A DNA stretch of 59,283 nucleotides from Bacilli bacterium (GTDB lineage: Bacteria > Bacillota_I > Bacilli_A > RF39 > UBA660), in assembly GCA_028693035.1 (NCBI GenBank), contig JAQUWE010000007.1:1-59283 (forward strand), read 5' to 3'. Positions 1 to 59,283 of this stretch are shown piece after piece (position 1 is the stretch's first letter; each line of letters opens with the position of its first letter). Position numbers and translations under genes: made by a program. The notes beneath the pieces were generated by a model. It worked only from the letters and a program-made list of their open reading frames with translations, was not told the DNA's origin and searched no databases.

Positions 1-27
1 GCACCTTTTTGTAAACTTTTATCTTTT

Positions 28-654
28 TCATTGTTGCCCCTTCTCTCTTTCCAATGCTTCCCTTTTAGAATAAATACATCCACAATAATTTTGTCTATAT
101 AAATGATATAAATCAGAAAGTTCTACGGATCTTTTATACCCATTTTTCTTTTTAAAATCAGCATATAAATAGGGAATATTATATTTTTCACTCAGTTCTT
201 TCCCAATTTCATTCAATACTTTGGCATTTTTATAAGGGCTTACAGACAAAGTAGTTGTAAAATAATCAAAACCTTCCTGTTTTGCATATTTTGCGCAGCT
301 TTCTAAACGCATGCGATAACAGATAAAGCACCTGGTACTTCCTTCTTTTAAATTTCTATATTCTTCTATATTTTTTTCATATACATCATTTTCATAAATA
401 CCTTTTTTTATATGGATAGGATTTTCTAAAGGCATTTCTTTGATTAACTTTTCTTGTTCTAAGAATCTTTTTTCGAATTCTAAGGTAGAATCTATATTAG
501 GATTATAATAATAAATCGTAATTTCAAAATAGCGCGATAAAAGTTCTAAAACAGAAGAACTACAAGGACCGCAGCAACTATGTAATAATAAAGTAGGCAC
601 TGGATCTTTTGGTAATTTTTTTAGAATTTCTTCCATTTGTAGCCAAGCATTCAT
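28..654 (-). CDS. queH: Epoxyqueuosine reductase QueH
   Basis: QueH (DUF208) reduces epoxyqueuosine to queuosine in the wobble position of tRNAs with GUN anticodons, using an iron-sulfur cluster. Visible family hallmarks are HSCCGPC at residues 25-31, the pair C109/C112 in RCFICY, and the CGC motif at 191-193. The length of 208 aa is normal for the family. A TTG five codons further upstream would overlap the rhomboid gene; the ATG at 654 avoids this and begins just after that gene's stop codon. The two genes are almost contiguous and probably cotranscribed. No other queuosine gene lies in the window. Confidence 0.93.
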   Translation of the reverse strand: MNAWLQMEEILKKLPKDPVPTLLLHSCCGPCSSSVLELLSRYFEITIYYYNPNIDSTLEFEKRFLEQEKLIKEMPLENPIHIKKGIYENDVYEKNIEEYRNLKEGSTRCFICYRMRLESCAKYAKQEGFDYFTTTLSVSPYKNAKVLNEIGKELSEKYNIPYLYADFKKKNGYKRSVELSDLYHLYRQNYCGCIYSKREALEREKGQQ

Positions 655-655
655 A

Positions 656-1801
656 TTACAAACCCACAAAAGCTAAAAAGAGTAAGAAAGCTGTATAAAG
701 TCCTAAAACAATCATTCCGTTAATTTTTTCAAAAGTAGTAGATTTATATTTGATTCCTACTGCAATGGTTCCTAACACACCACCAATTAAACCACCAATG
801 TGTGCGCCATTATCAATGCCAGGTATCATAAATCCAATGACTAAATTTAGTAAGATAAGAGGTACAATTTGGGATTTAACCACAGTACCAAGATAAACCC
901 TATAATAATACCCAAAGTATAATAAAGAGCCAAGAAGTCCAAATACAGCACCTGAAGCACCTAGAGAAGCTCCATTGTCTCCCATAAAGGTCATTGATAA
1001 GAGACTTCCTGTAAATCCGCTTACCAAATAAACAAATAAATATCTTCCTCTTCCAAGGAAACTTTCCAACTGCGAACCTATGATATATAAAGCATAAGCA
1101 TTACATAGAAAATGCCATAAATTATAATGAAGGAAAAAACCTGTAAAAAGACGATAATAATCAGTTCCAATATGTTCTTTACTAATCAGAAGTAAATCAT
1201 TTACAATAGAAGAATCCATACGGGCAAGTAAAAAGATAAGAGCATTGATAGCTAATAATACATACGTAACGACTGGTGTTTTTTTAGCAAAAACATTTTC
1301 ATTACGAGTTGCTTCTTCTTCACTTTTTTTGTTGATATCACCTGTTAATTTCATAAAAAGTTCTAGTCCTTTCTCTTTAAAATCACTTTCTTCTTTTACT
1401 TTAGGAAAATATTTGCTTAAAAAAGTATTTTTTTCTAGTTCTTCTATAGTATTGATTTCAATACAAGACACTTTGCCAAAGTCAGTTTGTTCCTTGATAG
1501 CATTTACATTGTCTCCTAAATTGACAAAAATACTGAGTGTTTGTAAGCCAAAAGTAAAAGTTTTTTTCTTGATTTTTTTTAATACATGATTGGTTTTAAA
1601 GAGATCGTATTGGAATTGTTCATCATTATGAATATAATTGGAAACAATACGTACAACCTTGTACTCTTCTTCTAAGTTTTCTAACCATATTTCATTTTGT
1701 ACACCGTGTAAAACAATCGGTGTATATGCTTCTTCGGTAATAAAATAATGTAATAATTTCATCACAAGTTCATCTGATTCATTTAAAATGACATCTTTCA
1801 T
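656..1801 (-). CDS. Rhomboid family intramembrane serine protease
   Basis: Membrane-embedded serine protease. The first 175 residues form a soluble cytoplasmic extension without a recognisable motif. The rhomboid core follows, with about six or seven hydrophobic segments. Catalytic Ser283 lies in GASGA and catalytic His334 in AHIGG; the oxyanion-side HxxxN element is present around residues 230-234. The layout resembles the YqgP/GluP type but lacks a C-terminal TPR region. The start is supported by GAGGTGAGAG just upstream. Substrates cannot be deduced. It lies between rluD and queH, probably in one transcript. Confidence 0.92.
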   Translation of the reverse strand: MKDVILNESDELVMKLLHYFITEEAYTPIVLHGVQNEIWLENLEEEYKVVRIVSNYIHNDEQFQYDLFKTNHVLKKIKKKTFTFGLQTLSIFVNLGDNVNAIKEQTDFGKVSCIEINTIEELEKNTFLSKYFPKVKEESDFKEKGLELFMKLTGDINKKSEEEATRNENVFAKKTPVVTYVLLAINALIFLLARMDSSIVNDLLLISKEHIGTDYYRLFTGFFLHYNLWHFLCNAYALYIIGSQLESFLGRGRYLFVYLVSGFTGSLLSMTFMGDNGASLGASGAVFGLLGSLLYFGYYYRVYLGTVVKSQIVPLILLNLVIGFMIPGIDNGAHIGGLIGGVLGTIAVGIKYKSTTFEKINGMIVLGLYTAFLLFLAFVGL

Positions 1802-1839
1802 TCTCTCACCTCATTTTATATTGTGTCATAGTCTAAAAC

Positions 1840-2736
1840 TTAATTATGACTTTGATAAATTTTTAATATATTTTGGAAGGTTTCAGGAAGTGGACTATGA
1901 AATTCCATATATTCTCCTGTTTTTGGATGGATAAATCCAAGTCCTTCTGCATGTAAACATTGCCCTGTTTCATCTGTTTTTTTTCTATTTCCATAAGCAG
2001 GATCGTTGACAACAGGATGTCCTATATAATTCAAATGTACTCTAATTTGATGGGTTCTTCCTGTCTCTAGTTCTAAAGAAAGCAAAGTTGCATCTTTATA
2101 TCTTTCTAGTACTTTAAAGTGTGTGATTGCTTTTTTACCACCTGATACAACAGACATTTTTTTACGATCTTTTTCATCTCTTCCAATAGGGGCGTCTATG
2201 GTTCCTGTATCATGCACAATTACGCCATGTACGAGTGCCATATATCTTCTATATGTAGTTTTTTCTTCTAATTGTTTCGCTAAAAGTTCGTGTGCTTTAT
2301 TGTTTTTTGCGACCATCAAAAGTCCCGTCGTATACGCATCTATTCTATGCACAATGCCTGGTCTAAAGGAACCATTGAGATCACTTAATGTTTTTGCATG
2401 ATACATAAGTGCATTTACAAGTGTTCCTCTTTTATTCCCTACAGCAGGATGCACCACCATGCCATTTTCTTTGTCTACAACAATTACGTCATCATCTTCA
2501 TAAACAATATTTAATGGAATATTTTCAGGTTCCGCAGCTAAGGCTTCTTCCTCATATTCATCTATAGTAATGGTATCCCCTTGTTTTACTATATAACTAT
2601 TTTTACATTTTGTTCCATTTACTTTTATATAAGAAGCTTCCATCATTTTTTGGATTTTAGAGCGACTTATATCTAGTTTTTGCATTAAATAGGTATCGAT
2701 TCTACCTACATTTTCTTCTAATTTAATGGTTTCCAT
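1840..2736 (-). CDS. rluD: RluD/RluA family 23S rRNA pseudouridine synthase
   Basis: Isomerises uridines in 23S rRNA (the RluD family modifies helix 69). An S4 RNA-binding domain covers about residues 1-60 and the RluA catalytic domain follows. The catalytic aspartate is D133 in HRIDAYTTGLL. That motif departs from the usual HRLDKDTSGLL at several flanking positions while keeping the Arg-x-Asp core. The length of 298 aa is typical. GGAGGAACAG precedes the ATG. The gene overlaps the end of lspA by 14 nt, the common lspA-rluD arrangement in Bacillota, indicating translational coupling. Exact target uridines are inferred from family membership only. Confidence 0.92.
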   Translation of the reverse strand: METIKLEENVGRIDTYLMQKLDISRSKIQKMMEASYIKVNGTKCKNSYIVKQGDTITIDEYEEEALAAEPENIPLNIVYEDDDVIVVDKENGMVVHPAVGNKRGTLVNALMYHAKTLSDLNGSFRPGIVHRIDAYTTGLLMVAKNNKAHELLAKQLEEKTTYRRYMALVHGVIVHDTGTIDAPIGRDEKDRKKMSVVSGGKKAITHFKVLERYKDATLLSLELETGRTHQIRVHLNYIGHPVVNDPAYGNRKKTDETGQCLHAEGLGFIHPKTGEYMEFHSPLPETFQNILKIYQSHN

Positions 2737-3184
2737 TCTGTTCCTCCTTTATAATGGTGTAAATGATGAGAATGACAGCACTTACAATCATAATATCTGC
2801 AATATTAAAGACAGGAAAAGCATAGGTACCGAAAGTGAAATCAAAAAAATCTATCACATACCCAAGTACAATTCTATCTATTAAATTTCCTAGAATTCCC
2901 CCTATCAATAAACTATAGGTAAGAATATCTAATTTTTTTAGTGTCTTATTTTTTATAAAAACAAAGTAGATGACACACAAGGATAAAAGCGCTACTAAAA
3001 TGAAAAAGAAACGATTTCCATCTAAAATACTAAAAGCAGCCCCAAAATTTTGCACATGCGTCAAATGAAAAAAACCATCTATAATTGGCAAAGAGGTATT
3101 TAGTTCCATAAAAATACTTATCAAAAATTTACTAATTTGATCAAGTATGATACCAAGGAACGAAAAAAGCAAGATTTTTTTCAT
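2723..3184 (-). CDS. lspA: Lipoprotein signal peptidase (signal peptidase II)
   Basis: Aspartyl protease of the cytoplasmic membrane that removes signal peptides from prolipoproteins after lipidation. Four hydrophobic segments are visible. The conserved NFGAAFS block lies near residue 46, GNLIDR near 99, and the catalytic pair is D112 (VIDFFDF) and D130 (FNIAD). The length is 153 aa. The ATG at 3184 is preferred to a GTG three codons upstream because that GTG is part of the Shine-Dalgarno AAGGTGATT. A TATAAT box sits about 15 nt upstream of the start. It overlaps rluD downstream. Confidence 0.95.
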   Translation of the reverse strand: MKKILLFSFLGIILDQISKFLISIFMELNTSLPIIDGFFHLTHVQNFGAAFSILDGNRFFFILVALLSLCVIYFVFIKNKTLKKLDILTYSLLIGGILGNLIDRIVLGYVIDFFDFTFGTYAFPVFNIADIMIVSAVILIIYTIIKEEQNGNH

Positions 3185-3209
3185 AGCAATCACCTTTTTT
3201 TATTATAGC

Positions 3210-3236
3210 AGAAAAGAGGCTTTCTGACCAGCCTTT
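3210..3236 (-). terminator. Rho-independent terminator after helD
   Basis: Read on the minus strand, AGGCT pairs with AGCCT around a 7-8 nt loop and is followed by CTTTTC. It lies directly after the helD stop codon and before the lspA TATAAT box. Confidence 0.6.
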
Positions 3237-3237
3237 C

Positions 3238-5328
3238 CTATTGGTTTATTTCTACTATAGATGCATCGTCCTGTAAAACTTTTGCAACTTTGCTTGGATA
3301 CAATAAATAAAGTTCGTGTAAAGCTCTTGTCATTGATACATATAAAAGTTTCATATCTAATACATCTGCAGTATGAAATGCCTCCTCGCTTACATCCATA
3401 ATAATGACAGCATCAAATTCAAGTCCTTTAGAAAGGGTACTCGTAAGAATACAAACACCTCCTGTATAGGTATCTTCATTTTCGTGAATATGGGTAAGAG
3501 AAATCCCTTTTGTTTTTAAATATTTATAAGCTTTTTGTACTTCATTCTCTTCTTTGTGAATGATGGCAATGGATTCATATTTTGTTTGTAATTCTTGTAA
3601 AAGTGTATAAATGGTTTCATAAGGTGTATTCGTTTTTTCATATATTACATTTTTTCCATGTCTTATTACTGGTACCGCTTGTTTTAAATGTAAATATTTA
3701 TTGATTTTATTGGCTTCTACCATAATTTCAATGGTGGTACGATAACTTTTCTCTAAATAAATTAAATCTGTATTTTGATTAAAGGACGTTTGTAAAACGG
3801 AATCCCAAGATTGAATACTCCTACTTGGAAATAAAGATTGGGCTAAATCTCCAAAAATACTGAACGTTGCACTTTTAAATATTTTTTTCAATGCATAAAA
3901 GTGAAAATCATTATAATCTTGTGCTTCATCTAAAACAATATGTTTATAGTTTTCATAATATCCACTACCCTGCATTTTGTATTTTAAATAAAGAAGTCCT
4001 GGTAAATCTTCAATACGATATTTTTTATTTTTTATGTCTTTTGCCTCTTTTTCACTAATGCCCTTCTTTTTCAATAAAAACTGGCTATATAAAATTTGTG
4101 GCTGTTCTACAAATAAGGAAAAGTGTTTTCTAAGGCGACTTTTTAATCCTTTCTCTAATTCTGTTTCTATTTTTGACAATTCTTTCTTTTTTAATACCAA
4201 TACATCTTTTGATAAAATGGCTAACTCTTGATAGTATTTTCTTGATAATTGTGTCCATATTTCTTGTTTATGGTTTTGAATATGTTTTGATAGAAGTAAT
4301 AAAAGTCTCTCCCATTTTTGAGAAGCAAAATCATAATTTTTCAAGCAAAGCTCTTGGTATACCTTTTTTATAAGGGAAGCAGATAGAATAGGAATCCCCC
4401 AAATAACAAAGGAATGATTTTCCATATAGGTTTCTTCTCTCTCTTTTAGAAAAGCATCTATTTCCTTTTGACAAACAAGAGAAGTTTTGTAGGAAGAATT
4501 TTCCGTTTCTCCTTTTAAAAGATGCCATTTCTGTTTTAAATACTTACTTGTAAAAGAAAGAAAGTCATTTTGACTAACATCATATACATCCAAATCCGGA
4601 AGTACAGATGAAATATAGTTTACAAAAAAGGAATTGGGTCCAATGACCATAAAATCTCTTGAATAAATAGTATCTTTGTGCTGATAAACAAGATAGGCAA
4701 TACGGTGCAAAGCAACAGTCGTCTTCCCAGAACCTGCCACACCTTGTACGACCATGTTTCTTTGAATGGGTTTTCTTATAATGGTATTTTGTTCAGACTG
4801 AATCGATGCCACAATGCTTTTTAAACGGCTGTCAGCATTGGCACTTAAATAGGGTTTTAATATTTCATCTTGTGAAACAGAATCAACATCTCTATAGGAA
4901 ATAAGTTCTGATTTTTCAATTTCATATTGTCTTTTTAAAAGAAGTTCTCCGTGAATGTTTCCTTTGGGCGCTGCATAAAAGGCTTTCCCTACTCCATGGT
5001 CATAATAAACAGACGCAATAGGAGCTCTCCAATCGGTTACCACAATTTGTTCTTTTTCATTAATTAAACCTATTTTTCCAATATAGAAGTTTTCTTTATT
5101 CTGTTTTTCTTCGATAAAATCAATACGGGCAAAATAAGGATGATTTTTTCCAGCATATAAATTTTTAAGCTTAAATTTCATTTCTTCTTTTGCTTCTTCG
5201 GCAATCCAATCATCATTTTGATAGGTTTTATAAACATTTTCTACTTTTTGTGTCGTTCTTTTTAAAGCTTTTTCAAACTCTTTGATGACAAGTGCTAACT
5301 TCTTTTTTTCCTGTTCTAATTCTAGCAT
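3238..5328 (-). CDS. helD: HelD-like UvrD/Rep superfamily helicase, RNA polymerase recycling factor
   Basis: Superfamily 1 ATPase of the HelD type, which strips stalled RNA polymerase from DNA and RNA. The N-terminus is a lysine/glutamate-rich coiled coil (about 1-60) like the arm that enters the polymerase secondary channel. Walker A, GVAGSGKTT, lies at about 196-204; a DEAQD Walker B and the C-terminal YVSMTRA helicase motif follow. At 696 aa it is somewhat shorter than the B. subtilis protein. GGAGGGGATTAG precedes the start. The upstream leader holds a strong promoter and then an intrinsic terminator, suggesting attenuation. HelD rather than plain UvrD/PcrA is supported by the arm and the spacing before Walker A. 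Confidence 0.88.
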   Translation of the reverse strand: MLELEQEKKKLALVIKEFEKALKRTTQKVENVYKTYQNDDWIAEEAKEEMKFKLKNLYAGKNHPYFARIDFIEEKQNKENFYIGKIGLINEKEQIVVTDWRAPIASVYYDHGVGKAFYAAPKGNIHGELLLKRQYEIEKSELISYRDVDSVSQDEILKPYLSANADSRLKSIVASIQSEQNTIIRKPIQRNMVVQGVAGSGKTTVALHRIAYLVYQHKDTIYSRDFMVIGPNSFFVNYISSVLPDLDVYDVSQNDFLSFTSKYLKQKWHLLKGETENSSYKTSLVCQKEIDAFLKEREETYMENHSFVIWGIPILSASLIKKVYQELCLKNYDFASQKWERLLLLLSKHIQNHKQEIWTQLSRKYYQELAILSKDVLVLKKKELSKIETELEKGLKSRLRKHFSLFVEQPQILYSQFLLKKKGISEKEAKDIKNKKYRIEDLPGLLYLKYKMQGSGYYENYKHIVLDEAQDYNDFHFYALKKIFKSATFSIFGDLAQSLFPSRSIQSWDSVLQTSFNQNTDLIYLEKSYRTTIEIMVEANKINKYLHLKQAVPVIRHGKNVIYEKTNTPYETIYTLLQELQTKYESIAIIHKEENEVQKAYKYLKTKGISLTHIHENEDTYTGGVCILTSTLSKGLEFDAVIIMDVSEEAFHTADVLDMKLLYVSMTRALHELYLLYPSKVAKVLQDDASIVEINQ

Positions 5329-5351
5329 CTAATCCCCTCCTTCTCTTTACG

Positions 5352-5378
5352 AAAAAAGCCTCTTTTTTTTCAAAGAGG
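5352..5378 (-). terminator. Intrinsic terminator inside the helD leader
   Basis: On the minus strand CCTCTTT pairs with AAAGAGG (7 bp) around a 6-nt loop, followed by CTTTTTTC. It lies about 90 nt downstream of the predicted transcription start and only about 24 nt before the helD ATG. It therefore either ends a small RNA or acts as an attenuator. Confidence 0.75.
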
Positions 5379-5466
5379 GAAATGATAAAAAGTGTTATTT
5401 ACTACCGGCTTCTACTGATTACCATTTCCATATGATCAAAAGTAGAAACGTTCTTTTTAACTAAGC
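5379..5466 (-). ncRNA. Candidate helD leader or small RNA with hairpin and possible leader peptide
   Basis: The segment between the predicted start (about 5466) and the terminator holds a clear stem-loop: TTCTAC pairs with GTAGAA, then TGAT with ATCA, then CAT with ATG. A nine-codon frame starting ATG GAA ATG and ending CGG TAG (peptide MEMVISRSR) runs through the hairpin, but no good Shine-Dalgarno precedes it. I do not recognise a known riboswitch class. The alternatives are a free small RNA of about 115 nt or an attenuating leader of helD. Confidence 0.4.
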
Positions 5467-5472
5467 ACATAA

Positions 5473-5502
5473 AGTATAACAAAAGGAAAAGTTCTTTGTC
5501 AA
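5473..5502 (-). promoter_or_regulatory. Sigma-A promoter for helD leader
   Basis: Minus-strand TTGACA (5497-5502), an 18-nt spacer and TATACT (5473-5478). The -35 box overlaps the stop codon of the upstream apbE-like gene. The match to the housekeeping consensus is very good. Confidence 0.75.
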
Positions 5503-6476
5503 GAACTTTGTGAGATTTGATATTCTTTTTCAACAACCTTTTTATCAGAGGTATACCATATTACCTTTATGTATTTACCAGCCTTTGCACTTTGTTTTTG
5601 CTCTAAATACTGTTGGCCTTCTTCTAATGACTGCATATAGAGTATTTGCGCAAGTGCGTCAGCATATCCGGCATCATTCGCAATGACGGTCACGGCTTTA
5701 TGATAAGTAGGTGCCTCGTATGTTTTTGGAGAAATAATTGAATCATTTACTGTTTTGGTCACAATTGATTCTTCTTTTTCTTCTAACATTTTATAATAAT
5801 TGCCTTTTTCTGTAGGATCTTCGAGTCCTATTTTATAAAAACTGTCTCCATAGTGTTTTCCTACTATAATATTGCCTCCAGCATTTATAATATATTTTGA
5901 AATACCATTTTTTAGTAAATAGGCCTTTACAGCTTCGTTAGCGGTTCCTTTTCTAAAGGAAGTCAGTGTAATATCTGCTTTCTGATTTTTAATGTTGTTA
6001 TTATTTAGCAATGCAATTTCATCAATATCTGATTTTGCTTTTTCCATATCTGTCTTGGTTCTGCCATCTAAATAAAGTCTTTCTATAGCAGCCGCTCCTA
6101 CATCTAAAAGACCCTTACTTTCTGTATAAAGACTTTTTCCGAAAGCAATCATACTATATAAATCTTCTTCTATTTTAATAGAAGCATCCTTTGAGGAATT
6201 GTTTTTTATATAATATATATTTTTTAGAGAAGGACTTTTTCTTTGACTTGTAAGTATTTCATATTTCGCATAGATTTTAGCAAGTTCTTTGAAAGTTTTT
6301 CTAGCTTTACTAGGACTTTTTGTATATATTTTTATATTGATATAGGAGTCCATATAATGATAAGTTTTGTGATATTCTCTTATTTTTTGAGAGTCAATGA
6401 TGAGATAAAAAGCAAAAAAAACAATAAGAAGAACTGATACAATAGGACCGTAATACATTTTCCATAACTTCTTCAT
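5499..6476 (-). CDS. apbE: ApbE-like FAD:protein FMN transferase family protein, membrane anchored
   Basis: ApbE enzymes attach FMN covalently to threonines of partner flavoproteins, usually outside the membrane. An N-terminal transmembrane anchor (about residues 9-27) has no lipobox cysteine. The fold is recognisable from IINAGGNIIVG at about 196-206 and from AVTVIAND...YADALAQ at 261-277, including the presumed metal-binding Asp273. Two blocks are weak: the usual AKGYAVD element reads RKGTANEAV, and the HIxDPxTG element reads SIISPKT. It may have altered activity. No obvious flavoprotein target (RnfG/NqrC type) is nearby. GAGGTGAAATT precedes the ATG. Confidence 0.75.
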   Translation of the reverse strand: MKKLWKMYYGPIVSVLLIVFFAFYLIIDSQKIREYHKTYHYMDSYINIKIYTKSPSKARKTFKELAKIYAKYEILTSQRKSPSLKNIYYIKNNSSKDASIKIEEDLYSMIAFGKSLYTESKGLLDVGAAAIERLYLDGRTKTDMEKAKSDIDEIALLNNNNIKNQKADITLTSFRKGTANEAVKAYLLKNGISKYIINAGGNIIVGKHYGDSFYKIGLEDPTEKGNYYKMLEEKEESIVTKTVNDSIISPKTYEAPTYHKAVTVIANDAGYADALAQILYMQSLEEGQQYLEQKQSAKAGKYIKVIWYTSDKKVVEKEYQISQSS

Positions 6477-6556
6477 AATTTCACCTCTACTTATTATCTC
6501 ATAAAAAAAAAGAAAAGAATACTTATTTTCTACATCGTTTTATAAATTTATATATT

Positions 6557-7549
6557 TTATAAACCTTCATAAACATGTACAAGTTCTTTTCCAACGTTAC
6601 TTATATCTTTTTTGCTTGCTTCTAAATACCCTTTTTCTGTTACGTCTTTTAATTGACCATTTAAGATTTGTTTGATTTTTTCTTCAAATTCATCTACATT
6701 TTTTGCTTTATAACAATTGATACCATCTTGAAGCCATTCTTCAAATACTGGAATATCTCTTACTAATAAATGTTGTTTGCTTGTAAGTGCTTCTAAAGCA
6801 GGAATTCCTTCTGTTTCTTCCAATGTAGGGAACAAGTATAGATTGGCACCAGACAAAGCCCCTTTAATCATAGAGGGTTCTACATACCCTGGAAAAAGTA
6901 AATTGGGGAGTTTTGAATGAACAGCCCTTTTTATTTTATTTGGAGATGCAACCAAAGGACTGTGCCCAAACCAAATGAATTTATATTCTGGCATTCTTTT
7001 GGCAAGCTCTACAAAATCTAAAAGTCCTTTTCTTTCAATATACAAACCAATGCCTACAATTACTTTATCCTCTTTTTTAAATCCATATTCTTTTCTGAAT
7101 TTTTTACCTGCTTCTTCATTTTTTTCAAAAAATTTAGTTTCAATTCCATTGGATATTACCGAAATAGGTACTTTAATGCCATAGCCTTCCAAAAGTCTTT
7201 TTGCGTATGGGGTTGGGGTTACAATGGCATTTCCTAAGTTGTAGCATTTTATAATCCATTTTTTAAATAAAGGGGAAAACAAATTAGATCCTATAAAGGA
7301 ATTTTTAAAATCCTCTTCTGTAGAATGTGCATGATATACTACTTTTTTTCCTTTTTTCTTTGCTTGTTTTGCTAAAAAGTAAGATTTAGGTCCATAAAAA
7401 TTCAAATGAATAATATCATATTCATCTTTAGGATTTGTCGTATATGGGATATGCATAGAGTCAAGTGCTTTCATTTGATGTTTAATGGCTTTTCCAAGTC
7501 CTGATTTTCCTACATATTTTGAAAATTCTGTATACAATAATATTTTCAT
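6557..7549 (-). CDS. GT4 glycosyltransferase, diacylglycerol glucosyltransferase-like
   Basis: GT-B fold enzyme of family GT4, resembling those that transfer glucose to diacylglycerol for membrane glycolipids in streptococci and acholeplasmas. Visible are the N-terminal GxSGLGKA loop, the HAHSTEED acceptor-site block at about 73-80, and the donor-side E-x7-E pair (E245 and E253, in EETEGIPALE). The 330-aa length fits. TAGGTGATAAA precedes the start. It lies alone between apbE and ylmC. The lipid acceptor is inferred from similarity of the HAHSTEEDF region; other acceptors are possible. Confidence 0.75.
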   Translation of the reverse strand: MKILLYTEFSKYVGKSGLGKAIKHQMKALDSMHIPYTTNPKDEYDIIHLNFYGPKSYFLAKQAKKKGKKVVYHAHSTEEDFKNSFIGSNLFSPLFKKWIIKCYNLGNAIVTPTPYAKRLLEGYGIKVPISVISNGIETKFFEKNEEAGKKFRKEYGFKKEDKVIVGIGLYIERKGLLDFVELAKRMPEYKFIWFGHSPLVASPNKIKRAVHSKLPNLLFPGYVEPSMIKGALSGANLYLFPTLEETEGIPALEALTSKQHLLVRDIPVFEEWLQDGINCYKAKNVDEFEEKIKQILNGQLKDVTEKGYLEASKKDISNVGKELVHVYEGL

Positions 7550-7593
7550 TTTATCACCTATAAAAATATTATAACACGGTTTTTAAGAAATCG

Positions 7594-7824
7594 CTATTGA
7601 TTTAAAGAAACCAATATTACATCTTCTCCAATCTTTTCAATTTGATCCCATTTGATTTCTATCTCACCACTACTTGAAAAGAAGGAAACAAAGAATTTAC
7701 TACGTTCGACAATTAAACTATTCATAGTTCCACTGTCTCCAATATTGATATCAATAATATTTCCAATCTTTTTTCCATCTTTTATATTGATGACATCTTT
7801 GTGCTGTAATTCTGAAAGTCTCAT
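7594..7824 (-). CDS. ylmC: YlmC/YmxH family PRC-barrel sporulation-associated protein
   Basis: Small protein (76 aa) consisting of a single PRC-barrel-like beta domain. It starts MRLSELQHKDVINIKDGKKIG and contains the IDINIGDSG turn and a C-terminal IKWDQIEKIGEDVILV strand pattern. This is the typical signature of the YlmC/YmxH family, which is widespread in spore formers; its molecular role is not established. GGTGGTAGG lies just before the ATG. A hairpin terminator separates it from the upstream frameshifted gene, so it should have its own promoter, which I could not define with confidence. Confidence 0.85.
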   Translation of the reverse strand: MRLSELQHKDVINIKDGKKIGNIIDINIGDSGTMNSLIVERSKFFVSFFSSSGEIEIKWDQIEKIGEDVILVSLNQ

Positions 7825-7847
7825 CCTACCACCCTATTTTATTGTAC

Positions 7848-7875
7848 GTAAAAATAGTTCTAACTAGAACTATTT
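7848..7875 (-). terminator. Terminator after the frameshifted gene
   Basis: Near-perfect palindrome: AAATAGTTCTA (7852-7862) pairs with TAGAACTATTT (7865-7875). On the minus strand it is followed by TTTTTAC. It lies about 35 nt beyond the stop codon at 7911-7913. Confidence 0.65.
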
Positions 7876-7910
7876 CTCTTTTTATATAAGACTATTGTAT
7901 AGCATGAATT

Positions 7911-8506
7911 TTATTTAAAAACGTTAATACTGCCATCTACTTCTTCTAAAGATGGGAATAGTTTTTTTTCTAATTCGCCTAAAATATTGTCATCACTTGT
8001 ATTAATATAGTAACGCATTTCATCGTCTTCAAATAAAAGCTTAATGCTTGTATTGGTTCCTTTTAATTGACGAATAAAAGTATATACTTTTACGATTTTT
8101 TTATCTTCAAAAGGGATTTCTTTAAATAAAAGACTTGTTGGATTTCTTCAAACATAGAGGTATCATCTCTTAGTGTTTTAAATGTAACGGTCTTATGCCC
8201 TAAGTGATTGAAAGAAAATGTAATAATAATATGTTCTTTCGCAACTGCACTTACAAGTTTTTCTAGGTATGGATGGTTGTAATCGTTGATTCTAAATGTA
8301 ATATAAGGTTTTTTAATCATATTTTGTGTTTCTTTACCTGGATTACATTTGACAGTTTCAATATTGGCATTGAAGCATTCCATAAGCAAATCATATAATG
8401 CTTGGTTTTTTTGGGCAAATTTTTTCGCATAACTCTTTTTGTTTAATAAAACTCTCTTAAAACTATAAATATTCTTTTTCTTACGTACTTTTTTTCCTTC
8501 AAACAT
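7911..8506 (-). pseudogene. Unrecognised gene split by a -1 frameshift at a slippery heptamer
   Basis: The 0 frame runs from 8506 to a stop at 8090 (138 aa, basic N-terminus). The -1 frame continues without a stop to 7911, giving a coherent acidic C-terminus of about 70 residues that includes LLFEDDEMRYYINTSDDN and ends INVFK. The natural join lies at T TTA AAG (8126 to 8120), read after ...QQVFYLK and continuing EIPFEDKKIVKVYTF. A joined protein of about 198 aa looks intact. It could be programmed frameshifting, a real one-base deletion, or a sequencing error. An alternative join by one extra A in the A7 run just downstream (about 8095-8101) is also possible. No family recognised. Confidence 0.6.
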
Positions 8507-8567
8507 ATTCTCACTCCTATTTTTACTAATATAAGTATATCATTCAATAAAAAAAGAAGCAAGATGA

Positions 8568-9134
8568 TTACTTCTTTCTGAGTCCAAAAACTTTAGCGTT
8601 TGCTTCTGCTTGCTCATATAAATTTAAAAATTCAACAAAATGAGCATTTGCTTCTGCTTGCTCATATAAGTTTAAAAATCCAGCAAAATTAGCATTTGGA
8701 TGATAGAGTAAAGTTTGGCAACGTTTATAATACTCTTCAGCATCCTCAGGAAGTTCTATTTCCCTACTTCTTTTAGGTGTAACAGATTGAATGATATCTA
8801 AAAGATCTTCACTATTAGACTTTGTATATGTCAAACCTATAAAGTTCATTTTTACAGGAGCTGTAATCATTTTTGTGAAATCAGGACCCAGTTCCTGATA
8901 GAACCATTTTATCTCTTCTTGGTCTTTTAAAATAGCTGTAATCACCTGTACCAATTCAAAATTTGTTTGTATAAGTTTTTCTATGGCAGAATTTGTAATA
9001 CTATCAAAAAGAAGGATTTTTTCTGCAGAATGAAAACAACTATCAATCAAATTTGCTCTTACATTTTGAAGAACAAACTGATGTTTTGCTTCCAAACTAA
9101 ATTCAATTAGGTAACCATCATTAATTGCTATCAT
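8568..9134 (-). CDS. Unrecognised protein, paralogue of the next gene, with internal tandem duplication
   Basis: I do not recognise a family. The protein (188 aa) begins MIAINDGYLIEFSLE, matching the start of the upstream neighbour (MIAIDNGHLIEFDLE). Both also share an IELPEDxExxYxRC block near residue 135. There is no signal peptide or membrane segment; the composition suggests a helical cytosolic protein. Near the C-terminus a 16-residue unit containing FLNLYEQAEANA occurs twice in tandem; the paralogue has one copy. AGGAGGTG lies six nt before the ATG at 9134; the GTG at 9143 is inside that Shine-Dalgarno. Spacing to the paralogue is short, so the two are probably cotranscribed. Confidence 0.7.
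   Translation of the reverse strand: MIAINDGYLIEFSLEAKHQFVLQNVRANLIDSCFHSAEKILLFDSITNSAIEKLIQTNFELVQVITAILKDQEEIKWFYQELGPDFTKMITAPVKMNFIGLTYTKSNSEDLLDIIQSVTPKRSREIELPEDAEEYYKRCQTLLYHPNANFAGFLNLYEQAEANAHFVEFLNLYEQAEANAKVFGLRKK
8596..8691. repeat. Two tandem 48-bp units inside a coding sequence
   Basis: Unit one covers 8596-8643 and unit two 8644-8691, with 43 of 48 bases identical. The repeat keeps the reading frame and encodes two 16-residue units ending LYEQAEA. The paralogous gene upstream carries a single diverged unit, so the duplication arose after the paralogues split. Confidence 0.9.
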
Positions 9135-9212
9135 ACCTTTCACCTCCTATTAAAAATATCAATAATTCTGCTTTATATTATCAATATACCACTTTTTTAA
9201 TACAAATAATAA

Positions 9213-9758
9213 CTATCTTTTTTTACTGAATTTTAACATTTTTGCATTATATTTTCCTTCATTATAAAGAGTAGAAAATTTTTCGAAAAGGATTTCTTCA
9301 CTCTTGCTACTACATTTTTTTTCATGTCTTGTATGTTCACAGCGAAGATACAAATCTTCTGTATCCTCAGGAAGCTCTATCGTTTTCTTTATATGGGGTT
9401 CTAATGCAGATGGTATTTCAGCACCTTCTACGTGCGCTACCGTTGCATGCAAATACCCTAGATGGTTGCGACTAATCCATTCATCAAATACTTCTGTAAA
9501 ATCTTCCCTAAGAAAAGCATACTCTGCTTTCAATTGTTCTTGATCTTCCAAAAGACCTGTGATCAAACAAACCAATTTCATGATTTCCACTAATTCTGTT
9601 TCATTCGCACTATTTATTTTTCCTATAGGAACTGTTCTGTTTTCTTTTTCTAAAATCAAATACTTCTTTATTAAAGCATTGCGTTCTTTCGATAAAATAG
9701 AAGCATCTGTTACTTCTAAATCAAATTCGATTAGATGTCCATTATCAATTGCTATCAT
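9213..9758 (-). CDS. Unrecognised protein, paralogue of the downstream gene
   Basis: No family recognised. The protein (181 aa) shares with its downstream paralogue the N-terminal MIAIxxGxLIEFxLE signature, an LVxxITxLLxDQEx region near residue 75, the acidic ELPEDTEDLYLRC block and a C-terminal FSTLYNEGKYNAK segment. It looks cytosolic and helical. The ATG at 9758 is preferred to an upstream GTG because AGAGGTG serves as its Shine-Dalgarno. A TATAAT box lies about 25 nt upstream. It is transcribed divergently from sigG, so a role linked to sporulation is conceivable but unproven. Confidence 0.7.
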   Translation of the reverse strand: MIAIDNGHLIEFDLEVTDASILSKERNALIKKYLILEKENRTVPIGKINSANETELVEIMKLVCLITGLLEDQEQLKAEYAFLREDFTEVFDEWISRNHLGYLHATVAHVEGAEIPSALEPHIKKTIELPEDTEDLYLRCEHTRHEKKCSSKSEEILFEKFSTLYNEGKYNAKMLKFSKKR

Positions 9759-9856
9759 GCTTTTTTTCACCTCTTAAATTGGTATTATAACACTTTTTAG
9801 GAAAATTTGTATAAAAATATGAAATTTTATCTTAATAAAAAGGAAAGGAGAATTAT

Positions 9857-10633
9857 ATGGCACGTTACAAAGTAGAAATTTGTGGCGTGAATACTGCGAA
9901 TATCAAAGTTCTTACCAATGAAGAAATGGTTGCTCTCTTTGAAAAATACCAAAAGGGAGACCTTATGGCTAAAGAAGATTTAATTAATGGAAATTTAAAA
10001 CTTGTTTTAGCAATTCTAAAAAAATACAGCAATCGTACTGACAATATGGATGATTTATTTCAAGTAGGTTGCATCGGACTCATTAAAGCTATAGATAATT
10101 TTGATTTGAGTTTCGCTGTTAAATTTTCAACTTATGCTTGTCCTATGATTATAGGAGAAATCAAACGTTTTTTAAGAGACAATAATAGTGTAAGAGTCTC
10201 TAGAAGTATCAAAGATACTGCTTATAAGATTTTACAAAAAAAAGAAGAACTAATCCGTTTGTTAGGACATGAACCCCCTATTGGGATGCTTTCTAAAGAA
10301 TTAGAACTGTCGGAATATGATATTAACCATGCCTTAGATTCCCTAAAAGACACAGTCAGTATGTATGAACCTATTTATAATGATGGTGGGGATACCATTT
10401 ACTTAGTAGACCAATTACAAGATAAAAAAACAGTAGCAGGTGCATTAGAAAATCAGTTTATGTTAAAAGAAGCCATTGAACATTTAAAAGAAAGAGAAAG
10501 ACATATTATTAAAGAAAGATATTTTATGGGACGCACCCAAATGGAGTTAGCAGAAGAAATAGGCATATCACAAGCTCAAATATCTCGTTTAGAAAAAAAT
10601 GGCTTAGAAACTATCAAAAAAATGATACTATAA
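9857..10633 (+). CDS. sigG: RNA polymerase sporulation sigma factor SigG
   Basis: Late forespore sigma factor. The N-terminus KVEICGVNT is diagnostic of SigG against SigF. Region 2 carries DDLFQVGCIGLIKAIDNFDL and KFSTYACPMIIGEIKRFLRDN; a conserved EPIYNDGGD block leads into region 4, and the terminal helix-turn-helix includes QMELAEEIGISQAQISRLEK. The length of 258 aa is normal. AAAGGAG precedes the ATG. In bacilli and clostridia sigG usually follows spoIIGA-sigE, but here it stands alone on the opposite strand about 28 kb away. A hairpin terminator follows. A sigma-F/G-type promoter upstream could not be placed with confidence. Confidence 0.96.
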   Translation: MARYKVEICGVNTANIKVLTNEEMVALFEKYQKGDLMAKEDLINGNLKLVLAILKKYSNRTDNMDDLFQVGCIGLIKAIDNFDLSFAVKFSTYACPMIIGEIKRFLRDNNSVRVSRSIKDTAYKILQKKEELIRLLGHEPPIGMLSKELELSEYDINHALDSLKDTVSMYEPIYNDGGDTIYLVDQLQDKKTVAGALENQFMLKEAIEHLKERERHIIKERYFMGRTQMELAEEIGISQAQISRLEKNGLETIKKMIL

Positions 10634-10634
10634 A

Positions 10635-10662
10635 ACAGATGCTTTATAAACATCTGTTTTTT
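10635..10662 (+). terminator. Terminator between convergent sigG and oapA
   Basis: ACAGATG pairs with CATCTGT around a nine-nt loop, followed by TTTTTT on the plus strand. The minus strand gives a weaker T-run, so it may serve both genes. Confidence 0.8.
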
Positions 10663-11261
10663 CATTTTACTTTATAAATATAAGATACCATTTTAGAAAA
10701 ACGATACAAAATAAGATTGGCTTTATTGATAGCAATGCTTTTACCAATGGCCTTTCCACCTATAGTAAGAGAAGCAATAATAGCCGTAACAAATAAAGTT
10801 ATAAACAAACTATTTATTTTTAAAATTTGGGACAATGACAACGCAATCGTAACACCTGCTGATCCTGAAATAACCCCACAAATATCTCCAATTACATCAT
10901 TGCAAAAACTAGATACTTTATCTGCATTCTTTTTCCATTTTACTGCTATATTAGCACCCTTTACTTTTCGTGCATTCATAGAATGAAACACTTTTTCTTC
11001 GGAAGCTGTTACTGCAACACCTATCATATCAAATAAAACACCAATAAAAATGAAAAAAAATACCAAAACAATGCCTATATAGAAAGGGGCTTTAGGAAGG
11101 GTTGTTTCTGAAACAAAGGACAATCCAAAAGAAATTACAAAAGCAGTAATAAATATGGTTATTATCCATTTTATATCAGCCTTTTCTTTTTTTTCTCTTC
11201 TATTTTGAATCTTTAAATTTCTTAGTTCCCCTTTTATCTTACTTTTTTCTTCTCTATTCAT
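10662..11261 (-). CDS. oapA: OLE-associated membrane protein OapA
   Basis: OapA is the integral membrane partner of the large OLE RNA and brings the RNA to the cytoplasmic membrane. The protein (199 aa) has a basic N-terminal tail (1-30) and about four hydrophobic segments (roughly 31-50, 61-84, 127-147, 150-170). Between them lies the highly characteristic polar block: VTASEEKVFHSMNARKVKGA at about 84-103 and NADKVSSFCNDVIGDICG at about 112-129, with acidic residues D114, D122 and D126. I recognise this block as the OapA/DUF21-like signature. The gene starts 28 nt downstream of the 3' end of the OLE RNA, the arrangement known from other bacteria. AAGAGGACAAGT precedes the ATG. Confidence 0.9.
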   Translation of the reverse strand: MNREEKSKIKGELRNLKIQNRREKKEKADIKWIITIFITAFVISFGLSFVSETTLPKAPFYIGIVLVFFFIFIGVLFDMIGVAVTASEEKVFHSMNARKVKGANIAVKWKKNADKVSSFCNDVIGDICGVISGSAGVTIALSLSQILKINSLFITLFVTAIIASLTIGGKAIGKSIAINKANLILYRFSKMVSYIYKVK

Positions 11262-11288
11262 ACTTGTCCTCTTTTAATCATAAAAAAA

Positions 11289-11883
11289 ATTAATGGCGAC
11301 CTATTATGGTAAACTTTGAGTCTTAGGTCAAGTAGGGTTTCCCTAACTTCTACATTCCGTTACCAGAATTGCGGTTCCCCATTAAAGAAGTTAATATACA
11401 TAATGTATATGACTTGATTGCCACTTAGTACCCACTGCAATCCCATACAGGTGCACACTCTAGGAGATTTCCTCACCAATCTTTATTCCTAATTCTTTGT
11501 TGCAAGTACCATTTCAAAGTGCAGTTACTACTCTTTTGGCCAAAAAAGTAGAACCGTTCACTTATCCCAAAATACTCACGCAAGACAAGCTACACTACTC
11601 ATAGCTATTCGCCACATAGTAGGTTTAATCCTAGGTCGTACAAAGTCCATCATCAAAAACTACTTTTCTTTGCGTATAGGCTTTGCACAAATATAGGTCT
11701 CCACGAGAATTGGGTCGGTTGCCGTATGCCATTACGATCGCCCAAAGCTCTATCTTCCAGCACTCACCCCAAACTGGGCGTAAGAAGCAAGCACCAAAAG
11801 CTTCATAGATGTGCTCTTTAACGGATTTTTAGCCCCGTCTTCGTAATAAAGGTCTTGACTAGAATAATGTGCCATTAATTTAC
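11289..11883 (-). ncRNA. ole: OLE RNA (ornate large extremophilic RNA)
   Basis: A stretch of about 595 nt without coding potential but dense in structure. The ends pair through GCCATTAAT (11871-11879) and its complement (11289-11297) to form a 9-bp closing helix. Internal hairpins, in window coordinates, include 11345-11392 (AACTTC/GAAGTT arms), 11394-11410 (perfect ATATACAT palindrome), 11417-11441 (ATTGC/GCAAT) and 11528-11551 (CTACT/AGTAG). Near the 5' end ACGG-CCGT, GAAGC-GCTTC and CGCCCA-TGGGCG stems follow one another. Size, structure density and position directly upstream of oapA identify OLE RNA; no sequence-profile search was possible. OLE-OapA is linked in studied species to tolerance of cold, alcohol and Mg2+ stress. 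A T8 run follows the 3' strand of the closing helix. Confidence 0.88.
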
Positions 11884-11889
11884 GTAGAA

Positions 11890-11918
11890 ATCATAACATA
11901 CATTCGCTATTCTGTCAA
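11890..11918 (-). promoter_or_regulatory. Sigma-A promoter of OLE RNA
   Basis: Minus-strand TTGACA (11913-11918), exactly 17 nt, then TATGAT (11890-11895). The predicted start falls at about 11882-11884, three to five nt before the closing helix. This is one of the best promoter matches in the window, implying abundant expression independent of the neighbours. Confidence 0.85.
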
Positions 11919-11956
11919 TTTGAACGATGTTATAAATCTAGTACATATTATGTTAT

Positions 11957-12002
11957 AAAAAAAAGAAAATGTATGGAGAATATAACAATTCTTTATACAT
12001 TT
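11957..12002 (-). terminator. Terminator after the acyltransferase gene
   Basis: Minus-strand AAATGTAT pairs with ATACATTT around a loop of about 20 nt and is followed by C and a T8 run. It overlaps the stop codon of the upstream gene and insulates the OLE promoter. Confidence 0.55.
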
Positions 12003-13060
12003 CCACTATTTTTTAATTCTTTAAGTCCATTTAAAATACATCTTTTTATAAAGACAACAATATAGCATAGAATAAAAATACCTGGCACAAATAAGAACAA
12101 GTAAGGAAAGGCCTTTGTTGCTGTGCCTAATTGTTTGGCAAATTTTGTGTAGAAATAAAAATCGGCAAGACAAGAAATCAAATAAACATCAAAAGATAAT
12201 TTAGAGAAATCAGTCACCATAATACGGAGTGGTTTCCATTTTATATGCATTTGATAAAAGAATATAAAAATAAGGGTTGCTAACATAACTGTTGGTAAGG
12301 CATTGTACCCATCAAATAGAAAGGGATCAAAAACTTTACCTTGGCTATAAAAGAAACTGCATACTGTTTCAAAAAAGAGAAGAAAGACAATAGAAAGAGC
12401 CCCTACTACTTTAGATAAATGGATTTGGTACTCTTTAATATAAGAACCTATAAAGTAATACAAAATTGGATACAACATAGTCCACCAAGAAGGTACCAAA
12501 TTCAAATGCACATTTCCTATCGTGATGGCATTAAAAATAGAAGGAAGTCCTACCAATGCTGCAAGTGAAATCAATAGAATTTGTTTGTTTCTTTTCGTAT
12601 CTATGTTTTTATACAATATATTAAGAAAAGGAATCAGTAGAAAAAGACCTATATACATATTTACATACCATGCATAATCAATTGTAGTAAAATTAAAGAT
12701 GCCCATAAGTAAAGACCCATAAGAACGATCTGTATGAAAAATAAATTTTTTCACTAAAATTGCCAAAATAGAAATAAGTAAATAAGAACTTAAAATAGGC
12801 ACTATACTATGATAATGTTCTTTATTTGGTTTCTTATTGCCTTTTAAATATCTAGTTAAAATAATAAACAACGGTACACAAGTATAAAATAACCAACGCA
12901 TTCCTGTCATTATAAACATAGACAAACCTTCCATTTTTGCTTCATAAAAATGATTATACAGAAAAAAGTGAACCCCTATTACAAACAAAACAGCTAAAAA
13001 ACGAATAATATCAAGTCCATTTGATCTTGTCACAACTTTTTGTATTTCTTTATTCTTCAT
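11993..13060 (-). CDS. Acyltransferase 3 family integral membrane protein
   Basis: Multi-pass membrane O-acyltransferase (OafA/WecH family) expected to acetylate or succinylate a cell-surface glycan. The N-terminus GLDIIRFLAVLFVIGVHF carries the family histidine at the end of the first membrane helix. About ten hydrophobic segments follow over 355 aa. It is the last gene of a minus-strand cluster with two glycosyltransferase halves and a GT4 enzyme, so it probably decorates the glycan that cluster makes. Gap to the preceding gene is 12 nt. Acceptor and acyl donor cannot be inferred. Confidence 0.85.
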   Translation of the reverse strand: MKNKEIQKVVTRSNGLDIIRFLAVLFVIGVHFFLYNHFYEAKMEGLSMFIMTGMRWLFYTCVPLFIILTRYLKGNKKPNKEHYHSIVPILSSYLLISILAILVKKFIFHTDRSYGSLLMGIFNFTTIDYAWYVNMYIGLFLLIPFLNILYKNIDTKRNKQILLISLAALVGLPSIFNAITIGNVHLNLVPSWWTMLYPILYYFIGSYIKEYQIHLSKVVGALSIVFLLFFETVCSFFYSQGKVFDPFLFDGYNALPTVMLATLIFIFFYQMHIKWKPLRIMVTDFSKLSFDVYLISCLADFYFYTKFAKQLGTATKAFPYLFLFVPGIFILCYIVVFIKRCILNGLKELKNSGNV

Positions 13061-13072
13061 GTATACTCCTCC

Positions 13073-13552
13073 TTAGTGTGTATCAATAAAATTTTCGATT
13101 AGGCGTACCATATTTTGTGTGTTGGAATGATATGGCTTATATTCCCTTTTTTTTGCTGCTTCAATAGCTTCGGTTACCTTTTTGAAATTTTTTAACTCCG
13201 TAATATATCCGTCTCTTACAAATTCTTTAATAATCTGTTTTTGGTGGTCATTGGTATGTTCTCCATATTTTTTTAGCCTAGCAGCTGCCACAACAGGCTT
13301 CTTATGATGAAGACCTGCTAAAATAGAACCAACCCCTCCATGGGTAATCAAGATATCACATTTTTCTGTCCACTTTTCCATTTGATCTCTATCTACAAAA
13401 TCAAAGATTTTCATGTTTTTTGATGCATATTTAGAATATCCTATTTGCGCAACGACTTCTTCTTTAATTTGACCTTGGTCTATTGCTTTGTCAACTGCTT
13501 CTAGTAAACGTTCAAAACCTTTATCTTGTGTTCCTAGTGTGATTAATATCAT
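13073..13552 (-). CDS. Alg13/PssE-like glycosyltransferase catalytic subunit
   Basis: GT28 C-terminal-like half enzyme of 159 aa. It starts MILITLGTQDKGFERLLEAVD and carries the nucleotide-sugar binding THGGVGSILAGL element at about 90-101. In streptococcal capsule systems (Cps14G) and eukaryotic Alg13 this half provides the UDP-sugar site and needs a membrane partner. That partner is encoded immediately upstream, with a 9-nt gap. GGAGGATTTT precedes the ATG. Function: second sugar transfer onto a lipid-linked precursor, inferred. Confidence 0.85.
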   Translation of the reverse strand: MILITLGTQDKGFERLLEAVDKAIDQGQIKEEVVAQIGYSKYASKNMKIFDFVDRDQMEKWTEKCDILITHGGVGSILAGLHHKKPVVAAARLKKYGEHTNDHQKQIIKEFVRDGYITELKNFKKVTEAIEAAKKREYKPYHSNTQNMVRLIENFIDTH

Positions 13553-13561
13553 AAAATCCTC

Positions 13562-14047
13562 CTAATAAATCCATCCGCCATAAACCGCTTTAGGATACAA
13601 TGTCAACATCTCTTCCCACTGTACAATAAAAAGATCTGCGAAATGATAAATAAGCCTTCCTGTAGCTGTTTTCGTATTAATATTGGCAAATGTTTCAATA
13701 TAAATAATTTTACTTCCAAAAATTTTGCCAATACAGCACATAGGGCCAGCTGTATGTACACCAGTGGTTACAATATATTTTGGACGCAATTTTATATAAA
13801 AATAAAGGCTCTTAAAACAGTTTGCAAGTAATTTAAACGGATAAGAAAGTAAATGATCCTTTGTTCCGTAAATCAGGTAACTTACTCTATTTTGGTATTT
13901 CTTTGCTAACATTTTTGTAGATTTATCTTTTTCTGTAATAATGTGATACTCATATTTAGAAAACATGTCTTTTAATTGAAGTAATTCTGACAAATGTCCT
14001 CCCGTACTTGAAATAAACAAAACCTTTTTTTTATTTTTCTTTTTCAA
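13562..14047 (-). CDS. Alg14/PssD-like glycosyltransferase membrane subunit
   Basis: Partner half of the Alg13-like gene downstream (161 aa). It begins with a lysine-rich tail and then KVLFISSTGGHLSELLQL, the typical Alg14/Cps14F opening. A hydrophobic stretch near residues 95-115 (IVTTGVHTAGPMCC) matches the membrane-associated acceptor side. The start appears to be TTG at 14047, overlapping the end of the GT4 gene by 17 nt, with GGGTGAAG as Shine-Dalgarno. This points to translational coupling in the order GT4, Alg14-like, Alg13-like, acyltransferase. Confidence 0.83.
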   Translation of the reverse strand: MKKKNKKKVLFISSTGGHLSELLQLKDMFSKYEYHIITEKDKSTKMLAKKYQNRVSYLIYGTKDHLLSYPFKLLANCFKSLYFYIKLRPKYIVTTGVHTAGPMCCIGKIFGSKIIYIETFANINTKTATGRLIYHFADLFIVQWEEMLTLYPKAVYGGWIY

Positions 14048-15221
14048 ATAACTTCACCCACTCTTTTTTTACATTTTTACCAGTAAATTGTTTCGCTTTT
14101 TTTACAGCATTTGCTCCCATAACAATGCGTCTATTGGGACTGTTTAGAAGTTCTATAACACGTTTTGCCATTTTTTCTTTGTCTCTATTTTGAATCAAAT
14201 ATCCATCCCAATTGTCTTCGATAATTTCTCTTGCTCCCTGCGCACTATCAAAAGCAATACAAGGAATTCCATAAGAAAGGGCTTCTAGTAAAACAATTCC
14301 AAAAGATTCTGTATAAGAAGGAAGTGTAAAAATAGAAGCTTCTTTTAAAATTGGATGCATTTGTTCTTTATTTAAAAAGCCATGCATGGTAATTTTATCT
14401 GTCAAATCGTAATCAGCAATCTTTTTTCTGATAGCTTCTTCTTCTGGACCAGCACCAATAATATCTAAGTGAAAATCTTTTCCTTTTTTTCTAACAATAT
14501 CCATTACTTCAATTAAGTCTAAATGACCTTTTTCTTTAGAAAGTCTCCCTACTGTAACAATATGATTGGTTTCGACCTTGGATTTTTCTTTAGGAAGTGT
14601 TTCTATAAAATTAGGTATGTAAATAGGTGTACAGAAATTATCTGTCATCCTTTTTTCATAAAATTGTTGTAATTCTTTAGATACAAGAATAAGGTAATCT
14701 AAATCTTGAGTTGAAGATACAACTCTTTGTATATATTTTTCATCTCCATTATGATGATTGTGTTCCCATCCAATTTTAATAGCATCTTTTTTACCATGTT
14801 TCATAAGGGAAGTATTGATAAAATCACGAGTAGAAAGAATAATATCACTATCACAGTTTTGTAAGTATAGACGCAGTACCTCTTTCCTTTTTTTATACAT
14901 AGAAAGGCCATCTACTCCATCTTTCCATAGTGTTTTAAAATGGAAACCTTTTAGATAATCTTGGTATAATTTTTTACATAATTTAAACCATTTAAAATGA
15001 AAAAATAAAAGTTTATAATTTTCTACTTTTTTAGGTAAATCCGTTTTTAATAAATATGTTATTTTTACTCTGGGATCTATATAAAAAGAAGATTTTGAAA
15101 GTTCATAAATAGATACGATTTCGATTTTATAATCTTTGCATAAAAGATTGGATAAAGAAGCAATTGCACTTTCTATACCTCCAAAGCCCATATGTAAGGA
15201 AAGAATTGTTATTTTTTTCAT
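14031..15221 (-). CDS. GT4 family glycosyltransferase
   Basis: Retaining GT-B glycosyltransferase (396 aa). The N-terminal loop HMGFGGIESA binds the donor phosphate region; VGRLSKEKGH lies in the middle. The E-x7-E element is in YTESFGIVLLEALSYG, with a following RE-IIED nucleotide-binding end. A longer frame upstream is open, but the ATG at 15221 has GTAGGTGG just before it and a sigma-A promoter correctly spaced. First gene of a four-gene surface-glycan operon. Sugar specificity cannot be read from the sequence. Confidence 0.85.
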   Translation of the reverse strand: MKKITILSLHMGFGGIESAIASLSNLLCKDYKIEIVSIYELSKSSFYIDPRVKITYLLKTDLPKKVENYKLLFFHFKWFKLCKKLYQDYLKGFHFKTLWKDGVDGLSMYKKRKEVLRLYLQNCDSDIILSTRDFINTSLMKHGKKDAIKIGWEHNHHNGDEKYIQRVVSSTQDLDYLILVSKELQQFYEKRMTDNFCTPIYIPNFIETLPKEKSKVETNHIVTVGRLSKEKGHLDLIEVMDIVRKKGKDFHLDIIGAGPEEEAIRKKIADYDLTDKITMHGFLNKEQMHPILKEASIFTLPSYTESFGIVLLEALSYGIPCIAFDSAQGAREIIEDNWDGYLIQNRDKEKMAKRVIELLNSPNRRIVMGANAVKKAKQFTGKNVKKEWVKLFEKEK

Positions 15222-15237
15222 TATACCACCTACTTTC

Positions 15238-15266
15238 ATTATACAAAATTTAAGGAATAGAGTAAA
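15238..15266 (-). promoter_or_regulatory. Sigma-A promoter of the glycan operon
   Basis: Minus-strand TTTACT (15261-15266), 17 nt, TATAAT (15238-15243). It supports the short start of the GT4 gene at 15221. Confidence 0.7.
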
Positions 15267-15356
15267 GGAAATTCCTAAAGAAAAAACGGTTCTATAAAGA
15301 GAAAACACAAAGAATCTTTCTTATAATAAAAAGATTTCACTCTCTTCGCCCTTTAC

Positions 15357-15386
15357 TTGTTTTTTTATTTATATCTATGGTACAAT
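15357..15386 (+). promoter_or_regulatory. Probable promoter of the plus-strand acyltransferase
   Basis: TTGTTT (15357-15362), 18 nt, TACAAT (15381-15386), followed by GTAGGAGG before the ATG at 15413. The -35 box is weak. Confidence 0.5.
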
Positions 15387-15412
15387 AAAAAAATCATGTA
15401 GGAGGTTTTTTT

Positions 15413-16465
15413 ATGGTCACTTATATCACATGTCTTATTTTAGGATTGCTTGGTATCCACTTTTTTGGAAGAAAAAAATTTAATGATGCTTATATATCTA
15501 AGAGCCAATCCAATAGTATTAGAGGTCTTTTAGGTATTATGGTAGTCTTTCACCATTTGAGCCAAAATATTGATTTAACCCTTTTTGGTTATCCCTTTTT
15601 TAAGATCAGTGGATTTCTGATTGTATCTGTTTTTTTCTTTTATTCCGGATATGGTTTGTTTTATAGTCTTTCTAAAAAGGAAAATTATTTAGAAAAATTC
15701 ATTGTTGGAAGAATACCTAGTATTTATATTCCTTTTATGAGTGCTAATATCATTTATTTAGTTGTCCATATATTACTATTTAAACACCACTATTCTTTTT
15801 CTTCTATCATAAAAGGTTTCTTTGGATTTGAACTTGTAAGTGGTGTTTTCTGGTATATGTGGATTCTATTACTTCTATATTTCATTTTTTATATTATTTT
15901 TTCTTCCTTTTCTAAAAAGAAAGGAATCTATATCATGACCTTTATTACCCTTTTAATTCTTCTTACCATGACAACCTCAAAAGGTATTGAGAGCTACTGG
16001 TATATTTCTATTCCTGGATTTCTTACTGGTATGTGGTTTGCTTTCAAGGAAAAACAAATTATATCTATTTTTAAAAAATACTATGGCATTGCTTTGCCTT
16101 TGGTGGTGCTATTTACAGCTTACTGTGTTATGTCTATTTTAGGTATTAGATTTGCTATTTATAATTTTTATATTTGGTGTTTGGTTTATTTTGGACTTGC
16201 TATTTCTATCAATATATTATTGATTTTGGCTTTACTCAAATGTCAGATTAAAAACAAATTTCTAGATTTTTTAGGAAACATTTCTCTAGAAATCTATCTT
16301 CTTCATATTCTTTTACTTGATAGTATTCGTATTTTAGGGGTTGGACAGGATCGTCCCTTCCTCTTTACCTTTCTTGTTTTAGAAAGTGCGATTGTTTTTG
16401 CCTATTTTGTACATAAAGGAAATCAAAAAATTGTGCATTGGATAAAAGCAAAACAAAGCAAATAA
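15413..16465 (+). CDS. Acyltransferase 3 family membrane protein
   Basis: Integral membrane acyltransferase-like protein (350 aa) with about ten hydrophobic helices. The family entry motif is seen as SNSIRGLLGIMVVFHHLSQN near residues 36-55, with the expected His pair at the end of a membrane helix. A C-terminal LEIYLLHILLLD segment is also typical. It is divergently placed from the GT4 operon and has its own Shine-Dalgarno (AGGAGG) and terminator. It probably modifies a surface polysaccharide; the target is unknown. Confidence 0.82.
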   Translation: MVTYITCLILGLLGIHFFGRKKFNDAYISKSQSNSIRGLLGIMVVFHHLSQNIDLTLFGYPFFKISGFLIVSVFFFYSGYGLFYSLSKKENYLEKFIVGRIPSIYIPFMSANIIYLVVHILLFKHHYSFSSIIKGFFGFELVSGVFWYMWILLLLYFIFYIIFSSFSKKKGIYIMTFITLLILLTMTTSKGIESYWYISIPGFLTGMWFAFKEKQIISIFKKYYGIALPLVVLFTAYCVMSILGIRFAIYNFYIWCLVYFGLAISINILLILALLKCQIKNKFLDFLGNISLEIYLLHILLLDSIRILGVGQDRPFLFTFLVLESAIVFAYFVHKGNQKIVHWIKAKQSK

Positions 16466-16490
16466 AAAGATACAAAAGTATCTTTTTTTT
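16464..16490 (+). terminator. Terminator after the plus-strand acyltransferase
   Basis: AAAGATAC pairs with GTATCTTT around AAAA, followed by a T-run on the plus strand. It abuts the convergent GT2 gene. Confidence 0.75.
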
Positions 16491-17424
16491 ATTCCATTTT
16501 TTCTGTTTCTTTTACTATATAAATAGGTCTGTTTTTGGTTTCTAAATATGTTTTAGATAAATATTGTCCCATAATTCCAATACAGAATAACTGAATGCCA
16601 CTTACTAAAAACAAAATACAAACCATAGAAGGCCAGCCTCCAACAGGATCCCCAAAAGCAAGCGTTTTAATAACAATAATAAGAATTGCGATAAAGGCAA
16701 TTACAAAAAACAAAACCCCTATGACAGCTGAAAAAACAAGAGGTGCGGTTGAGAAAGCTGTAATTCCCTCAATCGCATAGATTAAAAGTTTAAAGAATGA
16801 CCATTTGGTTTCTCCAGCGACTCTCTCCACGTTTTCATATTCAATCCATTTTGTATCAAATCCAACGAAACTAAATAATCCTTTAGAATAACGATTGTAT
16901 TCTTTCAGTGATAAAATAGAATTGATCATTTGTCTTGTCATCAAACGGTAATCTCTAGCACCATCTACCATTTCCACTTTTGACATTTTATTGATAATTT
17001 TATAAAAACATCTAGCAAAGAAACTACGGATTGGAGGTTCTCCCTTTCTTGTTACTCTTCTGGTGCCTACGCAGTCATATTTTTCTTTTTTAATCAACGC
17101 ATACATATCAGGTAAAAGAGCTGGTGGATCTTGTAAATCAGCATCCATAAGGGCAACATAATCCCCTGTGGCATGTTCAAGACCTGCATACATAGCAGCT
17201 TCTTTTCCAAAGTTTCTAGAAAAAGATACATATCTTACATTTTTATCTTTTTTTGCATATTTTCTTAAAATGTTTAAAGTATCATCTGTACTTCCATCAT
17301 TGATAAATACATATTCAAATTCTACTTTTGGCATTCTCTTTTTTAATAAAATAACTTCCTCATAAAAATAAGGTAATGCCTCTGCCTCGTTATAACAAGG
17401 AACAATAATACTAATTTTTTCCAT
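16489..17424 (-). CDS. GT2 polyprenyl-phosphate glycosyltransferase
   Basis: DPM1/GtrB-like enzyme that loads a sugar onto undecaprenyl phosphate at the cytoplasmic face. The GT-A domain starts ISIIVPCYNEAEALP and has NDGSTDDT near 42 and the metal-binding MDADLQDPP near 93-101. Two C-terminal membrane helices (about 230-255 and 265-290) are characteristic of the GtrB subgroup. The length of 311 aa is normal. It has its own promoter and is convergent with the acyltransferase gene. Product sugar (glucose or similar) is inferred from the family only. Confidence 0.9.
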   Translation of the reverse strand: MEKISIIVPCYNEAEALPYFYEEVILLKKRMPKVEFEYVFINDGSTDDTLNILRKYAKKDKNVRYVSFSRNFGKEAAMYAGLEHATGDYVALMDADLQDPPALLPDMYALIKKEKYDCVGTRRVTRKGEPPIRSFFARCFYKIINKMSKVEMVDGARDYRLMTRQMINSILSLKEYNRYSKGLFSFVGFDTKWIEYENVERVAGETKWSFFKLLIYAIEGITAFSTAPLVFSAVIGVLFFVIAFIAILIIVIKTLAFGDPVGGWPSMVCILFLVSGIQLFCIGIMGQYLSKTYLETKNRPIYIVKETEKME

Positions 17425-17446
17425 AAATACCCTCGCTTCTGTTACT

Positions 17447-17474
17447 ATTATACAACCTTTTCTCTTTTTTTCAA
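17447..17474 (-). promoter_or_regulatory. Sigma-A promoter of the GT2 gene
   Basis: Minus-strand TTGAAA (17469-17474), 16 nt, TATAAT (17447-17452), directly after the terminator of the upstream gene. Confidence 0.7.
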
Positions 17475-17475
17475 A

Positions 17476-17499
17476 GAAAAAGGAAACAAAATGTTTCCT
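17476..17499 (-). terminator. Terminator after the phosphodiester glycosidase gene
   Basis: Minus-strand GGAAAC pairs with GTTTCC around ATTTT, followed by TTTTTC. Confidence 0.75.
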
Positions 17500-18500
17500 T
17501 AATCAATAAGTCCAAATCCACTTACGACAGAACGGCCACCAGTAATCTTCTTTCCTAACACATTCATTGGATTATTGATAAGCTTATTATCTATAACAAG
17601 CTGTGCGGATGAACCACCATCTAGATTGGCTGCATTATAAGCACCATATAATTCTAATGTATCTGTTATTTCTTTTAGATTAGGTCCATTTGTATGAACA
17701 CCTTCTGTAACAAGGAATAAAACAACGCCATCTTTTCTTTGCGCAATGGCTACACGGGCTGCTCTATCATAGCCTCCTGTTTTAGAAGCATATTGCATTT
17801 TATTGCCATTTACAATTAAGAATGGACCAAATTGCAAGGCATCACGCATTCCTTTAGAAATAGCTTCTTCTGCAGTGGCATTGATAAGTAATAATTTGTT
17901 ATCTTTTGTAAAACCAATCAAATTTTCTTGATTACTACGATCTGACCAAATCACTTTACCATCTTTAATTAAATAGCCTTGTGGAATATCACTACCCCAT
18001 CCATCTGGATCGGCAAACATGCCTCCATTGATACAAACAAGGCCTCCTAAACGTTCACACATTTTTGTTACTTTTTCAGCACCACTACCAGAATTAAATT
18101 TTGGAGAGGTAATCATCTCAACATGTGATGGATCATAAATTGCTACCAAATGGGCATCATATTTGCCAACTTTAATAGGAACATATTTATATTTATCCCC
18201 TTTTTCACGTTTTAAGATAGCTTCTTCATATTCATTCTCAAAAGTAGTTGGAATTTTATTGTTTATTTTAATATCTTCCAAATCTACATCATCTGTAATA
18301 GGAATATAAGCATTTTGTTCTAATACCATCTTTACAGTATCTTCACTATAAAAGGTATACGCAATGTACTGGTGCGTTTTGGTTACCATAGCTGTACTGA
18401 TAACAAGGTTTTTAACATACTCGAAAGGGCCATAGAAAATAAAGAAACAAACAGCAATGGCAACATCTACTATGATTGCTAAAATCGTTAATTTTTTCAT
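17499..18500 (-). CDS. Membrane-anchored phosphodiester glycosidase family protein (NAGPA domain)
   Basis: NAGPA-type hydrolases cleave sugar phosphodiester bonds. A single N-terminal membrane anchor (about 5-22) is followed by an extracellular domain. Family blocks visible are VCINGGMFADPDG at about 155, AARVAIAQRKDGVVLFLVTEG near 240-260 and the catalytic-region NLDGGSSAQLV near 293-303. The C-terminal GGRSVVSGFGL is also typical. The length is 333 aa. It follows the anchored surface protein gene after 3 nt and is probably cotranscribed. It may remodel the phosphate-linked polymer of the cell surface; this is inference. Confidence 0.85.
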   Translation of the reverse strand: MKKLTILAIIVDVAIAVCFFIFYGPFEYVKNLVISTAMVTKTHQYIAYTFYSEDTVKMVLEQNAYIPITDDVDLEDIKINNKIPTTFENEYEEAILKREKGDKYKYVPIKVGKYDAHLVAIYDPSHVEMITSPKFNSGSGAEKVTKMCERLGGLVCINGGMFADPDGWGSDIPQGYLIKDGKVIWSDRSNQENLIGFTKDNKLLLINATAEEAISKGMRDALQFGPFLIVNGNKMQYASKTGGYDRAARVAIAQRKDGVVLFLVTEGVHTNGPNLKEITDTLELYGAYNAANLDGGSSAQLVIDNKLINNPMNVLGKKITGGRSVVSGFGLID

Positions 18501-18503
18501 CTT

Positions 18504-19826
18504 TTACCCCTCCAATTCATATGGACTACTGCTAGTTCCATTTCCTGTTTTTATTTTTGGTACAGAAATAGCAATGGCAGGTCTGATTGCCTCTGTATTT
18601 GTAATTTTAGAAGTACCCATTTTTCTACCTAGCGTATATGTGGTACCAGTAAGACCTGGTGTCAACAAATAAGAATCTGTATCTACTAGACCAAATTTAA
18701 GATCTGCTATATTATAAAGACCTACTTTAGCCATAACTTTGCTTTCATTGATGTCTTTATAACTGGTTTTATAAGAACCTGTGTACCAAGATGCTTCAAC
18801 AAGTAAATTCTTATAAGCCAAACTATTATAGAAAGTCGTATTTAAGTAGTAGCCAAGAGAACCTTCTTTGGTTACACTAAATACATTGCTTGTACGATCA
18901 AATCTATATTTTGTTGCCCCTTCTTTATATAAGCCATCTAAAATAAGTTTTACATTGTCTTTATTTACTTCATAGGCTATATAAGTATCTGTTCCTAATT
19001 TAACATAACTTCCGGGTTTTATATTTTTCTTTTCTTTTTCAATTTGGTAAGGGCTTTCTTTGGTTCCTTTCCCCCCTAGTACAGTATTTTGTGCATTTAA
19101 AGTGACCACAGGTTTTACTAAGAAACTTTCTTTTGGATCATAAGAAGAAATATGTGTACCACTTGCATACCATGCTTTGGTTTTATTTCTGTCGCTCAAC
19201 CATAAAGAATCTTCCTTGGTATTCACAAATGTTTTTTTCACTTTTGTATTTAAATAATCAGTTACACTCATCAATTTAACAAAATATTCTTTTTCTGTAG
19301 TTGTACAAGTAATTTTAGTAATATCTGTAACTGTATCTGTACAAATATTGCTAGGAACAAGAAGATCTTTGTTTAAAGTTTTTAGGAAAACATCATTGAG
19401 ATATTTGTGTACATCTGAATTTTTATACTCTGTAATGGTTTTATTCCACATTAAATTATTAATAGGTTCATCCAAGACAATTTCGACAGAATTATCTGCT
19501 CCAATTTTAACAATTCTCCAAGTCATACCTGCATAAGTAAGATAGTTATTTTCTACTTCTCCTTTAAAAAGGTATGTTCCGTTAATACGATATAGCCCGT
19601 CTCCATCATAGACAACAGAAGCATCTTTTGTGATTCTTGTTGCAAGTAAATCAACACTTTCTCCACTTTCACTTTTTGGATTGTATATTTTATAATATTT
19701 AATAAGTCTTAATCCGTAAAAAATAACGCAAAACAAGAACAATAGTAAACTGCATATACAAAAAATAAATTGTACCAATTTTCCTTTTTTTAATCTTCTT
19801 TTTTTATTTGAATTTTCATTTGTCAT
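18504..19826 (-). CDS. Membrane-anchored surface protein with two DUF6273-like modules
   Basis: A lysine/arginine-rich cytoplasmic N-terminus, one membrane helix (about 18-43) and a large extracellular part. The extracellular part contains two related modules. Each ends with a VxPxVxLxA or IRPAIAI strand and a glycine-rich close: GGKGTKESPYQIE near 285 and GNGTSSSPYELEG at the C-terminus. This pattern resembles DUF6273 proteins of gut Bacillota, whose function is unknown. No catalytic motif seen. First gene of a two-gene unit with the phosphodiester glycosidase, under a good sigma-A promoter. Confidence 0.65.
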   Translation of the reverse strand: MTNENSNKKRRLKKGKLVQFIFCICSLLLFLFCVIFYGLRLIKYYKIYNPKSESGESVDLLATRITKDASVVYDGDGLYRINGTYLFKGEVENNYLTYAGMTWRIVKIGADNSVEIVLDEPINNLMWNKTITEYKNSDVHKYLNDVFLKTLNKDLLVPSNICTDTVTDITKITCTTTEKEYFVKLMSVTDYLNTKVKKTFVNTKEDSLWLSDRNKTKAWYASGTHISSYDPKESFLVKPVVTLNAQNTVLGGKGTKESPYQIEKEKKNIKPGSYVKLGTDTYIAYEVNKDNVKLILDGLYKEGATKYRFDRTSNVFSVTKEGSLGYYLNTTFYNSLAYKNLLVEASWYTGSYKTSYKDINESKVMAKVGLYNIADLKFGLVDTDSYLLTPGLTGTTYTLGRKMGTSKITNTEAIRPAIAISVPKIKTGNGTSSSPYELEG

Positions 19827-19872
19827 GCAAATACCTCGCCTTATCTATTTTATTTTATGTGTTACCTTACCT

Positions 19873-19901
19873 ATTATATCAAATCTTGCTATCATGTTCA
19901 A
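19873..19901 (-). promoter_or_regulatory. Sigma-A promoter of the surface protein operon
   Basis: Minus-strand TTGAAC (19896-19901), 17 nt, TATAAT (19873-19878). Confidence 0.75.
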
Positions 19902-19929
19902 CCTCTGTTTTAAAAATGTTTTTGACATA

Positions 19930-19954
19930 AGAAAAGAAGGAATTATTCCTTCTT
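19930..19954 (-). terminator. Terminator overlapping the end of spoIVB
   Basis: Perfect 9-bp stem AAGAAGGAA/TTCCTTCTT with a 3-nt loop, followed by TTCTTATG on the minus strand. The stop codon of spoIVB lies inside it. Confidence 0.6.
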
Positions 19955-20941
19955 GTTTTCTGCTTCTTCTAACATATTTGTTATAAAAATCCCATATCCC
20001 TTGGCAGGGTTGTCAACCACAACATGGGTTACCGCACCCACAATGTAATCTCCCTGGATAATAGGCGATCCACTCATTCCTTGTACAATTCCACCTGTTT
20101 GACTAAGTAAGGCTGTGTCTGTAATCTCAAAGACAAAGTTTTTATTCTTTTTGGATAAATCATTAATTTTGGTAATATTGATTTTATATTCTTTGATCTC
20201 TTTCCCACTCGTTACGGTCAAAATTGTAGCTTCTCCTGTTTTGACTTCACTTTTTTGTGCGACTTTATATTTTTTCTTGGTTGGTAGTGCTTCTGTATAG
20301 GTTCCGAAAACACCTTCTGTTGTATTTTTAGAAACAGTTCCTTTGACAGCTTCTGTATCTAATTGCGCGTTTTTTTCACCAGGGCTACCATCCGTACTTG
20401 CTTCTACTCCTGTAACACTAGAGTTAAAGATTTTTCCATCCTTAATTTCTAATATTTTACCCGTACTCTTTTCTGTTATCTCATGTCCAAGTGCACCAAA
20501 CAGTTTAGATTCTGGGTCGATAAAGGTTAGCGTTCCGACACCTGTGATACCATCCTTGACATAAAGACCTGTCTTATAGATATCATCTACTTTATAAAGT
20601 TTTAAGCTTGTTTCTTTTTGAAGTCCTTCTCTCATGTAAGTAATGCGAATTTCATCTTTATTCTGCGCTGTATCAATCTTGCTTACCATCTGATCGATTG
20701 TCAGAGTTTGTTCTTCATTTACTTTCATGATCATATCTCCTTGTTTAAGGCCAGCCTCGGTACTGGGGGAGATATTTCCTACTTTATAAGTACCTACGAT
20801 CATAACACCTTTTGCCTGTAGTTGGATACCTATATTTTCACCACCGGGAATAATATAGTCTGAATAAGCAAAGGCTCTAAACGGTAACATAAGACAAAGA
20901 AGCAGACAGGAAATTTGTTTTTTAAATTTTTTAAAAAACAT
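19943..20941 (-). CDS. spoIVB: SpoIVB signalling serine peptidase
   Basis: Forespore-secreted S55 peptidase that triggers SpoIVFB cleavage of pro-sigma-K in the mother cell. A signal or anchor segment covers residues 10-26, a PDZ domain about 35-115, and the S55 domain follows. The expected triad is visible: H153 in GALGHEI, D275 in EITDTALL and S290 in QGMSGSPI. The 15-residue spacing of D and S equals that of the B. subtilis enzyme. ATG at 20941 is preferred because AAGGAG is nine nt upstream; the more distal ATG touches it. The usual neighbours recN and spo0A are not in the window. Confidence 0.95.
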   Translation of the reverse strand: MFFKKFKKQISCLLLCLMLPFRAFAYSDYIIPGGENIGIQLQAKGVMIVGTYKVGNISPSTEAGLKQGDMIMKVNEEQTLTIDQMVSKIDTAQNKDEIRITYMREGLQKETSLKLYKVDDIYKTGLYVKDGITGVGTLTFIDPESKLFGALGHEITEKSTGKILEIKDGKIFNSSVTGVEASTDGSPGEKNAQLDTEAVKGTVSKNTTEGVFGTYTEALPTKKKYKVAQKSEVKTGEATILTVTSGKEIKEYKINITKINDLSKKNKNFVFEITDTALLSQTGGIVQGMSGSPIIQGDYIVGAVTHVVVDNPAKGYGIFITNMLEEAENKKE

Positions 20942-20996
20942 AGACACCATCTCCTTTAACTATATCAGACTACAATAGTAGTATTCCAAAAAATAC

Positions 20997-21018
20997 AAAA
21001 AAAATACCCAAAGGTATT
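20997..21018 (-). terminator. Terminator after xseB
   Basis: Minus-strand ATACC pairs with GGTAT around a 4-nt loop, followed by a T8 run. Confidence 0.65.
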
Positions 21019-21247
21019 ATTCCATTAAATCAAAGTCTTCTACTGTACCATTTTCGGCAACAATTTTATTTACTCTTTCTTCAATTTGTTTTAATTTATC
21101 ATCACATTCTTTAGCAAGCTGCATTGCATAAGCATATTTTTCAATGGAATCTTCTAAATCAACATTGCCGTTTTCAAGTTCCCCAATTATTTTTTCAAGT
21201 TCGCTTACTTTTTCTTCAAATTTAATTTCTTGTTTTTCTTTTTCCAT
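21017..21247 (-). CDS. xseB: Exodeoxyribonuclease VII small subunit
   Basis: Helical 76-aa subunit that binds several-fold to XseA to make the single-strand exonuclease VII. The family signature is clear: [19 protein letters not shown] followed by DLEDSIEKYAYAMQLAKECDDKL. It overlaps xseA by 26 nt. Normal length. Confidence 0.95.
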   Translation of the reverse strand: MEKEKQEIKFEEKVSELEKIIGELENGNVDLEDSIEKYAYAMQLAKECDDKLKQIEERVNKIVAENGTVEDFDLME

Positions 21248-22526
21248 GTTTTTCCTCCATTATTTCTACTACTTCAGTATCGATTTTTCCATTTTCTAAA
21301 ACAATTGTAATTCTGTCCCTTTTTTGTATTTGCTTAATGTCTTTGACAAGAACTTTATCTTTATACGCTAAACTATATCCTCTTTTTAAAACACCAAGTG
21401 GATTTATAATCTCTAATTTTTCAATTAAAGATTGAATTTTGGTAATTTCTTTTTGATAGAGTTGTAAAGGAGATTTTAGTAAATAATGGTTTTCTAAAGT
21501 TTTTAATTTTAAGCCTTTGTTTTCTAATAAATAAAAAATTTGTGTTTTTAATTTTTCTAAAATAGTATCAATATATTGTTTTTTGTTTTCATACATAATG
21601 ACGGGATTTTTAATAACAAATGAGCTTGTGACACGTTCTAATAGAAGCTGATTGTATTTTACTTTTTTTAAAACATTTTCCTTAATACGGAGAGATATTT
21701 GTTTTAAGTATTTTTCTAAATCATACATACTAGGTACAGCCATTTCAGCAGCGCCAGTTGGTGTGGGTGCTCTAAGGTCTGCGACAAAGTCTGCAATGGT
21801 AAAATCAACTTCATGCCCTACTGCACTAATAATAGGAATCGGACAATTGTAAATGGCTCTTGCTACTATTTCTTCATTAAACGGCCACATATCCTCAATA
21901 GAACCACCACCACGACCTACAATAAGTACATCGATATGATATTCTTTTTCTTCTGCCATCTTTATTTTTTTAACAATATCTGGGGCTGCATTCTCTCCCT
22001 GTACCAAACTTGGAAATAATAGGGTTTCGCAAGAGGGAAAACGCCTTTGGATCGTGGATAAAATATCCTTAATAGCCGCACCTGTAGGCGCTGTGACAAT
22101 CCCTACTCTTGTTGGGTATTTAGGAATTCTTTTTTTATGAATTTCATCAAAAAGTCCTTCTTTTGCTAAATCTTTTTTTAATTGTTCAAATTTAACATAT
22201 AAATTTCCAACACCATCTTCAAGCATTTCTTCTACATATATTTGATAACTTCCAGTGCTTTCATATACACTTATTCTTCCCACTAGTAGAACTTTCATTC
22301 CATCTTCTGGACTGAAGTTTAAATTCTTGGTTTGACTACTAAACATAATCGCATTTATTTTACTGCTTTCATCTTTAATAGAAAAGTAATAATGTCCTGT
22401 AGAATGCTTTTTTAAGTTTGAAATTTCTCCTTTTAAAAAAACATTTCTTAGATGCATATCACTATCAAATTTGTGTTTTAAATATTTTGTAAGAGAAGCA
22501 ACTGTTAGGTATTTATCATGATTCAT
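21222..22526 (-). CDS. xseA: Exodeoxyribonuclease VII large subunit
   Basis: Catalytic subunit of exonuclease VII, which degrades single-stranded DNA in both directions. An N-terminal OB-fold covers about 1-100. The catalytic core includes [15 protein letters not shown] near 142-156, [15 protein letters not shown] near 203-217 and [28 protein letters not shown] near 235-262 (described by its key GHE and D residues). A long coiled-coil region follows to residue 380. The length is 434 aa. It overlaps nusB by 11 nt and xseB by 26 nt. Confidence 0.96.
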
Positions 22527-22932
22527 GATTCACCTTATCATGGTAAACTTTATCTAAAACCCCATTGATCATTTTTCGAACACTGTCGTCACTATATGTT
22601 TTTGCAAGTTCGACAGCTTCATTAATTGCAACAATTTCTGGCGTTTTTGTATATATTAGTTCATAAATACCCATTCTTAAAATGGCTCTATCTGTATTGC
22701 CTAAACGGTCAATTGTCCAATCTTTCAAATAAGTGTTAGCGGTTTTATCTAATTCATTCTTATAGGTAAGAACACCGTAAACTGTATCTCTTACAAATTC
22801 ATTATCTATCTCTAATACTTCTTCGATTACATCTTCTACTTTATATACAATTTTACCAGTTTCATATACATTAATTTGATATAAAATTGTCATAATTCTT
22901 TTTCTTAATTCTGTTCTGTTCATTGTTTCCAT
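22516..22932 (-). CDS. nusB: Transcription antitermination factor NusB
   Basis: All-helical RNA-binding protein that with NusE assembles on boxA of rRNA operons. The characteristic stretches are [14 protein letters not shown] at the N-terminus and a C-terminal [18 protein letters not shown] block before [10 protein letters not shown]. The length is 138 aa. ATG at 22932 has TAGGTGA correctly spaced upstream. First gene of the nusB-xseA-xseB operon under its own sigma-A promoter. Confidence 0.94.
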
Positions 22933-23000
22933 CTGTATCACCTATACCTATTTTACCATATTCTGTCCTCTATACCAAGAAGAATATGTTTTATATTTTT

Positions 23001-23029
23001 ATTGTACACTATAAACATTTGTTCGTCAA
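23001..23029 (-). promoter_or_regulatory. Sigma-A promoter of nusB-xseA-xseB
   Basis: Minus-strand TTGACG (23024-23029), 17 nt, TACAAT (23001-23006). Confidence 0.75.
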
Positions 23030-23051
23030 CGTTTATAGAAAAACTTTATAC

Positions 23052-23082
23052 AAAAAAATAGATATGAAAAATATCTATTTCG
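23052..23082 (-). terminator. Terminator after mreCD
   Basis: Minus-strand AAATAGATAT pairs with ATATCTATTT around a 5-nt loop, followed by further Ts. A nearly identical stem is used downstream of the pilin-like gene at 28.6 kb. Confidence 0.75.
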
Positions 23083-23085
23083 TTA

Positions 23086-23577
23086 TTAATTTGATTTTTC
23101 TATTTTATATTTTTTACTTAAAAAATCGGTTACATAATACAGACCAATTATATAAAGAACATTTAATAATAAGGAGTTTCCTACCATTTTAAATGCAACC
23201 GCACTATTCCATTCTATTTTATCAATAATAGAAAGAAGAAAATAGTAAATGAATTGATACGTGAATACCGTTAGTACTTGGAATAAGACAATGTTAAAAA
23301 TATGATTATTCCATTGTCTATTTAAAATTAAAATTAAAATTCCTATTAGGAAAAACAAAAAGGAATTGATAAATAAATAGCTTGAAAAAAGGATATCGTA
23401 GCAAAGTCCAAAAATAAAACAAGAAAATAAGTATTTGTTTTTGTCTTTAAAATAAGGAAATATAATAATTAGAGCACTAATGGAAAATAAAGGTGTTAAT
23501 AAATAGGTGTGGATAGGGATTAAATTGCTGGTAACACTTTGTAATAGCAAGGAAATTATACATATACTAGCGATCAT
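23086..23577 (-). CDS. mreD: Rod shape-determining protein MreD
   Basis: Small hydrophobic membrane protein (163 aa) with about five or six helices, scaffold of the elongation machinery with MreB and MreC. Sequence identity is low in this family. The call rests on topology, size, the central CYDILFSSYLFINSF segment and tight coupling to mreC (overlap about 11 nt). The start at the second ATG has AAGGG about nine nt upstream; the first ATG lies directly on it. No mreB gene lies in this window. Confidence 0.88.
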   Translation of the reverse strand: MIASICIISLLLQSVTSNLIPIHTYLLTPLFSISALIIIFPYFKDKNKYLFSCFIFGLCYDILFSSYLFINSFLFFLIGILILILNRQWNNHIFNIVLFQVLTVFTYQFIYYFLLSIIDKIEWNSAVAFKMVGNSLLLNVLYIIGLYYVTDFLSKKYKIEKSN

Positions 23578-24418
23578 AATTGCCATCCCTTTTTACAATA
23601 GATACATAATCAATTTCATGAAAATTGGCAGCAGGGGTTACCTCTACAATTTTAGCCAAATCAAAATTATCCGTTGTGACAGTTTTAACCTTCCCTACCA
23701 AAAGGCCTGCTGGGAAAGTAGAACCCATCCCTGTTGTCGTTACCACAGCTTCTTTTGGAATATCAATGTTTTCAGCAATTCCTTCTAGAAGAAATACATT
23801 TTTGTTTTGTTTATATCCACTGAGTAATCCATAAATGTATTGGTCTTCCACTTTAATACGGACAGAGATTTGATCAAAAGTATCACTTGTAAGCAAACTC
23901 ACAGTACTGCTATAATTTCCTGTTTTACTTACAACGCCTATTAAACCAGCACTATTAATAATAGGCATTCCAGTTACTACACCATTTTTCTTTCCTTTAT
24001 CAATATTTAAATTTTGATAAAATCCATCAATATGTCGATTGATTGTCGTCGCATGTAAAACATCTTTTTCTCCCAAAGTATTTTCTAATTCTAATTCTTC
24101 TTTTAATCGCTTTACTTCATTTTCAAGTTCATCAATTCTTGCTTTATTATAATCTATTTTTTTTGTATTTTTCTTTAGTTTTTTATTTTCTTTTAAAAGA
24201 GTATCTTTGCTTTTCATATTGCCAATTTGTTCTTTAACAAAACCTACTGGTGCATACGCTACTTTAGCTATAAATACCTCAGCATCTTTAAATGCTCTTT
24301 CTGCAAAATTTAAATCCCGATTATGGAGCATATTCACTCCTATTACAAGCAAAAATAAAAAACCTATAATAATTAAAAGAATAATTTTATTTTGCTTTGT
24401 TCCTTTTTTTCTATACAT
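23567..24418 (-). CDS. mreC: Rod shape-determining protein MreC
   Basis: Bitopic membrane protein that scaffolds lateral wall synthesis outside the membrane. A basic N-terminus, one helix (about 12-30), a long coiled coil (about 65-105) and two beta domains are seen, with VVTGMPIINSAGLIGVVSKTG at about 140-160 and a late TGMGSTFPAGLLVGKV block. ATG at 24418 with TAGGTGA upstream replaces an upstream GTG that lies in the Shine-Dalgarno. The gene is followed by mreD; radC lies 55 nt upstream, a frequent radC-mre order. Confidence 0.93.
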   Translation of the reverse strand: MYRKKGTKQNKIILLIIIGFLFLLVIGVNMLHNRDLNFAERAFKDAEVFIAKVAYAPVGFVKEQIGNMKSKDTLLKENKKLKKNTKKIDYNKARIDELENEVKRLKEELELENTLGEKDVLHATTINRHIDGFYQNLNIDKGKKNGVVTGMPIINSAGLIGVVSKTGNYSSTVSLLTSDTFDQISVRIKVEDQYIYGLLSGYKQNKNVFLLEGIAENIDIPKEAVVTTTGMGSTFPAGLLVGKVKTVTTDNFDLAKIVEVTPAANFHEIDYVSIVKRDGNYDR

Positions 24419-24473
24419 GCCAATCACCTACCCTATATTATAATATAAAAACCTATTATTTACCATGCATTTT

Positions 24474-25169
24474 TTAAGAAAGAGCGTCATTTTCAAAAAA
24501 ACTATAATACTGTTCTTTCCCGATGATAATATGATCCATAATGGGGATTCCTATATAAGAAGAAATCTCTACCAATTTACGGGTTAATATTTCATCTTCC
24601 TTGCTAGGGCTTACATCTCCACTTGGATGATTGTGCATACAAACAATGTAGGCGGCACTTACTAGAAAAGCTTCTTTAAAAAGTTCTCGTGGATGCACTA
24701 CACTATAGTTTAACGTCCCAATAAATAATAATTTTTCTTTGATTATCCTTTTTTGACTATCCAAATAAATGGCATAGAAATGTTCTTGCATTTTTCCATC
24801 TAATTTATTTTTATAGTACTTGTATACCATATCAGTACTTGTTAATTTTTGATATAAAAAATGTTCTTGTGTTTGCATCATTCGTTTTGCAAGTTCTACC
24901 AAGGATAAGATAGAAACACCCTTAACGGTTCCAATTCCTGGAATTTCTTTTAAAGTTTCAAGATTCACATCTTTTATATTTTGAATGCCACCTACTTTTT
25001 TTAACAAAAGCGCAGCCAGTCCCTTAGCAGAGATGGATGAAGTACCAACTCTTAAAAGAATCGCAAGCAACTCTTCATTACTAAGAGATTCTACCCCACA
25101 CCTAATTAATCTCTCAATCGGTCTATCCATTAAAGGGATATCTTTCATTTTGACATTATTCATTCCCAT
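24474..25169 (-). CDS. radC: RadC/YsxA family JAB-domain protein
   Basis: A helix-hairpin-helix N-terminal region (PRERL-like DRPIERLIRCG, then EIPGIGTVKG near residue 70) and a JAB/MPN metal-binding domain. The latter contains the VHPRELFKEA block and the zinc ligands in CMHNHPSGDVSPSKED (HxHPSGxxxPSxxD pattern with the first His replaced by Cys or shifted). The length is 231 aa. Despite the name, a DNA repair role is unproven in this family. GAGGAG precedes the ATG. It overlaps the upstream SPOR-like gene by 14 nt. Confidence 0.92.
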   Translation of the reverse strand: MGMNNVKMKDIPLMDRPIERLIRCGVESLSNEELLAILLRVGTSSISAKGLAALLLKKVGGIQNIKDVNLETLKEIPGIGTVKGVSILSLVELAKRMMQTQEHFLYQKLTSTDMVYKYYKNKLDGKMQEHFYAIYLDSQKRIIKEKLLFIGTLNYSVVHPRELFKEAFLVSAAYIVCMHNHPSGDVSPSKEDEILTRKLVEISSYIGIPIMDHIIIGKEQYYSFFENDALS

Positions 25170-25611
25170 TTAACTCCTCGTATTTTGAAAGAACCCCATT
25201 CACAATATTTTGAATCACTGTCTTGTCGTTTGTCTTTTGCAGCATTTCATCATATGTTTTTAAAACACTTATAAATTCTTTATTGTTTTCCGTGAATTCT
25301 TCCTCATTTACAATATATCCTAGGGAACTATAATATTCCTTTATTTTTGCTACATTTTCTTTTTCTTTTGTAATAGCAACATATAAATGAAATTTTTGCT
25401 CTTTTTGTAAATAAATATAATTGCTTAAATTAGCAGCCCCTTTTTCCATAAGCTCTGCTGTATCATAAACCCCTACTTTTAGAAAGTAGAGTTTTTCTTT
25501 TTCTTGAAAAGTAGGAATTAAGCTTTCCCTATTTTCATAACCCCCATATAGGAATAATCCTAAGAAAATTCCTACAATCATACATAAAAAAACTGGTTTT
25601 ATATATTTCAT
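25156..25611 (-). CDS. Membrane-anchored SPOR-like domain protein
   Basis: A 151-aa bitopic protein: one N-terminal membrane helix (about 7-25), then an external region whose LYFLKVGVYDTAELMEKGAA opening and LYVAITKEKENVAKIKEYY continuation resemble a SPOR peptidoglycan-binding fold. The C-terminus is helical. The start at 25611 has GGTGAGACGT upstream; the longer open frame overlaps the DUF212 gene and begins with an unlikely basic segment. Cotranscribed with radC and probably mreCD, which fits a wall role. It may be a SpoIIB-like sporulation factor, but this is inference. Confidence 0.65.
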   Translation of the reverse strand: MKYIKPVFLCMIVGIFLGLFLYGGYENRESLIPTFQEKEKLYFLKVGVYDTAELMEKGAANLSNYIYLQKEQKFHLYVAITKEKENVAKIKEYYSSLGYIVNEEEFTENNKEFISVLKTYDEMLQKTNDKTVIQNIVNGVLSKYEELNGNE

Positions 25612-25666
25612 ACGTCTCACCAATTTTATTATATAGGAAACTCTTTTTTTATTTTGTCGAAATGTG

Positions 25667-26119
25667 TTAAAAAAGAAAATCAATCCATACATTTAATAAA
25701 AGACTGATACCAAAGGCAAAGACAATTCCTACCAAAACTTCTAATGGTTTATGTCCTAGTTCTTCTTTTAAATGTTGCATCCATTTGGCTGGTCTATCTT
25801 CAAAGATTTTATCAAGAATTTGGTTGATGGCATAAGCTTGTTTTCCACTTTCCATGCGGACACCCATAGCGTCATAGCAAACAATAAGGGAAAAGACTAA
25901 TGCGATCGCAAATAATGGTGTGGTAAAACCCAATCGGTACCCAATGGTAAAGGTAAGAGCAAAAGAAAAAGTTGTATGAGAACTAGGCATTCCTCCTGCT
26001 CCATTAAAAAGTCTACCCCATTTTAATTTATGATTTTGAATAGATTCTATTGTAAATTTAATAATTTGACAAAGAATCAAAGAAATAAAAGGAATAAGCA
26101 AATAGACATATTCTTTCAT
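25667..26119 (-). CDS. DUF212/YuiD family membrane phosphatase-like protein
   Basis: Divergent PAP2-type integral membrane protein (150 aa, about four helices). The family block GGMPSSHTTFSFALT at about 43-57 carries the Ser-His pair of acid phosphatases. CYDAMGVRMESGKQA at about 81-95 and a late ELGHKPLEVLVG motif are diagnostic for YuiD-like proteins. Physiological substrate unknown, perhaps a lipid phosphate. GGAGGTAGTA precedes the ATG; its sigma-A promoter is back-to-back with the coat-gene promoter. Confidence 0.88.
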   Translation of the reverse strand: MKEYVYLLIPFISLILCQIIKFTIESIQNHKLKWGRLFNGAGGMPSSHTTFSFALTFTIGYRLGFTTPLFAIALVFSLIVCYDAMGVRMESGKQAYAINQILDKIFEDRPAKWMQHLKEELGHKPLEVLVGIVFAFGISLLLNVWIDFLF

Positions 26120-26169
26120 ATACTACCTCCTATCTTTACTATGTTCTAAAAACAGTTATGTTACTACTT

Positions 26170-26198
26170 ATTGTACCATAACTTAGGATTTTCCTCAA
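26170..26198 (-). promoter_or_regulatory. Sigma-A promoter of the DUF212 gene
   Basis: Minus-strand TTGAGG (26193-26198), 17 nt, TACAAT (26170-26175). Confidence 0.6.
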
Positions 26199-26204
26199 TC
26201 GATA

Positions 26205-26235
26205 TGTATAAATTTTTATAAGAAAGCGCATGATA
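26205..26235 (+). promoter_or_regulatory. Candidate sporulation (sigma-G type) promoter of the coat genes
   Basis: TGTATA (26205-26210), 18 nt, CATGATA (26229-26235), close to the sigma-G pattern (TGMATA, CATnnTA). It lies 21 nt before the ATG. A sigma-K reading is also possible, since cotF is sigma-K dependent in B. subtilis. Confidence 0.4.
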
Positions 26236-26256
26236 GAATAGAAAGGAAGGATACTT

Positions 26257-26472
26257 ATGAATACAGTACCGGATATAATAAGTACCAAAGATTTGGCTTA
26301 TTTAGAAGATATGTTTAACTGGAATTTTAATGCCAGTAAAAAAGCAAATCATTTTGCTGCAGAAGTAACAGATCCTGATTTAAAACAATGTATGGAAGAA
26401 GCGGCTGTAATGCATGCCAACCATGCCAAACAAATTTTAAATATCTTAGGGGGAGGACAAAATGGACAATAA
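26257..26472 (+). CDS. CotF-like spore coat protein, small
   Basis: Helical 71-aa protein with a ferritin-like half-bundle: DLAYLEDMFNWNFNASKKA followed by DPDLKQCMEEAAVMHANHAKQIL. This is the typical pattern of small CotF-family coat proteins in clostridia and relatives, found as tandem pairs. AGGAAGG precedes the ATG. Overlaps the next gene by 11 nt. No membrane segment or signal peptide, as expected for proteins assembled on the forespore from the mother cell. Confidence 0.8.
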   Translation: MNTVPDIISTKDLAYLEDMFNWNFNASKKANHFAAEVTDPDLKQCMEEAAVMHANHAKQILNILGGGQNGQ

Positions 26473-26776
26473 CGTTATCTGCAATCCCAAAGTAGAAGTA
26501 CCAAGCACACAGGAAATGAATGATTGTGATTACATTACCTCTCTTCTTACTTGTGAAAAGGATATGTCTGTAAATTATGTTTATGCTTTAAATGAAGCAA
26601 GCAATGAGACTCTTTATAATGAAATTTTTCCTATTTTTAAAGAAACTAAAGATTTTGGAAGAAAAGTCTATGAATTGATGTTTCAAAAGGGATGGTATAA
26701 ACTAGAAAAGGCCGAAGAAAATAAAATAACACAAAAACATACAACTTTCACACAAAAAGTCCAAGAACTGATTTAG
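26462..26776 (+). CDS. CotF-like spore coat protein
   Basis: Second gene of the coat pair (104 aa). The region MNDCDYITSLLTCEKDMS, then NYVYALNEASNETLYNEIFPI and a C-terminal YELMFQKGWYKLEKAEE, match the CotF ferritin-like fold in order. GGGGGAGG in the end of the previous gene is its Shine-Dalgarno, so translation is coupled. The last codons form the 5' arm of the terminator. Confidence 0.85.
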   Translation: MDNNVICNPKVEVPSTQEMNDCDYITSLLTCEKDMSVNYVYALNEASNETLYNEIFPIFKETKDFGRKVYELMFQKGWYKLEKAEENKITQKHTTFTQKVQELI

Positions 26777-26790
26777 TTCTGGACTTTTTT
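26754..26790 (+). terminator. Strong terminator after the coat pair
   Basis: AAAAGTCCAAGAACT pairs with AGTTCTGGACTTTT with one mismatch, followed by Ts. It starts inside the coding sequence and may also serve mutL on the other strand. Confidence 0.85.
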
Positions 26791-28591
26791 ATATACGTGT
26801 ATCAAATCCACTTCTTTTAAATAGTTTTTCCAAATCAGTTTGTGAAAAATGAACCAATGTCGGTCTTCCGTGTGGACAGTGGAATGGATTTTCACATTTT
26901 CTTAAATCATTGATTAAATTTTCCATTTCTTCGATTGTGATTAAATCATTGGCTTTGATTGACATTTTGCAGGCCATTGTAGCCGCTACATGGTCATTGA
27001 ATCTTCCAATATCAAAGTTTTTTTCTCTATGAATAACAAGGTCAATAACTCTTTTAATAGCCTCTTCTTCTCTATATTTAGAAATCCAAGCTGGATGTCC
27101 TTTTACCACAATAGAGTGGACACCAAACTCTGCTATATCAAAATGCATACCTCTTAAAAAATCCATATTTTCTCTTAAAATAATACTTTCATCTTGTGTA
27201 AGTTCAAAAGTAAAAGGAATAAGTAAAGGTACCATTTGTTCTTTTGGATTGGTAAGGCTACGTAAACAAACCTCATAATTGACTCTTTCCTTAGCCGCAT
27301 GTTGGTCCATAAGATACATGCCGTTTTCGTTTTGACAAACAATATAGGTTCCATGAACAGAGCCGATTGGATATAGTTCAGGAAGTCTTTCTGTAGGTTT
27401 TTGGAAGGATTCCTCTTCTTTGGTTTCCGTTTGTGAAGAACTTACATTCTTTTTTTCATAAAGAATAGGTTCTTCCCCAAGACGATCTAAATTTAAAGTA
27501 ATTTCTTCATATTCTGTTTTCTTTTCTTGTACAAGGGGTTGCTCTAAAGAAACGCTATCTTGTTCATAAAAGTCTTCTGTACCCCATTCTTCCATCTCTG
27601 GAATTAACGTTTTAGGACGTAGGACATCTTTTATAATTTGGGTTAATAGATTCTGTAAAACATCCATTTTGCTGAATTTAATATCCATTTTAGTAGGATG
27701 AATATTTACATCGATCAGACTTGGATCTACTCCAATGTTGATAACGACAATAGGATAACGATTGTCTGGCTTATAAGAATGGTACGCATCATTGATTGTA
27801 CGATTTAAATCACTATTGCGTACGACTCTTCCATTTACAATTAAAATCATATGATTACGACTGGCTCTATGCACTTCTGGTAAAGAAATATATCCGTTTA
27901 CTATATAATCTTCATTTTCTCCTTTAATTTCCACCATTTTTTTTGTTGTAGAAAGTCCAAAAATTTGACTAAATGTTTTTAATTGATTTCCACTACCATC
28001 TGTATTTAATAAGATGCTTTCGTTATTGGTTAAAACAAATTGAATTTCTGGATAAGAAAGTGCCAGTTTATTCATGTAATCTGTAATAGAAGCAAGTTCT
28101 GTATAAAGACTTTTCATATGTTTCAAACGAGCTGGCGTATTATAAAAAAGGTCTTGTATTTCAATAATTGTTCCTTTTCTAGCATCCCCGTTTTGGGTAG
28201 ATATTGTTTTGCCACCATGTATCACAAGATCTGTTCCCACTGTCCCTACGGAGGTTCTAAGATGGACCTTGCTTACAGAAGCGATGGAAGCAAGTGCCTC
28301 GCCTCTAAAACCAAGGGTATGAATTCTGTATAGGTCATCTTCATCAATGATTTTACTAGTCGCATGTCTTTCAAAAGACAATAACGCATCTTCCTTTTCC
28401 ATACCACTTCCGTTATCTGTAACCTTAATAGATTTTGTCCCAGCTTCGATCAGATCAACTTTTATAATTGTACTACCTGCATCTATAGCGTTTTCCGTAA
28501 GTTCTTTGACAACAGAAGAACATCTTTCTACAACTTCTCCCGCCGCTATTTTATTGGATAATAAAGTATCCATAATATGTATTTTTTGCAT
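26789..28591 (-). CDS. mutL: DNA mismatch repair protein MutL
   Basis: GHKL ATPase plus C-terminal endonuclease of methyl-independent mismatch repair. Motifs: IAAGEVVERCSSVVKELTENAIDAG near 15-40, DNGSGM near 60, TLGFRGEALASIASV near 91-105. In the C-terminal half DQHAAKERVNYE is the nuclease metal motif; ACKMSIKAND and CPHGRPTLVHFS complete it. The linker (about 340-405) is acidic. Length is 600 aa. ATG at 28591 is preferred over a GTG inside AAAGGTGG. mutS is not in the window. A TATAAT box sits about 15-20 nt upstream of the start. Confidence 0.96.
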   Translation of the reverse strand: MQKIHIMDTLLSNKIAAGEVVERCSSVVKELTENAIDAGSTIIKVDLIEAGTKSIKVTDNGSGMEKEDALLSFERHATSKIIDEDDLYRIHTLGFRGEALASIASVSKVHLRTSVGTVGTDLVIHGGKTISTQNGDARKGTIIEIQDLFYNTPARLKHMKSLYTELASITDYMNKLALSYPEIQFVLTNNESILLNTDGSGNQLKTFSQIFGLSTTKKMVEIKGENEDYIVNGYISLPEVHRASRNHMILIVNGRVVRNSDLNRTINDAYHSYKPDNRYPIVVINIGVDPSLIDVNIHPTKMDIKFSKMDVLQNLLTQIIKDVLRPKTLIPEMEEWGTEDFYEQDSVSLEQPLVQEKKTEYEEITLNLDRLGEEPILYEKKNVSSSQTETKEEESFQKPTERLPELYPIGSVHGTYIVCQNENGMYLMDQHAAKERVNYEVCLRSLTNPKEQMVPLLIPFTFELTQDESIILRENMDFLRGMHFDIAEFGVHSIVVKGHPAWISKYREEEAIKRVIDLVIHREKNFDIGRFNDHVAATMACKMSIKANDLITIEEMENLINDLRKCENPFHCPHGRPTLVHFSQTDLEKLFKRSGFDTRI

Positions 28592-28628
28592 TCTTACCAC
28601 CTTTGTTTATTATATCATTTTTTTGTAT

Positions 28629-28658
28629 GAAAAAATAGATATTTAAAATATCTATTTT
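28629..28658 (-). terminator. Terminator after the pilin-like gene
   Basis: Minus-strand AAATAGATATTT and its complement form a near-perfect hairpin followed by TTTTTTC. Confidence 0.8.
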
Positions 28659-29856
28659 ACCATTTGAATAAATCAGCAAATTCTCCGCCACCACAACTAC
28701 TTAAATTAATAATATTGAAAATAAAGTTGATAATGGTTGGTACTAGGAAAACAAGTGCGGCTGCAATCATTCTTTTTGCAAAACGTCCAACCGCTTTTTT
28801 TAAAGCATCGTCTTTGTCACTACCAACAGCACCTGTTAAATCAATGACCCCTAGTATTAGAACAAGGAAAATGGTACCAATTTGTATATATCCGACAATT
28901 TGTTTTAATGCTTTATAAAGTTCACCTTTTTTATCAATAATATCGCAGGCGTCCTTTTTCTCTTTTTTTCCAGTAAAATCATCTTGTCTATCATTGACTT
29001 TTGATCCTGCCAATTCTCCTGTTCCTGTATCTTTTTCTGCATCTTCTGCACCATATGATCCATTTTGTGCAGGATCAGGTTTTTCTGTTTGAAACTCAAT
29101 TTGTGAAGGCATTCCATCTATTGCATGTGCGAACATTTTTGCCTCTGCACATGTTGCTTCATTAAAATATATGTCAGCATCAGAAGCACGAATGCTATAG
29201 CTTACTGTAGTTCCAGAAGCAATATTTCCCATTGTAGCACTCGGTTTCCCACGGCCTCCTTCATCTACTACAAACTTTCTACCAGAAGCATCTGTAATAA
29301 ATTGTACCTTTACATAATCCCCAAAGTTTTTAATTCTACTTTTTTTAGTACAAATCACCTTTTCATTTTCAATAGTTTGTCCACTATTTGAATTATATTC
29401 CTGAATTTCTGGTGTTATTGTATCTGAAGGATTGCCTTGTGTATCTTCTGTTATCTCTCCTACATTAAAGTAAAGTTGATTTGGCATTCTCCAAATAAAT
29501 TGCATTTGAGGACAATTTTTTCTTTTTTCATAGGCTTTATAAAATTTACCATTTTTATCAAACATTTTTTTGTATTGTAAAGAAACACCGGTATCATTTA
29601 ATAACAATCCACCAGTTGGTGTTTCACTCCATTTGCCTACTTTAATAGCACGATTTCCTGTAGATCCATCGTTATAAATAGTAACGGATAAACTAGTACC
29701 TTGCAAAACGCCACCTATGTTTTTATCTGATAACTTATAGTTACAAACCCCTACTTTTTCTTTAGCAGCTTCAACAGGTTCCAATCCAAATAGTAACATT
29801 CCTACTGAAAAGAAACATAATAGTAATATTTGAATTTTTTTGCATTTTTTATACAT
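28657..29856 (-). CDS. Secreted protein with C-terminal pilin-like (TrbC/VirB2-type) membrane pair
   Basis: No named family can be assigned. A signal peptide (about 1-30, ending VEAA) precedes an external region of about 240 residues with six or more cysteines and beta-rich character. An acidic linker follows (about 255-300). The last 90 residues hold two membrane helices: IGTIFLVLILGVIDLTGAVG and AKRMIAAALVFLVPTIINFIF, separated by a short lysine/aspartate loop. This layout matches small TrbC/VirB2-like pilin proteins seen in gut Bacilli, here joined to a large exported domain. No conjugation genes are nearby. Single gene with its own promoter and terminator. Confidence 0.55.
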   Translation of the reverse strand: MYKKCKKIQILLLCFFSVGMLLFGLEPVEAAKEKVGVCNYKLSDKNIGGVLQGTSLSVTIYNDGSTGNRAIKVGKWSETPTGGLLLNDTGVSLQYKKMFDKNGKFYKAYEKRKNCPQMQFIWRMPNQLYFNVGEITEDTQGNPSDTITPEIQEYNSNSGQTIENEKVICTKKSRIKNFGDYVKVQFITDASGRKFVVDEGGRGKPSATMGNIASGTTVSYSIRASDADIYFNEATCAEAKMFAHAIDGMPSQIEFQTEKPDPAQNGSYGAEDAEKDTGTGELAGSKVNDRQDDFTGKKEKKDACDIIDKKGELYKALKQIVGYIQIGTIFLVLILGVIDLTGAVGSDKDDALKKAVGRFAKRMIAAALVFLVPTIINFIFNIINLSSCGGGEFADLFKW

Positions 29857-29895
29857 TCCAATACCTCCTAATCGTATGTAATACTTGTACTCACT

Positions 29896-29924
29896 ACTAT
29901 ATATAATATCATATACTCTGTAAA
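29896..29924 (-). promoter_or_regulatory. Sigma-A promoter of the pilin-like gene
   Basis: Minus-strand TTTACA (29919-29924), 17 nt, TATAGT (29896-29901), followed by AGGAGG before the ATG. Confidence 0.7.
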
Positions 29925-29964
29925 AATAAAATACAGATTTCTACTTTTCTTAAATTAGAAAGGA

Positions 29965-32900
29965 TTATACTTCTTTATATATTTCATCCAAAAGTGAATA
30001 TAGATATCCCTCTACAGGTTTCCCTGTTAAAGTTTGTATGTATTTCATATATCCTTTTACTTGTCTATCATAGACTTCTTTAGCAATTTCTTTTGTTTTA
30101 TAATCTACAATAATATATTTTTCTTCTTTTTCAATCAGTAAATCAATCATTCCTAATTGCTCTGTATCTGGATCTAGAAAAGAATATTCTTTATATAGTG
30201 TTTTGTAATTTTCTAAAAAGGGAACTTTCAAAAAGGCATTGATTTTATTTTGATAAAAGGATGGCACATCATATTTTAGAAAATCATTTTCTATATTTTT
30301 AAAATCCAATATTTCTAAATAGGCGTGTAAAAGAACTCCATACTCCATATTTTGTTTTTCTTTTTTTGTAATAAGACCTGCTGCTTTAGAAAAATGTTTT
30401 TTTTCTACTTCTTTTTTTTCAAGATGTATTTCACGTAGTGGAAGTGTTTCCCTATTTTCTTTTTCTATCTCTTTCACACTTTTTGTTTCTAAATAAGCAT
30501 GTGTAAAGGGTAGTGAAGAAATATCTACTTTGGTACAATAAGAAAGTAGGCTGGTTTTAATAGAACAAAGCATATCATAAAAACTATGATAGTTCATTTT
30601 TTGATAAAAAGCAGTACCTTCTTCTACTTTAGAGTCTTGTAGAGGCGCTACTAAAATCATTTTTTCTTTTGCTCGTGTAAGAGCTACATAGAAGAGTCTG
30701 ATTTTTTCTGATACATCTTTTTCATGATACTCGTTTTTAAGTAATTCTTTATAGATGGTTTCTTTTATTCCTTCCTTAAAAATAGGAACTAAAATACCAT
30801 AGGAATCACTATATAAAAATTTATCTTTGAATTCTTCTACTGAAAATTTCTTATATAGACCACTATAATAACAGATAGGAAATTCAAGTCCTTTTGATTT
30901 ATGAATGGTCATCATATGAACTGTATTTTCACTACCTCCCCCAGAAGAAAAAGAGGCTTCTATTTTATTTTGTAATGCTTCATCAAAATAAACAATTAAA
31001 TCTTCTATAGTAGACGACATATTTTCCAATGTTGTTGCGACTTCTAACAAATAACTTAATTTGTTTGTAACAAGTGCTACTTCCCCTATTTTTTCAATGG
31101 CTGTATATATGGAAAAAGTATCATACACTTCTTTTAATAAACTATGAAGAGGTAATATACTACTCTTTTCTACTAGGCTTTTTAATTTTTGATACAAGGG
31201 AATATATGGTTCCTTCTGTAAAGCTTTATAAATACTGATTTCCTCTTTCTTAGCACTTGCAAATAAAGAAAAAATTTCTGCATCGGTATATTCACAAACA
31301 AAGGAACGCATGACACTCATTAAACTGTGCGCAAAATCGTTGGTATACGTATTATGCATTCCTATAGCATTTATTAATTTTAAAATGCTTCGTAACACAT
31401 AGATTTCATGGGTATCTCCAAAGCCTTCTTCCTTATGAATGGTCATAGGAATCTCTAAATAAGTAAAGATTTTTTTATAAAGTTCAAAATTGGTTTTTCT
31501 ATCCATTAAAATAGTAAAATCTTTATATGTACAAGGGCGCATACCACCCTTTTTTTCATCAATTACTTGATATCTATTTTTTATTTTCTCTAGAATATCG
31601 TTTCCAACAATGAAAGCTTCTGTTTCTTCTTTGGTATATTCTCCTTTTTCGTAAGAGTAATCTAAAACTTCTAGCTTTTGATTTTGGTTACATTTATTTT
31701 CTTCATACATATTATTTCCAAAAAGCATTTGGTGCCCTTCGTTGTAAGCAGCACCACCAACTTTGATATCCATTAGTTGTCCAAAAACAGCATTGATTCC
31801 TTCTAATACTTCTTTTCTAGAACGAAAGTTTTTAACCAAATCAATTTTTTGACCATCTATATTTTTTTGATAATTTCCATATTTTTTCATAAACAATAAG
31901 GGATTGGCATTTCTAAATCCATAAATAGATTGTTTGACATCTCCAACCATATATACATTATTGTTGGCAATAAGGGAAACAAAATAATCTCCAATATCAT
32001 TGGTATCTTGGTATTCATCAATCATTATTTCGAATGTGTTTTCTTTATAATTTTCTCTAATATCAGGGAATTTTTCTAATATTTGAATAGCAAACCTGCC
32101 AATATCAGCAAATTCAAACATATTGTATTCTTTTTTAAAGGTTAATACTTTTTCTTCGTATCTTGTAAGGATTTCAATAAGTACTTCACTTGTTTCTTTT
32201 GTGGTTTTAATTTCTTCTACAATTTCTTCTTTTGAAAGATACAATGTTCTTTTTTTAATAAAATCTAAATATTCTTTTACTCTTTGATAATTCTCTTTTA
32301 TTTCTAAGAGATCTTCTTCCTCTACTTTTTTACTACGTGTCATAGATGGGAATTTTAATAGATTGGATTCTCTAAAAGTAGCGTACGTATTGCCTTTTTC
32401 TAATACAGATAAATTTTGATAGACATTTTCGTACCATTCTCGTAAAATTGGATCACTGATTTTGCATTCCATTTTCTCTAGTTCTTCAAATAACAAATCT
32501 CTTTTATCTGCTAAAATAGCGATATATTTTTCTACATTTTTATCTATATTTTCTTCTGTATAAAACGCTTTGGTATAATTTTTTAAATAGGTATCTTTAT
32601 CATATAGACTATTTAGTTTAGAAGAAATTTGGTCTACATACCTTTGTAACTTAGTATCATCTTTCATAGAAAACGTATCTATAAATGTTAAAAAAGATGG
32701 ATTTTTTTCTTCATAAAAGGAAAGAAAAACAGAATCTAATATTTCTTTTTTCTTGTTTAATAAAATGACATTGTCACAAATATGAATATCTGGTTCTAAA
32801 CCTAATAAATAATGATATTTTTTGACTAGATTTAAACTAAAACTATCAAAAGTACAAATAGAAGCATCATCTAATAAAGAAAGTTGTTCTTGTAAAGAAG

Positions 32901-33144
32901 ATGTTCCCTTCTCTAATTCTTCCTTTATTTTTTTTCTAACTCTTTCTTTCATTTCAAAAGCAGCGGCATTGGTAAAGGTTAATACAATTAGGTTTTTTAA
33001 AGAAAGACCTTGTTTTAATTTTTCTAAAATGCGTTCTGTTAATACAGCTGTTTTCCCTGAACCCGCACCTGCACTAATTAAAAGGTTAGTACCACTTGTA
33101 TAAATGGCTTTTTCTTGTTCTTCTGTCCACCTAGTTTTTCCCAT
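29965..33144 (-). CDS. addA: Helicase-nuclease AddA
   Basis: AddA is the 3'-5' helicase and nuclease subunit of the AddAB double-strand-break resection complex. Walker A ISAGAGSGKTAVLTERIL lies near 24-41, a UvrD-type IDEYQDTN Walker B near 382-390, MMTIHKSKGLEFPICYYSG near 740 and VALTRAKEKM near 820. The C-terminal PD-(D/E)xK nuclease shows EYGVLLHAYLE, GMIDLLIEKE and IIVDYKT. The length is about 1059 aa, slightly short for the family. ATG at 33144 with TAGGTG upstream; it overlaps the end of addB by 14 nt. Confidence 0.94.
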   Translation of the reverse strand: MGKTRWTEEQEKAIYTSGTNLLISAGAGSGKTAVLTERILEKLKQGLSLKNLIVLTFTNAAAFEMKERVRKKIKEELEKGTSSLQEQLSLLDDASICTFDSFSLNLVKKYHYLLGLEPDIHICDNVILLNKKKEILDSVFLSFYEEKNPSFLTFIDTFSMKDDTKLQRYVDQISSKLNSLYDKDTYLKNYTKAFYTEENIDKNVEKYIAILADKRDLLFEELEKMECKISDPILREWYENVYQNLSVLEKGNTYATFRESNLLKFPSMTRSKKVEEEDLLEIKENYQRVKEYLDFIKKRTLYLSKEEIVEEIKTTKETSEVLIEILTRYEEKVLTFKKEYNMFEFADIGRFAIQILEKFPDIRENYKENTFEIMIDEYQDTNDIGDYFVSLIANNNVYMVGDVKQSIYGFRNANPLLFMKKYGNYQKNIDGQKIDLVKNFRSRKEVLEGINAVFGQLMDIKVGGAAYNEGHQMLFGNNMYEENKCNQNQKLEVLDYSYEKGEYTKEETEAFIVGNDILEKIKNRYQVIDEKKGGMRPCTYKDFTILMDRKTNFELYKKIFTYLEIPMTIHKEEGFGDTHEIYVLRSILKLINAIGMHNTYTNDFAHSLMSVMRSFVCEYTDAEIFSLFASAKKEEISIYKALQKEPYIPLYQKLKSLVEKSSILPLHSLLKEVYDTFSIYTAIEKIGEVALVTNKLSYLLEVATTLENMSSTIEDLIVYFDEALQNKIEASFSSGGGSENTVHMMTIHKSKGLEFPICYYSGLYKKFSVEEFKDKFLYSDSYGILVPIFKEGIKETIYKELLKNEYHEKDVSEKIRLFYVALTRAKEKMILVAPLQDSKVEEGTAFYQKMNYHSFYDMLCSIKTSLLSYCTKVDISSLPFTHAYLETKSVKEIEKENRETLPLREIHLEKKEVEKKHFSKAAGLITKKEKQNMEYGVLLHAYLEILDFKNIENDFLKYDVPSFYQNKINAFLKVPFLENYKTLYKEYSFLDPDTEQLGMIDLLIEKEEKYIIVDYKTKEIAKEVYDRQVKGYMKYIQTLTGKPVEGYLYSLLDEIYKEV

Positions 33145-35554
33145 TTTCATCACCTATAAATTCTAAATTTTTATATTCTTTTAGTGTTACAATATCGCTA
33201 TTTTCTCTATAACAGATGTCTCTATAGGGACAGTAGTTACAACTTGTATCGGCACTTGTAAAACCTATTTTTTTAGGATTGATTGTAAATTCTGCATTTT
33301 CTATTTGTTTTATAGCAGATACAATATTTTCATCTACAATGTCAAGTAACTGTTCTATTTCTTCTTCTGCTAGTACTTTCGCATAGGCATAAAAAGTCCC
33401 ATCCTTTTTTAATTTCATTCCTTTGATAAAACTATTTTCAATGTTTTGGTCTATTTTAGATAGAATTTTACTATCTGTTGTTGTATATCCATCTAACCTA
33501 TAAGCATCCTCTAAAAGAGCATCATAGGTTTTTCCTTCAGTGCTTGGAAGTATCTCTTTCATAACATTTTGCCAGTATGCACCTGCAAAAACAGTGTTTT
33601 TATCATTCTTTTTAAGTAAATATAAATAAACAAGCAACTGCATGTTCAGTCCGTAAATAATAGGATTGAAATTGGGATGAATCGTACCTGTTTTATAATC
33701 AATTACAATTACATATGTATTTTCTTCGTCTTTAAATGTAAGTACTTTGTCAATGTATCCTGTTAATTTTACTTCTATTTTTTCTTGATATGTAAAAGTA
33801 AAACATTCCTCTAAATAGGTTTCTTTGAATTCTGTACTTTCTTTTTGCTTATATAAAATTTCTATAAGTCTTAAAACTTCTTTTTTATATTTTTGTAAAT
33901 AAAACAAATCACGGATGGTATGTTCTTTTTCTGCAATGAATTGTTTCAATTCTTCTTCAACAATCGTTTCATATGGTTTTTCTTCACCAAAGGTACGGCA
34001 TAGTATTTTGTGAACGAGGTTTCCAAAACGAATACTTGCACTTTCTTTTATATCCTCTTTTATTTTTAAAATATACTGGATATAATAGCGAAAACTACAT
34101 TGATAAAAGGTTTCTAACGAAGAATAGGAAAGTGTTAGAAAATCTTTTAAATATTGATGTAAATCACTAGATAAAATTGGTGTATAAGATGGTTTATACA
34201 GTTTATAAGAAGAAGATGTATTTAGATATAGATATTTTAATTCTTCTGTTTCCTGTCCATATTTTGTATAAATATCTAGGTTTTTGCACAATAAATAACG
34301 ATTATAGTTCTGATTGGAATATTGGTATTTATAAGAAAGTAAATTGACTTTTGTTTGTTCTTTTAAATCCTCTATAAAACTAGAAACGGTATAAATATCT
34401 TTGTGCGAACTTTTAGAATAGCTAATTTCTAAATGAGAAATATGGCTCATTTTTTGAGATATTTTTTCTTTTTCTTTTTTATTTTTACTTATAGAGGAAG
34501 AAATCTGTAAATAAGAAGCTTCTACATCCGATAAGTACCTGTCATCTTTATGATTTTTTGGAAATAAATTTGTCATAAATCCCAATAAAAAAACGGTCTT
34601 TGTTTGTATTTCTTCTTTTGTAATATCGACTTCTGCAAGTACATTTTCATACATTGGTGCTGGAACAGTGATTTTGCTTACTTCATATTTTATCATTGAA
34701 AAAAGGTCTTCCCTATTTGTAATTTCACTATATTTATTTAATAAAGAGACAATGGTTTGATAAATTTCACCTTGCACTTCTCCCTCTAAATTATACGTTT
34801 CTCTAAGCATAGCTACAATACCTTCTACCTTTTCTTCTGTCTTTAAAAGATCTAAAAAGTATCTTGTCATATCATAACTAAGTAAGGGATTTTTTTGTAT
34901 CCTTCTATAAGGAATTCCAAAGGCACCAAAAATGCGGTGGAGATATGGGTCATAAGCTGGGGATGATACATGCATACATATTTCATCAATCGACATCCCG
35001 TTTTCTAGCAACTCCGTTACTTTTTCAGCTACCATGACTACTTCTTCTTCCATGGTCTGCATGCCTGTTATATTTATTGGTGGAAATTCTTTTGTATCTT
35101 GTTTTACTTCAATTACAGAAAATTCCTTTTTTAATTTTTCTAAAGCTTTTCTTTCTGTATCATTTGCAAATTCACAACTATAGAAAATAATTTGTTTGTT
35201 TTTAATAAACGTTTTAAAAAGAGGATTTTGAATAAGATATCCCTTATTTTGTAAGTGCTGTTTCATGGCTACCATCTGATCTAGTTTTTCATTATTATAT
35301 TTTTTATCTTCTATATGATATAGGTATGGAAGAATGGTTTGTATTAAAGAATACGGCATCTCAAAACTTTTATGAAGTTCATAAAGTGTTAGATCATGAT
35401 AACAATAAAAAAGTTTACTCGGTAAAGATTCTAGCGAAACAAAAGTGGATCTAATTAAAAACCCTTCTTGATTTGCTTTTTTTAGACACTCTTTTTCCAT
35501 GCTATAAGGCAAAATAAGAATGCAATCTTGTTTTAAATATGGTTCTATTTTCAC
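33131..35554 (-). CDS. addB: AddB-like nuclease subunit, shortened and lacking Walker A
   Basis: Partner of AddA, encoded directly upstream. The C-terminal nuclease domain is intact: SSLETFYQCSFRYYIQYIL with the first cluster cysteine, FGNLVHKIL, VIVIDYKTGT with the metal-binding Asp, and CNYCPYRDICY with three more cysteines for the iron-sulfur cluster. The N-terminal half aligns only loosely. There is no GxGKS/T near the start, and the total of 807 aa is far below the usual 1150 or so. The helicase-like part seems reduced to a structural, Chi-scanning-like module or lost. AGGTGATACAG lies before the ATG. Confidence 0.85.
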   Translation of the reverse strand: MKIEPYLKQDCILILPYSMEKECLKKANQEGFLIRSTFVSLESLPSKLFYCYHDLTLYELHKSFEMPYSLIQTILPYLYHIEDKKYNNEKLDQMVAMKQHLQNKGYLIQNPLFKTFIKNKQIIFYSCEFANDTERKALEKLKKEFSVIEVKQDTKEFPPINITGMQTMEEEVVMVAEKVTELLENGMSIDEICMHVSSPAYDPYLHRIFGAFGIPYRRIQKNPLLSYDMTRYFLDLLKTEEKVEGIVAMLRETYNLEGEVQGEIYQTIVSLLNKYSEITNREDLFSMIKYEVSKITVPAPMYENVLAEVDITKEEIQTKTVFLLGFMTNLFPKNHKDDRYLSDVEASYLQISSSISKNKKEKEKISQKMSHISHLEISYSKSSHKDIYTVSSFIEDLKEQTKVNLLSYKYQYSNQNYNRYLLCKNLDIYTKYGQETEELKYLYLNTSSSYKLYKPSYTPILSSDLHQYLKDFLTLSYSSLETFYQCSFRYYIQYILKIKEDIKESASIRFGNLVHKILCRTFGEEKPYETIVEEELKQFIAEKEHTIRDLFYLQKYKKEVLRLIEILYKQKESTEFKETYLEECFTFTYQEKIEVKLTGYIDKVLTFKDEENTYVIVIDYKTGTIHPNFNPIIYGLNMQLLVYLYLLKKNDKNTVFAGAYWQNVMKEILPSTEGKTYDALLEDAYRLDGYTTTDSKILSKIDQNIENSFIKGMKLKKDGTFYAYAKVLAEEEIEQLLDIVDENIVSAIKQIENAEFTINPKKIGFTSADTSCNYCPYRDICYRENSDIVTLKEYKNLEFIGDENGKN

Positions 35555-35608
35555 TGTATCACCTGCTCTATTTTATTATAACACATGTCTTGTCTGTTTT
35601 TTTGAAAA

Positions 35609-35638
35609 GAAAAAAATCATTTATAATTTAATGATTTT
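35609..35638 (-). terminator. Terminator between the 36-kb gene and addB
   Basis: Minus-strand AATCATT pairs with AATGATT around an AT-rich loop, followed by TTTTTTC. Confidence 0.7.
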
Positions 35639-35659
35639 CTTTTAATCAAATGTTAAATT

Positions 35660-36166
35660 TTATAATTTGTCTGTTCTTACTATAGAATATACACGTTTTT
35701 TTTCATCTTCTGAAATAATACTATTATCTAAAGAAGCAAGAGGTGCGTTAGAATCTTCTTTTTCCTCTGGAATGCTTATATCTAAATACGCATAGAATTC
35801 TTCTTCTCTGCCCTTATACTCTTTTGCATAAATTCTAAACAAATGAATAGCATCAAATACCAAACGCATAACTTGGTCATTTGGATATCCTTTTTCCTTT
35901 ATAGCTTGTTCTAAATCTTCTTTTGTAAAAGAGAAATCTTCTATTAACCACATACAAGATGACCTAATGGTACGAGAATGGTAAAGGAAAAAAGCTTCGT
36001 CTGATAAAATATCTGATTCTAATTTTTTGTATGAATCTGCTAACGAAGATTCTTGTTGAATGAGTAGAAGAGCCAGCAATTTATCAAATGATACGCTTCT
36101 TACCTGCGTTTCTTCCCAGTTTTGTAAAGTCCTTTTATACATGTTCATTTTTGGATCCTTGTTCAT
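35660..36166 (-). CDS. Unrecognised cytosolic protein
   Basis: No family recognised. The protein is 168 aa, predicted helical and acidic at the C-terminus, without signal peptide or membrane segment. A central SRTIRSSCMWLIEDFSFTKEDLEQAI stretch (described by its CMW core near residue 71) and FDAIHLFRIYAKEYKG are the most distinctive parts. AGGAGAAAG precedes the ATG. It follows murC by 22 nt and is probably cotranscribed with it; a terminator follows. Confidence 0.6.
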   Translation of the reverse strand: MNKDPKMNMYKRTLQNWEETQVRSVSFDKLLALLLIQQESSLADSYKKLESDILSDEAFFLYHSRTIRSSCMWLIEDFSFTKEDLEQAIKEKGYPNDQVMRLVFDAIHLFRIYAKEYKGREEEFYAYLDISIPEEKEDSNAPLASLDNSIISEDEKKRVYSIVRTDKL

Positions 36167-36188
36167 ATAACTTTCTCCTATTGTCTGC

Positions 36189-37499
36189 CTATGCAGTTTT
36201 TGTTTCTAATATTTTAATTACTGCATCTTCTAAATCGGATAAGTCATTAGGACTCATGAAAACATAAACTGCGTCTTCTTCCATAATAATTTTAGAAGCT
36301 TCATCACGATTTACATGATGACCTTGTTTTAATGCATCAATAATGATGGCAGAAGTAATGTTTTCAAAGTCTTCTGCTTTTTCTCTAGCAGGATGAATAT
36401 CTAATAAATAAACTTCATCTGCTGGCATAAATGCTTTTACAAGCGCTGGCGCAAATTCTTTGGTTCTAGAAAAAGTATGTGGTTGGAATATCGCAACAAT
36501 CTTTTTATCTGCATATTTTTGTCTAATTGCATTAATGGTAGCTTTTACTTCTCCAGGATGATGGGCATAATCATCAATAACGATACTTTCTCCTACAACA
36601 GTTTCTGTGAAACGTCTTTTAGCTCCTTTAAAGGTTTTAAAGATTTTAGCTACTTCTTTTGCTTCCATTCTTTCATAGTAACAAGTAGCAATGACCGCAA
36701 GTGCATCTAGTAGCATATGTTTTCCGTAAATTGGTAAATCAAAATGTCCATAGTAATTGTCTTCTACAATTACATCAAAACTAATTCCTGTTTGTTTATA
36801 TTCTATTTCTGTTGCACGAATATCATTTTCTTCATTGATTCCATAAAAGAAAATAGGTTTTGTCATTTCTAAAGAATGGGTATATGGATCATCGCCACAA
36901 GCAATGACCATTTTTTCTGCATTGTTTGCATATTCTTGGTATGCATCAATGACATCATCAATATCTTTAAAGTAATCTACATGATCCAAATCAATGTTTG
37001 TAATGATGGCATAAGCAGGTGTGTAATGTAAAAAATGTCTACGATACTCACAAGCTTCTAAAATAAAATAGTTATTTTCTAATTTAGCATACCCTGTTCC
37101 ATCTCCAATTAAATAATTGGCTCCTTTGATTTCATTAAAAACGTGGGCCATCATAGAAGTGGTTGTTGTCTTTCCATGACATCCTGCGATACAGATTGTT
37201 TGGAATTTCTTTGTTAAAATGCCTACCATTTCTGCATAAGAATACATTTGTAAACCAAGTTCTTTTGCTTTTTGTACTTCTGGATGGTCATCTCCAAAGG
37301 TTGCTCCTCTTACAATTTTCATATCTTCTTTGATATTATTTGCATCGAAAGGCAAAATAGGAATAGAAAGGGCATGAAGTCCTTCTTCTGTAAAAAAGTG
37401 TTTTTCTAAATCACTTCCTTGTACACTATAACCAAGTTCTTTCATAATTTGAGCCAAACTGCTCATCCCAGATCCTTTTATCCCAATAAAATGGTACAT
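36189..37499 (-). CDS. murC: UDP-N-acetylmuramate--L-alanine ligase
   Basis: Cytoplasmic ATP-dependent ligase that adds the first amino acid of the peptidoglycan stem peptide. The N-terminus FIGIKGSGMSSLAQIMKELG binds the UDP-substrate, CIAGCHGKTTTTSMMAH near 106-122 is the ATP loop, and DLDHVDYF near 170 and DDYAHHPGEVKATI near 315 are family hallmarks. The length is 436 aa. GGAGATGAGATC precedes the ATG. Separate from the murG-murB-divIB cluster in this genome. Confidence 0.95.
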   Translation of the reverse strand: MYHFIGIKGSGMSSLAQIMKELGYSVQGSDLEKHFFTEEGLHALSIPILPFDANNIKEDMKIVRGATFGDDHPEVQKAKELGLQMYSYAEMVGILTKKFQTICIAGCHGKTTTTSMMAHVFNEIKGANYLIGDGTGYAKLENNYFILEACEYRRHFLHYTPAYAIITNIDLDHVDYFKDIDDVIDAYQEYANNAEKMVIACGDDPYTHSLEMTKPIFFYGINEENDIRATEIEYKQTGISFDVIVEDNYYGHFDLPIYGKHMLLDALAVIATCYYERMEAKEVAKIFKTFKGAKRRFTETVVGESIVIDDYAHHPGEVKATINAIRQKYADKKIVAIFQPHTFSRTKEFAPALVKAFMPADEVYLLDIHPAREKAEDFENITSAIIIDALKQGHHVNRDEASKIIMEEDAVYVFMSPNDLSDLEDAVIKILETKTA

Positions 37500-37567
37500 G
37501 ATCTCATCTCCTTATATATTATATATAATCATTTATTCTTATAAGATGCATTTCATCATCTATATAA

Positions 37568-37596
37568 ATTATAGCAGAATATGCTTTTTACCGCAA
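37568..37596 (-). promoter_or_regulatory. Candidate sigma-A promoter of murC
   Basis: Minus-strand TTGCGG (37591-37596), 17 nt, TATAAT (37568-37573). Confidence 0.55.
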
Positions 37597-37628
37597 GAAA
37601 AAAGAATAGAAGACTGAAAAACCTTCTT

Positions 37629-37952
37629 TTAATTTTTGCTTTTTAAAAGCAGTTTCTTTTCTTTTTTTAATTCTTTTTGTTCTTTGGTAACAGGATATAA
37701 CTTTTGTTGATATGTGTGCCAATTTATTGCTGATTTTTTCACACTTGCAAAGCAGGCAGCTGATAAAAAAAGACCCATCCAACCTGTTGTTTGCATATCC
37801 CTTTGCATGTAAGAAATTCCATCAAGTAAAGTCCAAACCCCTCCAGAAGCAAGGACTTGGGTAGAGATTAAATATTTGTTTTTATTTACTCTAATCTTAC
37901 CTGCTGTGGTTTTTAGTTCAACTAATTTTTCATTGATTTGGTTTAAATTCAT
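37629..37952 (-). CDS. Unrecognised small membrane protein
   Basis: No family recognised. The protein is 107 aa with a hydrophilic N-terminus, one or two moderately hydrophobic segments (about 28-50 and 57-72, GWMGLFLSAACFASV) and a lysine-rich C-terminus ending KSKN. The last 40 residues are likely cytoplasmic. It is preceded by a good promoter with GAGGGTAAAG before the ATG. A 64-aa open frame overlapping its 3' half is a shadow. Confidence 0.55.
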   Translation of the reverse strand: MNLNQINEKLVELKTTAGKIRVNKNKYLISTQVLASGGVWTLLDGISYMQRDMQTTGWMGLFLSAACFASVKKSAINWHTYQQKLYPVTKEQKELKKEKKLLLKSKN

Positions 37953-37991
37953 ATATACTTTACCCTCTTTTTTCTTTTAAAATATTTATAT

Positions 37992-38020
37992 ATATTAGCA
38001 CACCCAGGTATCTTAGTCAA
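37992..38020 (-). promoter_or_regulatory. Sigma-A promoter of the small membrane protein gene
   Basis: Minus-strand TTGACT (38015-38020), 17 nt, TAATAT (37992-37997), directly after the sigE terminator. Confidence 0.65.
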
Positions 38021-38025
38021 TCAAT

Positions 38026-38055
38026 AAAAAAAGAAATAGTGCTTGATTCTATTTC
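38026..38055 (-). terminator. Terminator after sigE
   Basis: Minus-strand GAAATAG pairs with CTATTTC around a 9-nt loop, followed by a T7 run. Confidence 0.8.
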
Positions 38056-38062
38056 CCTTTTT

Positions 38063-38755
38063 CTATATTTTGGTAGCTAGTTTTAATTTTCTAATTACTT
38101 TTTTTTCAATACGAGATATATAGGACTGACTGATACCAAGCAATATGGCAACATCTTTTTGGGTCATTTCCTTACTACCTCCTAGACCATATCTTAAAAT
38201 CATAATTTGCCTATCTCGTTTTCCTAATTTGCTTACCTCCTCATACAGCATTCTTTTTTCAAATTGGTCTTCTATTCCTTTGGTTACAATATCAGGTTCT
38301 GTTCCTAAGATATCTTCCAAATGAAGTTCATTTCCTTCTGCATCATAACTTAAGTTGTCTTCAAAAGAAACTTCTCCTTTTCTTCTTTTGTTTTTTCTTA
38401 AAAACATTAAAATTTCATTGTCTATACACCTAGATGCATAGGTCGCTAGCTTGATATTTTTATCTAGTTTATAAGTACTCACCCCTTTGATTAAACCAAT
38501 GGTTCCAATGCTGACAAGGTCTTCTAAATCTACACCTGTATTTTCATATTTTTTAGCTAAAAAGACAACCAAACGTAAATTGTGTTCAATCAGTTTGTTT
38601 TTCGCACTTTCATCCCCATCCATTGATTTTTTTACATAGAAAACTTCTTCTTCTTTAGAAAGCGGCTCTGCCAGTTTATCAGAACTTCCTACAAAGAAAA
38701 TATTTCTTGTTTCATCAAAAATGTAAATCAAAAAGGCTTTTATTTTTTTTAACAA
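38063..38755 (-). CDS. sigE: Pro-sigma-E, mother-cell sporulation sigma factor
   Basis: Early mother-cell sigma factor made as an inactive membrane-bound precursor. The N-terminal pro-sequence (about 1-25) is hydrophobic and basic, ending in FFVGSSDKLAEPLS, which aligns with the SpoIIGA cleavage region. Region 2 contains EHNLRLVVFLAKKYENTG and DLVSIGTIGLIKGV; the STYASRCIDNEILMFLRKNK type segment follows. Region 4 has QKDVAILLGISQSYISRIEKK. The length is 230 aa. It starts one nt after the spoIIGA stop codon, so the protease and its substrate are made together. SigK was excluded by this linkage. Confidence 0.95.
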   Translation of the reverse strand: MLKKIKAFLIYIFDETRNIFFVGSSDKLAEPLSKEEEVFYVKKSMDGDESAKNKLIEHNLRLVVFLAKKYENTGVDLEDLVSIGTIGLIKGVSTYKLDKNIKLATYASRCIDNEILMFLRKNKRRKGEVSFEDNLSYDAEGNELHLEDILGTEPDIVTKGIEDQFEKRMLYEEVSKLGKRDRQIMILRYGLGGSKEMTQKDVAILLGISQSYISRIEKKVIRKLKLATKI

Positions 38756-38756
38756 A

Positions 38757-39548
38757 TTATCCCTCCATTATTTTTTCATTTAAAATACAGTCAATTCCGT
38801 CTATTAAAATAGATTCTTCCATAAACCCAACTAAAAAGTTTTCCCTCCTCCCTACTTTATCAATTTCTAAATAAGAAGCTTTTACGCATGGCAGCAGGCT
38901 TTCTCCACTGACTGTTTTATATGGTACTAAGAACATCCCAAACTGATTGATATCATAAATCATTTTCTTTTTATTGATAATAATAACAGGTCTATGAAAA
39001 TAAGGGTCACATAAAGTATTGCCTGTATCTAAAAATGCACTTAAAGTTAACACCTGCTTTTCATCAAAATGGATTTTTATTTTATAATAATGACTGTAAT
39101 TATTTTTCAAAAACAACCCTTGTTTTATGTAAAAATATAAAATAATAGGCGATAAAATAAGTAAAACAATATAATTGATACTAAGTCCGTTATGATAGAA
39201 AACAATCCCTTCTTGTTTATAAGAAAATTGGACATTTAGAAAGTATAAAAACCCTCCTAAGACAATGCTTGTCATATAAAAATACCCTAAATTTCTAAAT
39301 GTATATTTTAAATCACGATATCCAAAAGAAATAAGAATCATAATAATACTAATTAGAATTTTGATAAAAAAAAGAAGAACAGAAGACATCGGAATAAATA
39401 ATGATAAAATAGAAAGTCCTCCAATAAAAGCACCTATTAAAAGATGGTGGATATTGGCATTTCTTCTAAGTAATACAGAAGTACTTAGTAATAAAAGAAA
39501 ATCAAAAGCAAAATTTAAAATAAAAAGAAGATCTAAATAAATTTTCAT
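38757..39548 (-). CDS. spoIIGA: Sigma-E processing peptidase SpoIIGA
   Basis: Membrane aspartic protease that removes the pro-sequence of sigma-E after a signal from the forespore. About five N-terminal helices (1-155) precede a cytoplasmic domain with the catalytic SAFLDTGNTLCDP motif near residue 170. The length is 263 aa from the ATG at 39548, which has TGGTGATACT upstream; an earlier frame start would reach into the mtaB terminator. The protein is slightly short but complete. Cotranscribed with sigE; sigG is not next to it. Confidence 0.93.
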   Translation of the reverse strand: MKIYLDLLFILNFAFDFLLLLSTSVLLRRNANIHHLLIGAFIGGLSILSLFIPMSSVLLFFIKILISIIMILISFGYRDLKYTFRNLGYFYMTSIVLGGFLYFLNVQFSYKQEGIVFYHNGLSINYIVLLILSPIILYFYIKQGLFLKNNYSHYYKIKIHFDEKQVLTLSAFLDTGNTLCDPYFHRPVIIINKKKMIYDINQFGMFLVPYKTVSGESLLPCVKASYLEIDKVGRRENFLVGFMEESILIDGIDCILNEKIMEG

Positions 39549-39568
39549 AGTATCACCATCTATACTAT

Positions 39569-39594
39569 AAAAAAAAGACAGAGATATTTCTGTC
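39569..39594 (-). terminator. Terminator after mtaB
   Basis: Minus-strand GACAGA pairs with TCTGTC around a 6-nt loop, followed by a T8 run. Confidence 0.75.
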
Positions 39595-39648
39595 GTTTTA
39601 TACACTTTTTATCTAAAAATTTTGGAAGACTTTGCGTCTATTAAAATT

Positions 39649-40965
39649 TTATATAACTTTTTCTAGGTTTTCTACGGGCATTCCAAGAATATAAGGATAC
39701 ATTACTTTTTCTAAATAGACCTTTTTTTCTTGTCCAATTTCTTGTTTTGTTCCTTTGCATTTGATTTGTAAGTAATTGCCTGTATGCCCTATTACATATC
39801 CTTCTTTATAAACTTCTGGAATCATAATTTCTTCTTTATTTACATTTTTCTCCATATAAGAAAGTTCCAATTCTTTAGATAGTTCTAATAAAGTATGCAC
39901 TCTTTCTTTTTTTGTTTCTTCTTTGATTTGGTTTTCCATAGTAGCCGCTACTGTACCATTTCTTTTAGAATAAGGAAAAACATGCAGTTTTGTAAATCCT
40001 ATTTGTTTAATAAGAGAAACGGTTTCTGCAAATTCTTCTTCTGTTTCACCAGGAAACCCTACAATCACATCTGTAGTAATAGAGAGATTGGGTCTAATCG
40101 TGCGAATTTCTTTTATTTTATTTACAAAAGCAGCTGTATCATACTTTCTATTCATACGTTTTAAAACGCCATCACTACCCGCTTGCAGGGGAATATGCAT
40201 GTGATCAATCAATAAAGGATGTTTTTCCATAAGCTTTAAAATACGTGCATTAATTTCATTCATTTCAATAGAAGAAATACGAAGACGTTTTAGACCTTGT
40301 ACCTTTACAAGATCCGTAAGAAGACAAGCAAAATCATATGGATTTTCCTCTTGTTCATTTTCAGCACCATAGTTTCCTGTATGGATACCTGTTAAAACAA
40401 TTTCTTTATGCCCTTGTTTGACAAGTTCTTTTATTTCTTTTATAACGTCTTCCTTTTTCTTACTACGCACATTGCCTCTTGTATAAGGAATAATACAATA
40501 AGAACAAAAGTTATTGCAGCCATCTTGTATTTTAACAAAAGCTCTTGTTCTATGAAAATCACTAAGTGTCATAGATTCAAATTCTGTATCCATAATATCT
40601 TCTACTTGTTTTACATTTTTTCTGTCTTTTAGATATTCCTTAATAAGGGAAACTATTTTTGTTTTATATTTATTTCCTAAAACAATATGAACCCCTTCCA
40701 TACCTTCTACTTCATCCGCATTGGCTTGTGAAAAACACCCTGTTACAACCATAACAGCATTTGGATTTTTACGGATAGCACTACGGATTATTTTAGAAGA
40801 TTTGTGATCTGCACTGTTGGTTACAGAACAAGTATTGATAATACAAATATCATTTTCTACATCTTCCTTATTTTCTATATATCCTTCTTTTTTTAATAGA
40901 TCAGCCATAACACCTGATTCATAACTGTTTACTTTACAACCTAATGTATATATATAAAACTTCAT
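39649..40965 (-). CDS. mtaB: tRNA t6A37 methylthiotransferase MtaB
   Basis: Radical SAM enzyme converting t6A to ms2t6A at position 37 of tRNAs reading ANN codons. The N-terminal UPF0004 domain begins YTLGCKVNSYES, the MtaB-specific form, with further cluster cysteines at NTCSVTN and TGCFSQ. The radical SAM cluster is CNNFCSYC near 152-159, followed by IPYTRGNVRS. A TRAM domain ends the protein. The length is 438 aa. MiaB and RimO are excluded by the CKVNSYE motif. Probably monocistronic, flanked by terminators on both sides. Confidence 0.94.
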   Translation of the reverse strand: MKFYIYTLGCKVNSYESGVMADLLKKEGYIENKEDVENDICIINTCSVTNSADHKSSKIIRSAIRKNPNAVMVVTGCFSQANADEVEGMEGVHIVLGNKYKTKIVSLIKEYLKDRKNVKQVEDIMDTEFESMTLSDFHRTRAFVKIQDGCNNFCSYCIIPYTRGNVRSKKKEDVIKEIKELVKQGHKEIVLTGIHTGNYGAENEQEENPYDFACLLTDLVKVQGLKRLRISSIEMNEINARILKLMEKHPLLIDHMHIPLQAGSDGVLKRMNRKYDTAAFVNKIKEIRTIRPNLSITTDVIVGFPGETEEEFAETVSLIKQIGFTKLHVFPYSKRNGTVAATMENQIKEETKKERVHTLLELSKELELSYMEKNVNKEEIMIPEVYKEGYVIGHTGNYLQIKCKGTKQEIGQEKKVYLEKVMYPYILGMPVENLEKVI

Positions 40966-40975
40966 ATTCTACCTC

Positions 40976-41001
40976 CAAAAAAATAGACAAAACTGTCTAT
41001 T
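40976..41001 (-). terminator. Terminator between the 41-kb gene and mtaB
   Basis: Minus-strand AATAGACA pairs with TGTCTATT around a 4-nt loop, followed by a T7 run. Confidence 0.8.
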
Positions 41002-41671
41002 CTAGATTTTTTCTTAAATCTTTTAGTTCTGATAAAAATTGTTCTTTATCGTCTTCTGTTTTTTTATGCTTTTCAACATAGGTATTGTCAGAAGGACTTT
41101 TTATTTGTTTTCCATAAACAGGTGAAATAAATTCTGTTGTATGGAATTTTTTTTCTGGCTCTTCTTTTTTTGTTTCTTCCTTTTTTGTTTCTATTTTTAC
41201 TTCTTCTTCAGGCATATGGAATTCTTGTACAGAAGCAGTTTCTTCTTTTTCAAGTTCATCTTTTAAAACAGCATTTTCTTCTTTTAATTTGCCAGCCACT
41301 TTTAAAAGTTCTTTATAACTAATAATAGCTTTTTGCTCTTGTTCTTCTTCAAATGTATGAATTTTAATAACACCTGTATTGCTTAATTCATTTTCCATTT
41401 TTTCAAGAACAGCTTCAATACCAGTTTTTTGTACTTGGGGTTCTTTTGGCTCTGGCGCTGGAACCTCTTCCTTAAGTGGTTTTATTGGCTCTCTTTCTGG
41501 CTCTATCTTTTCTTCTATATTTTCATCTTCCACTAAAGCAATTTCGATATCTTGTTTTTTACTTTTTTTACTGGAAAAAATGATAATAAAAATCATGATA
41601 ACAACGCAAGCCATTGTAATCGCACATACTGTAATTAAATCGAACATACTTATCGTTTTTAAAACTAGCAT
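40997..41671 (-). CDS. Unrecognised membrane protein with acidic coiled-coil tail
   Basis: No family recognised. One N-terminal membrane helix (about 10-35) is followed by a strongly charged, Glu/Lys/Pro-rich cytoplasmic tail. A predicted coiled coil runs through about 120-155 and the C-terminus reads FLSELKDLRKNLE. The arrangement recalls EzrA- or ZipA-like bitopic proteins in topology only, without sequence support. ATG at 41671 has GGAGTGATACT upstream and lies just after the rsmE stop codon, so the two are cotranscribed. Confidence 0.6.
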   Translation of the reverse strand: MLVLKTISMFDLITVCAITMACVVIMIFIIIFSSKKSKKQDIEIALVEDENIEEKIEPEREPIKPLKEEVPAPEPKEPQVQKTGIEAVLEKMENELSNTGVIKIHTFEEEQEQKAIISYKELLKVAGKLKEENAVLKDELEKEETASVQEFHMPEEEVKIETKKEETKKEEPEKKFHTTEFISPVYGKQIKSPSDNTYVEKHKKTEDDKEQFLSELKDLRKNLE

Positions 41672-41675
41672 AGTA

Positions 41676-42386
41676 TCACTCCATATTTTCATATTGTATC
41701 GCTGAGAGTAAAAAAAGTGGGACCGTTTCAGCGCGCATAATTCTTGTTCCTAAAGTAACAGGAATAAAGTCCATTTGTTTTAATAATTCTTCTTCTTTTA
41801 GGGAAAACCCACCTTCAGGTCCCATAATCATACTTATTTTATCACAATTTGTTGAAGTTTGCAAAAGAGATTTGAAAGTTTTTTGTTTTTCTGAAGTACT
41901 ACAAAGAATTTTAAGTCCTTCTAGGTTTTTGAGTTCTTTTAGCGTATGGATTTCTTCTACTGTAGGGATAGATGTTCTTTTTGATTGTTCTGCTGCTTCT
42001 TTGCAGATTTTCATCCATCGTTCTCTTTTACTTTTGGCTTTTTTACTATCTATTTTTATAATAGAACGTTCTGCTTCATAAGGAATAATAGTAGACACAC
42101 CAAGTTCTGTAGCCTTTTGTAAAATAAAGTCCATTTTTTGTTCTTTTAAAAGAGGTGTCAGTAAAATAAGTTGTTTTGTTTCTTGGTGCCCTTCTTCCTC
42201 TTTTAGAATAAGGGCTGTAAAAGAACCCTTTTCACCTTCTAAAGAACAAATGTAGAATTTATTATCATAAACCACTTCTATTTGGTCCCCTTTTTCCATA
42301 CGCATGACAGTTCCAATATGGTATAAATCATTTTCTTCTAATGTAAAAACATTTTCTTTTTTTTCTTTTCCAAAATATCTTTGCAT
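41676..42386 (-). CDS. rsmE: 16S rRNA m3U1498 methyltransferase RsmE
   Basis: SPOUT-fold methyltransferase for U1498 of 16S rRNA. An N-terminal PUA-like domain (1-70) is followed by the knotted domain. Diagnostic segments are KEQKMDFILQKATELGVSTIIP near 80-101, ERWMKICKEAAEQSKRTSIP near 120-140, MGPEGGFSLKEEE near 187-199 and LGTRIMRAETVPLFLLS near 209-225 (trefoil knot). Length is 236 aa. It has a strong promoter. prmA, its frequent partner, is not in the window. Confidence 0.95.
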   Translation of the reverse strand: MQRYFGKEKKENVFTLEENDLYHIGTVMRMEKGDQIEVVYDNKFYICSLEGEKGSFTALILKEEEGHQETKQLILLTPLLKEQKMDFILQKATELGVSTIIPYEAERSIIKIDSKKAKSKRERWMKICKEAAEQSKRTSIPTVEEIHTLKELKNLEGLKILCSTSEKQKTFKSLLQTSTNCDKISMIMGPEGGFSLKEEELLKQMDFIPVTLGTRIMRAETVPLFLLSAIQYENME

Positions 42387-42444
42387 ACAACTCTCCTTGT
42401 TTACTAATTTTTATATTTCAAAGCTTGTTATTCACACTATAAAC

Positions 42445-42473
42445 AGTCTAGCATATTCAAAACGGTTTTTCAA
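42445..42473 (-). promoter_or_regulatory. Sigma-A promoter of rsmE
   Basis: Minus-strand TTGAAA (42468-42473), 17 nt, TAGACT (42445-42450). Confidence 0.6.
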
Positions 42474-42481
42474 CTAAGTCA

Positions 42482-42514
42482 CAAAAAAAGTATCATTTTT
42501 ACAAAGATACCTTT
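42482..42514 (-). terminator. Terminator after trxA
   Basis: Minus-strand GTATC and GATAC arms around an AT-rich loop, followed by a T7 run. Confidence 0.65.
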
Positions 42515-42521
42515 TTATATA

Positions 42522-42830
42522 TTATTTGTTTTCAGTAATCCATTTTTGAAGAGCTTCTTTTGGTATAAAACCAATATTAGAACTAACAAGTTCTCCTTTT
42601 TTAAAAATCATCATAGTAGGTACTGACATCACTGCATATCTAGATGCAATTTCAACACTATTGTCAATGTCCACTTCTACAAGATTGACATTCATTTCTT
42701 CTACAACTTCTTCTACGATAGGTGTTAACATTTTACAAGGTCCACACCATGTCGCAAAGAATTTTACCAAAACAAAGTCTCCTTTTATAAGTGCATCAAA
42801 ATTTTCTACTGTTCCTTCTACTTTTTTCAT
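42522..42830 (-). CDS. trxA: Thioredoxin
   Basis: Cytosolic disulfide reductase of 102 aa. The redox motif is FATWCGPCKML near 28-38; the cis-proline element is SVPTMMIFKKGE near 72-83. It forms a unit with cvpA, lying 15 nt downstream of it. GGAAGAAGA precedes the ATG. No thioredoxin reductase is in the window. Confidence 0.95.
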   Translation of the reverse strand: MKKVEGTVENFDALIKGDFVLVKFFATWCGPCKMLTPIVEEVVEEMNVNLVEVDIDNSVEIASRYAVMSVPTMMIFKKGELVSSNIGFIPKEALQKWITENK

Positions 42831-42845
42831 TTTCTTCTTCCTTTC

Positions 42846-43556
42846 TTATCTATATTTATCTAATACTTTGTTAGAACCTTTTAAATCTAGTTTGCCCTTT
42901 TGAATAAGGTCTTGCGCATTTGATACACTGATTACTTTATATTCTAAAAATAAATCAAGTGTTTCTAAATTAAACGTATTCGCATCTTTTGTTTCTTGGT
43001 ATTTCTCTTTAAGTCCTGTGAATTTTTCTGTTATAGTCAAAACCTTTTTCGCACTTTGATCTAAAACAGGGACACTGGTTAAGATTTTATCTTTATACTT
43101 AGATTCATTGATTTCTTTAGAATCAAAGATGGGTAAAGAAAGTGCGAATAAAAGTATAAATACAAGGACAAAAGATTCCATAAGACCTACTACCATTCCT
43201 AATAATTTAGAAGGGATTCCTAAAATAATTGTTGCTTTTAGAATCTTCTCAAAAATCTTACTTGTAAGCAATACCACTCTAAATACAATCATTAAAACAG
43301 AAAAAACAAGACCAAAGGCAATTAGCTCGTATAAAACAATGTTGAGTACGGTAGCCCCTTTGATAAGCCCACCAAATTTAAAAAATGGAAGTATACTATA
43401 AAGAACTTTCGATACAGCATCTTTAAAAAAGTAAGCAAGCAATAGAACTACACTGAGCCCTACAAAAGAAATAACAGCACTTGTAAATCCTTTTTTAAAG
43501 CCCATTATGGCTCCATATAGCAATAATAAAAGAATTATAATATCTATTATATTCAT
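42846..43556 (-). CDS. cvpA: CvpA family membrane protein
   Basis: Integral membrane protein named for colicin V production; its role in Bacillota is unknown. It starts MNIIDIIILLLLLYGAIMGFKKG with the family FKKGF element, has four hydrophobic helices up to about residue 150, and a soluble C-terminus of about 85 residues. The length is 236 aa. ATG at 43556 has AGAGTGATT upstream; a longer frame start is not credible. Divergent from rnhC. Confidence 0.8.
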   Translation of the reverse strand: MNIIDIIILLLLLYGAIMGFKKGFTSAVISFVGLSVVLLLAYFFKDAVSKVLYSILPFFKFGGLIKGATVLNIVLYELIAFGLVFSVLMIVFRVVLLTSKIFEKILKATIILGIPSKLLGMVVGLMESFVLVFILLFALSLPIFDSKEINESKYKDKILTSVPVLDQSAKKVLTITEKFTGLKEKYQETKDANTFNLETLDLFLEYKVISVSNAQDLIQKGKLDLKGSNKVLDKYR

Positions 43557-43654
43557 AATCACTCTATCCTTCCTACTAAAATTATAGTATAAAAAAAGGA
43601 AAAAAGAAAGTATTTTCATTTTTTTTATGTTAAAATAGGTAAAGAGGTGGTTCT

Positions 43655-44608
43655 GTGACAATTTCATTTAAAATTAGTGACAATACAAAACAAGAAATGA
43701 TCAAATATTTCAGGAACAATAAACGTCCTAAAACGCCTGCTTACGCTGTATTTCAAGCAGATGAAGAAGATACTGTCGTAACGCTTTATGAGTCTGGTAA
43801 GGTGGTCTTTCAAGGTGTGAGCGCTGATATTGATGCGGCTATATGGAAACATAGAGAAAAGTTTCTCAATCCAGGGATTGTTGTAGAAGAAAAAAATAGT
43901 GACAACAAAGATAAAAAAGATAAAAAAGAAATTGTTATCGATCCTAAAATTTACTATGCAAGCACGATTGGTTCTGATGAAGTGGGTACTGGAGACTATT
44001 TTGGACCTATCGTTGTAACGGCTGCTTATGTAAATAAAAGTGACATCCCTTTTTTAGAAAGTCTTGGTGTCAAGGATTCTAAAAAAATGACAGATGATAA
44101 AATTCTAGAAGTAGTACCAAAATTGATTCAAAAAATTGCCTATGAAAGTATTGTTTTATCAAATAAAGAATATAACCAAAGTTATTCCAAAGAAATCAAT
44201 ATGAATAAAATAAAAGCCATTATGCATAATAAAGTGCTTTTAAAAATGAGAGACAAACAAAAAGAATATGACTATATTGTAGTGGATCAATTTGCGAAAC
44301 CTTTTGTGTATTACCATTACTTAAAAGAAGTGCCAAATGTATGCAGAAATATTACCTTTATGACAAAGGGTGAAGATAAATGTTTATCAGTCGCATGTGC
44401 TTCTTTAATTAGCCGTTATATTTTTGTTAAAGAATTTCATAAGATAGAGACCAAACTTGGTGTGAAAATACCAAAAGGTGCCAGTACAAAAGTCGATGAA
44501 ACAGGTGTACAAGTTGTAAGAAAATATGGAAAAGATATGCTTACAGAAGTAGCTAAGTTAAATTTTAAAAATACAGATAAAATAAAAGAACGATTAGAAA
44601 CCCTTTGA
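43655..44608 (+). CDS. rnhC: Ribonuclease HIII
   Basis: Type 2 RNase H that removes RNA from DNA-RNA hybrids. An N-terminal TBP-like substrate-binding domain (about 1-80) is typical of HIII, and the catalytic domain begins GSDEVGTGDYFGPIVVTA near 108-125, with Asp and Glu metal ligands. Further motifs are VKDSKKMTD and VDQFAKP with the third Asp. The length is 317 aa. The start is GTG at 43655 with AAAGAGGTGG upstream. Its last 15 nt overlap the convergent gene. Divergent from cvpA. Confidence 0.95.
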   Translation: MTISFKISDNTKQEMIKYFRNNKRPKTPAYAVFQADEEDTVVTLYESGKVVFQGVSADIDAAIWKHREKFLNPGIVVEEKNSDNKDKKDKKEIVIDPKIYYASTIGSDEVGTGDYFGPIVVTAAYVNKSDIPFLESLGVKDSKKMTDDKILEVVPKLIQKIAYESIVLSNKEYNQSYSKEINMNKIKAIMHNKVLLKMRDKQKEYDYIVVDQFAKPFVYYHYLKEVPNVCRNITFMTKGEDKCLSVACASLISRYIFVKEFHKIETKLGVKIPKGASTKVDETGVQVVRKYGKDMLTEVAKLNFKNTDKIKERLETL

Positions 44609-45061
44609 TTTCACTCGTTCTTTTTCTTTGGGAAGAGAAGCTTCTTTGACTATGAAAATAGCCAACCACTCTTCTGTTATAGGAAAAGGAAAACTTTCTT
44701 TGATTTCTTGTTTTATAACAGTACTTGTCATTTTATAGGAAACCATAATTTCTCCATATAGAAAGTCTTTGTCTTCCTTTAAAAGAAGGGTTTGTAAATG
44801 AGGAATCCCTTGCCAAAAAGTAATACATTCTGCAAGGAGGAATCCCCCTCTTTGATCAATGGCAATCCCTAAACAATATAGTTTCTTTAAAACCAATAAT
44901 AAAGGATATTTTGTATGGGTCAGTAAAGATTCTGTTGCTAATTTTATTACATCTTTGTCATAGCAAAGCATAGCAATATACAGATATTCTTGGTTTTCTT
45001 TATCTTGTAAAAAAGGATATAAAAAGATCCCTTTTAATTTTTGATACTCTTTTTTATTCAT
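44594..45061 (-). CDS. Unrecognised cytosolic protein
   Basis: No family recognised. The protein (155 aa) has no membrane segment or signal peptide. Distinctive parts are DQRGGFLLAECITFWQG near the middle and FPITEEWLAIFIVKEASLPKE near the end. Upstream, GGTGATAGGAT precedes the ATG. Its 3' end overlaps rnhC by 15 nt on the opposite strand. The codon use looks like that of neighbours, so I regard it as a real gene. Confidence 0.55.
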   Translation of the reverse strand: MNKKEYQKLKGIFLYPFLQDKENQEYLYIAMLCYDKDVIKLATESLLTHTKYPLLLVLKKLYCLGIAIDQRGGFLLAECITFWQGIPHLQTLLLKEDKDFLYGEIMVSYKMTSTVIKQEIKESFPFPITEEWLAIFIVKEASLPKEKERVKSKGF

Positions 45062-45129
45062 ATCCTATCACCTATTTATAGCATACAAAATAAGAAGTAA
45101 GAAATGCGTCGAACAGTGGTTTTGTTTTT

Positions 45130-46611
45130 TTAATTGTGCACACTATGTGTCACCATTTTGGTGTCTTCTGTTATAGGAAGAAACGTGTAACCATGTTCTT
45201 TCCCATAGCGAATAATATCTTTTAGAGCAGCTGCTGTATAAGATTTTACATCATGTAATAAAACAACATTGGCTTTATTTTTAGAAAGGCCTTTGATGAC
45301 ATTTTCATACACACATTTGGTAGAGCCACTTGCAGCACATTCGCCAGCGTCCCCAGAATCGACATTCCAATCAAAATAGTGATAGCCCCTATTTAAGACA
45401 TCTTTGGTTAGTTTAGACATGATTCCAAGATTATAATGTTTACTTACTGTATTGGAGCTACCTCCTGGGAAACGAATGATATTGGATCTATGCCCCGTGA
45501 TTCTTTCTACACGGTCTCTAATTTTATTTAAGTCTGAAAAATAATCGTAGATGGATGCATATACTTTTGCGTAATCATGAGTATAGGTATGGAGGGCGAC
45601 AGTATGTCCTTCATCAAATTCCCTTTTGATTAAATCATCAGCACCATTTCCTGTTACAAAGAAAGTGGCTGAAACACCTTCCTCTTTTAAAATATCTAAT
45701 ATTTCCTTAGTAGCGCCTCCGGGACCATCGTCAAAGGTTAAATAGATAGATCCTTTTACATCTGCACTATTGTTAGCATTTCTTTCACTTCTTACAACAA
45801 TATCTCTTTGTGTTTCGGTTTGATTTCCAGCTGCATCTTTTACTATATATTTGATAGCATAAGAACCTATTTGGGATGTATCTACACTACCAGACACAGT
45901 TACTTTATTTGTAATATCACCCTCACAATTGTCATAAGCTTGGTACCCTGGTTCCTGGTAAGTGGAACCTCTGTATAAATAGAAAGGAGAAGTTCCTGCT
46001 AAAGTAATGGTAGGTTTTTCTATATCTTTTGTAATTAATTTTCTTTTTTGTTCTACTTTATTTTTTGAAGAATCAGAAACAGTATAAATGATTTCATTTT
46101 CCTTTTTTATGATTTGGACTTTATCTGTAAGAATTCCGTCGTATTCATCTTTGGCTTCAAATCCTTCTTCTTTATATTTTTGATTTGGACATAAATAGGT
46201 ATCTTCTTTTCCTTTTAAAATAATATTTGGTTTTTTTGTATCCACAACCATTATTTTCCTTACCATTTTATTCACCAAGATTCCATTCGTAATAGTATAT
46301 TCTATTTTGTAGGAACCTATTCTTTTGGTATTGATTTTCCCTTTTGTTTTCACTTGATTTGTAATGTTTTTACCATATAAATAAGCTTGGTATCCAGGTT
46401 CTTTATAAGAGGAAGAATATTCTAAAGTGATATTCTTTTCCCCTTTTAATTGCAGGTTTGGAAGAAAGACAAAATAGGCAATACTTCCTATCAGGATTAA
46501 AATCAATATAATTGTCCATAAAAGAAGTCTTTTTTTCTTCTTTTGACTTTTATATAAGGCATTTTTTATTTCTAATTCTTTTATAAATTCTAATTGTTCT
46601 TTATCATACAT
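45130..46611 (-). CDS. Membrane-anchored polysaccharide deacetylase with Ig-like repeats
   Basis: A cytoplasmic N-terminus, one membrane helix (about 30-50), then three consecutive Ig-like (DUF5011-type) domains. Each is marked by a YxEPGYQAxD turn, a GSYxIxYxxxD strand and a VxDxxxPxIxL linker (about 60-280). The C-terminal NodB domain shows YLTFDDGPGG, ATFFVTGNGAD, ALHTYTHDY, IIRFPGGSSN and VLLHDVKS, containing the zinc Asp-His-His set. It probably deacetylates peptidoglycan or another surface glycan. ATG at 46611. It is located just after ftsZ, separated by the ftsZ terminator. Confidence 0.88.
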   Translation of the reverse strand: MYDKEQLEFIKELEIKNALYKSQKKKKRLLLWTIILILILIGSIAYFVFLPNLQLKGEKNITLEYSSSYKEPGYQAYLYGKNITNQVKTKGKINTKRIGSYKIEYTITNGILVNKMVRKIMVVDTKKPNIILKGKEDTYLCPNQKYKEEGFEAKDEYDGILTDKVQIIKKENEIIYTVSDSSKNKVEQKRKLITKDIEKPTITLAGTSPFYLYRGSTYQEPGYQAYDNCEGDITNKVTVSGSVDTSQIGSYAIKYIVKDAAGNQTETQRDIVVRSERNANNSADVKGSIYLTFDDGPGGATKEILDILKEEGVSATFFVTGNGADDLIKREFDEGHTVALHTYTHDYAKVYASIYDYFSDLNKIRDRVERITGHRSNIIRFPGGSSNTVSKHYNLGIMSKLTKDVLNRGYHYFDWNVDSGDAGECAASGSTKCVYENVIKGLSKNKANVVLLHDVKSYTAAALKDIIRYGKEHGYTFLPITEDTKMVTHSVHN

Positions 46612-46693
46612 ATATATCACACTACCCTAATTTCATTATAACATGGTTTATTATATTTTTAGGTTTTATTTTACAAAATGTTAAAAAAGACAA

Positions 46694-46722
46694 ATAAAAA
46701 AAGAGGATTAAAAACCTCTTTT
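46694..46722 (-). terminator. Terminator after ftsZ
   Basis: Minus-strand AAAGAGG pairs with CCTCTTT around an 8-nt loop, followed by a T7 run; the arm overlaps the ftsZ stop codon. Confidence 0.8.
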
Positions 46723-47775
46723 ACGTAAGAATGCTGGAATATCACTTGCATCATCATCTGCATCTTCAATATCTTTTTTTATTTCTTCTCTTCTTGAATA
46801 AGAATGATAGATAGGTGTTGCTTCCTTGCTATCCTCAAATCCTGTCGCAATTACAGTAACAATAACTTCATCTGTTAAGTTTTCATTAATAACAGCTCCA
46901 AAGATTGTATTGATATCTGTATTTGCAGAAGAACGTACAACTTCTGCAGCCTCTTCAACTTCAAACAAAGTTAAATTAGCACCACCTGTTACATTGATAA
47001 TTGCATCAGTTGCTCCATCAATACTGGTTTCTAGAAGTGGGCTTGAAACAGCTTCTCTTGCTGCATCTACAGCTCTGCTTTCACCTACACCCATACCAAT
47101 ACCAATTAAAGCACTTCCTTTTTTACTCATTACTGTTTTTACATCGGCAAAGTCTAAGTTAATAAGACCTGCAACAGCAATTAAATCAGAAATAGATTGT
47201 ACACCACGTCTTAATACATTATCAACTTCTTTAAAAGAATCTGTAAGTGGGGTTGCTTTATCAATAATATTTCTTAAGCGATCATTTGGAATTACAATAA
47301 GTGTATCCACTTGTTCTTTTAATTCTTCCAATCCTGCTAAAGCTTGTGTCATTCTTTTCTTTCCTTCAAAAGAGAAAGGTTTTGTAACAATCCCTACTGT
47401 AAGAGCCCCTAATTCTTTTGAGATTTCAGCGATAACAGGAGCTGCACCAGTTCCAGTTCCTCCACCCATTCCACAAGTAACGAAAACCATATCGGCTCCC
47501 ATTAGAGATTCTTTGATTTCATCTTTAGATTCCATCGCTGCTTCTCTACCAACAGCAGGCGTATCTCCAGCGCCTCTTCCACCTGTAAGATCTGCTCCTA
47601 TTTGAATTTTTGTAGGTGCATTTGAGCAGTTAAGTACTTGCAAGTCCGTATTTGCAACAATAAAATCTACTCCTTTTACACCAGAGTCTATCATACGGTT
47701 AACAGCGTTATTTCCGCCACCTCCGACACCAATGACTTTTATTTTTGCAATTTGATCCATTTCTAATCCAAACAT
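46708..47775 (-). CDS. ftsZ: Cell division GTPase FtsZ
   Basis: Tubulin-like GTPase that forms the division ring. The protein shows [17 protein letters not shown] near 11-27, the tubulin signature [12 protein letters not shown] near 102-113, the T7-loop [13 protein letters not shown] near 200-212 and the conserved C-terminal peptide DIPAFLRKR that binds FtsA. At 355 aa the linker to that peptide is short. AGGAGG lies before the ATG. Directly follows ftsA (12-nt gap). Confidence 0.97.
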
Positions 47776-47787
47776 TCTAAATCCTCC

Positions 47788-49035
47788 TTATTCGCTCCAG
47801 AAGTATCCGAACACTTTGCCGAGCATAGAATCGCCTGATATATTCAGTACGCCTCTTCCTCTACCATCCAGTTCTTCTTCGTCGTTTTCATTTACCATCG
47901 TATATTCTGTTCCTGTTAATCGTAATCTATTAATTAAATGAATGACATTCCCAAGTGCGGATGAATACGCATTACTACGGATGCCTAACATTTTGACGTT
48001 ACCAAGTACTACTCTTTTTCCAAACACATCATTTGCGATGTATTCAAAATCAGCTTGATTACTGGCTCCTCCAGTAATTATAATATAGGGAATATCCCCA
48101 CTTGTCAAGCTTGTAAGCTCCTTTTTTGCAAGACTTAATAACTCTTCTAATCTTGCCATCACAATTTCAGTTGCTTCAAATTGGTTGACTTTAATTTTTT
48201 CATCCATTGTATTGGTAATTTCATAAAAATCATTTACACTTGCATTTCTTTTGTGTGCGAGTGCAAATTTTTCTTTGATTACTTGTGCTGTCTTACGTGT
48301 TACTTTGTAAATATAAGCAAGATCATTGTCAATGTTTTCACTTCCTAAAGGAAGGGTTGCGGTTTTTATTAAAATACCTTTGTTATAAAGAGAAATATGT
48401 GTTGTTTCATAACCAATATTGATAAGGGCTGAAACATTTTCACTTATTTGTTCATTTTTGAAAGCAGCCATGTCACCTATTTCATTTAAAGAAGCTTCTA
48501 CTACTTCTACTTCTAAGTTTTCTAAAACAGAAACCACAGAATATAAATTCTTCTTAGGTACTGTTACCAAAACAGAACGTGCTTCTAAATGATTTGCAGG
48601 CAATCCTTTTGGATCTTTGACACCTGTTTTATCATCTACTTTAAAATCGATAGGCAGATCCGTTACCACTTCCATATTGAGTGGTTTTTGTATAGCAATT
48701 GCTTTGTTTAGAACGTTTTTAACATCTTCTCCTGTAATAATCCCTTTTTCATTTTCAATGTCTAAGCTTCCTTTTACGACTGTAAAATCAGCTTGATAAC
48801 TAGGGATGGTTACAACCACTTTTCGTATACGTATGCCTAGCATACTTTCTATTTCATCAAATACTTTTGCAATAGAATTACGTGCGGCAGTACCATCTGT
48901 AATAAGACCTCTTTTTATTCCGATAGAAGGAGTTTGTGCTTCTGCGAGTAAATTCAACTTATTTTTGTAAAGTTCACAGACAATAAGCTTGATAGAATAG
49001 GTACCAATGTCTAAACTTGCATAAATATGTCTCAC
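47788..49035 (-). CDS. ftsA: Cell division protein FtsA
   Basis: Actin-like ATPase that tethers FtsZ to the membrane. The N-terminus SLDIGTYSIKLIV is the phosphate-1 loop, the SHS2 1C domain covers about 80-160, and phosphate-2 and adenosine motifs (LINIGYETTHISLY, IITGGASNQ) follow. A C-terminal amphipathic segment, MLGKVFGYFWSE, serves membrane binding. I place the start at GTG 49035 (MRHIYASLDIG); an ATG six codons upstream is also open. About 415 aa. Its own promoter lies upstream, apart from divIB. Confidence 0.95.
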   Translation of the reverse strand: MRHIYASLDIGTYSIKLIVCELYKNKLNLLAEAQTPSIGIKRGLITDGTAARNSIAKVFDEIESMLGIRIRKVVVTIPSYQADFTVVKGSLDIENEKGIITGEDVKNVLNKAIAIQKPLNMEVVTDLPIDFKVDDKTGVKDPKGLPANHLEARSVLVTVPKKNLYSVVSVLENLEVEVVEASLNEIGDMAAFKNEQISENVSALINIGYETTHISLYNKGILIKTATLPLGSENIDNDLAYIYKVTRKTAQVIKEKFALAHKRNASVNDFYEITNTMDEKIKVNQFEATEIVMARLEELLSLAKKELTSLTSGDIPYIIITGGASNQADFEYIANDVFGKRVVLGNVKMLGIRSNAYSSALGNVIHLINRLRLTGTEYTMVNENDEEELDGRGRGVLNISGDSMLGKVFGYFWSE

Positions 49036-49064
49036 TTTCGTCACCACCCACATTCTTAACTATC

Positions 49065-49092
49065 ATTATACTATAAATTCCTAGAAAGTAAA
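49065..49092 (-). promoter_or_regulatory. Sigma-A promoter of ftsA-ftsZ
   Basis: Minus-strand TTTACT (49087-49092), 16 nt, TATAAT (49065-49070). The remaining sequence up to 49215 shows no further feature. Confidence 0.7.
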
Positions 49093-49215
49093 AGAGAAAG
49101 TGCATTTTTTTTCATTTTTTAAAGGAGAATAAATCAAATAGAGATAGCATTTTTTTGTATCTTGTTCCTTTTTTTATTTCTTTTATGAAACAATGGTCTT
49201 GTATTTTATTTTCAT

Positions 49216-49245
49216 GCAAAAAAAAAGAGATTTTAAATTCTCTTT
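49216..49245 (-). terminator. Terminator after divIB
   Basis: Minus-strand AAGAGA-ATTT and its AAAT-TCTCTT partner form a hairpin, followed by a T9 run. It splits murG-murB-divIB from ftsA-ftsZ. Confidence 0.8.
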
Positions 49246-49977
49246 TTATTTTTCTAACACTTCAAAATAGCCGCCAGAATCTAAGTATAAAATACCCTTT
49301 TTCTGATCAAATTTTTTCTCAATTTCTAACATAATATTTAAATAACTATTGATTTTTTCAAATTTAGTAAGAGATAAATAAACATAATTGCCATCATTCA
49401 TAGATAATAAGAATCTTTCATCATCTTTGTCATTTGGATTATATTTAATCTCTGATATTTTTTCTAATATATTTGTATCGATTTCTTGCACTTCTTTTTG
49501 AAATACTTTGTATTTTTTGTCAGGTACATAATTCAGTAAAACAGGAACTGTATATTTTTCTGTGATTTCTTTGCCATCTTTTAAAATTTGTTTTTCTTTC
49601 ACAGCATTGTAGAAAAGTGGTGTATTTTCTGTAATTGTAATATGCAATTCCCTTATGTTTTTATGATATACTTTTACTTTTGCGATTAAAGGATTTTTAT
49701 TTAGTTTGTTTTCTATCATAAAAGGAAGGGTTTCTATCCATTTTGGATAATTCTCTATCTTTGCTTCTTCTATAATGTCTTGGTCTTTAAGATATGTAGT
49801 TCCTTTGATATAGATATTGGTAATAGGAAGGGATATTATTTTAGAAACACCGTAAATAATAAGAAGCAATAAGAAAAGAAAAAGAAAAACTTTTCGATAT
49901 TTTATACGTACCTTTTTCTTTTGTACCTTTTGCGGTTTCTTTTGCATTGGTATTTTTTTCTTCACTTTCTTTCCCAT
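49246..49977 (-). CDS. divIB: Cell division protein DivIB/FtsQ
   Basis: Bitopic divisome protein. A lysine-rich cytoplasmic tail (1-28), a membrane helix (about 29-50), a POTRA domain (ITNIYIKGTTYLKDQDIIEE start near 52) and a beta domain ending GILYLDSGGYFEVLEK are visible. The length is 243 aa. It acts with FtsL and DivIC, which are not in the window. It lies between murB and the terminator. Confidence 0.9.
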   Translation of the reverse strand: MGKKVKKKIPMQKKPQKVQKKKVRIKYRKVFLFLFLLLLIIYGVSKIISLPITNIYIKGTTYLKDQDIIEEAKIENYPKWIETLPFMIENKLNKNPLIAKVKVYHKNIRELHITITENTPLFYNAVKEKQILKDGKEITEKYTVPVLLNYVPDKKYKVFQKEVQEIDTNILEKISEIKYNPNDKDDERFLLSMNDGNYVYLSLTKFEKINSYLNIMLEIEKKFDQKKGILYLDSGGYFEVLEK

Positions 49978-49989
49978 GTCTATCCCCTT

Positions 49990-50886
49990 TTATTTTACAA
50001 ATTCTTGTTCTTCTTTTAATTCAACTTGGTATTTTTCTTTTACATCTTTTTTGATAGAAGAAATCAGTTCTTCTAAATCCTTACATGTTGCATCCCCCGC
50101 ATTTACAATAAAGTTTGCATGTTTTAAGCTTACCATTGCGCCCCCTATTTTCTTTCCTTTGTAGCCAAGATCTTCAATGAGTTGTCCTGCGAATAAGCCG
50201 GTAGGATTTCTAAAAACACTTCCTGCAGATGGATATTCAAGGGGTTGTGAGGTAATTCGTCTTACCTTTCTTTCGTTGATAAGTTCCATGATTTCATTTT
50301 TATCTCCATAAAACAACGGAATGGTTGCTTCTAAACAAATATACTCTGGATTTTGCTTTAAGAAAGAGGTTCTATAGTGAAAATCAAGTTCTTTATTGGT
50401 AAAGGTTTTGACCGTGTAGTCTGGTGTTAATACTTTAGCACTTTTGACTACATATCCCATATCACTTTTATAGGCACCTGCATTCATAAATACAGCGCCG
50501 CCAACACTACCTGGAATCCCAGAAGCAAACTCTAAACCAGAGAATCCAGAACGAGACATTTTTAAAGAAAGACGCATTAAATTATAGCCAGCGCCTACTG
50601 TTACTACATTTTTATCTATTTTTAATGTATCAAAAGCATCTAATTTAATAATAACGCCATCAAATCCTTCGTCAGAAAAAATTAAATTAGATCCATTTCC
50701 TATAATTTTGTAAGCAATTTGTTTTTCTTTAAGATATTTTAGTAATACAATGAGACTGTCTGTATCTTTTGGAGAAACCATTGCATCTGCTTTTCCTCCG
50801 ATTTTATAGGTTGTATATTCCTTCATGAGAGGAGATACAACTACTTTTCCAATATCTAATTTTTTTAGTTCTTTTATATCTAACAT
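49990..50886 (-). CDS. murB: UDP-N-acetylmuramate dehydrogenase
   Basis: FAD enzyme that reduces UDP-GlcNAc-enolpyruvate to UDP-MurNAc. The FAD-binding TTYKIGGKADAMV near 25-37 and IIGNGSNLIFSDEGF near 61-75 are clear, as are SGFSGLEFASGIPGSVGGAVFMNAGAY near 113-139 (given by its key GIPGSVGGA core) and the catalytic-serine segment PSAGSVFRNP near 219-228. The length is 298 aa, type II MurB. 3-nt gap to murG. Confidence 0.96.
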   Translation of the reverse strand: MLDIKELKKLDIGKVVVSPLMKEYTTYKIGGKADAMVSPKDTDSLIVLLKYLKEKQIAYKIIGNGSNLIFSDEGFDGVIIKLDAFDTLKIDKNVVTVGAGYNLMRLSLKMSRSGFSGLEFASGIPGSVGGAVFMNAGAYKSDMGYVVKSAKVLTPDYTVKTFTNKELDFHYRTSFLKQNPEYICLEATIPLFYGDKNEIMELINERKVRRITSQPLEYPSAGSVFRNPTGLFAGQLIEDLGYKGKKIGGAMVSLKHANFIVNAGDATCKDLEELISSIKKDVKEKYQVELKEEQEFVK

Positions 50887-50889
50887 ATT

Positions 50890-51969
50890 TTACTTCCTAT
50901 CTATTATTTCTTGAAGTTCATTATATATTTTAGTCGCACTCTTAGGGACTTGTAATTTTCTTAAATTGTGTTTGATTTCCGTTTGCATAATAGGATCCAT
51001 AGCTTCTTCAATTCTTGTAAAAAGGATGTTTCCTTCTAAATCTTTTTCTTCTAATAAAATAGCTGCCTTTTCATCTGTTAAATCTTTCGCGTTCTTATAC
51101 TGATGATTATTCGCTACAAAGGGACTTGGAATTAGGATAGTTGGTATTTCTAGTGCGATAAGTTCACTCATGGTAGAGGCTCCTGCTCTTGAAACCATTA
51201 CATCTACTTTTTTCATAAGACTTGGCAAATGATCAACAAAGGGAAATAGAAATACATTTTTAGGCATTTTTGTTTGCTTAATCTTTTCATAATCATTTTT
51301 TCCTGTTACAAAAACAACTTCATAATTTTTTTCTTTAAAACTTTGGATGTGTTTTAACAAGTAAGTATTGAAAGTACTAGATCCTAAAGAACCCATTACA
51401 ATTAATACGCATTTTTTATGAGGATCTAATCCATAAAAGGCTTTGTCTGCTGGTTTAATTGTACTTGCTTCCTCACTACATGGATTGCCTGTAAAAACTG
51501 TTTTATAAGAAGGAAATTTGTGTAGACTTGATTTAAAAGATACACCTATTTTACTTACATATTTGCTTAAAAATAAATTGGATTTACCTGGAATACTATT
51601 TTGTTCATGAATAAAGGTTTTGATGCCTAATTTATGGGCAGCCAAAATGACAGGAACGGTAATATACCCTCCTACCCCTATTACAATATCTGGTTTAAAA
51701 TCCTTGATGGCTTTCTTACATTCTTGGTATCCTTTTACTACACATTTCATTGTTTTGAAATTGGATAACAGTTTTCTTTTATTAAATCCATACATTTCGA
51801 TTCCTTTAAAAGGAATGCCTGCTTTTGGAACAATGTCTTTTTCCATACGATTATGGGTTCCGATATAAAGAAATTCACTGTTTGGTTCTTTTTCTTTTAT
51901 TTTATTAACGATAGCGAGCGCTGGATAAATATGCCCACCTGTACCACCTGCTGCCACAATTACTCTCAT
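50890..51969 (-). CDS. murG: Undecaprenyl-PP-MurNAc-pentapeptide GlcNAc transferase
   Basis: GT28 enzyme that makes lipid II at the inner face of the membrane. Motifs are AAGGTGGHIYPALAI near 5-19, HEQNSIPGKSN near 123-133, VMGSLGSSTFN near 187-197 and VSRAGASTMSELIAL near 255-269, followed by P-HQ in NNHQYKNA. The length is 359 aa. ATG at 51969 with AAGGTGATAGAT upstream. First gene of the murG-murB-divIB unit. mraY and ftsW are not in the window. Confidence 0.96.
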   Translation of the reverse strand: MRVIVAAGGTGGHIYPALAIVNKIKEKEPNSEFLYIGTHNRMEKDIVPKAGIPFKGIEMYGFNKRKLLSNFKTMKCVVKGYQECKKAIKDFKPDIVIGVGGYITVPVILAAHKLGIKTFIHEQNSIPGKSNLFLSKYVSKIGVSFKSSLHKFPSYKTVFTGNPCSEEASTIKPADKAFYGLDPHKKCVLIVMGSLGSSTFNTYLLKHIQSFKEKNYEVVFVTGKNDYEKIKQTKMPKNVFLFPFVDHLPSLMKKVDVMVSRAGASTMSELIALEIPTILIPSPFVANNHQYKNAKDLTDEKAAILLEEKDLEGNILFTRIEEAMDPIMQTEIKHNLRKLQVPKSATKIYNELQEIIDRK

Positions 51970-52079
51970 ATCTATCACCTTATCTTATTATATCATAATT
52001 ATATGTGGGTGCAAAGAAAAAAAGAAGTGTTTCATTTATCTACAAAAAAGGCTTTTTGTGTCAATATTTTTTTCTTTTT

Positions 52080-52106
52080 ATAAAAAAAAGAAAACTAAAT
52101 GTTTTC
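52080..52106 (-). terminator. Terminator after the ABC exporter operon
   Basis: Minus-strand GAAAAC pairs with GTTTTC around ATTTA, followed by a T8 run. Confidence 0.8.
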
Positions 52107-54716
52107 TTCTCGAATTGCTTCTAATATATTTTCTTTTTTAATTCTAGAAGAGGCATACATCATTGTCATAAATACAATAACAAATACACCTGCTGTCGCA
52201 ATTAAAATACTACGTAATGGAAATAAGAACGAATTTGATGTCACTATATTTCCAAACTGTGTACCAAATAAATATGTGATTAAAAGAGATACTGGAATTC
52301 CATAAAGAAGTGATTTAAGTCCAAAGAAGATACTTTCAAAATATAGTATTTTATTAAATCCTCTTGGCGTAAGTCCCATACTTCTTAACATGGCAAATTC
52401 TTTTCTACGAAGTGCAATACTTGTATTGATGGTATTGAAAACACTGGTTACACCAATTAATGTTACAAGTGTGATAAATCCATACAGTAATAATTTCATT
52501 ACAAATAATAGATTTTTTTGTAATTGTAGAGCTTCTACTACATTGAGATATGAGAAGTTTTCAAAAGTATTGCTTTTTTCTAATTCTTTTAAAGTTTTAT
52601 CTAAGTTTTTAAATTCTGGTGCTTTAATAAAAATCGTATAAGAACTTGCATTCTCATCTGATAATTGGCTTGTAATATTTTTATAAGCTTCATTTGATAC
52701 AATTACATTTTGTACATTTATATACTCTGTATTGCCTAGTGCGAATGGAGCTTTTTTAGCTTCTTTGATATTTTTTACAGTGCCTACTTTTTCTTTAGAA
52801 AGAGTGGTTTCTCCTTCTTTGTTTTCCGTAGTTTCACTGGTTACGACGTTCTCTTCTTTCAATTCATATACATCTAAAGTACTTGGTATAGTACTTAAAA
52901 TGCGAAATTTACTTACTTTTCTGGTTCCATTTTTATAAACGATATTTTTGGTTTGATTTAATAATAAAGTGTCTCCATAAGTAAGGTGATTGTTAGCAAG
53001 TGCTTCTTTATAAGCTTTTTCATCCATTTTGATCAGTTGGATATAAGAGTAGTTATCTTCCTTAGAACCGTTGCCACTGCTTTCATTTGCACTTTTTGTT
53101 TCTTCTGACCAGTAAGGTTCTAAATAATCTGTCGCAATATGGGTAGTTTCTATTTGAACAGCTTTTTTAGTTTCTTCATTTTGAAGAATTTTGTTATACA
53201 ATTTTTGTACTTCTGTTTCATCTTTACTATCGATATAAATCATTAGATCATAATCTGGATTGGTAACCATATCATTGCTTGTTGAAATTCCATATTCCAT
53301 TAAGCTTGAGAAGGAAACAAATAATACAATACTCATAAATAAAGAGATGATTGTGATTCTATATTTCTTTTTATTTCTTTTGATATTTTTAAGAGCAATT
53401 TCTCCTTCGATACCAAATATTTTTTTAATAAATTTGGGTGTTCTTAACTTTTTCCCTTTTATTTTAATATCATCATTTTGACGGATAGCTTCTATTGGTG
53501 TAATTTTACTTGCCTTTTTAGCGGGTAAGAAAGCTGATAAGAAAATAACAACAACCATGAAAATGACAGGGATAATAATATAAACGGGATAAATAGATAA
53601 AACAAGAGGGAAATCAAAGACATTAGGTAATAATTGATTGATAATCATAAGAACGGTTCCAATGCCTACAATCGCACCTATAATACCAAGTGGAATTCCT
53701 ATAATTCCAATGGCACATGCTTCAAAGAAAACCGTATGTCTAATTTGTTTACGAGTCGCTCCTATACTTGAGAAAAGTCCAAATTGTTTCTTTCTTTCCA
53801 TAACAGAGATTGCGAATGAATTATAAATAACAACAATGCATCCTACTGAAATTAAAGCAAGTACAATTAAGATAATACCTATCATAGAGTCTAAGATATT
53901 GGTATATCTGCTTTCTCCATATACAGAAAGTAAGCTATCATTATAATGCACTCTTTTTCCTATTTCTGCTTTTGGAATGCCTAAATGTAGAGCTAGTTTA
54001 TCTGCTTTATCATAGATGTCTTTGGTATTTTTATATGTAATATAAGCATCTACAATATCTGTGTTTTCTATTTTTTCACTTTTACTAAAAATCATGTATC
54101 CAGGAGAAGAGTATCCTTCTAAATAGGTTCTCTCTACAATTCCTACAATTTTATAAGTTTTGTGTTTGGTATTGGTAAGAGTTTCTCCTTCTATATAAGC
54201 TCTTTGGTAAGAAGAATCTTCTTCCTCACCGGCTGGAGGCGTTTGTCTATCTCCTACTTCTGTCTCTAAAGTATCTCCCACTTTATAAGAAAGTCCTCCA
54301 TTGCTTTTTAAATGTCCTGAGATAACAACTTCTGTCGTATTTTCAGGGAGTCTTCCATCGGTAAGTTTTAAACTTTCTAAAAGTCCTTTACTTCCTTCTG
54401 AAATCAAAAGATATGGTTTATAGGAATTGGTACTTTCTATTTTTGCATACCCTAAATCTTTTTTATACAAAGCAGATTCAAGTTCTACATTGTTTTCAAG
54501 TATTTTTAATTTAGAACCTTCTATACCATCCATAGAAACGTGCTGGGAACCGTTGTGTGCAGAAATAGTCTTAATATTATTGTCTCTTAAAGAGGCAAAT
54601 AAAAGGCCAATTCCTACCATAAGGGCAGTTGATAAAATCACACCCATTATTGTGACAATGGTTCTTTTTTTATTCATGGTAAGGTGTTTCATTGTCAGTT
54701 TGTTTAATATCTTCAC
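52095..54716 (-). CDS. FtsX/MacB-type ABC transporter permease with two large external domains
   Basis: Permease of 873 aa: helix 1 near 18-37, an external domain (about 45-270), three helices (about 272-405), helix 5 near 450-470, a second external domain (about 475-750) and three final helices. Both FtsX domains show the FGLFSSIGATRKQI or FAMLRSMGLTPRGF element after a helix. It works with the ATPase gene upstream, which ends directly before it. Such exporters handle antimicrobial peptides or lipoproteins. It is in one locus with a two-component system, so it is probably induced by envelope stress. Real substrate unknown. Confidence 0.88.
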   Translation of the reverse strand: MKILNKLTMKHLTMNKKRTIVTIMGVILSTALMVGIGLLFASLRDNNIKTISAHNGSQHVSMDGIEGSKLKILENNVELESALYKKDLGYAKIESTNSYKPYLLISEGSKGLLESLKLTDGRLPENTTEVVISGHLKSNGGLSYKVGDTLETEVGDRQTPPAGEEEDSSYQRAYIEGETLTNTKHKTYKIVGIVERTYLEGYSSPGYMIFSKSEKIENTDIVDAYITYKNTKDIYDKADKLALHLGIPKAEIGKRVHYNDSLLSVYGESRYTNILDSMIGIILIVLALISVGCIVVIYNSFAISVMERKKQFGLFSSIGATRKQIRHTVFFEACAIGIIGIPLGIIGAIVGIGTVLMIINQLLPNVFDFPLVLSIYPVYIIIPVIFMVVVIFLSAFLPAKKASKITPIEAIRQNDDIKIKGKKLRTPKFIKKIFGIEGEIALKNIKRNKKKYRITIISLFMSIVLFVSFSSLMEYGISTSNDMVTNPDYDLMIYIDSKDETEVQKLYNKILQNEETKKAVQIETTHIATDYLEPYWSEETKSANESSGNGSKEDNYSYIQLIKMDEKAYKEALANNHLTYGDTLLLNQTKNIVYKNGTRKVSKFRILSTIPSTLDVYELKEENVVTSETTENKEGETTLSKEKVGTVKNIKEAKKAPFALGNTEYINVQNVIVSNEAYKNITSQLSDENASSYTIFIKAPEFKNLDKTLKELEKSNTFENFSYLNVVEALQLQKNLLFVMKLLLYGFITLVTLIGVTSVFNTINTSIALRRKEFAMLRSMGLTPRGFNKILYFESIFFGLKSLLYGIPVSLLITYLFGTQFGNIVTSNSFLFPLRSILIATAGVFVIVFMTMMYASSRIKKENILEAIREENI

Positions 54717-55397
54717 TTACGCCACCTTCTCATCGCTGGTAATATGTCCATCTTCTAGTGTAATAATACGGTCTGCTGATAAAGCTAGATTGTGATCATG
54801 GGTAATCATAATAATGGTTTGCCCATATTTTTTATTTGACAATTTTAAAAGTTCAATAATTTCTTTAGAAGTTTTACTGTCTAGATTTCCAGTAGGTTCA
54901 TCTGCCAATAAGATAGCAGGTCTATTCATTAAAGCTCTACCAATCGATACTCTTTGTTGTTGCCCACCTGATAATTCATTTGGCAAATGACTGATTCTTT
55001 TTTCAAGACCTAATGTATCAATAAGTTCTTTTAAATACACTTCATCTACTTGTTTATTATCTAATAAAATGGGTAATGTAATATTTTCTTTGACATTTAA
55101 AATAGGAATTAAATTATAAAATTGATAGATAAGCCCTACTTGTCTACGTCTAAAAATAGCAAGATTGGTTTCATTCAATTTATAAACATCCTCAGAATCT
55201 ACATAAATTTTACCGGCTGTTGGACGGTCTACTCCACCTAAAAGATGAAGAAGTGTAGATTTACCACTACCACTTGATCCAACAATCGCAACAAATTCTC
55301 CTTTATTTACAGAAAATGATAAGTGATCGAGTGCGGTTACCTTCGTCTCCCCTTTTCCGTATATTTTTGTAAGTCCTTCGACTTTTAATATTTCCAT
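54717..55397 (-). CDS. MacB/LolD-type ABC transporter ATPase
   Basis: ATPase subunit, 226 aa. Walker A GSSGSGKSTLLHLLGG near 37-52, Q-loop YQFYNLIP near 90, signature LSGGQQQRVSIGRAL near 142-156, Walker B ILLADEPTGNLDSKT near 161-175 and the switch His in MITHDHNLA. This subfamily pairs with FtsX-type permeases, and the permease gene follows without a gap. AGGAGGATATGT precedes the ATG. The promoter region carries an inverted repeat likely bound by the response regulator. Confidence 0.93.
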   Translation of the reverse strand: MEILKVEGLTKIYGKGETKVTALDHLSFSVNKGEFVAIVGSSGSGKSTLLHLLGGVDRPTAGKIYVDSEDVYKLNETNLAIFRRRQVGLIYQFYNLIPILNVKENITLPILLDNKQVDEVYLKELIDTLGLEKRISHLPNELSGGQQQRVSIGRALMNRPAILLADEPTGNLDSKTSKEIIELLKLSNKKYGQTIIMITHDHNLALSADRIITLEDGHITSDEKVA

Positions 55398-55421
55398 ACA
55401 TATCCTCCTTTTTCTTCTTCC

Positions 55422-55427
55422 ATTATA
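55422..55427 (-). promoter_or_regulatory. -10 box of the ABC exporter promoter
   Basis: Minus-strand TATAAT with no recognisable -35 box at 16-18 nt. This is typical of activator-dependent promoters; the inverted repeat at 55462-55475 lies in the right place for an activator. Confidence 0.5.
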
Positions 55428-55461
55428 GTAAAGGTATATGACTTTACTATGACAAATAGAG

Positions 55462-55475
55462 TGACAAATCTGTCA
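55462..55475 (-). promoter_or_regulatory. Inverted repeat TGACA-N4-TGTCA, candidate response regulator operator
   Basis: Perfect TGACA (55462-55466), AATC, TGTCA (55471-55475). It resembles the operators of BceR-type regulators (TnACA-N4-TGTAA) that drive peptide-sensing ABC exporters. It is centred about 53 nt before the expected start. A further TTGTCA half-site lies between it and the -10 box. Confidence 0.6.
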
Positions 55476-55480
55476 TATAC

Positions 55481-56707
55481 TTACACGACTTTTTTATAGA
55501 TGCGAACAGAAAAGACTGTGCCCTGTCCTTTTTGGCTTCTTACTGTAATATCTCCATGTTCTTTTTGTAAAATCATAAAAGCCATATTGAGTCCAATTCC
55601 TATACTTTCTTTATTACTATTTCCTTTGTAAAATCTTTTAAAAATATTTCTTTGGTCTTTTTCATCCATACCTTCTCCTTGGTCTTCAATATTGATTTCT
55701 GTATAAAGAGAGTTATCTATGTAAGAAACCGTAATGGTCGTGCCTTCTGCACTGTGCTCATGAGCATTTTTTAAAATATTAAGTAAAGCTTCTGCTGTCC
55801 AATGAAAGTCAGCTTGCATTGTTATATTTTTATTTCCTTCTATTTTTACTTTTTGTTTTTTTAGTTCTAAAGCGATTTCAATTGGTTCTAATGCTTTTTG
55901 AATTAGTTCTTGTACATTGACACATTCTTTCTTTAAAACAATAGTTCCACTATCTAAACGAGAGATTTTAAGTAAAGAAGAAACAAGCCATTCAATTCTT
56001 TCTAATTGTTTTCTATTTTTTAAAACAAAATTTTGTCTTACATCCACTTCTAGTTTATCGTCCATTAATAAATCACTAATCACATACATACTGGTAAGGG
56101 GTGTTTTTAATTGGTGTGAAATGTCTGATAAAACATTTTCTAAATCTTGTTTTGCTTTTTGATCTTGTTCACTTTGATTTTTAAGTAAAACAGTAATTCT
56201 ATAAATATCATTTTTTAAATTACTCATCGTTCCTTCATCATAGTCTCTAATATCCATAGAGTAATCTCCATTTAAGAGGTTTACCATATAGGTATTGATT
56301 TCTTCAACCTTTTTATGTTGTCTTTTGATAAAGTAATAATAGGCCGCTGTCAGTACAGTAAAGAGAATGATAACGAGTAAAAAATTGTAGAAAAAGATAT
56401 CTTGTTTTAAGGAAGTAAGCTGATTCATGTAATCCAAACTATCAATATCCATAAGTCCATATTTTTCTAGAATTTGATTTCCTTTTTCTGTACTTTTATT
56501 TCCTTTGACAATCGAATCAATAATGTCTTCTTCTACTTCTGGATGTTTTTCTATAATATCAGAAATAATTTGGCTATTGTTTTGGATAAAAGCATTTTTA
56601 TATTGCATGTAAATGACATTATTAAAAGCTATCATGCACAAAAAAACAAAGAAAAGCAAAAACAGTTCTGTTATAAAAAATCTTTTTAATTCTTTATTAT
56701 GAATCAT
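55481..56707 (-). CDS. Sensor histidine kinase
   Basis: Two membrane helices (about 10-32 and 103-126) enclose an external sensor of about 70 residues. HAMP-like and coiled-coil regions follow, then DHp with the phosphorylated His in DISHQLKTPLTSMYV near 196-210, and a HATPase domain with ILKNAHEHS (N box), DQGEGM (G1) and SIGIGLNMAF (G2). The length is 408 aa. It is longer than the intramembrane-sensing BceS kinases, so it may sense a ligand directly. It starts immediately after the regulator stop codon. Confidence 0.92.
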   Translation of the reverse strand: MIHNKELKRFFITELFLLFFVFLCMIAFNNVIYMQYKNAFIQNNSQIISDIIEKHPEVEEDIIDSIVKGNKSTEKGNQILEKYGLMDIDSLDYMNQLTSLKQDIFFYNFLLVIILFTVLTAAYYYFIKRQHKKVEEINTYMVNLLNGDYSMDIRDYDEGTMSNLKNDIYRITVLLKNQSEQDQKAKQDLENVLSDISHQLKTPLTSMYVISDLLMDDKLEVDVRQNFVLKNRKQLERIEWLVSSLLKISRLDSGTIVLKKECVNVQELIQKALEPIEIALELKKQKVKIEGNKNITMQADFHWTAEALLNILKNAHEHSAEGTTITVSYIDNSLYTEINIEDQGEGMDEKDQRNIFKRFYKGNSNKESIGIGLNMAFMILQKEHGDITVRSQKGQGTVFSVRIYKKVV

Positions 56708-57385
56708 TTAAACACCTACTTTGTATCCGAGTCCACGAACGGTTAAAATCAGTTCTGGATTATTAGGATCTTCTTCAATTTTTTCTCTAATTCTTTTGAT
56801 ATAAACGGTTAAAGTATTGTCGTTGACATAGGCTTCATTGACATCCCAAATGTCAGCAAGGATTTTTTCTCTTGTAAAAACAGTACCTGGATTCAGAGCC
56901 AAAATTAAAAGAATTTTGTATTCAAGCGCGGTTAGCATTACATCTACCCCATTTTTAAATACTTTTGCTTGTTTCATATCAATGGTAATGTTTTTAAGTT
57001 CAATCACATTAGAAGTTAAGTTTTTGGCAGTTCTTCTAAGGACATTTTTGATTCTAGAAACAAGCTCCCTTGCTTTAAATGGCTTTGTAATATAATCATC
57101 TGCTCCCATATCAAGACCCATAACAACAGAAACTTCTAAATCGTTTGCGGTCAAGAAAATAATAGGAATGTCTTTATATTCTTTGATTTTTTTAAACAAA
57201 TCAAATCCTGTTCCATCTGGCAAATTGATGTCTAATAAAATTAAATCTGGTTCTTTTTCTCTTACAAGTTCCATAGTGCCTGCACATTTGTTATTTTCAA
57301 AAACAACAAATTCTTCTTGTTTTAAATAATAGTGTAGTCCTAAACGGATTGTTTCATCATCTTCGACCATTAATATTTTGCTCAT
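56708..57385 (-). CDS. OmpR-family response regulator
   Basis: Receiver domain (1-118) with phosphoacceptor Asp in LILLDINLPDGTG near 48-60, the acidic pair near residue 8-10 (VEDDE), Thr in FLTAND and Lys in ITKPFKARE. Winged helix C-terminus with KIREKIEEDP and TVRGLGYKVGV. The length is 225 aa. ATG at 57385 with CAGGTGATACT upstream, and a TATAAT box 15 nt before that. The two-component system and ABC exporter are adjacent and in the same direction. Confidence 0.94.
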   Translation of the reverse strand: MSKILMVEDDETIRLGLHYYLKQEEFVVFENNKCAGTMELVREKEPDLILLDINLPDGTGFDLFKKIKEYKDIPIIFLTANDLEVSVVMGLDMGADDYITKPFKARELVSRIKNVLRRTAKNLTSNVIELKNITIDMKQAKVFKNGVDVMLTALEYKILLILALNPGTVFTREKILADIWDVNEAYVNDNTLTVYIKRIREKIEEDPNNPELILTVRGLGYKVGV

Positions 57386-57447
57386 AGTATCACCTGGTTC
57401 CATTATACTATAAAAGAATTATTTTTACGTGAATAAATCGTAACAAT

Positions 57448-57480
57448 CAAAAAAAGACAAGATTTTTTTCTACTTGTCTT
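57448..57480 (-). terminator. Terminator after uvrC
   Basis: Minus-strand AAAGACAAG pairs with CTTGTCTTT around an 11-nt loop, followed by Ts; overlaps the stop codon. Confidence 0.8.
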
Positions 57481-59197
57481 TTTCTTTTCTTTCTTTTAAA
57501 AAGTGCAGTACATTTTCTGCGACTCCATAAGGTAGAATTTTAGATAATTCTTCTGCACTTTGCGAAGAAAGTCTATCTATTGTATGGTATTTCTTTAATA
57601 ATTCATTTTTTCGTTTGGCACCAATGCCTTCTATACTATCTAAGATACTTTCTAAAGAGCCTTTACTTCTTAATTTCTTATGATAACTAATGGTAAAGTT
57701 ATGGACTTCATCTTGCATTCTTTCTAAATAGTAAAAAACATTGCTTTTGCGGTCAATTGGGATTTCTCTGATAGGTTCTCCTACTAATAAAGCATTGGTA
57801 GCGTGGCGGTCATCTTTTTTAAGACCCGCTACTTTAATAGTAAGCCCTAGAGACTCTAAAACCTCTCTTGCGATATGCATCTGACCAATTCCACCATCAA
57901 CAATAATCAAATCCGGCTTAGGAAGGTTTTCTTTTAATACTCTAAAATATCTTCTATAAACGACTTCTCTCATCGTTCCATAATCATCATTTTTATCATT
58001 GGTGATTTTGAATTTACGATAATCATTTTTAGAAGGTTTTCCTTCTTTAAATACAACCATTCCAGATACATTGAAGGAACCAAAAAGATTGGAGTTATCA
58101 AAAAGTTCAATACGATCTAAATGAGGTAAATCTAGTAATTTTCTTAATTCTTCATTGGCTTCACTTGTTTTTTCTTCATTTTTTTGAATGAGTTCAAATT
58201 GTTCACTTAAAGCGTTGGCTGCATTTTTATTGGCCATTTCAATTAATTTCTTTTTGACACCTTTGATAGGTGCTTTTACAGATATTTTGAAATAATCTTC
58301 TAAAAGTTCTGTATTTACAATACTAGGTACTAAGATTTCTTTAGGTAAAAGGAAATGCTTTTCATAAAATTTAGCGATATAACGTGTTAATTCTTCTTCT
58401 GGTTCATCTATTAAAGGAATGATTTTGTAGTGTCTCTCTAGTATTTTAGAACTTCTAATAAAGAAGACTTGCACAGATAAATAGCCCTTGCTGACATGGT
58501 AACCAAAAATATCACGATCTACTGTATCTGAAATCTCTACTTTTTGTTTTTGTAAGGTTACTTTTATATAATCTAGTAAGTCTTTTAATTCTTTTGCTTT
58601 TTCAAAATTTAATTTTTGACTTTCAAACTGCATTTCTGTAGTTAGTTTTTCAGTAACAATGGAATCATCTCCTTTTAAAAATCTGATGATTTCATTTTCC
58701 ATTTGTTTGATTTTACTTTCTTCTACATCAAGGGCACAATATCCTAAACACTGTCCTATATGATAATATAAGCAAGGCTTTTTTTGGTATGTTTTGCACT
58801 TTCGAAGAGGGTAAATACGATTTAATAGATTGACTGTATTTCTAGCTGCATAGACATTGGGATAAGGCCCATAAAGTCTTAAATTATTTCCTTTTTTACG
58901 GGCTAAATTACGAACGATTAAAAGTCTTGGTACTTTTTCATTGGTCAGTTCTATATAAGGGTAAGATTTATCATCTCTTAGGAGGATATTGTATTTAGGA
59001 TCGTATTTTTTTATTAGATTTAACTCTAAAATAAGGGATTCTGTTTCACTTCCAACAATGATATATTCAAAATCTACAATTTCACTAACCAATTTGGCTG
59101 TTTTACCGGTATGGGTGCCTCTAAAATAAGAGGTCTGTTTATTTTTAAGTTTTTTGGCTTTTCCAACATAGATAATAAGGCCGTGTTTGGTTTTCAT
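57470..59197 (-). CDS. uvrC: Excinuclease ABC subunit UvrC, N-terminus interrupted by a stop codon
   Basis: Nuclease that makes both incisions in UvrABC repair. Present are IIYVGKAKKLKN near 8-19, the GIY-YIG glutamate region ETESLILE near 51, the UVR motif (EKAKELKDLLDYI) near 200, the RNase H-like 5' incision domain with LFDNSNLFGSFNVSGMVV and IVDGGIGQM, and a C-terminal helix-hairpin-helix (DSIEGIGAKR). The same frame extends upstream to an ATG at 59254 with a perfect AGGAGG. Codon 3 of that extension is TAA (59246-59248), after which IKHKLVLDLTNQGCYPM leads into this ORF. The expected arginine of LKNR is lysine. The 575-aa product lacks the first GIY strand. Confidence 0.85.
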   Translation of the reverse strand: MKTKHGLIIYVGKAKKLKNKQTSYFRGTHTGKTAKLVSEIVDFEYIIVGSETESLILELNLIKKYDPKYNILLRDDKSYPYIELTNEKVPRLLIVRNLARKKGNNLRLYGPYPNVYAARNTVNLLNRIYPLRKCKTYQKKPCLYYHIGQCLGYCALDVEESKIKQMENEIIRFLKGDDSIVTEKLTTEMQFESQKLNFEKAKELKDLLDYIKVTLQKQKVEISDTVDRDIFGYHVSKGYLSVQVFFIRSSKILERHYKIIPLIDEPEEELTRYIAKFYEKHFLLPKEILVPSIVNTELLEDYFKISVKAPIKGVKKKLIEMANKNAANALSEQFELIQKNEEKTSEANEELRKLLDLPHLDRIELFDNSNLFGSFNVSGMVVFKEGKPSKNDYRKFKITNDKNDDYGTMREVVYRRYFRVLKENLPKPDLIIVDGGIGQMHIAREVLESLGLTIKVAGLKKDDRHATNALLVGEPIREIPIDRKSNVFYYLERMQDEVHNFTISYHKKLRSKGSLESILDSIEGIGAKRKNELLKKYHTIDRLSSQSAEELSKILPYGVAENVLHFLKERKEKDK

Positions 59198-59245
59198 TGG
59201 GTAGCATCCTTGGTTAGTTAGATCAAGGACTAATTTGTGCTTGAT

Positions 59246-59248
59246 TTA
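59246..59248 (-). other. In-frame TAA at codon 3 of the natural uvrC reading frame
   Basis: Minus-strand AAAGGAGGAAATCT is followed by ATG (59252-59254), GAT and TAA. The frame continues open into uvrC with residues matching the family's PGCYLM segment. The natural start thus reads Met-Asp-stop. Confidence 0.85.
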
Positions 59249-59283
59249 ATCCATAGATTTCCTCCTTTCTATTATTATTATAC

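Follow-up and report, generated by a model that had tools for sequence, protein, structure and literature searches.

The ole-oapA locus and its promoter

The window (the whole stretch of DNA analysed here, 59,283 nucleotides) carries a 731-nt gap between oapA (10662–11261, minus strand) and the next gene (11993–13060, minus strand). The first-pass annotation had placed an OLE RNA in this gap. Searching with the Rfam OLE covariance model (RF01071), we find that the placement was right. The one Rfam match inside the gap, at 11891–11277 on the minus strand, reaches 389.5 bits (E 6.2e-111), far above the gathering score of 50 bits, and covers model positions 1–616 of 616. The sequence is a complete OLE RNA, present as a single copy in the assembly (1.36 Mb, 36 contigs). 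OLE is among the largest structured bacterial RNAs.

A near-consensus sigma-A promoter (11890..11918, minus strand) adjoins the RNA. It consists of TTGACA at 11918–11913, a 17-nt spacer and TATGAT at 11895–11890, with a TG before the -10 element (extended -10 TGTTATGAT). Transcription is predicted to start at about 11884–11882, next to helix P1. A 1.6-kb scan gave 7 promoter-like sites against 7.3 in shuffles, so that a single site is weak evidence when taken alone; such sites are common in DNA this AT-rich, and therefore position and conservation must decide. Among the 115 OLE loci of the order with enough upstream sequence, 106 (~92%) show a site scoring 10/12 or better whose end falls within -3 to +10 nt of the OLE start, compared with 8.5% of shuffled upstream sequences. 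This conserved position across related loci is strong evidence that the site is a promoter. The promoter noticed at first pass just before the closing helix thus stands, and gains an extended -10 and conservation at related loci.

The oapA gene (199 aa) has a GAGGA ribosome-binding site and begins only 15 nt beyond the OLE match, too close for a separate oapA promoter. No terminator-like hairpin was found within the ole-oapA unit. The unit is complete here: a housekeeping promoter close to consensus precedes a full-length OLE RNA, and oapA starts 15 nt on. The OLE RNA of the window has its own promoter, whereas the cluster of Halalkalibacterium halodurans is transcribed as a polycistron.

The 199-aa protein is a genuine OapA, as had been proposed, because it combines a DxxxD motif, a sub-threshold CNNM similarity and co-occurrence with OLE. 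The motif (D122–D126) is invariant in 14 aligned relatives. The CNNM match (PF01595, residues 66–198) scores 20.5 bits where the cut-off is 28.4; the CNNM similarity of OapA has been published as weak (PMC11332333), and an OapA is expected to rank below MpfA. MpfA/CorC/CorB-type CNNM transporters (PF01595 with CBS and CorC_HlyC) share this weak match, but OapA has no CBS or CorC_HlyC domains and carries the DxxxD motif, which CNNM domains reportedly lack. OapA is expected to have four transmembrane helices; an AlphaFold2 model built from 3 sequences only (mean pLDDT 61), too uncertain for a fold comparison, gives four long helices. The named relatives (~60% OapA identity) come from 'uncultured Bacilli bacterium' assemblies. 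Elsewhere in the window, two adjacent genes (8568–9143 and 9213–9770) encode proteins of 191 and 185 aa that look like paralogues and match nothing in Pfam or NCBIfam.

The host is of a spore-former type, as first suggested, having Spo0A (Spo0A_C, E 1.8e-40) and a SigG-like sigma factor (367 bits, cut-off 372). SigG as a conserved OLE neighbour was rejected, since it lies near OLE in only 1 of 119 loci. We also rejected the idea that OLE tracks sporulation within the order, as 7 of the 10 Spo0A-negative genomes have OLE (p 0.74).

Architecture of the OLE RNA and its dimer-contact loops

We transferred the Rfam structure to the window OLE and aligned it with the OLE RNAs of the order (119 in all). 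Nearly all pairs are formed in every helix of the window OLE. Across the 81 full-length relatives, two-sided changes occur in all helices except an invariant CUAG/CUAG stem, and controls with shuffled partners give lower values wherever a helix varies. The end-to-end closing helix described at first pass is real. In the transferred pairing this P1 closure has 10 bp, AAUUAAUGGC/GCCAUUAAUU, joining 11880–11871 with 11297–11288 (minus strand), and spans 593 nt (11288..11880).

The remaining elements lie on the same minus strand. The 5' strand of P3/P3.1 (11843..11858) pairs with 11492–11475 in 4 + 7 bp flanking a small internal loop, giving 11 bp, in keeping with the ~12 bp expected of this stem. 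Class medians for this stem are 12–14 bp compared with 6–7 for shuffled strands, about twofold in every size class. That the stem crosses the membrane is a proposal of the literature only (PMC12265935). The P4a hairpin (11820..11839) carries the A-rich loop CUAAAAAU, the published OapA site and A-A dimer contact (PMC12286853). The 5' strand of the J4a/5 k-turn, GCACAUCUAUGAAG, lies at 11801..11814, with its J6/7 partner GUGGAGAC at 11704–11697. It is followed by P5 (11754..11800, loop GCCCA) and P6 (11705..11750, loop AAUGGCAU), the latter retaining the conserved GGG...CCC pairs. P7 and P8 occupy 11595..11697, and P9 (11493..11586) ends in the palindromic GGCC loop L9.3 (UUGGCCAA). Domain 2 (about P11–P14, 11298..11453), whose helices were named by comparison with published work, includes the P13 loop UGGUAACG at 11365–11358, the published OapB site.

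The published dimer contacts L4, L5, L6 and L9.3 are retained in the window OLE. L5 reads CGCCCAG in 73 of 81 full-length relatives, and the L6 sequence recurs in 66 of 81. L9.3, the kissing-loop dimer contact in published OLE (PMC12286853), has a self-complementary tetranucleotide in 70 of 80 full-length sequences, where chance would give ~6%. These palindromes are GGCC (38), AGCU (18), GUAC (13) and GCGC (1). The cryo-EM paper lists GGCC, GAUC and AGCU (PMC12286853); GUAC is a further palindrome.

Compared with the OLE RNAs of H. halodurans and Clostridium (RF01071; PMC12286853, PMC12265935), the window OLE has the P1 closure, L4, L5/L6, the GGCC L9.3, the k-turn strands, the P13 loop and the directly downstream oapA in common. 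However, its P7 apex exceeds the model by 24 nt, its P12 loop is changed, and a short hairpin ahead of domain 2 (model ~424–435) is lost. Also among the closest published systems are OLE variants 1 and 2 (TANB77, RF39; PMC11332333), likewise from uncultured small-genome lineages without OapB and OapC. P7 and P8, missing in variant 2 (the RF39 type), are present in the window OLE (11697–11595), and the P13 loop, often missing in variant 1, is retained; the variant bit-score cut-offs of PMC11332333 use another model, and the class label does not transfer directly to the window OLE.

The pair of the window belongs to a known class and is not a new discovery. The 2,822 Bacillota OLEs published by Fernando and Breaker (2024, PMC11332333) include those of RF39 and TANB77 gut lineages without OapB and OapC, and the host lineage resembles their RF39 clade in being uncultured, small in genome and devoid of both proteins. 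The suggestion that OLE here widens the ecological range therefore does not hold, as the OLEs of these reduced-genome gut lineages were already published. When the class (395 genomes) and the phylum (295) were sampled evenly, OLE appeared, among the matches listed, only in the window's own family, and the samples thus gave no outgroup OLEs.

Protein partners in the window's genome and its relatives

The first-pass annotation had also proposed a full OLE complex. Searching the rest of the genome for OapB and OapC, we found neither. For OapC (L7Ae/YbxF), no L7Ae match cleared the cut-off in any of the 193 genomes sampled from the order, the window's own included; the B. subtilis control was positive. 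For OapB (KOW, YbzG), the only KOW proteins in the window's genome are L24 and NusG, and 31 relatives have at most two KOW matches each.

In Bacillus, oapB (ybzG) sits between map and infA. These two genes are 4 nt apart in the window's genome, so there is no oapB at its usual slot. At locus L034:1709-1714 map and infA are directly adjacent, and the KOW gene usual there in Bacillus is missing.

It could be argued that the complete H. halodurans-type complex (OLE, OapA, OapB and OapC) is present and that two proteins merely went undetected. Of the 81 full-length relatives, 74 retain the k-turn strand and 77 the P13 loop (GGUAAC), as if both were still read by proteins. Moreover, the window's genome was assembled from a metagenome (93% complete, 6% contaminated), so that a partner may have escaped notice, as may an OapB or OapC that has diverged too far to be detected. 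However, the zero count for L7Ae stands beside a positive control, the 4-nt map-infA gap has no space for oapB, and no KOW protein is left over in the genome once L24 and NusG are accounted for. On these grounds we rejected the full OapA-B-C complex and consider its presence very unlikely. The k-turn is described as forming without protein by cryo-EM (PMC12286853), and its persistence where the H. halodurans binders are missing agrees with this. Since OapB and OapC are both essential in H. halodurans, that OLE functions without them is an assumption; we infer that OLE in this lineage is independent of both.

The ribosomal protein bS21 is present in the window's genome (PF01165, 34.1 bits). An anti-Shine-Dalgarno mimic has been described in P6 of H. 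halodurans OLE (PMC12054373). This mimic, CCUCC, is absent in the window OLE, and only 1 of 81 full-length relatives has it. The exact pattern of the host 16S 3' end (anti-Shine-Dalgarno) was not found in the assembly.

Co-inheritance, size classes and a proposed mode of action

OLE and OapA are retained or lost together within this one order, which is new here. Of 193 genomes, 118 have both, 73 have neither, 1 has OLE only and 1 has OapA only (Fisher p 2e-51; the count of OapA leaves out two long proteins, in G152 and G180, that matched only weakly). Downstream of OLE, oapA follows within 1.5 kb in 112 of 119 loci. Some loci carry further genes between the two. Three relatives from the same genus (L051, L074, L077) have a gene for a ~190-aa coiled-coil-like protein there, and L056, L063 and L067 encode small acidic, apparently single-pass membrane proteins.

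The co-inheritance, and the 15-nt spacing that leaves oapA no promoter of its own, would fit a mainly cis-acting OLE RNA that controls oapA as a long riboswitch-like 5' leader and is not a free RNA. However, four genomes (G137, G139, G064, G165) have other genes between OLE and oapA, or oapA kilobases off or on another contig. The dimer loops are conserved, the unit holds no terminator-like hairpin, and H. halodurans OLE has been published as an abundant, membrane-bound, trans-acting RNA. We consider a mainly cis-acting role unlikely.

Performing a length comparison of the 119 OLE RNAs, we find that 81 have at least 555 nt, four have 534–543 nt, 32 have 479–519 nt and two have ~380 nt. The 32 OLEs of 479–519 nt do not have P7, P8 and the P9 apex. 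The two shortest (L132:1501-1878 and L133:1501-1881; 134–139 bits) are 90.5% identical, come from two genera and lie directly before oapA. They retain P1–P4, the P9 base and domain 2, and have no P5, P6, P7 or P8; with P5 and P6, the k-turn, the bS21 site and L5/L6 are gone as well. We did not find this ~380-nt form described in the OLE literature, and it is shorter than the published variants.

Shorter forms, the missing OapB and OapC, and the 73 of 193 genomes without both OLE and OapA might suggest a decaying remnant that sheds its partners before being lost. For the window OLE we consider this very unlikely. The RNA scores 389.5 bits over the full model with near-complete pairing, has a strong promoter and an intact OapA, and is 88.9% identical to a copy from the same genus; covariation is upheld across the order.

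A published idea holds that MpfA replaces the OLE complex. We detected no MpfA-type CorC_HlyC proteins in the 193 genomes of the order, including the 73 without OLE and OapA. It follows that MpfA has not replaced OLE in these 73 genomes, which are thus exceptions to an MpfA-for-OLE replacement.

The reading that we prefer, and consider highly probable, is that ole-oapA is driven by one promoter and forms a dimeric membrane ribonucleoprotein with OapA, working without OapB and OapC. The promoter would give an abundant ~600-nt OLE RNA, and read-through would give some OapA. The RNA would pair with a second copy through the L4, L5/L6 and L9 loops and bind OapA at P4a/P3. Judging from the work on H. 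halodurans and Clostridium, membrane localisation, dimerisation in the cell and a stress function may be expected for the window OLE, too: the particle would sit at or through the membrane and tune Mg2+ handling and stress adaptation, as in H. halodurans. In the absence of OapB and OapC, the k-turn and the P13 loop would serve the RNA fold or other partners, and bS21 may still join the complex.

The size series of 615, ~490 and ~380 nt marks the dispensable parts of the OLE RNA. We tentatively propose, as something slightly short of an even proposition, that the OLE particle of this order has become a machine of RNA plus OapA that needs neither OapB nor OapC, that P1–P4, the P3 stem, a short P9 and domain 2 form the minimal core carrying the essential function, and that the k-turn and P13 loop are retained for RNA architecture and not for proteins. 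With OLE and OapA retained or lost jointly, and OapB and OapC apparently missing throughout, this order sets the indispensable pair apart from the accessory proteins. The window's OLE is chiefly of use as one case within this order, from which the dispensable pieces of the complex can be read.
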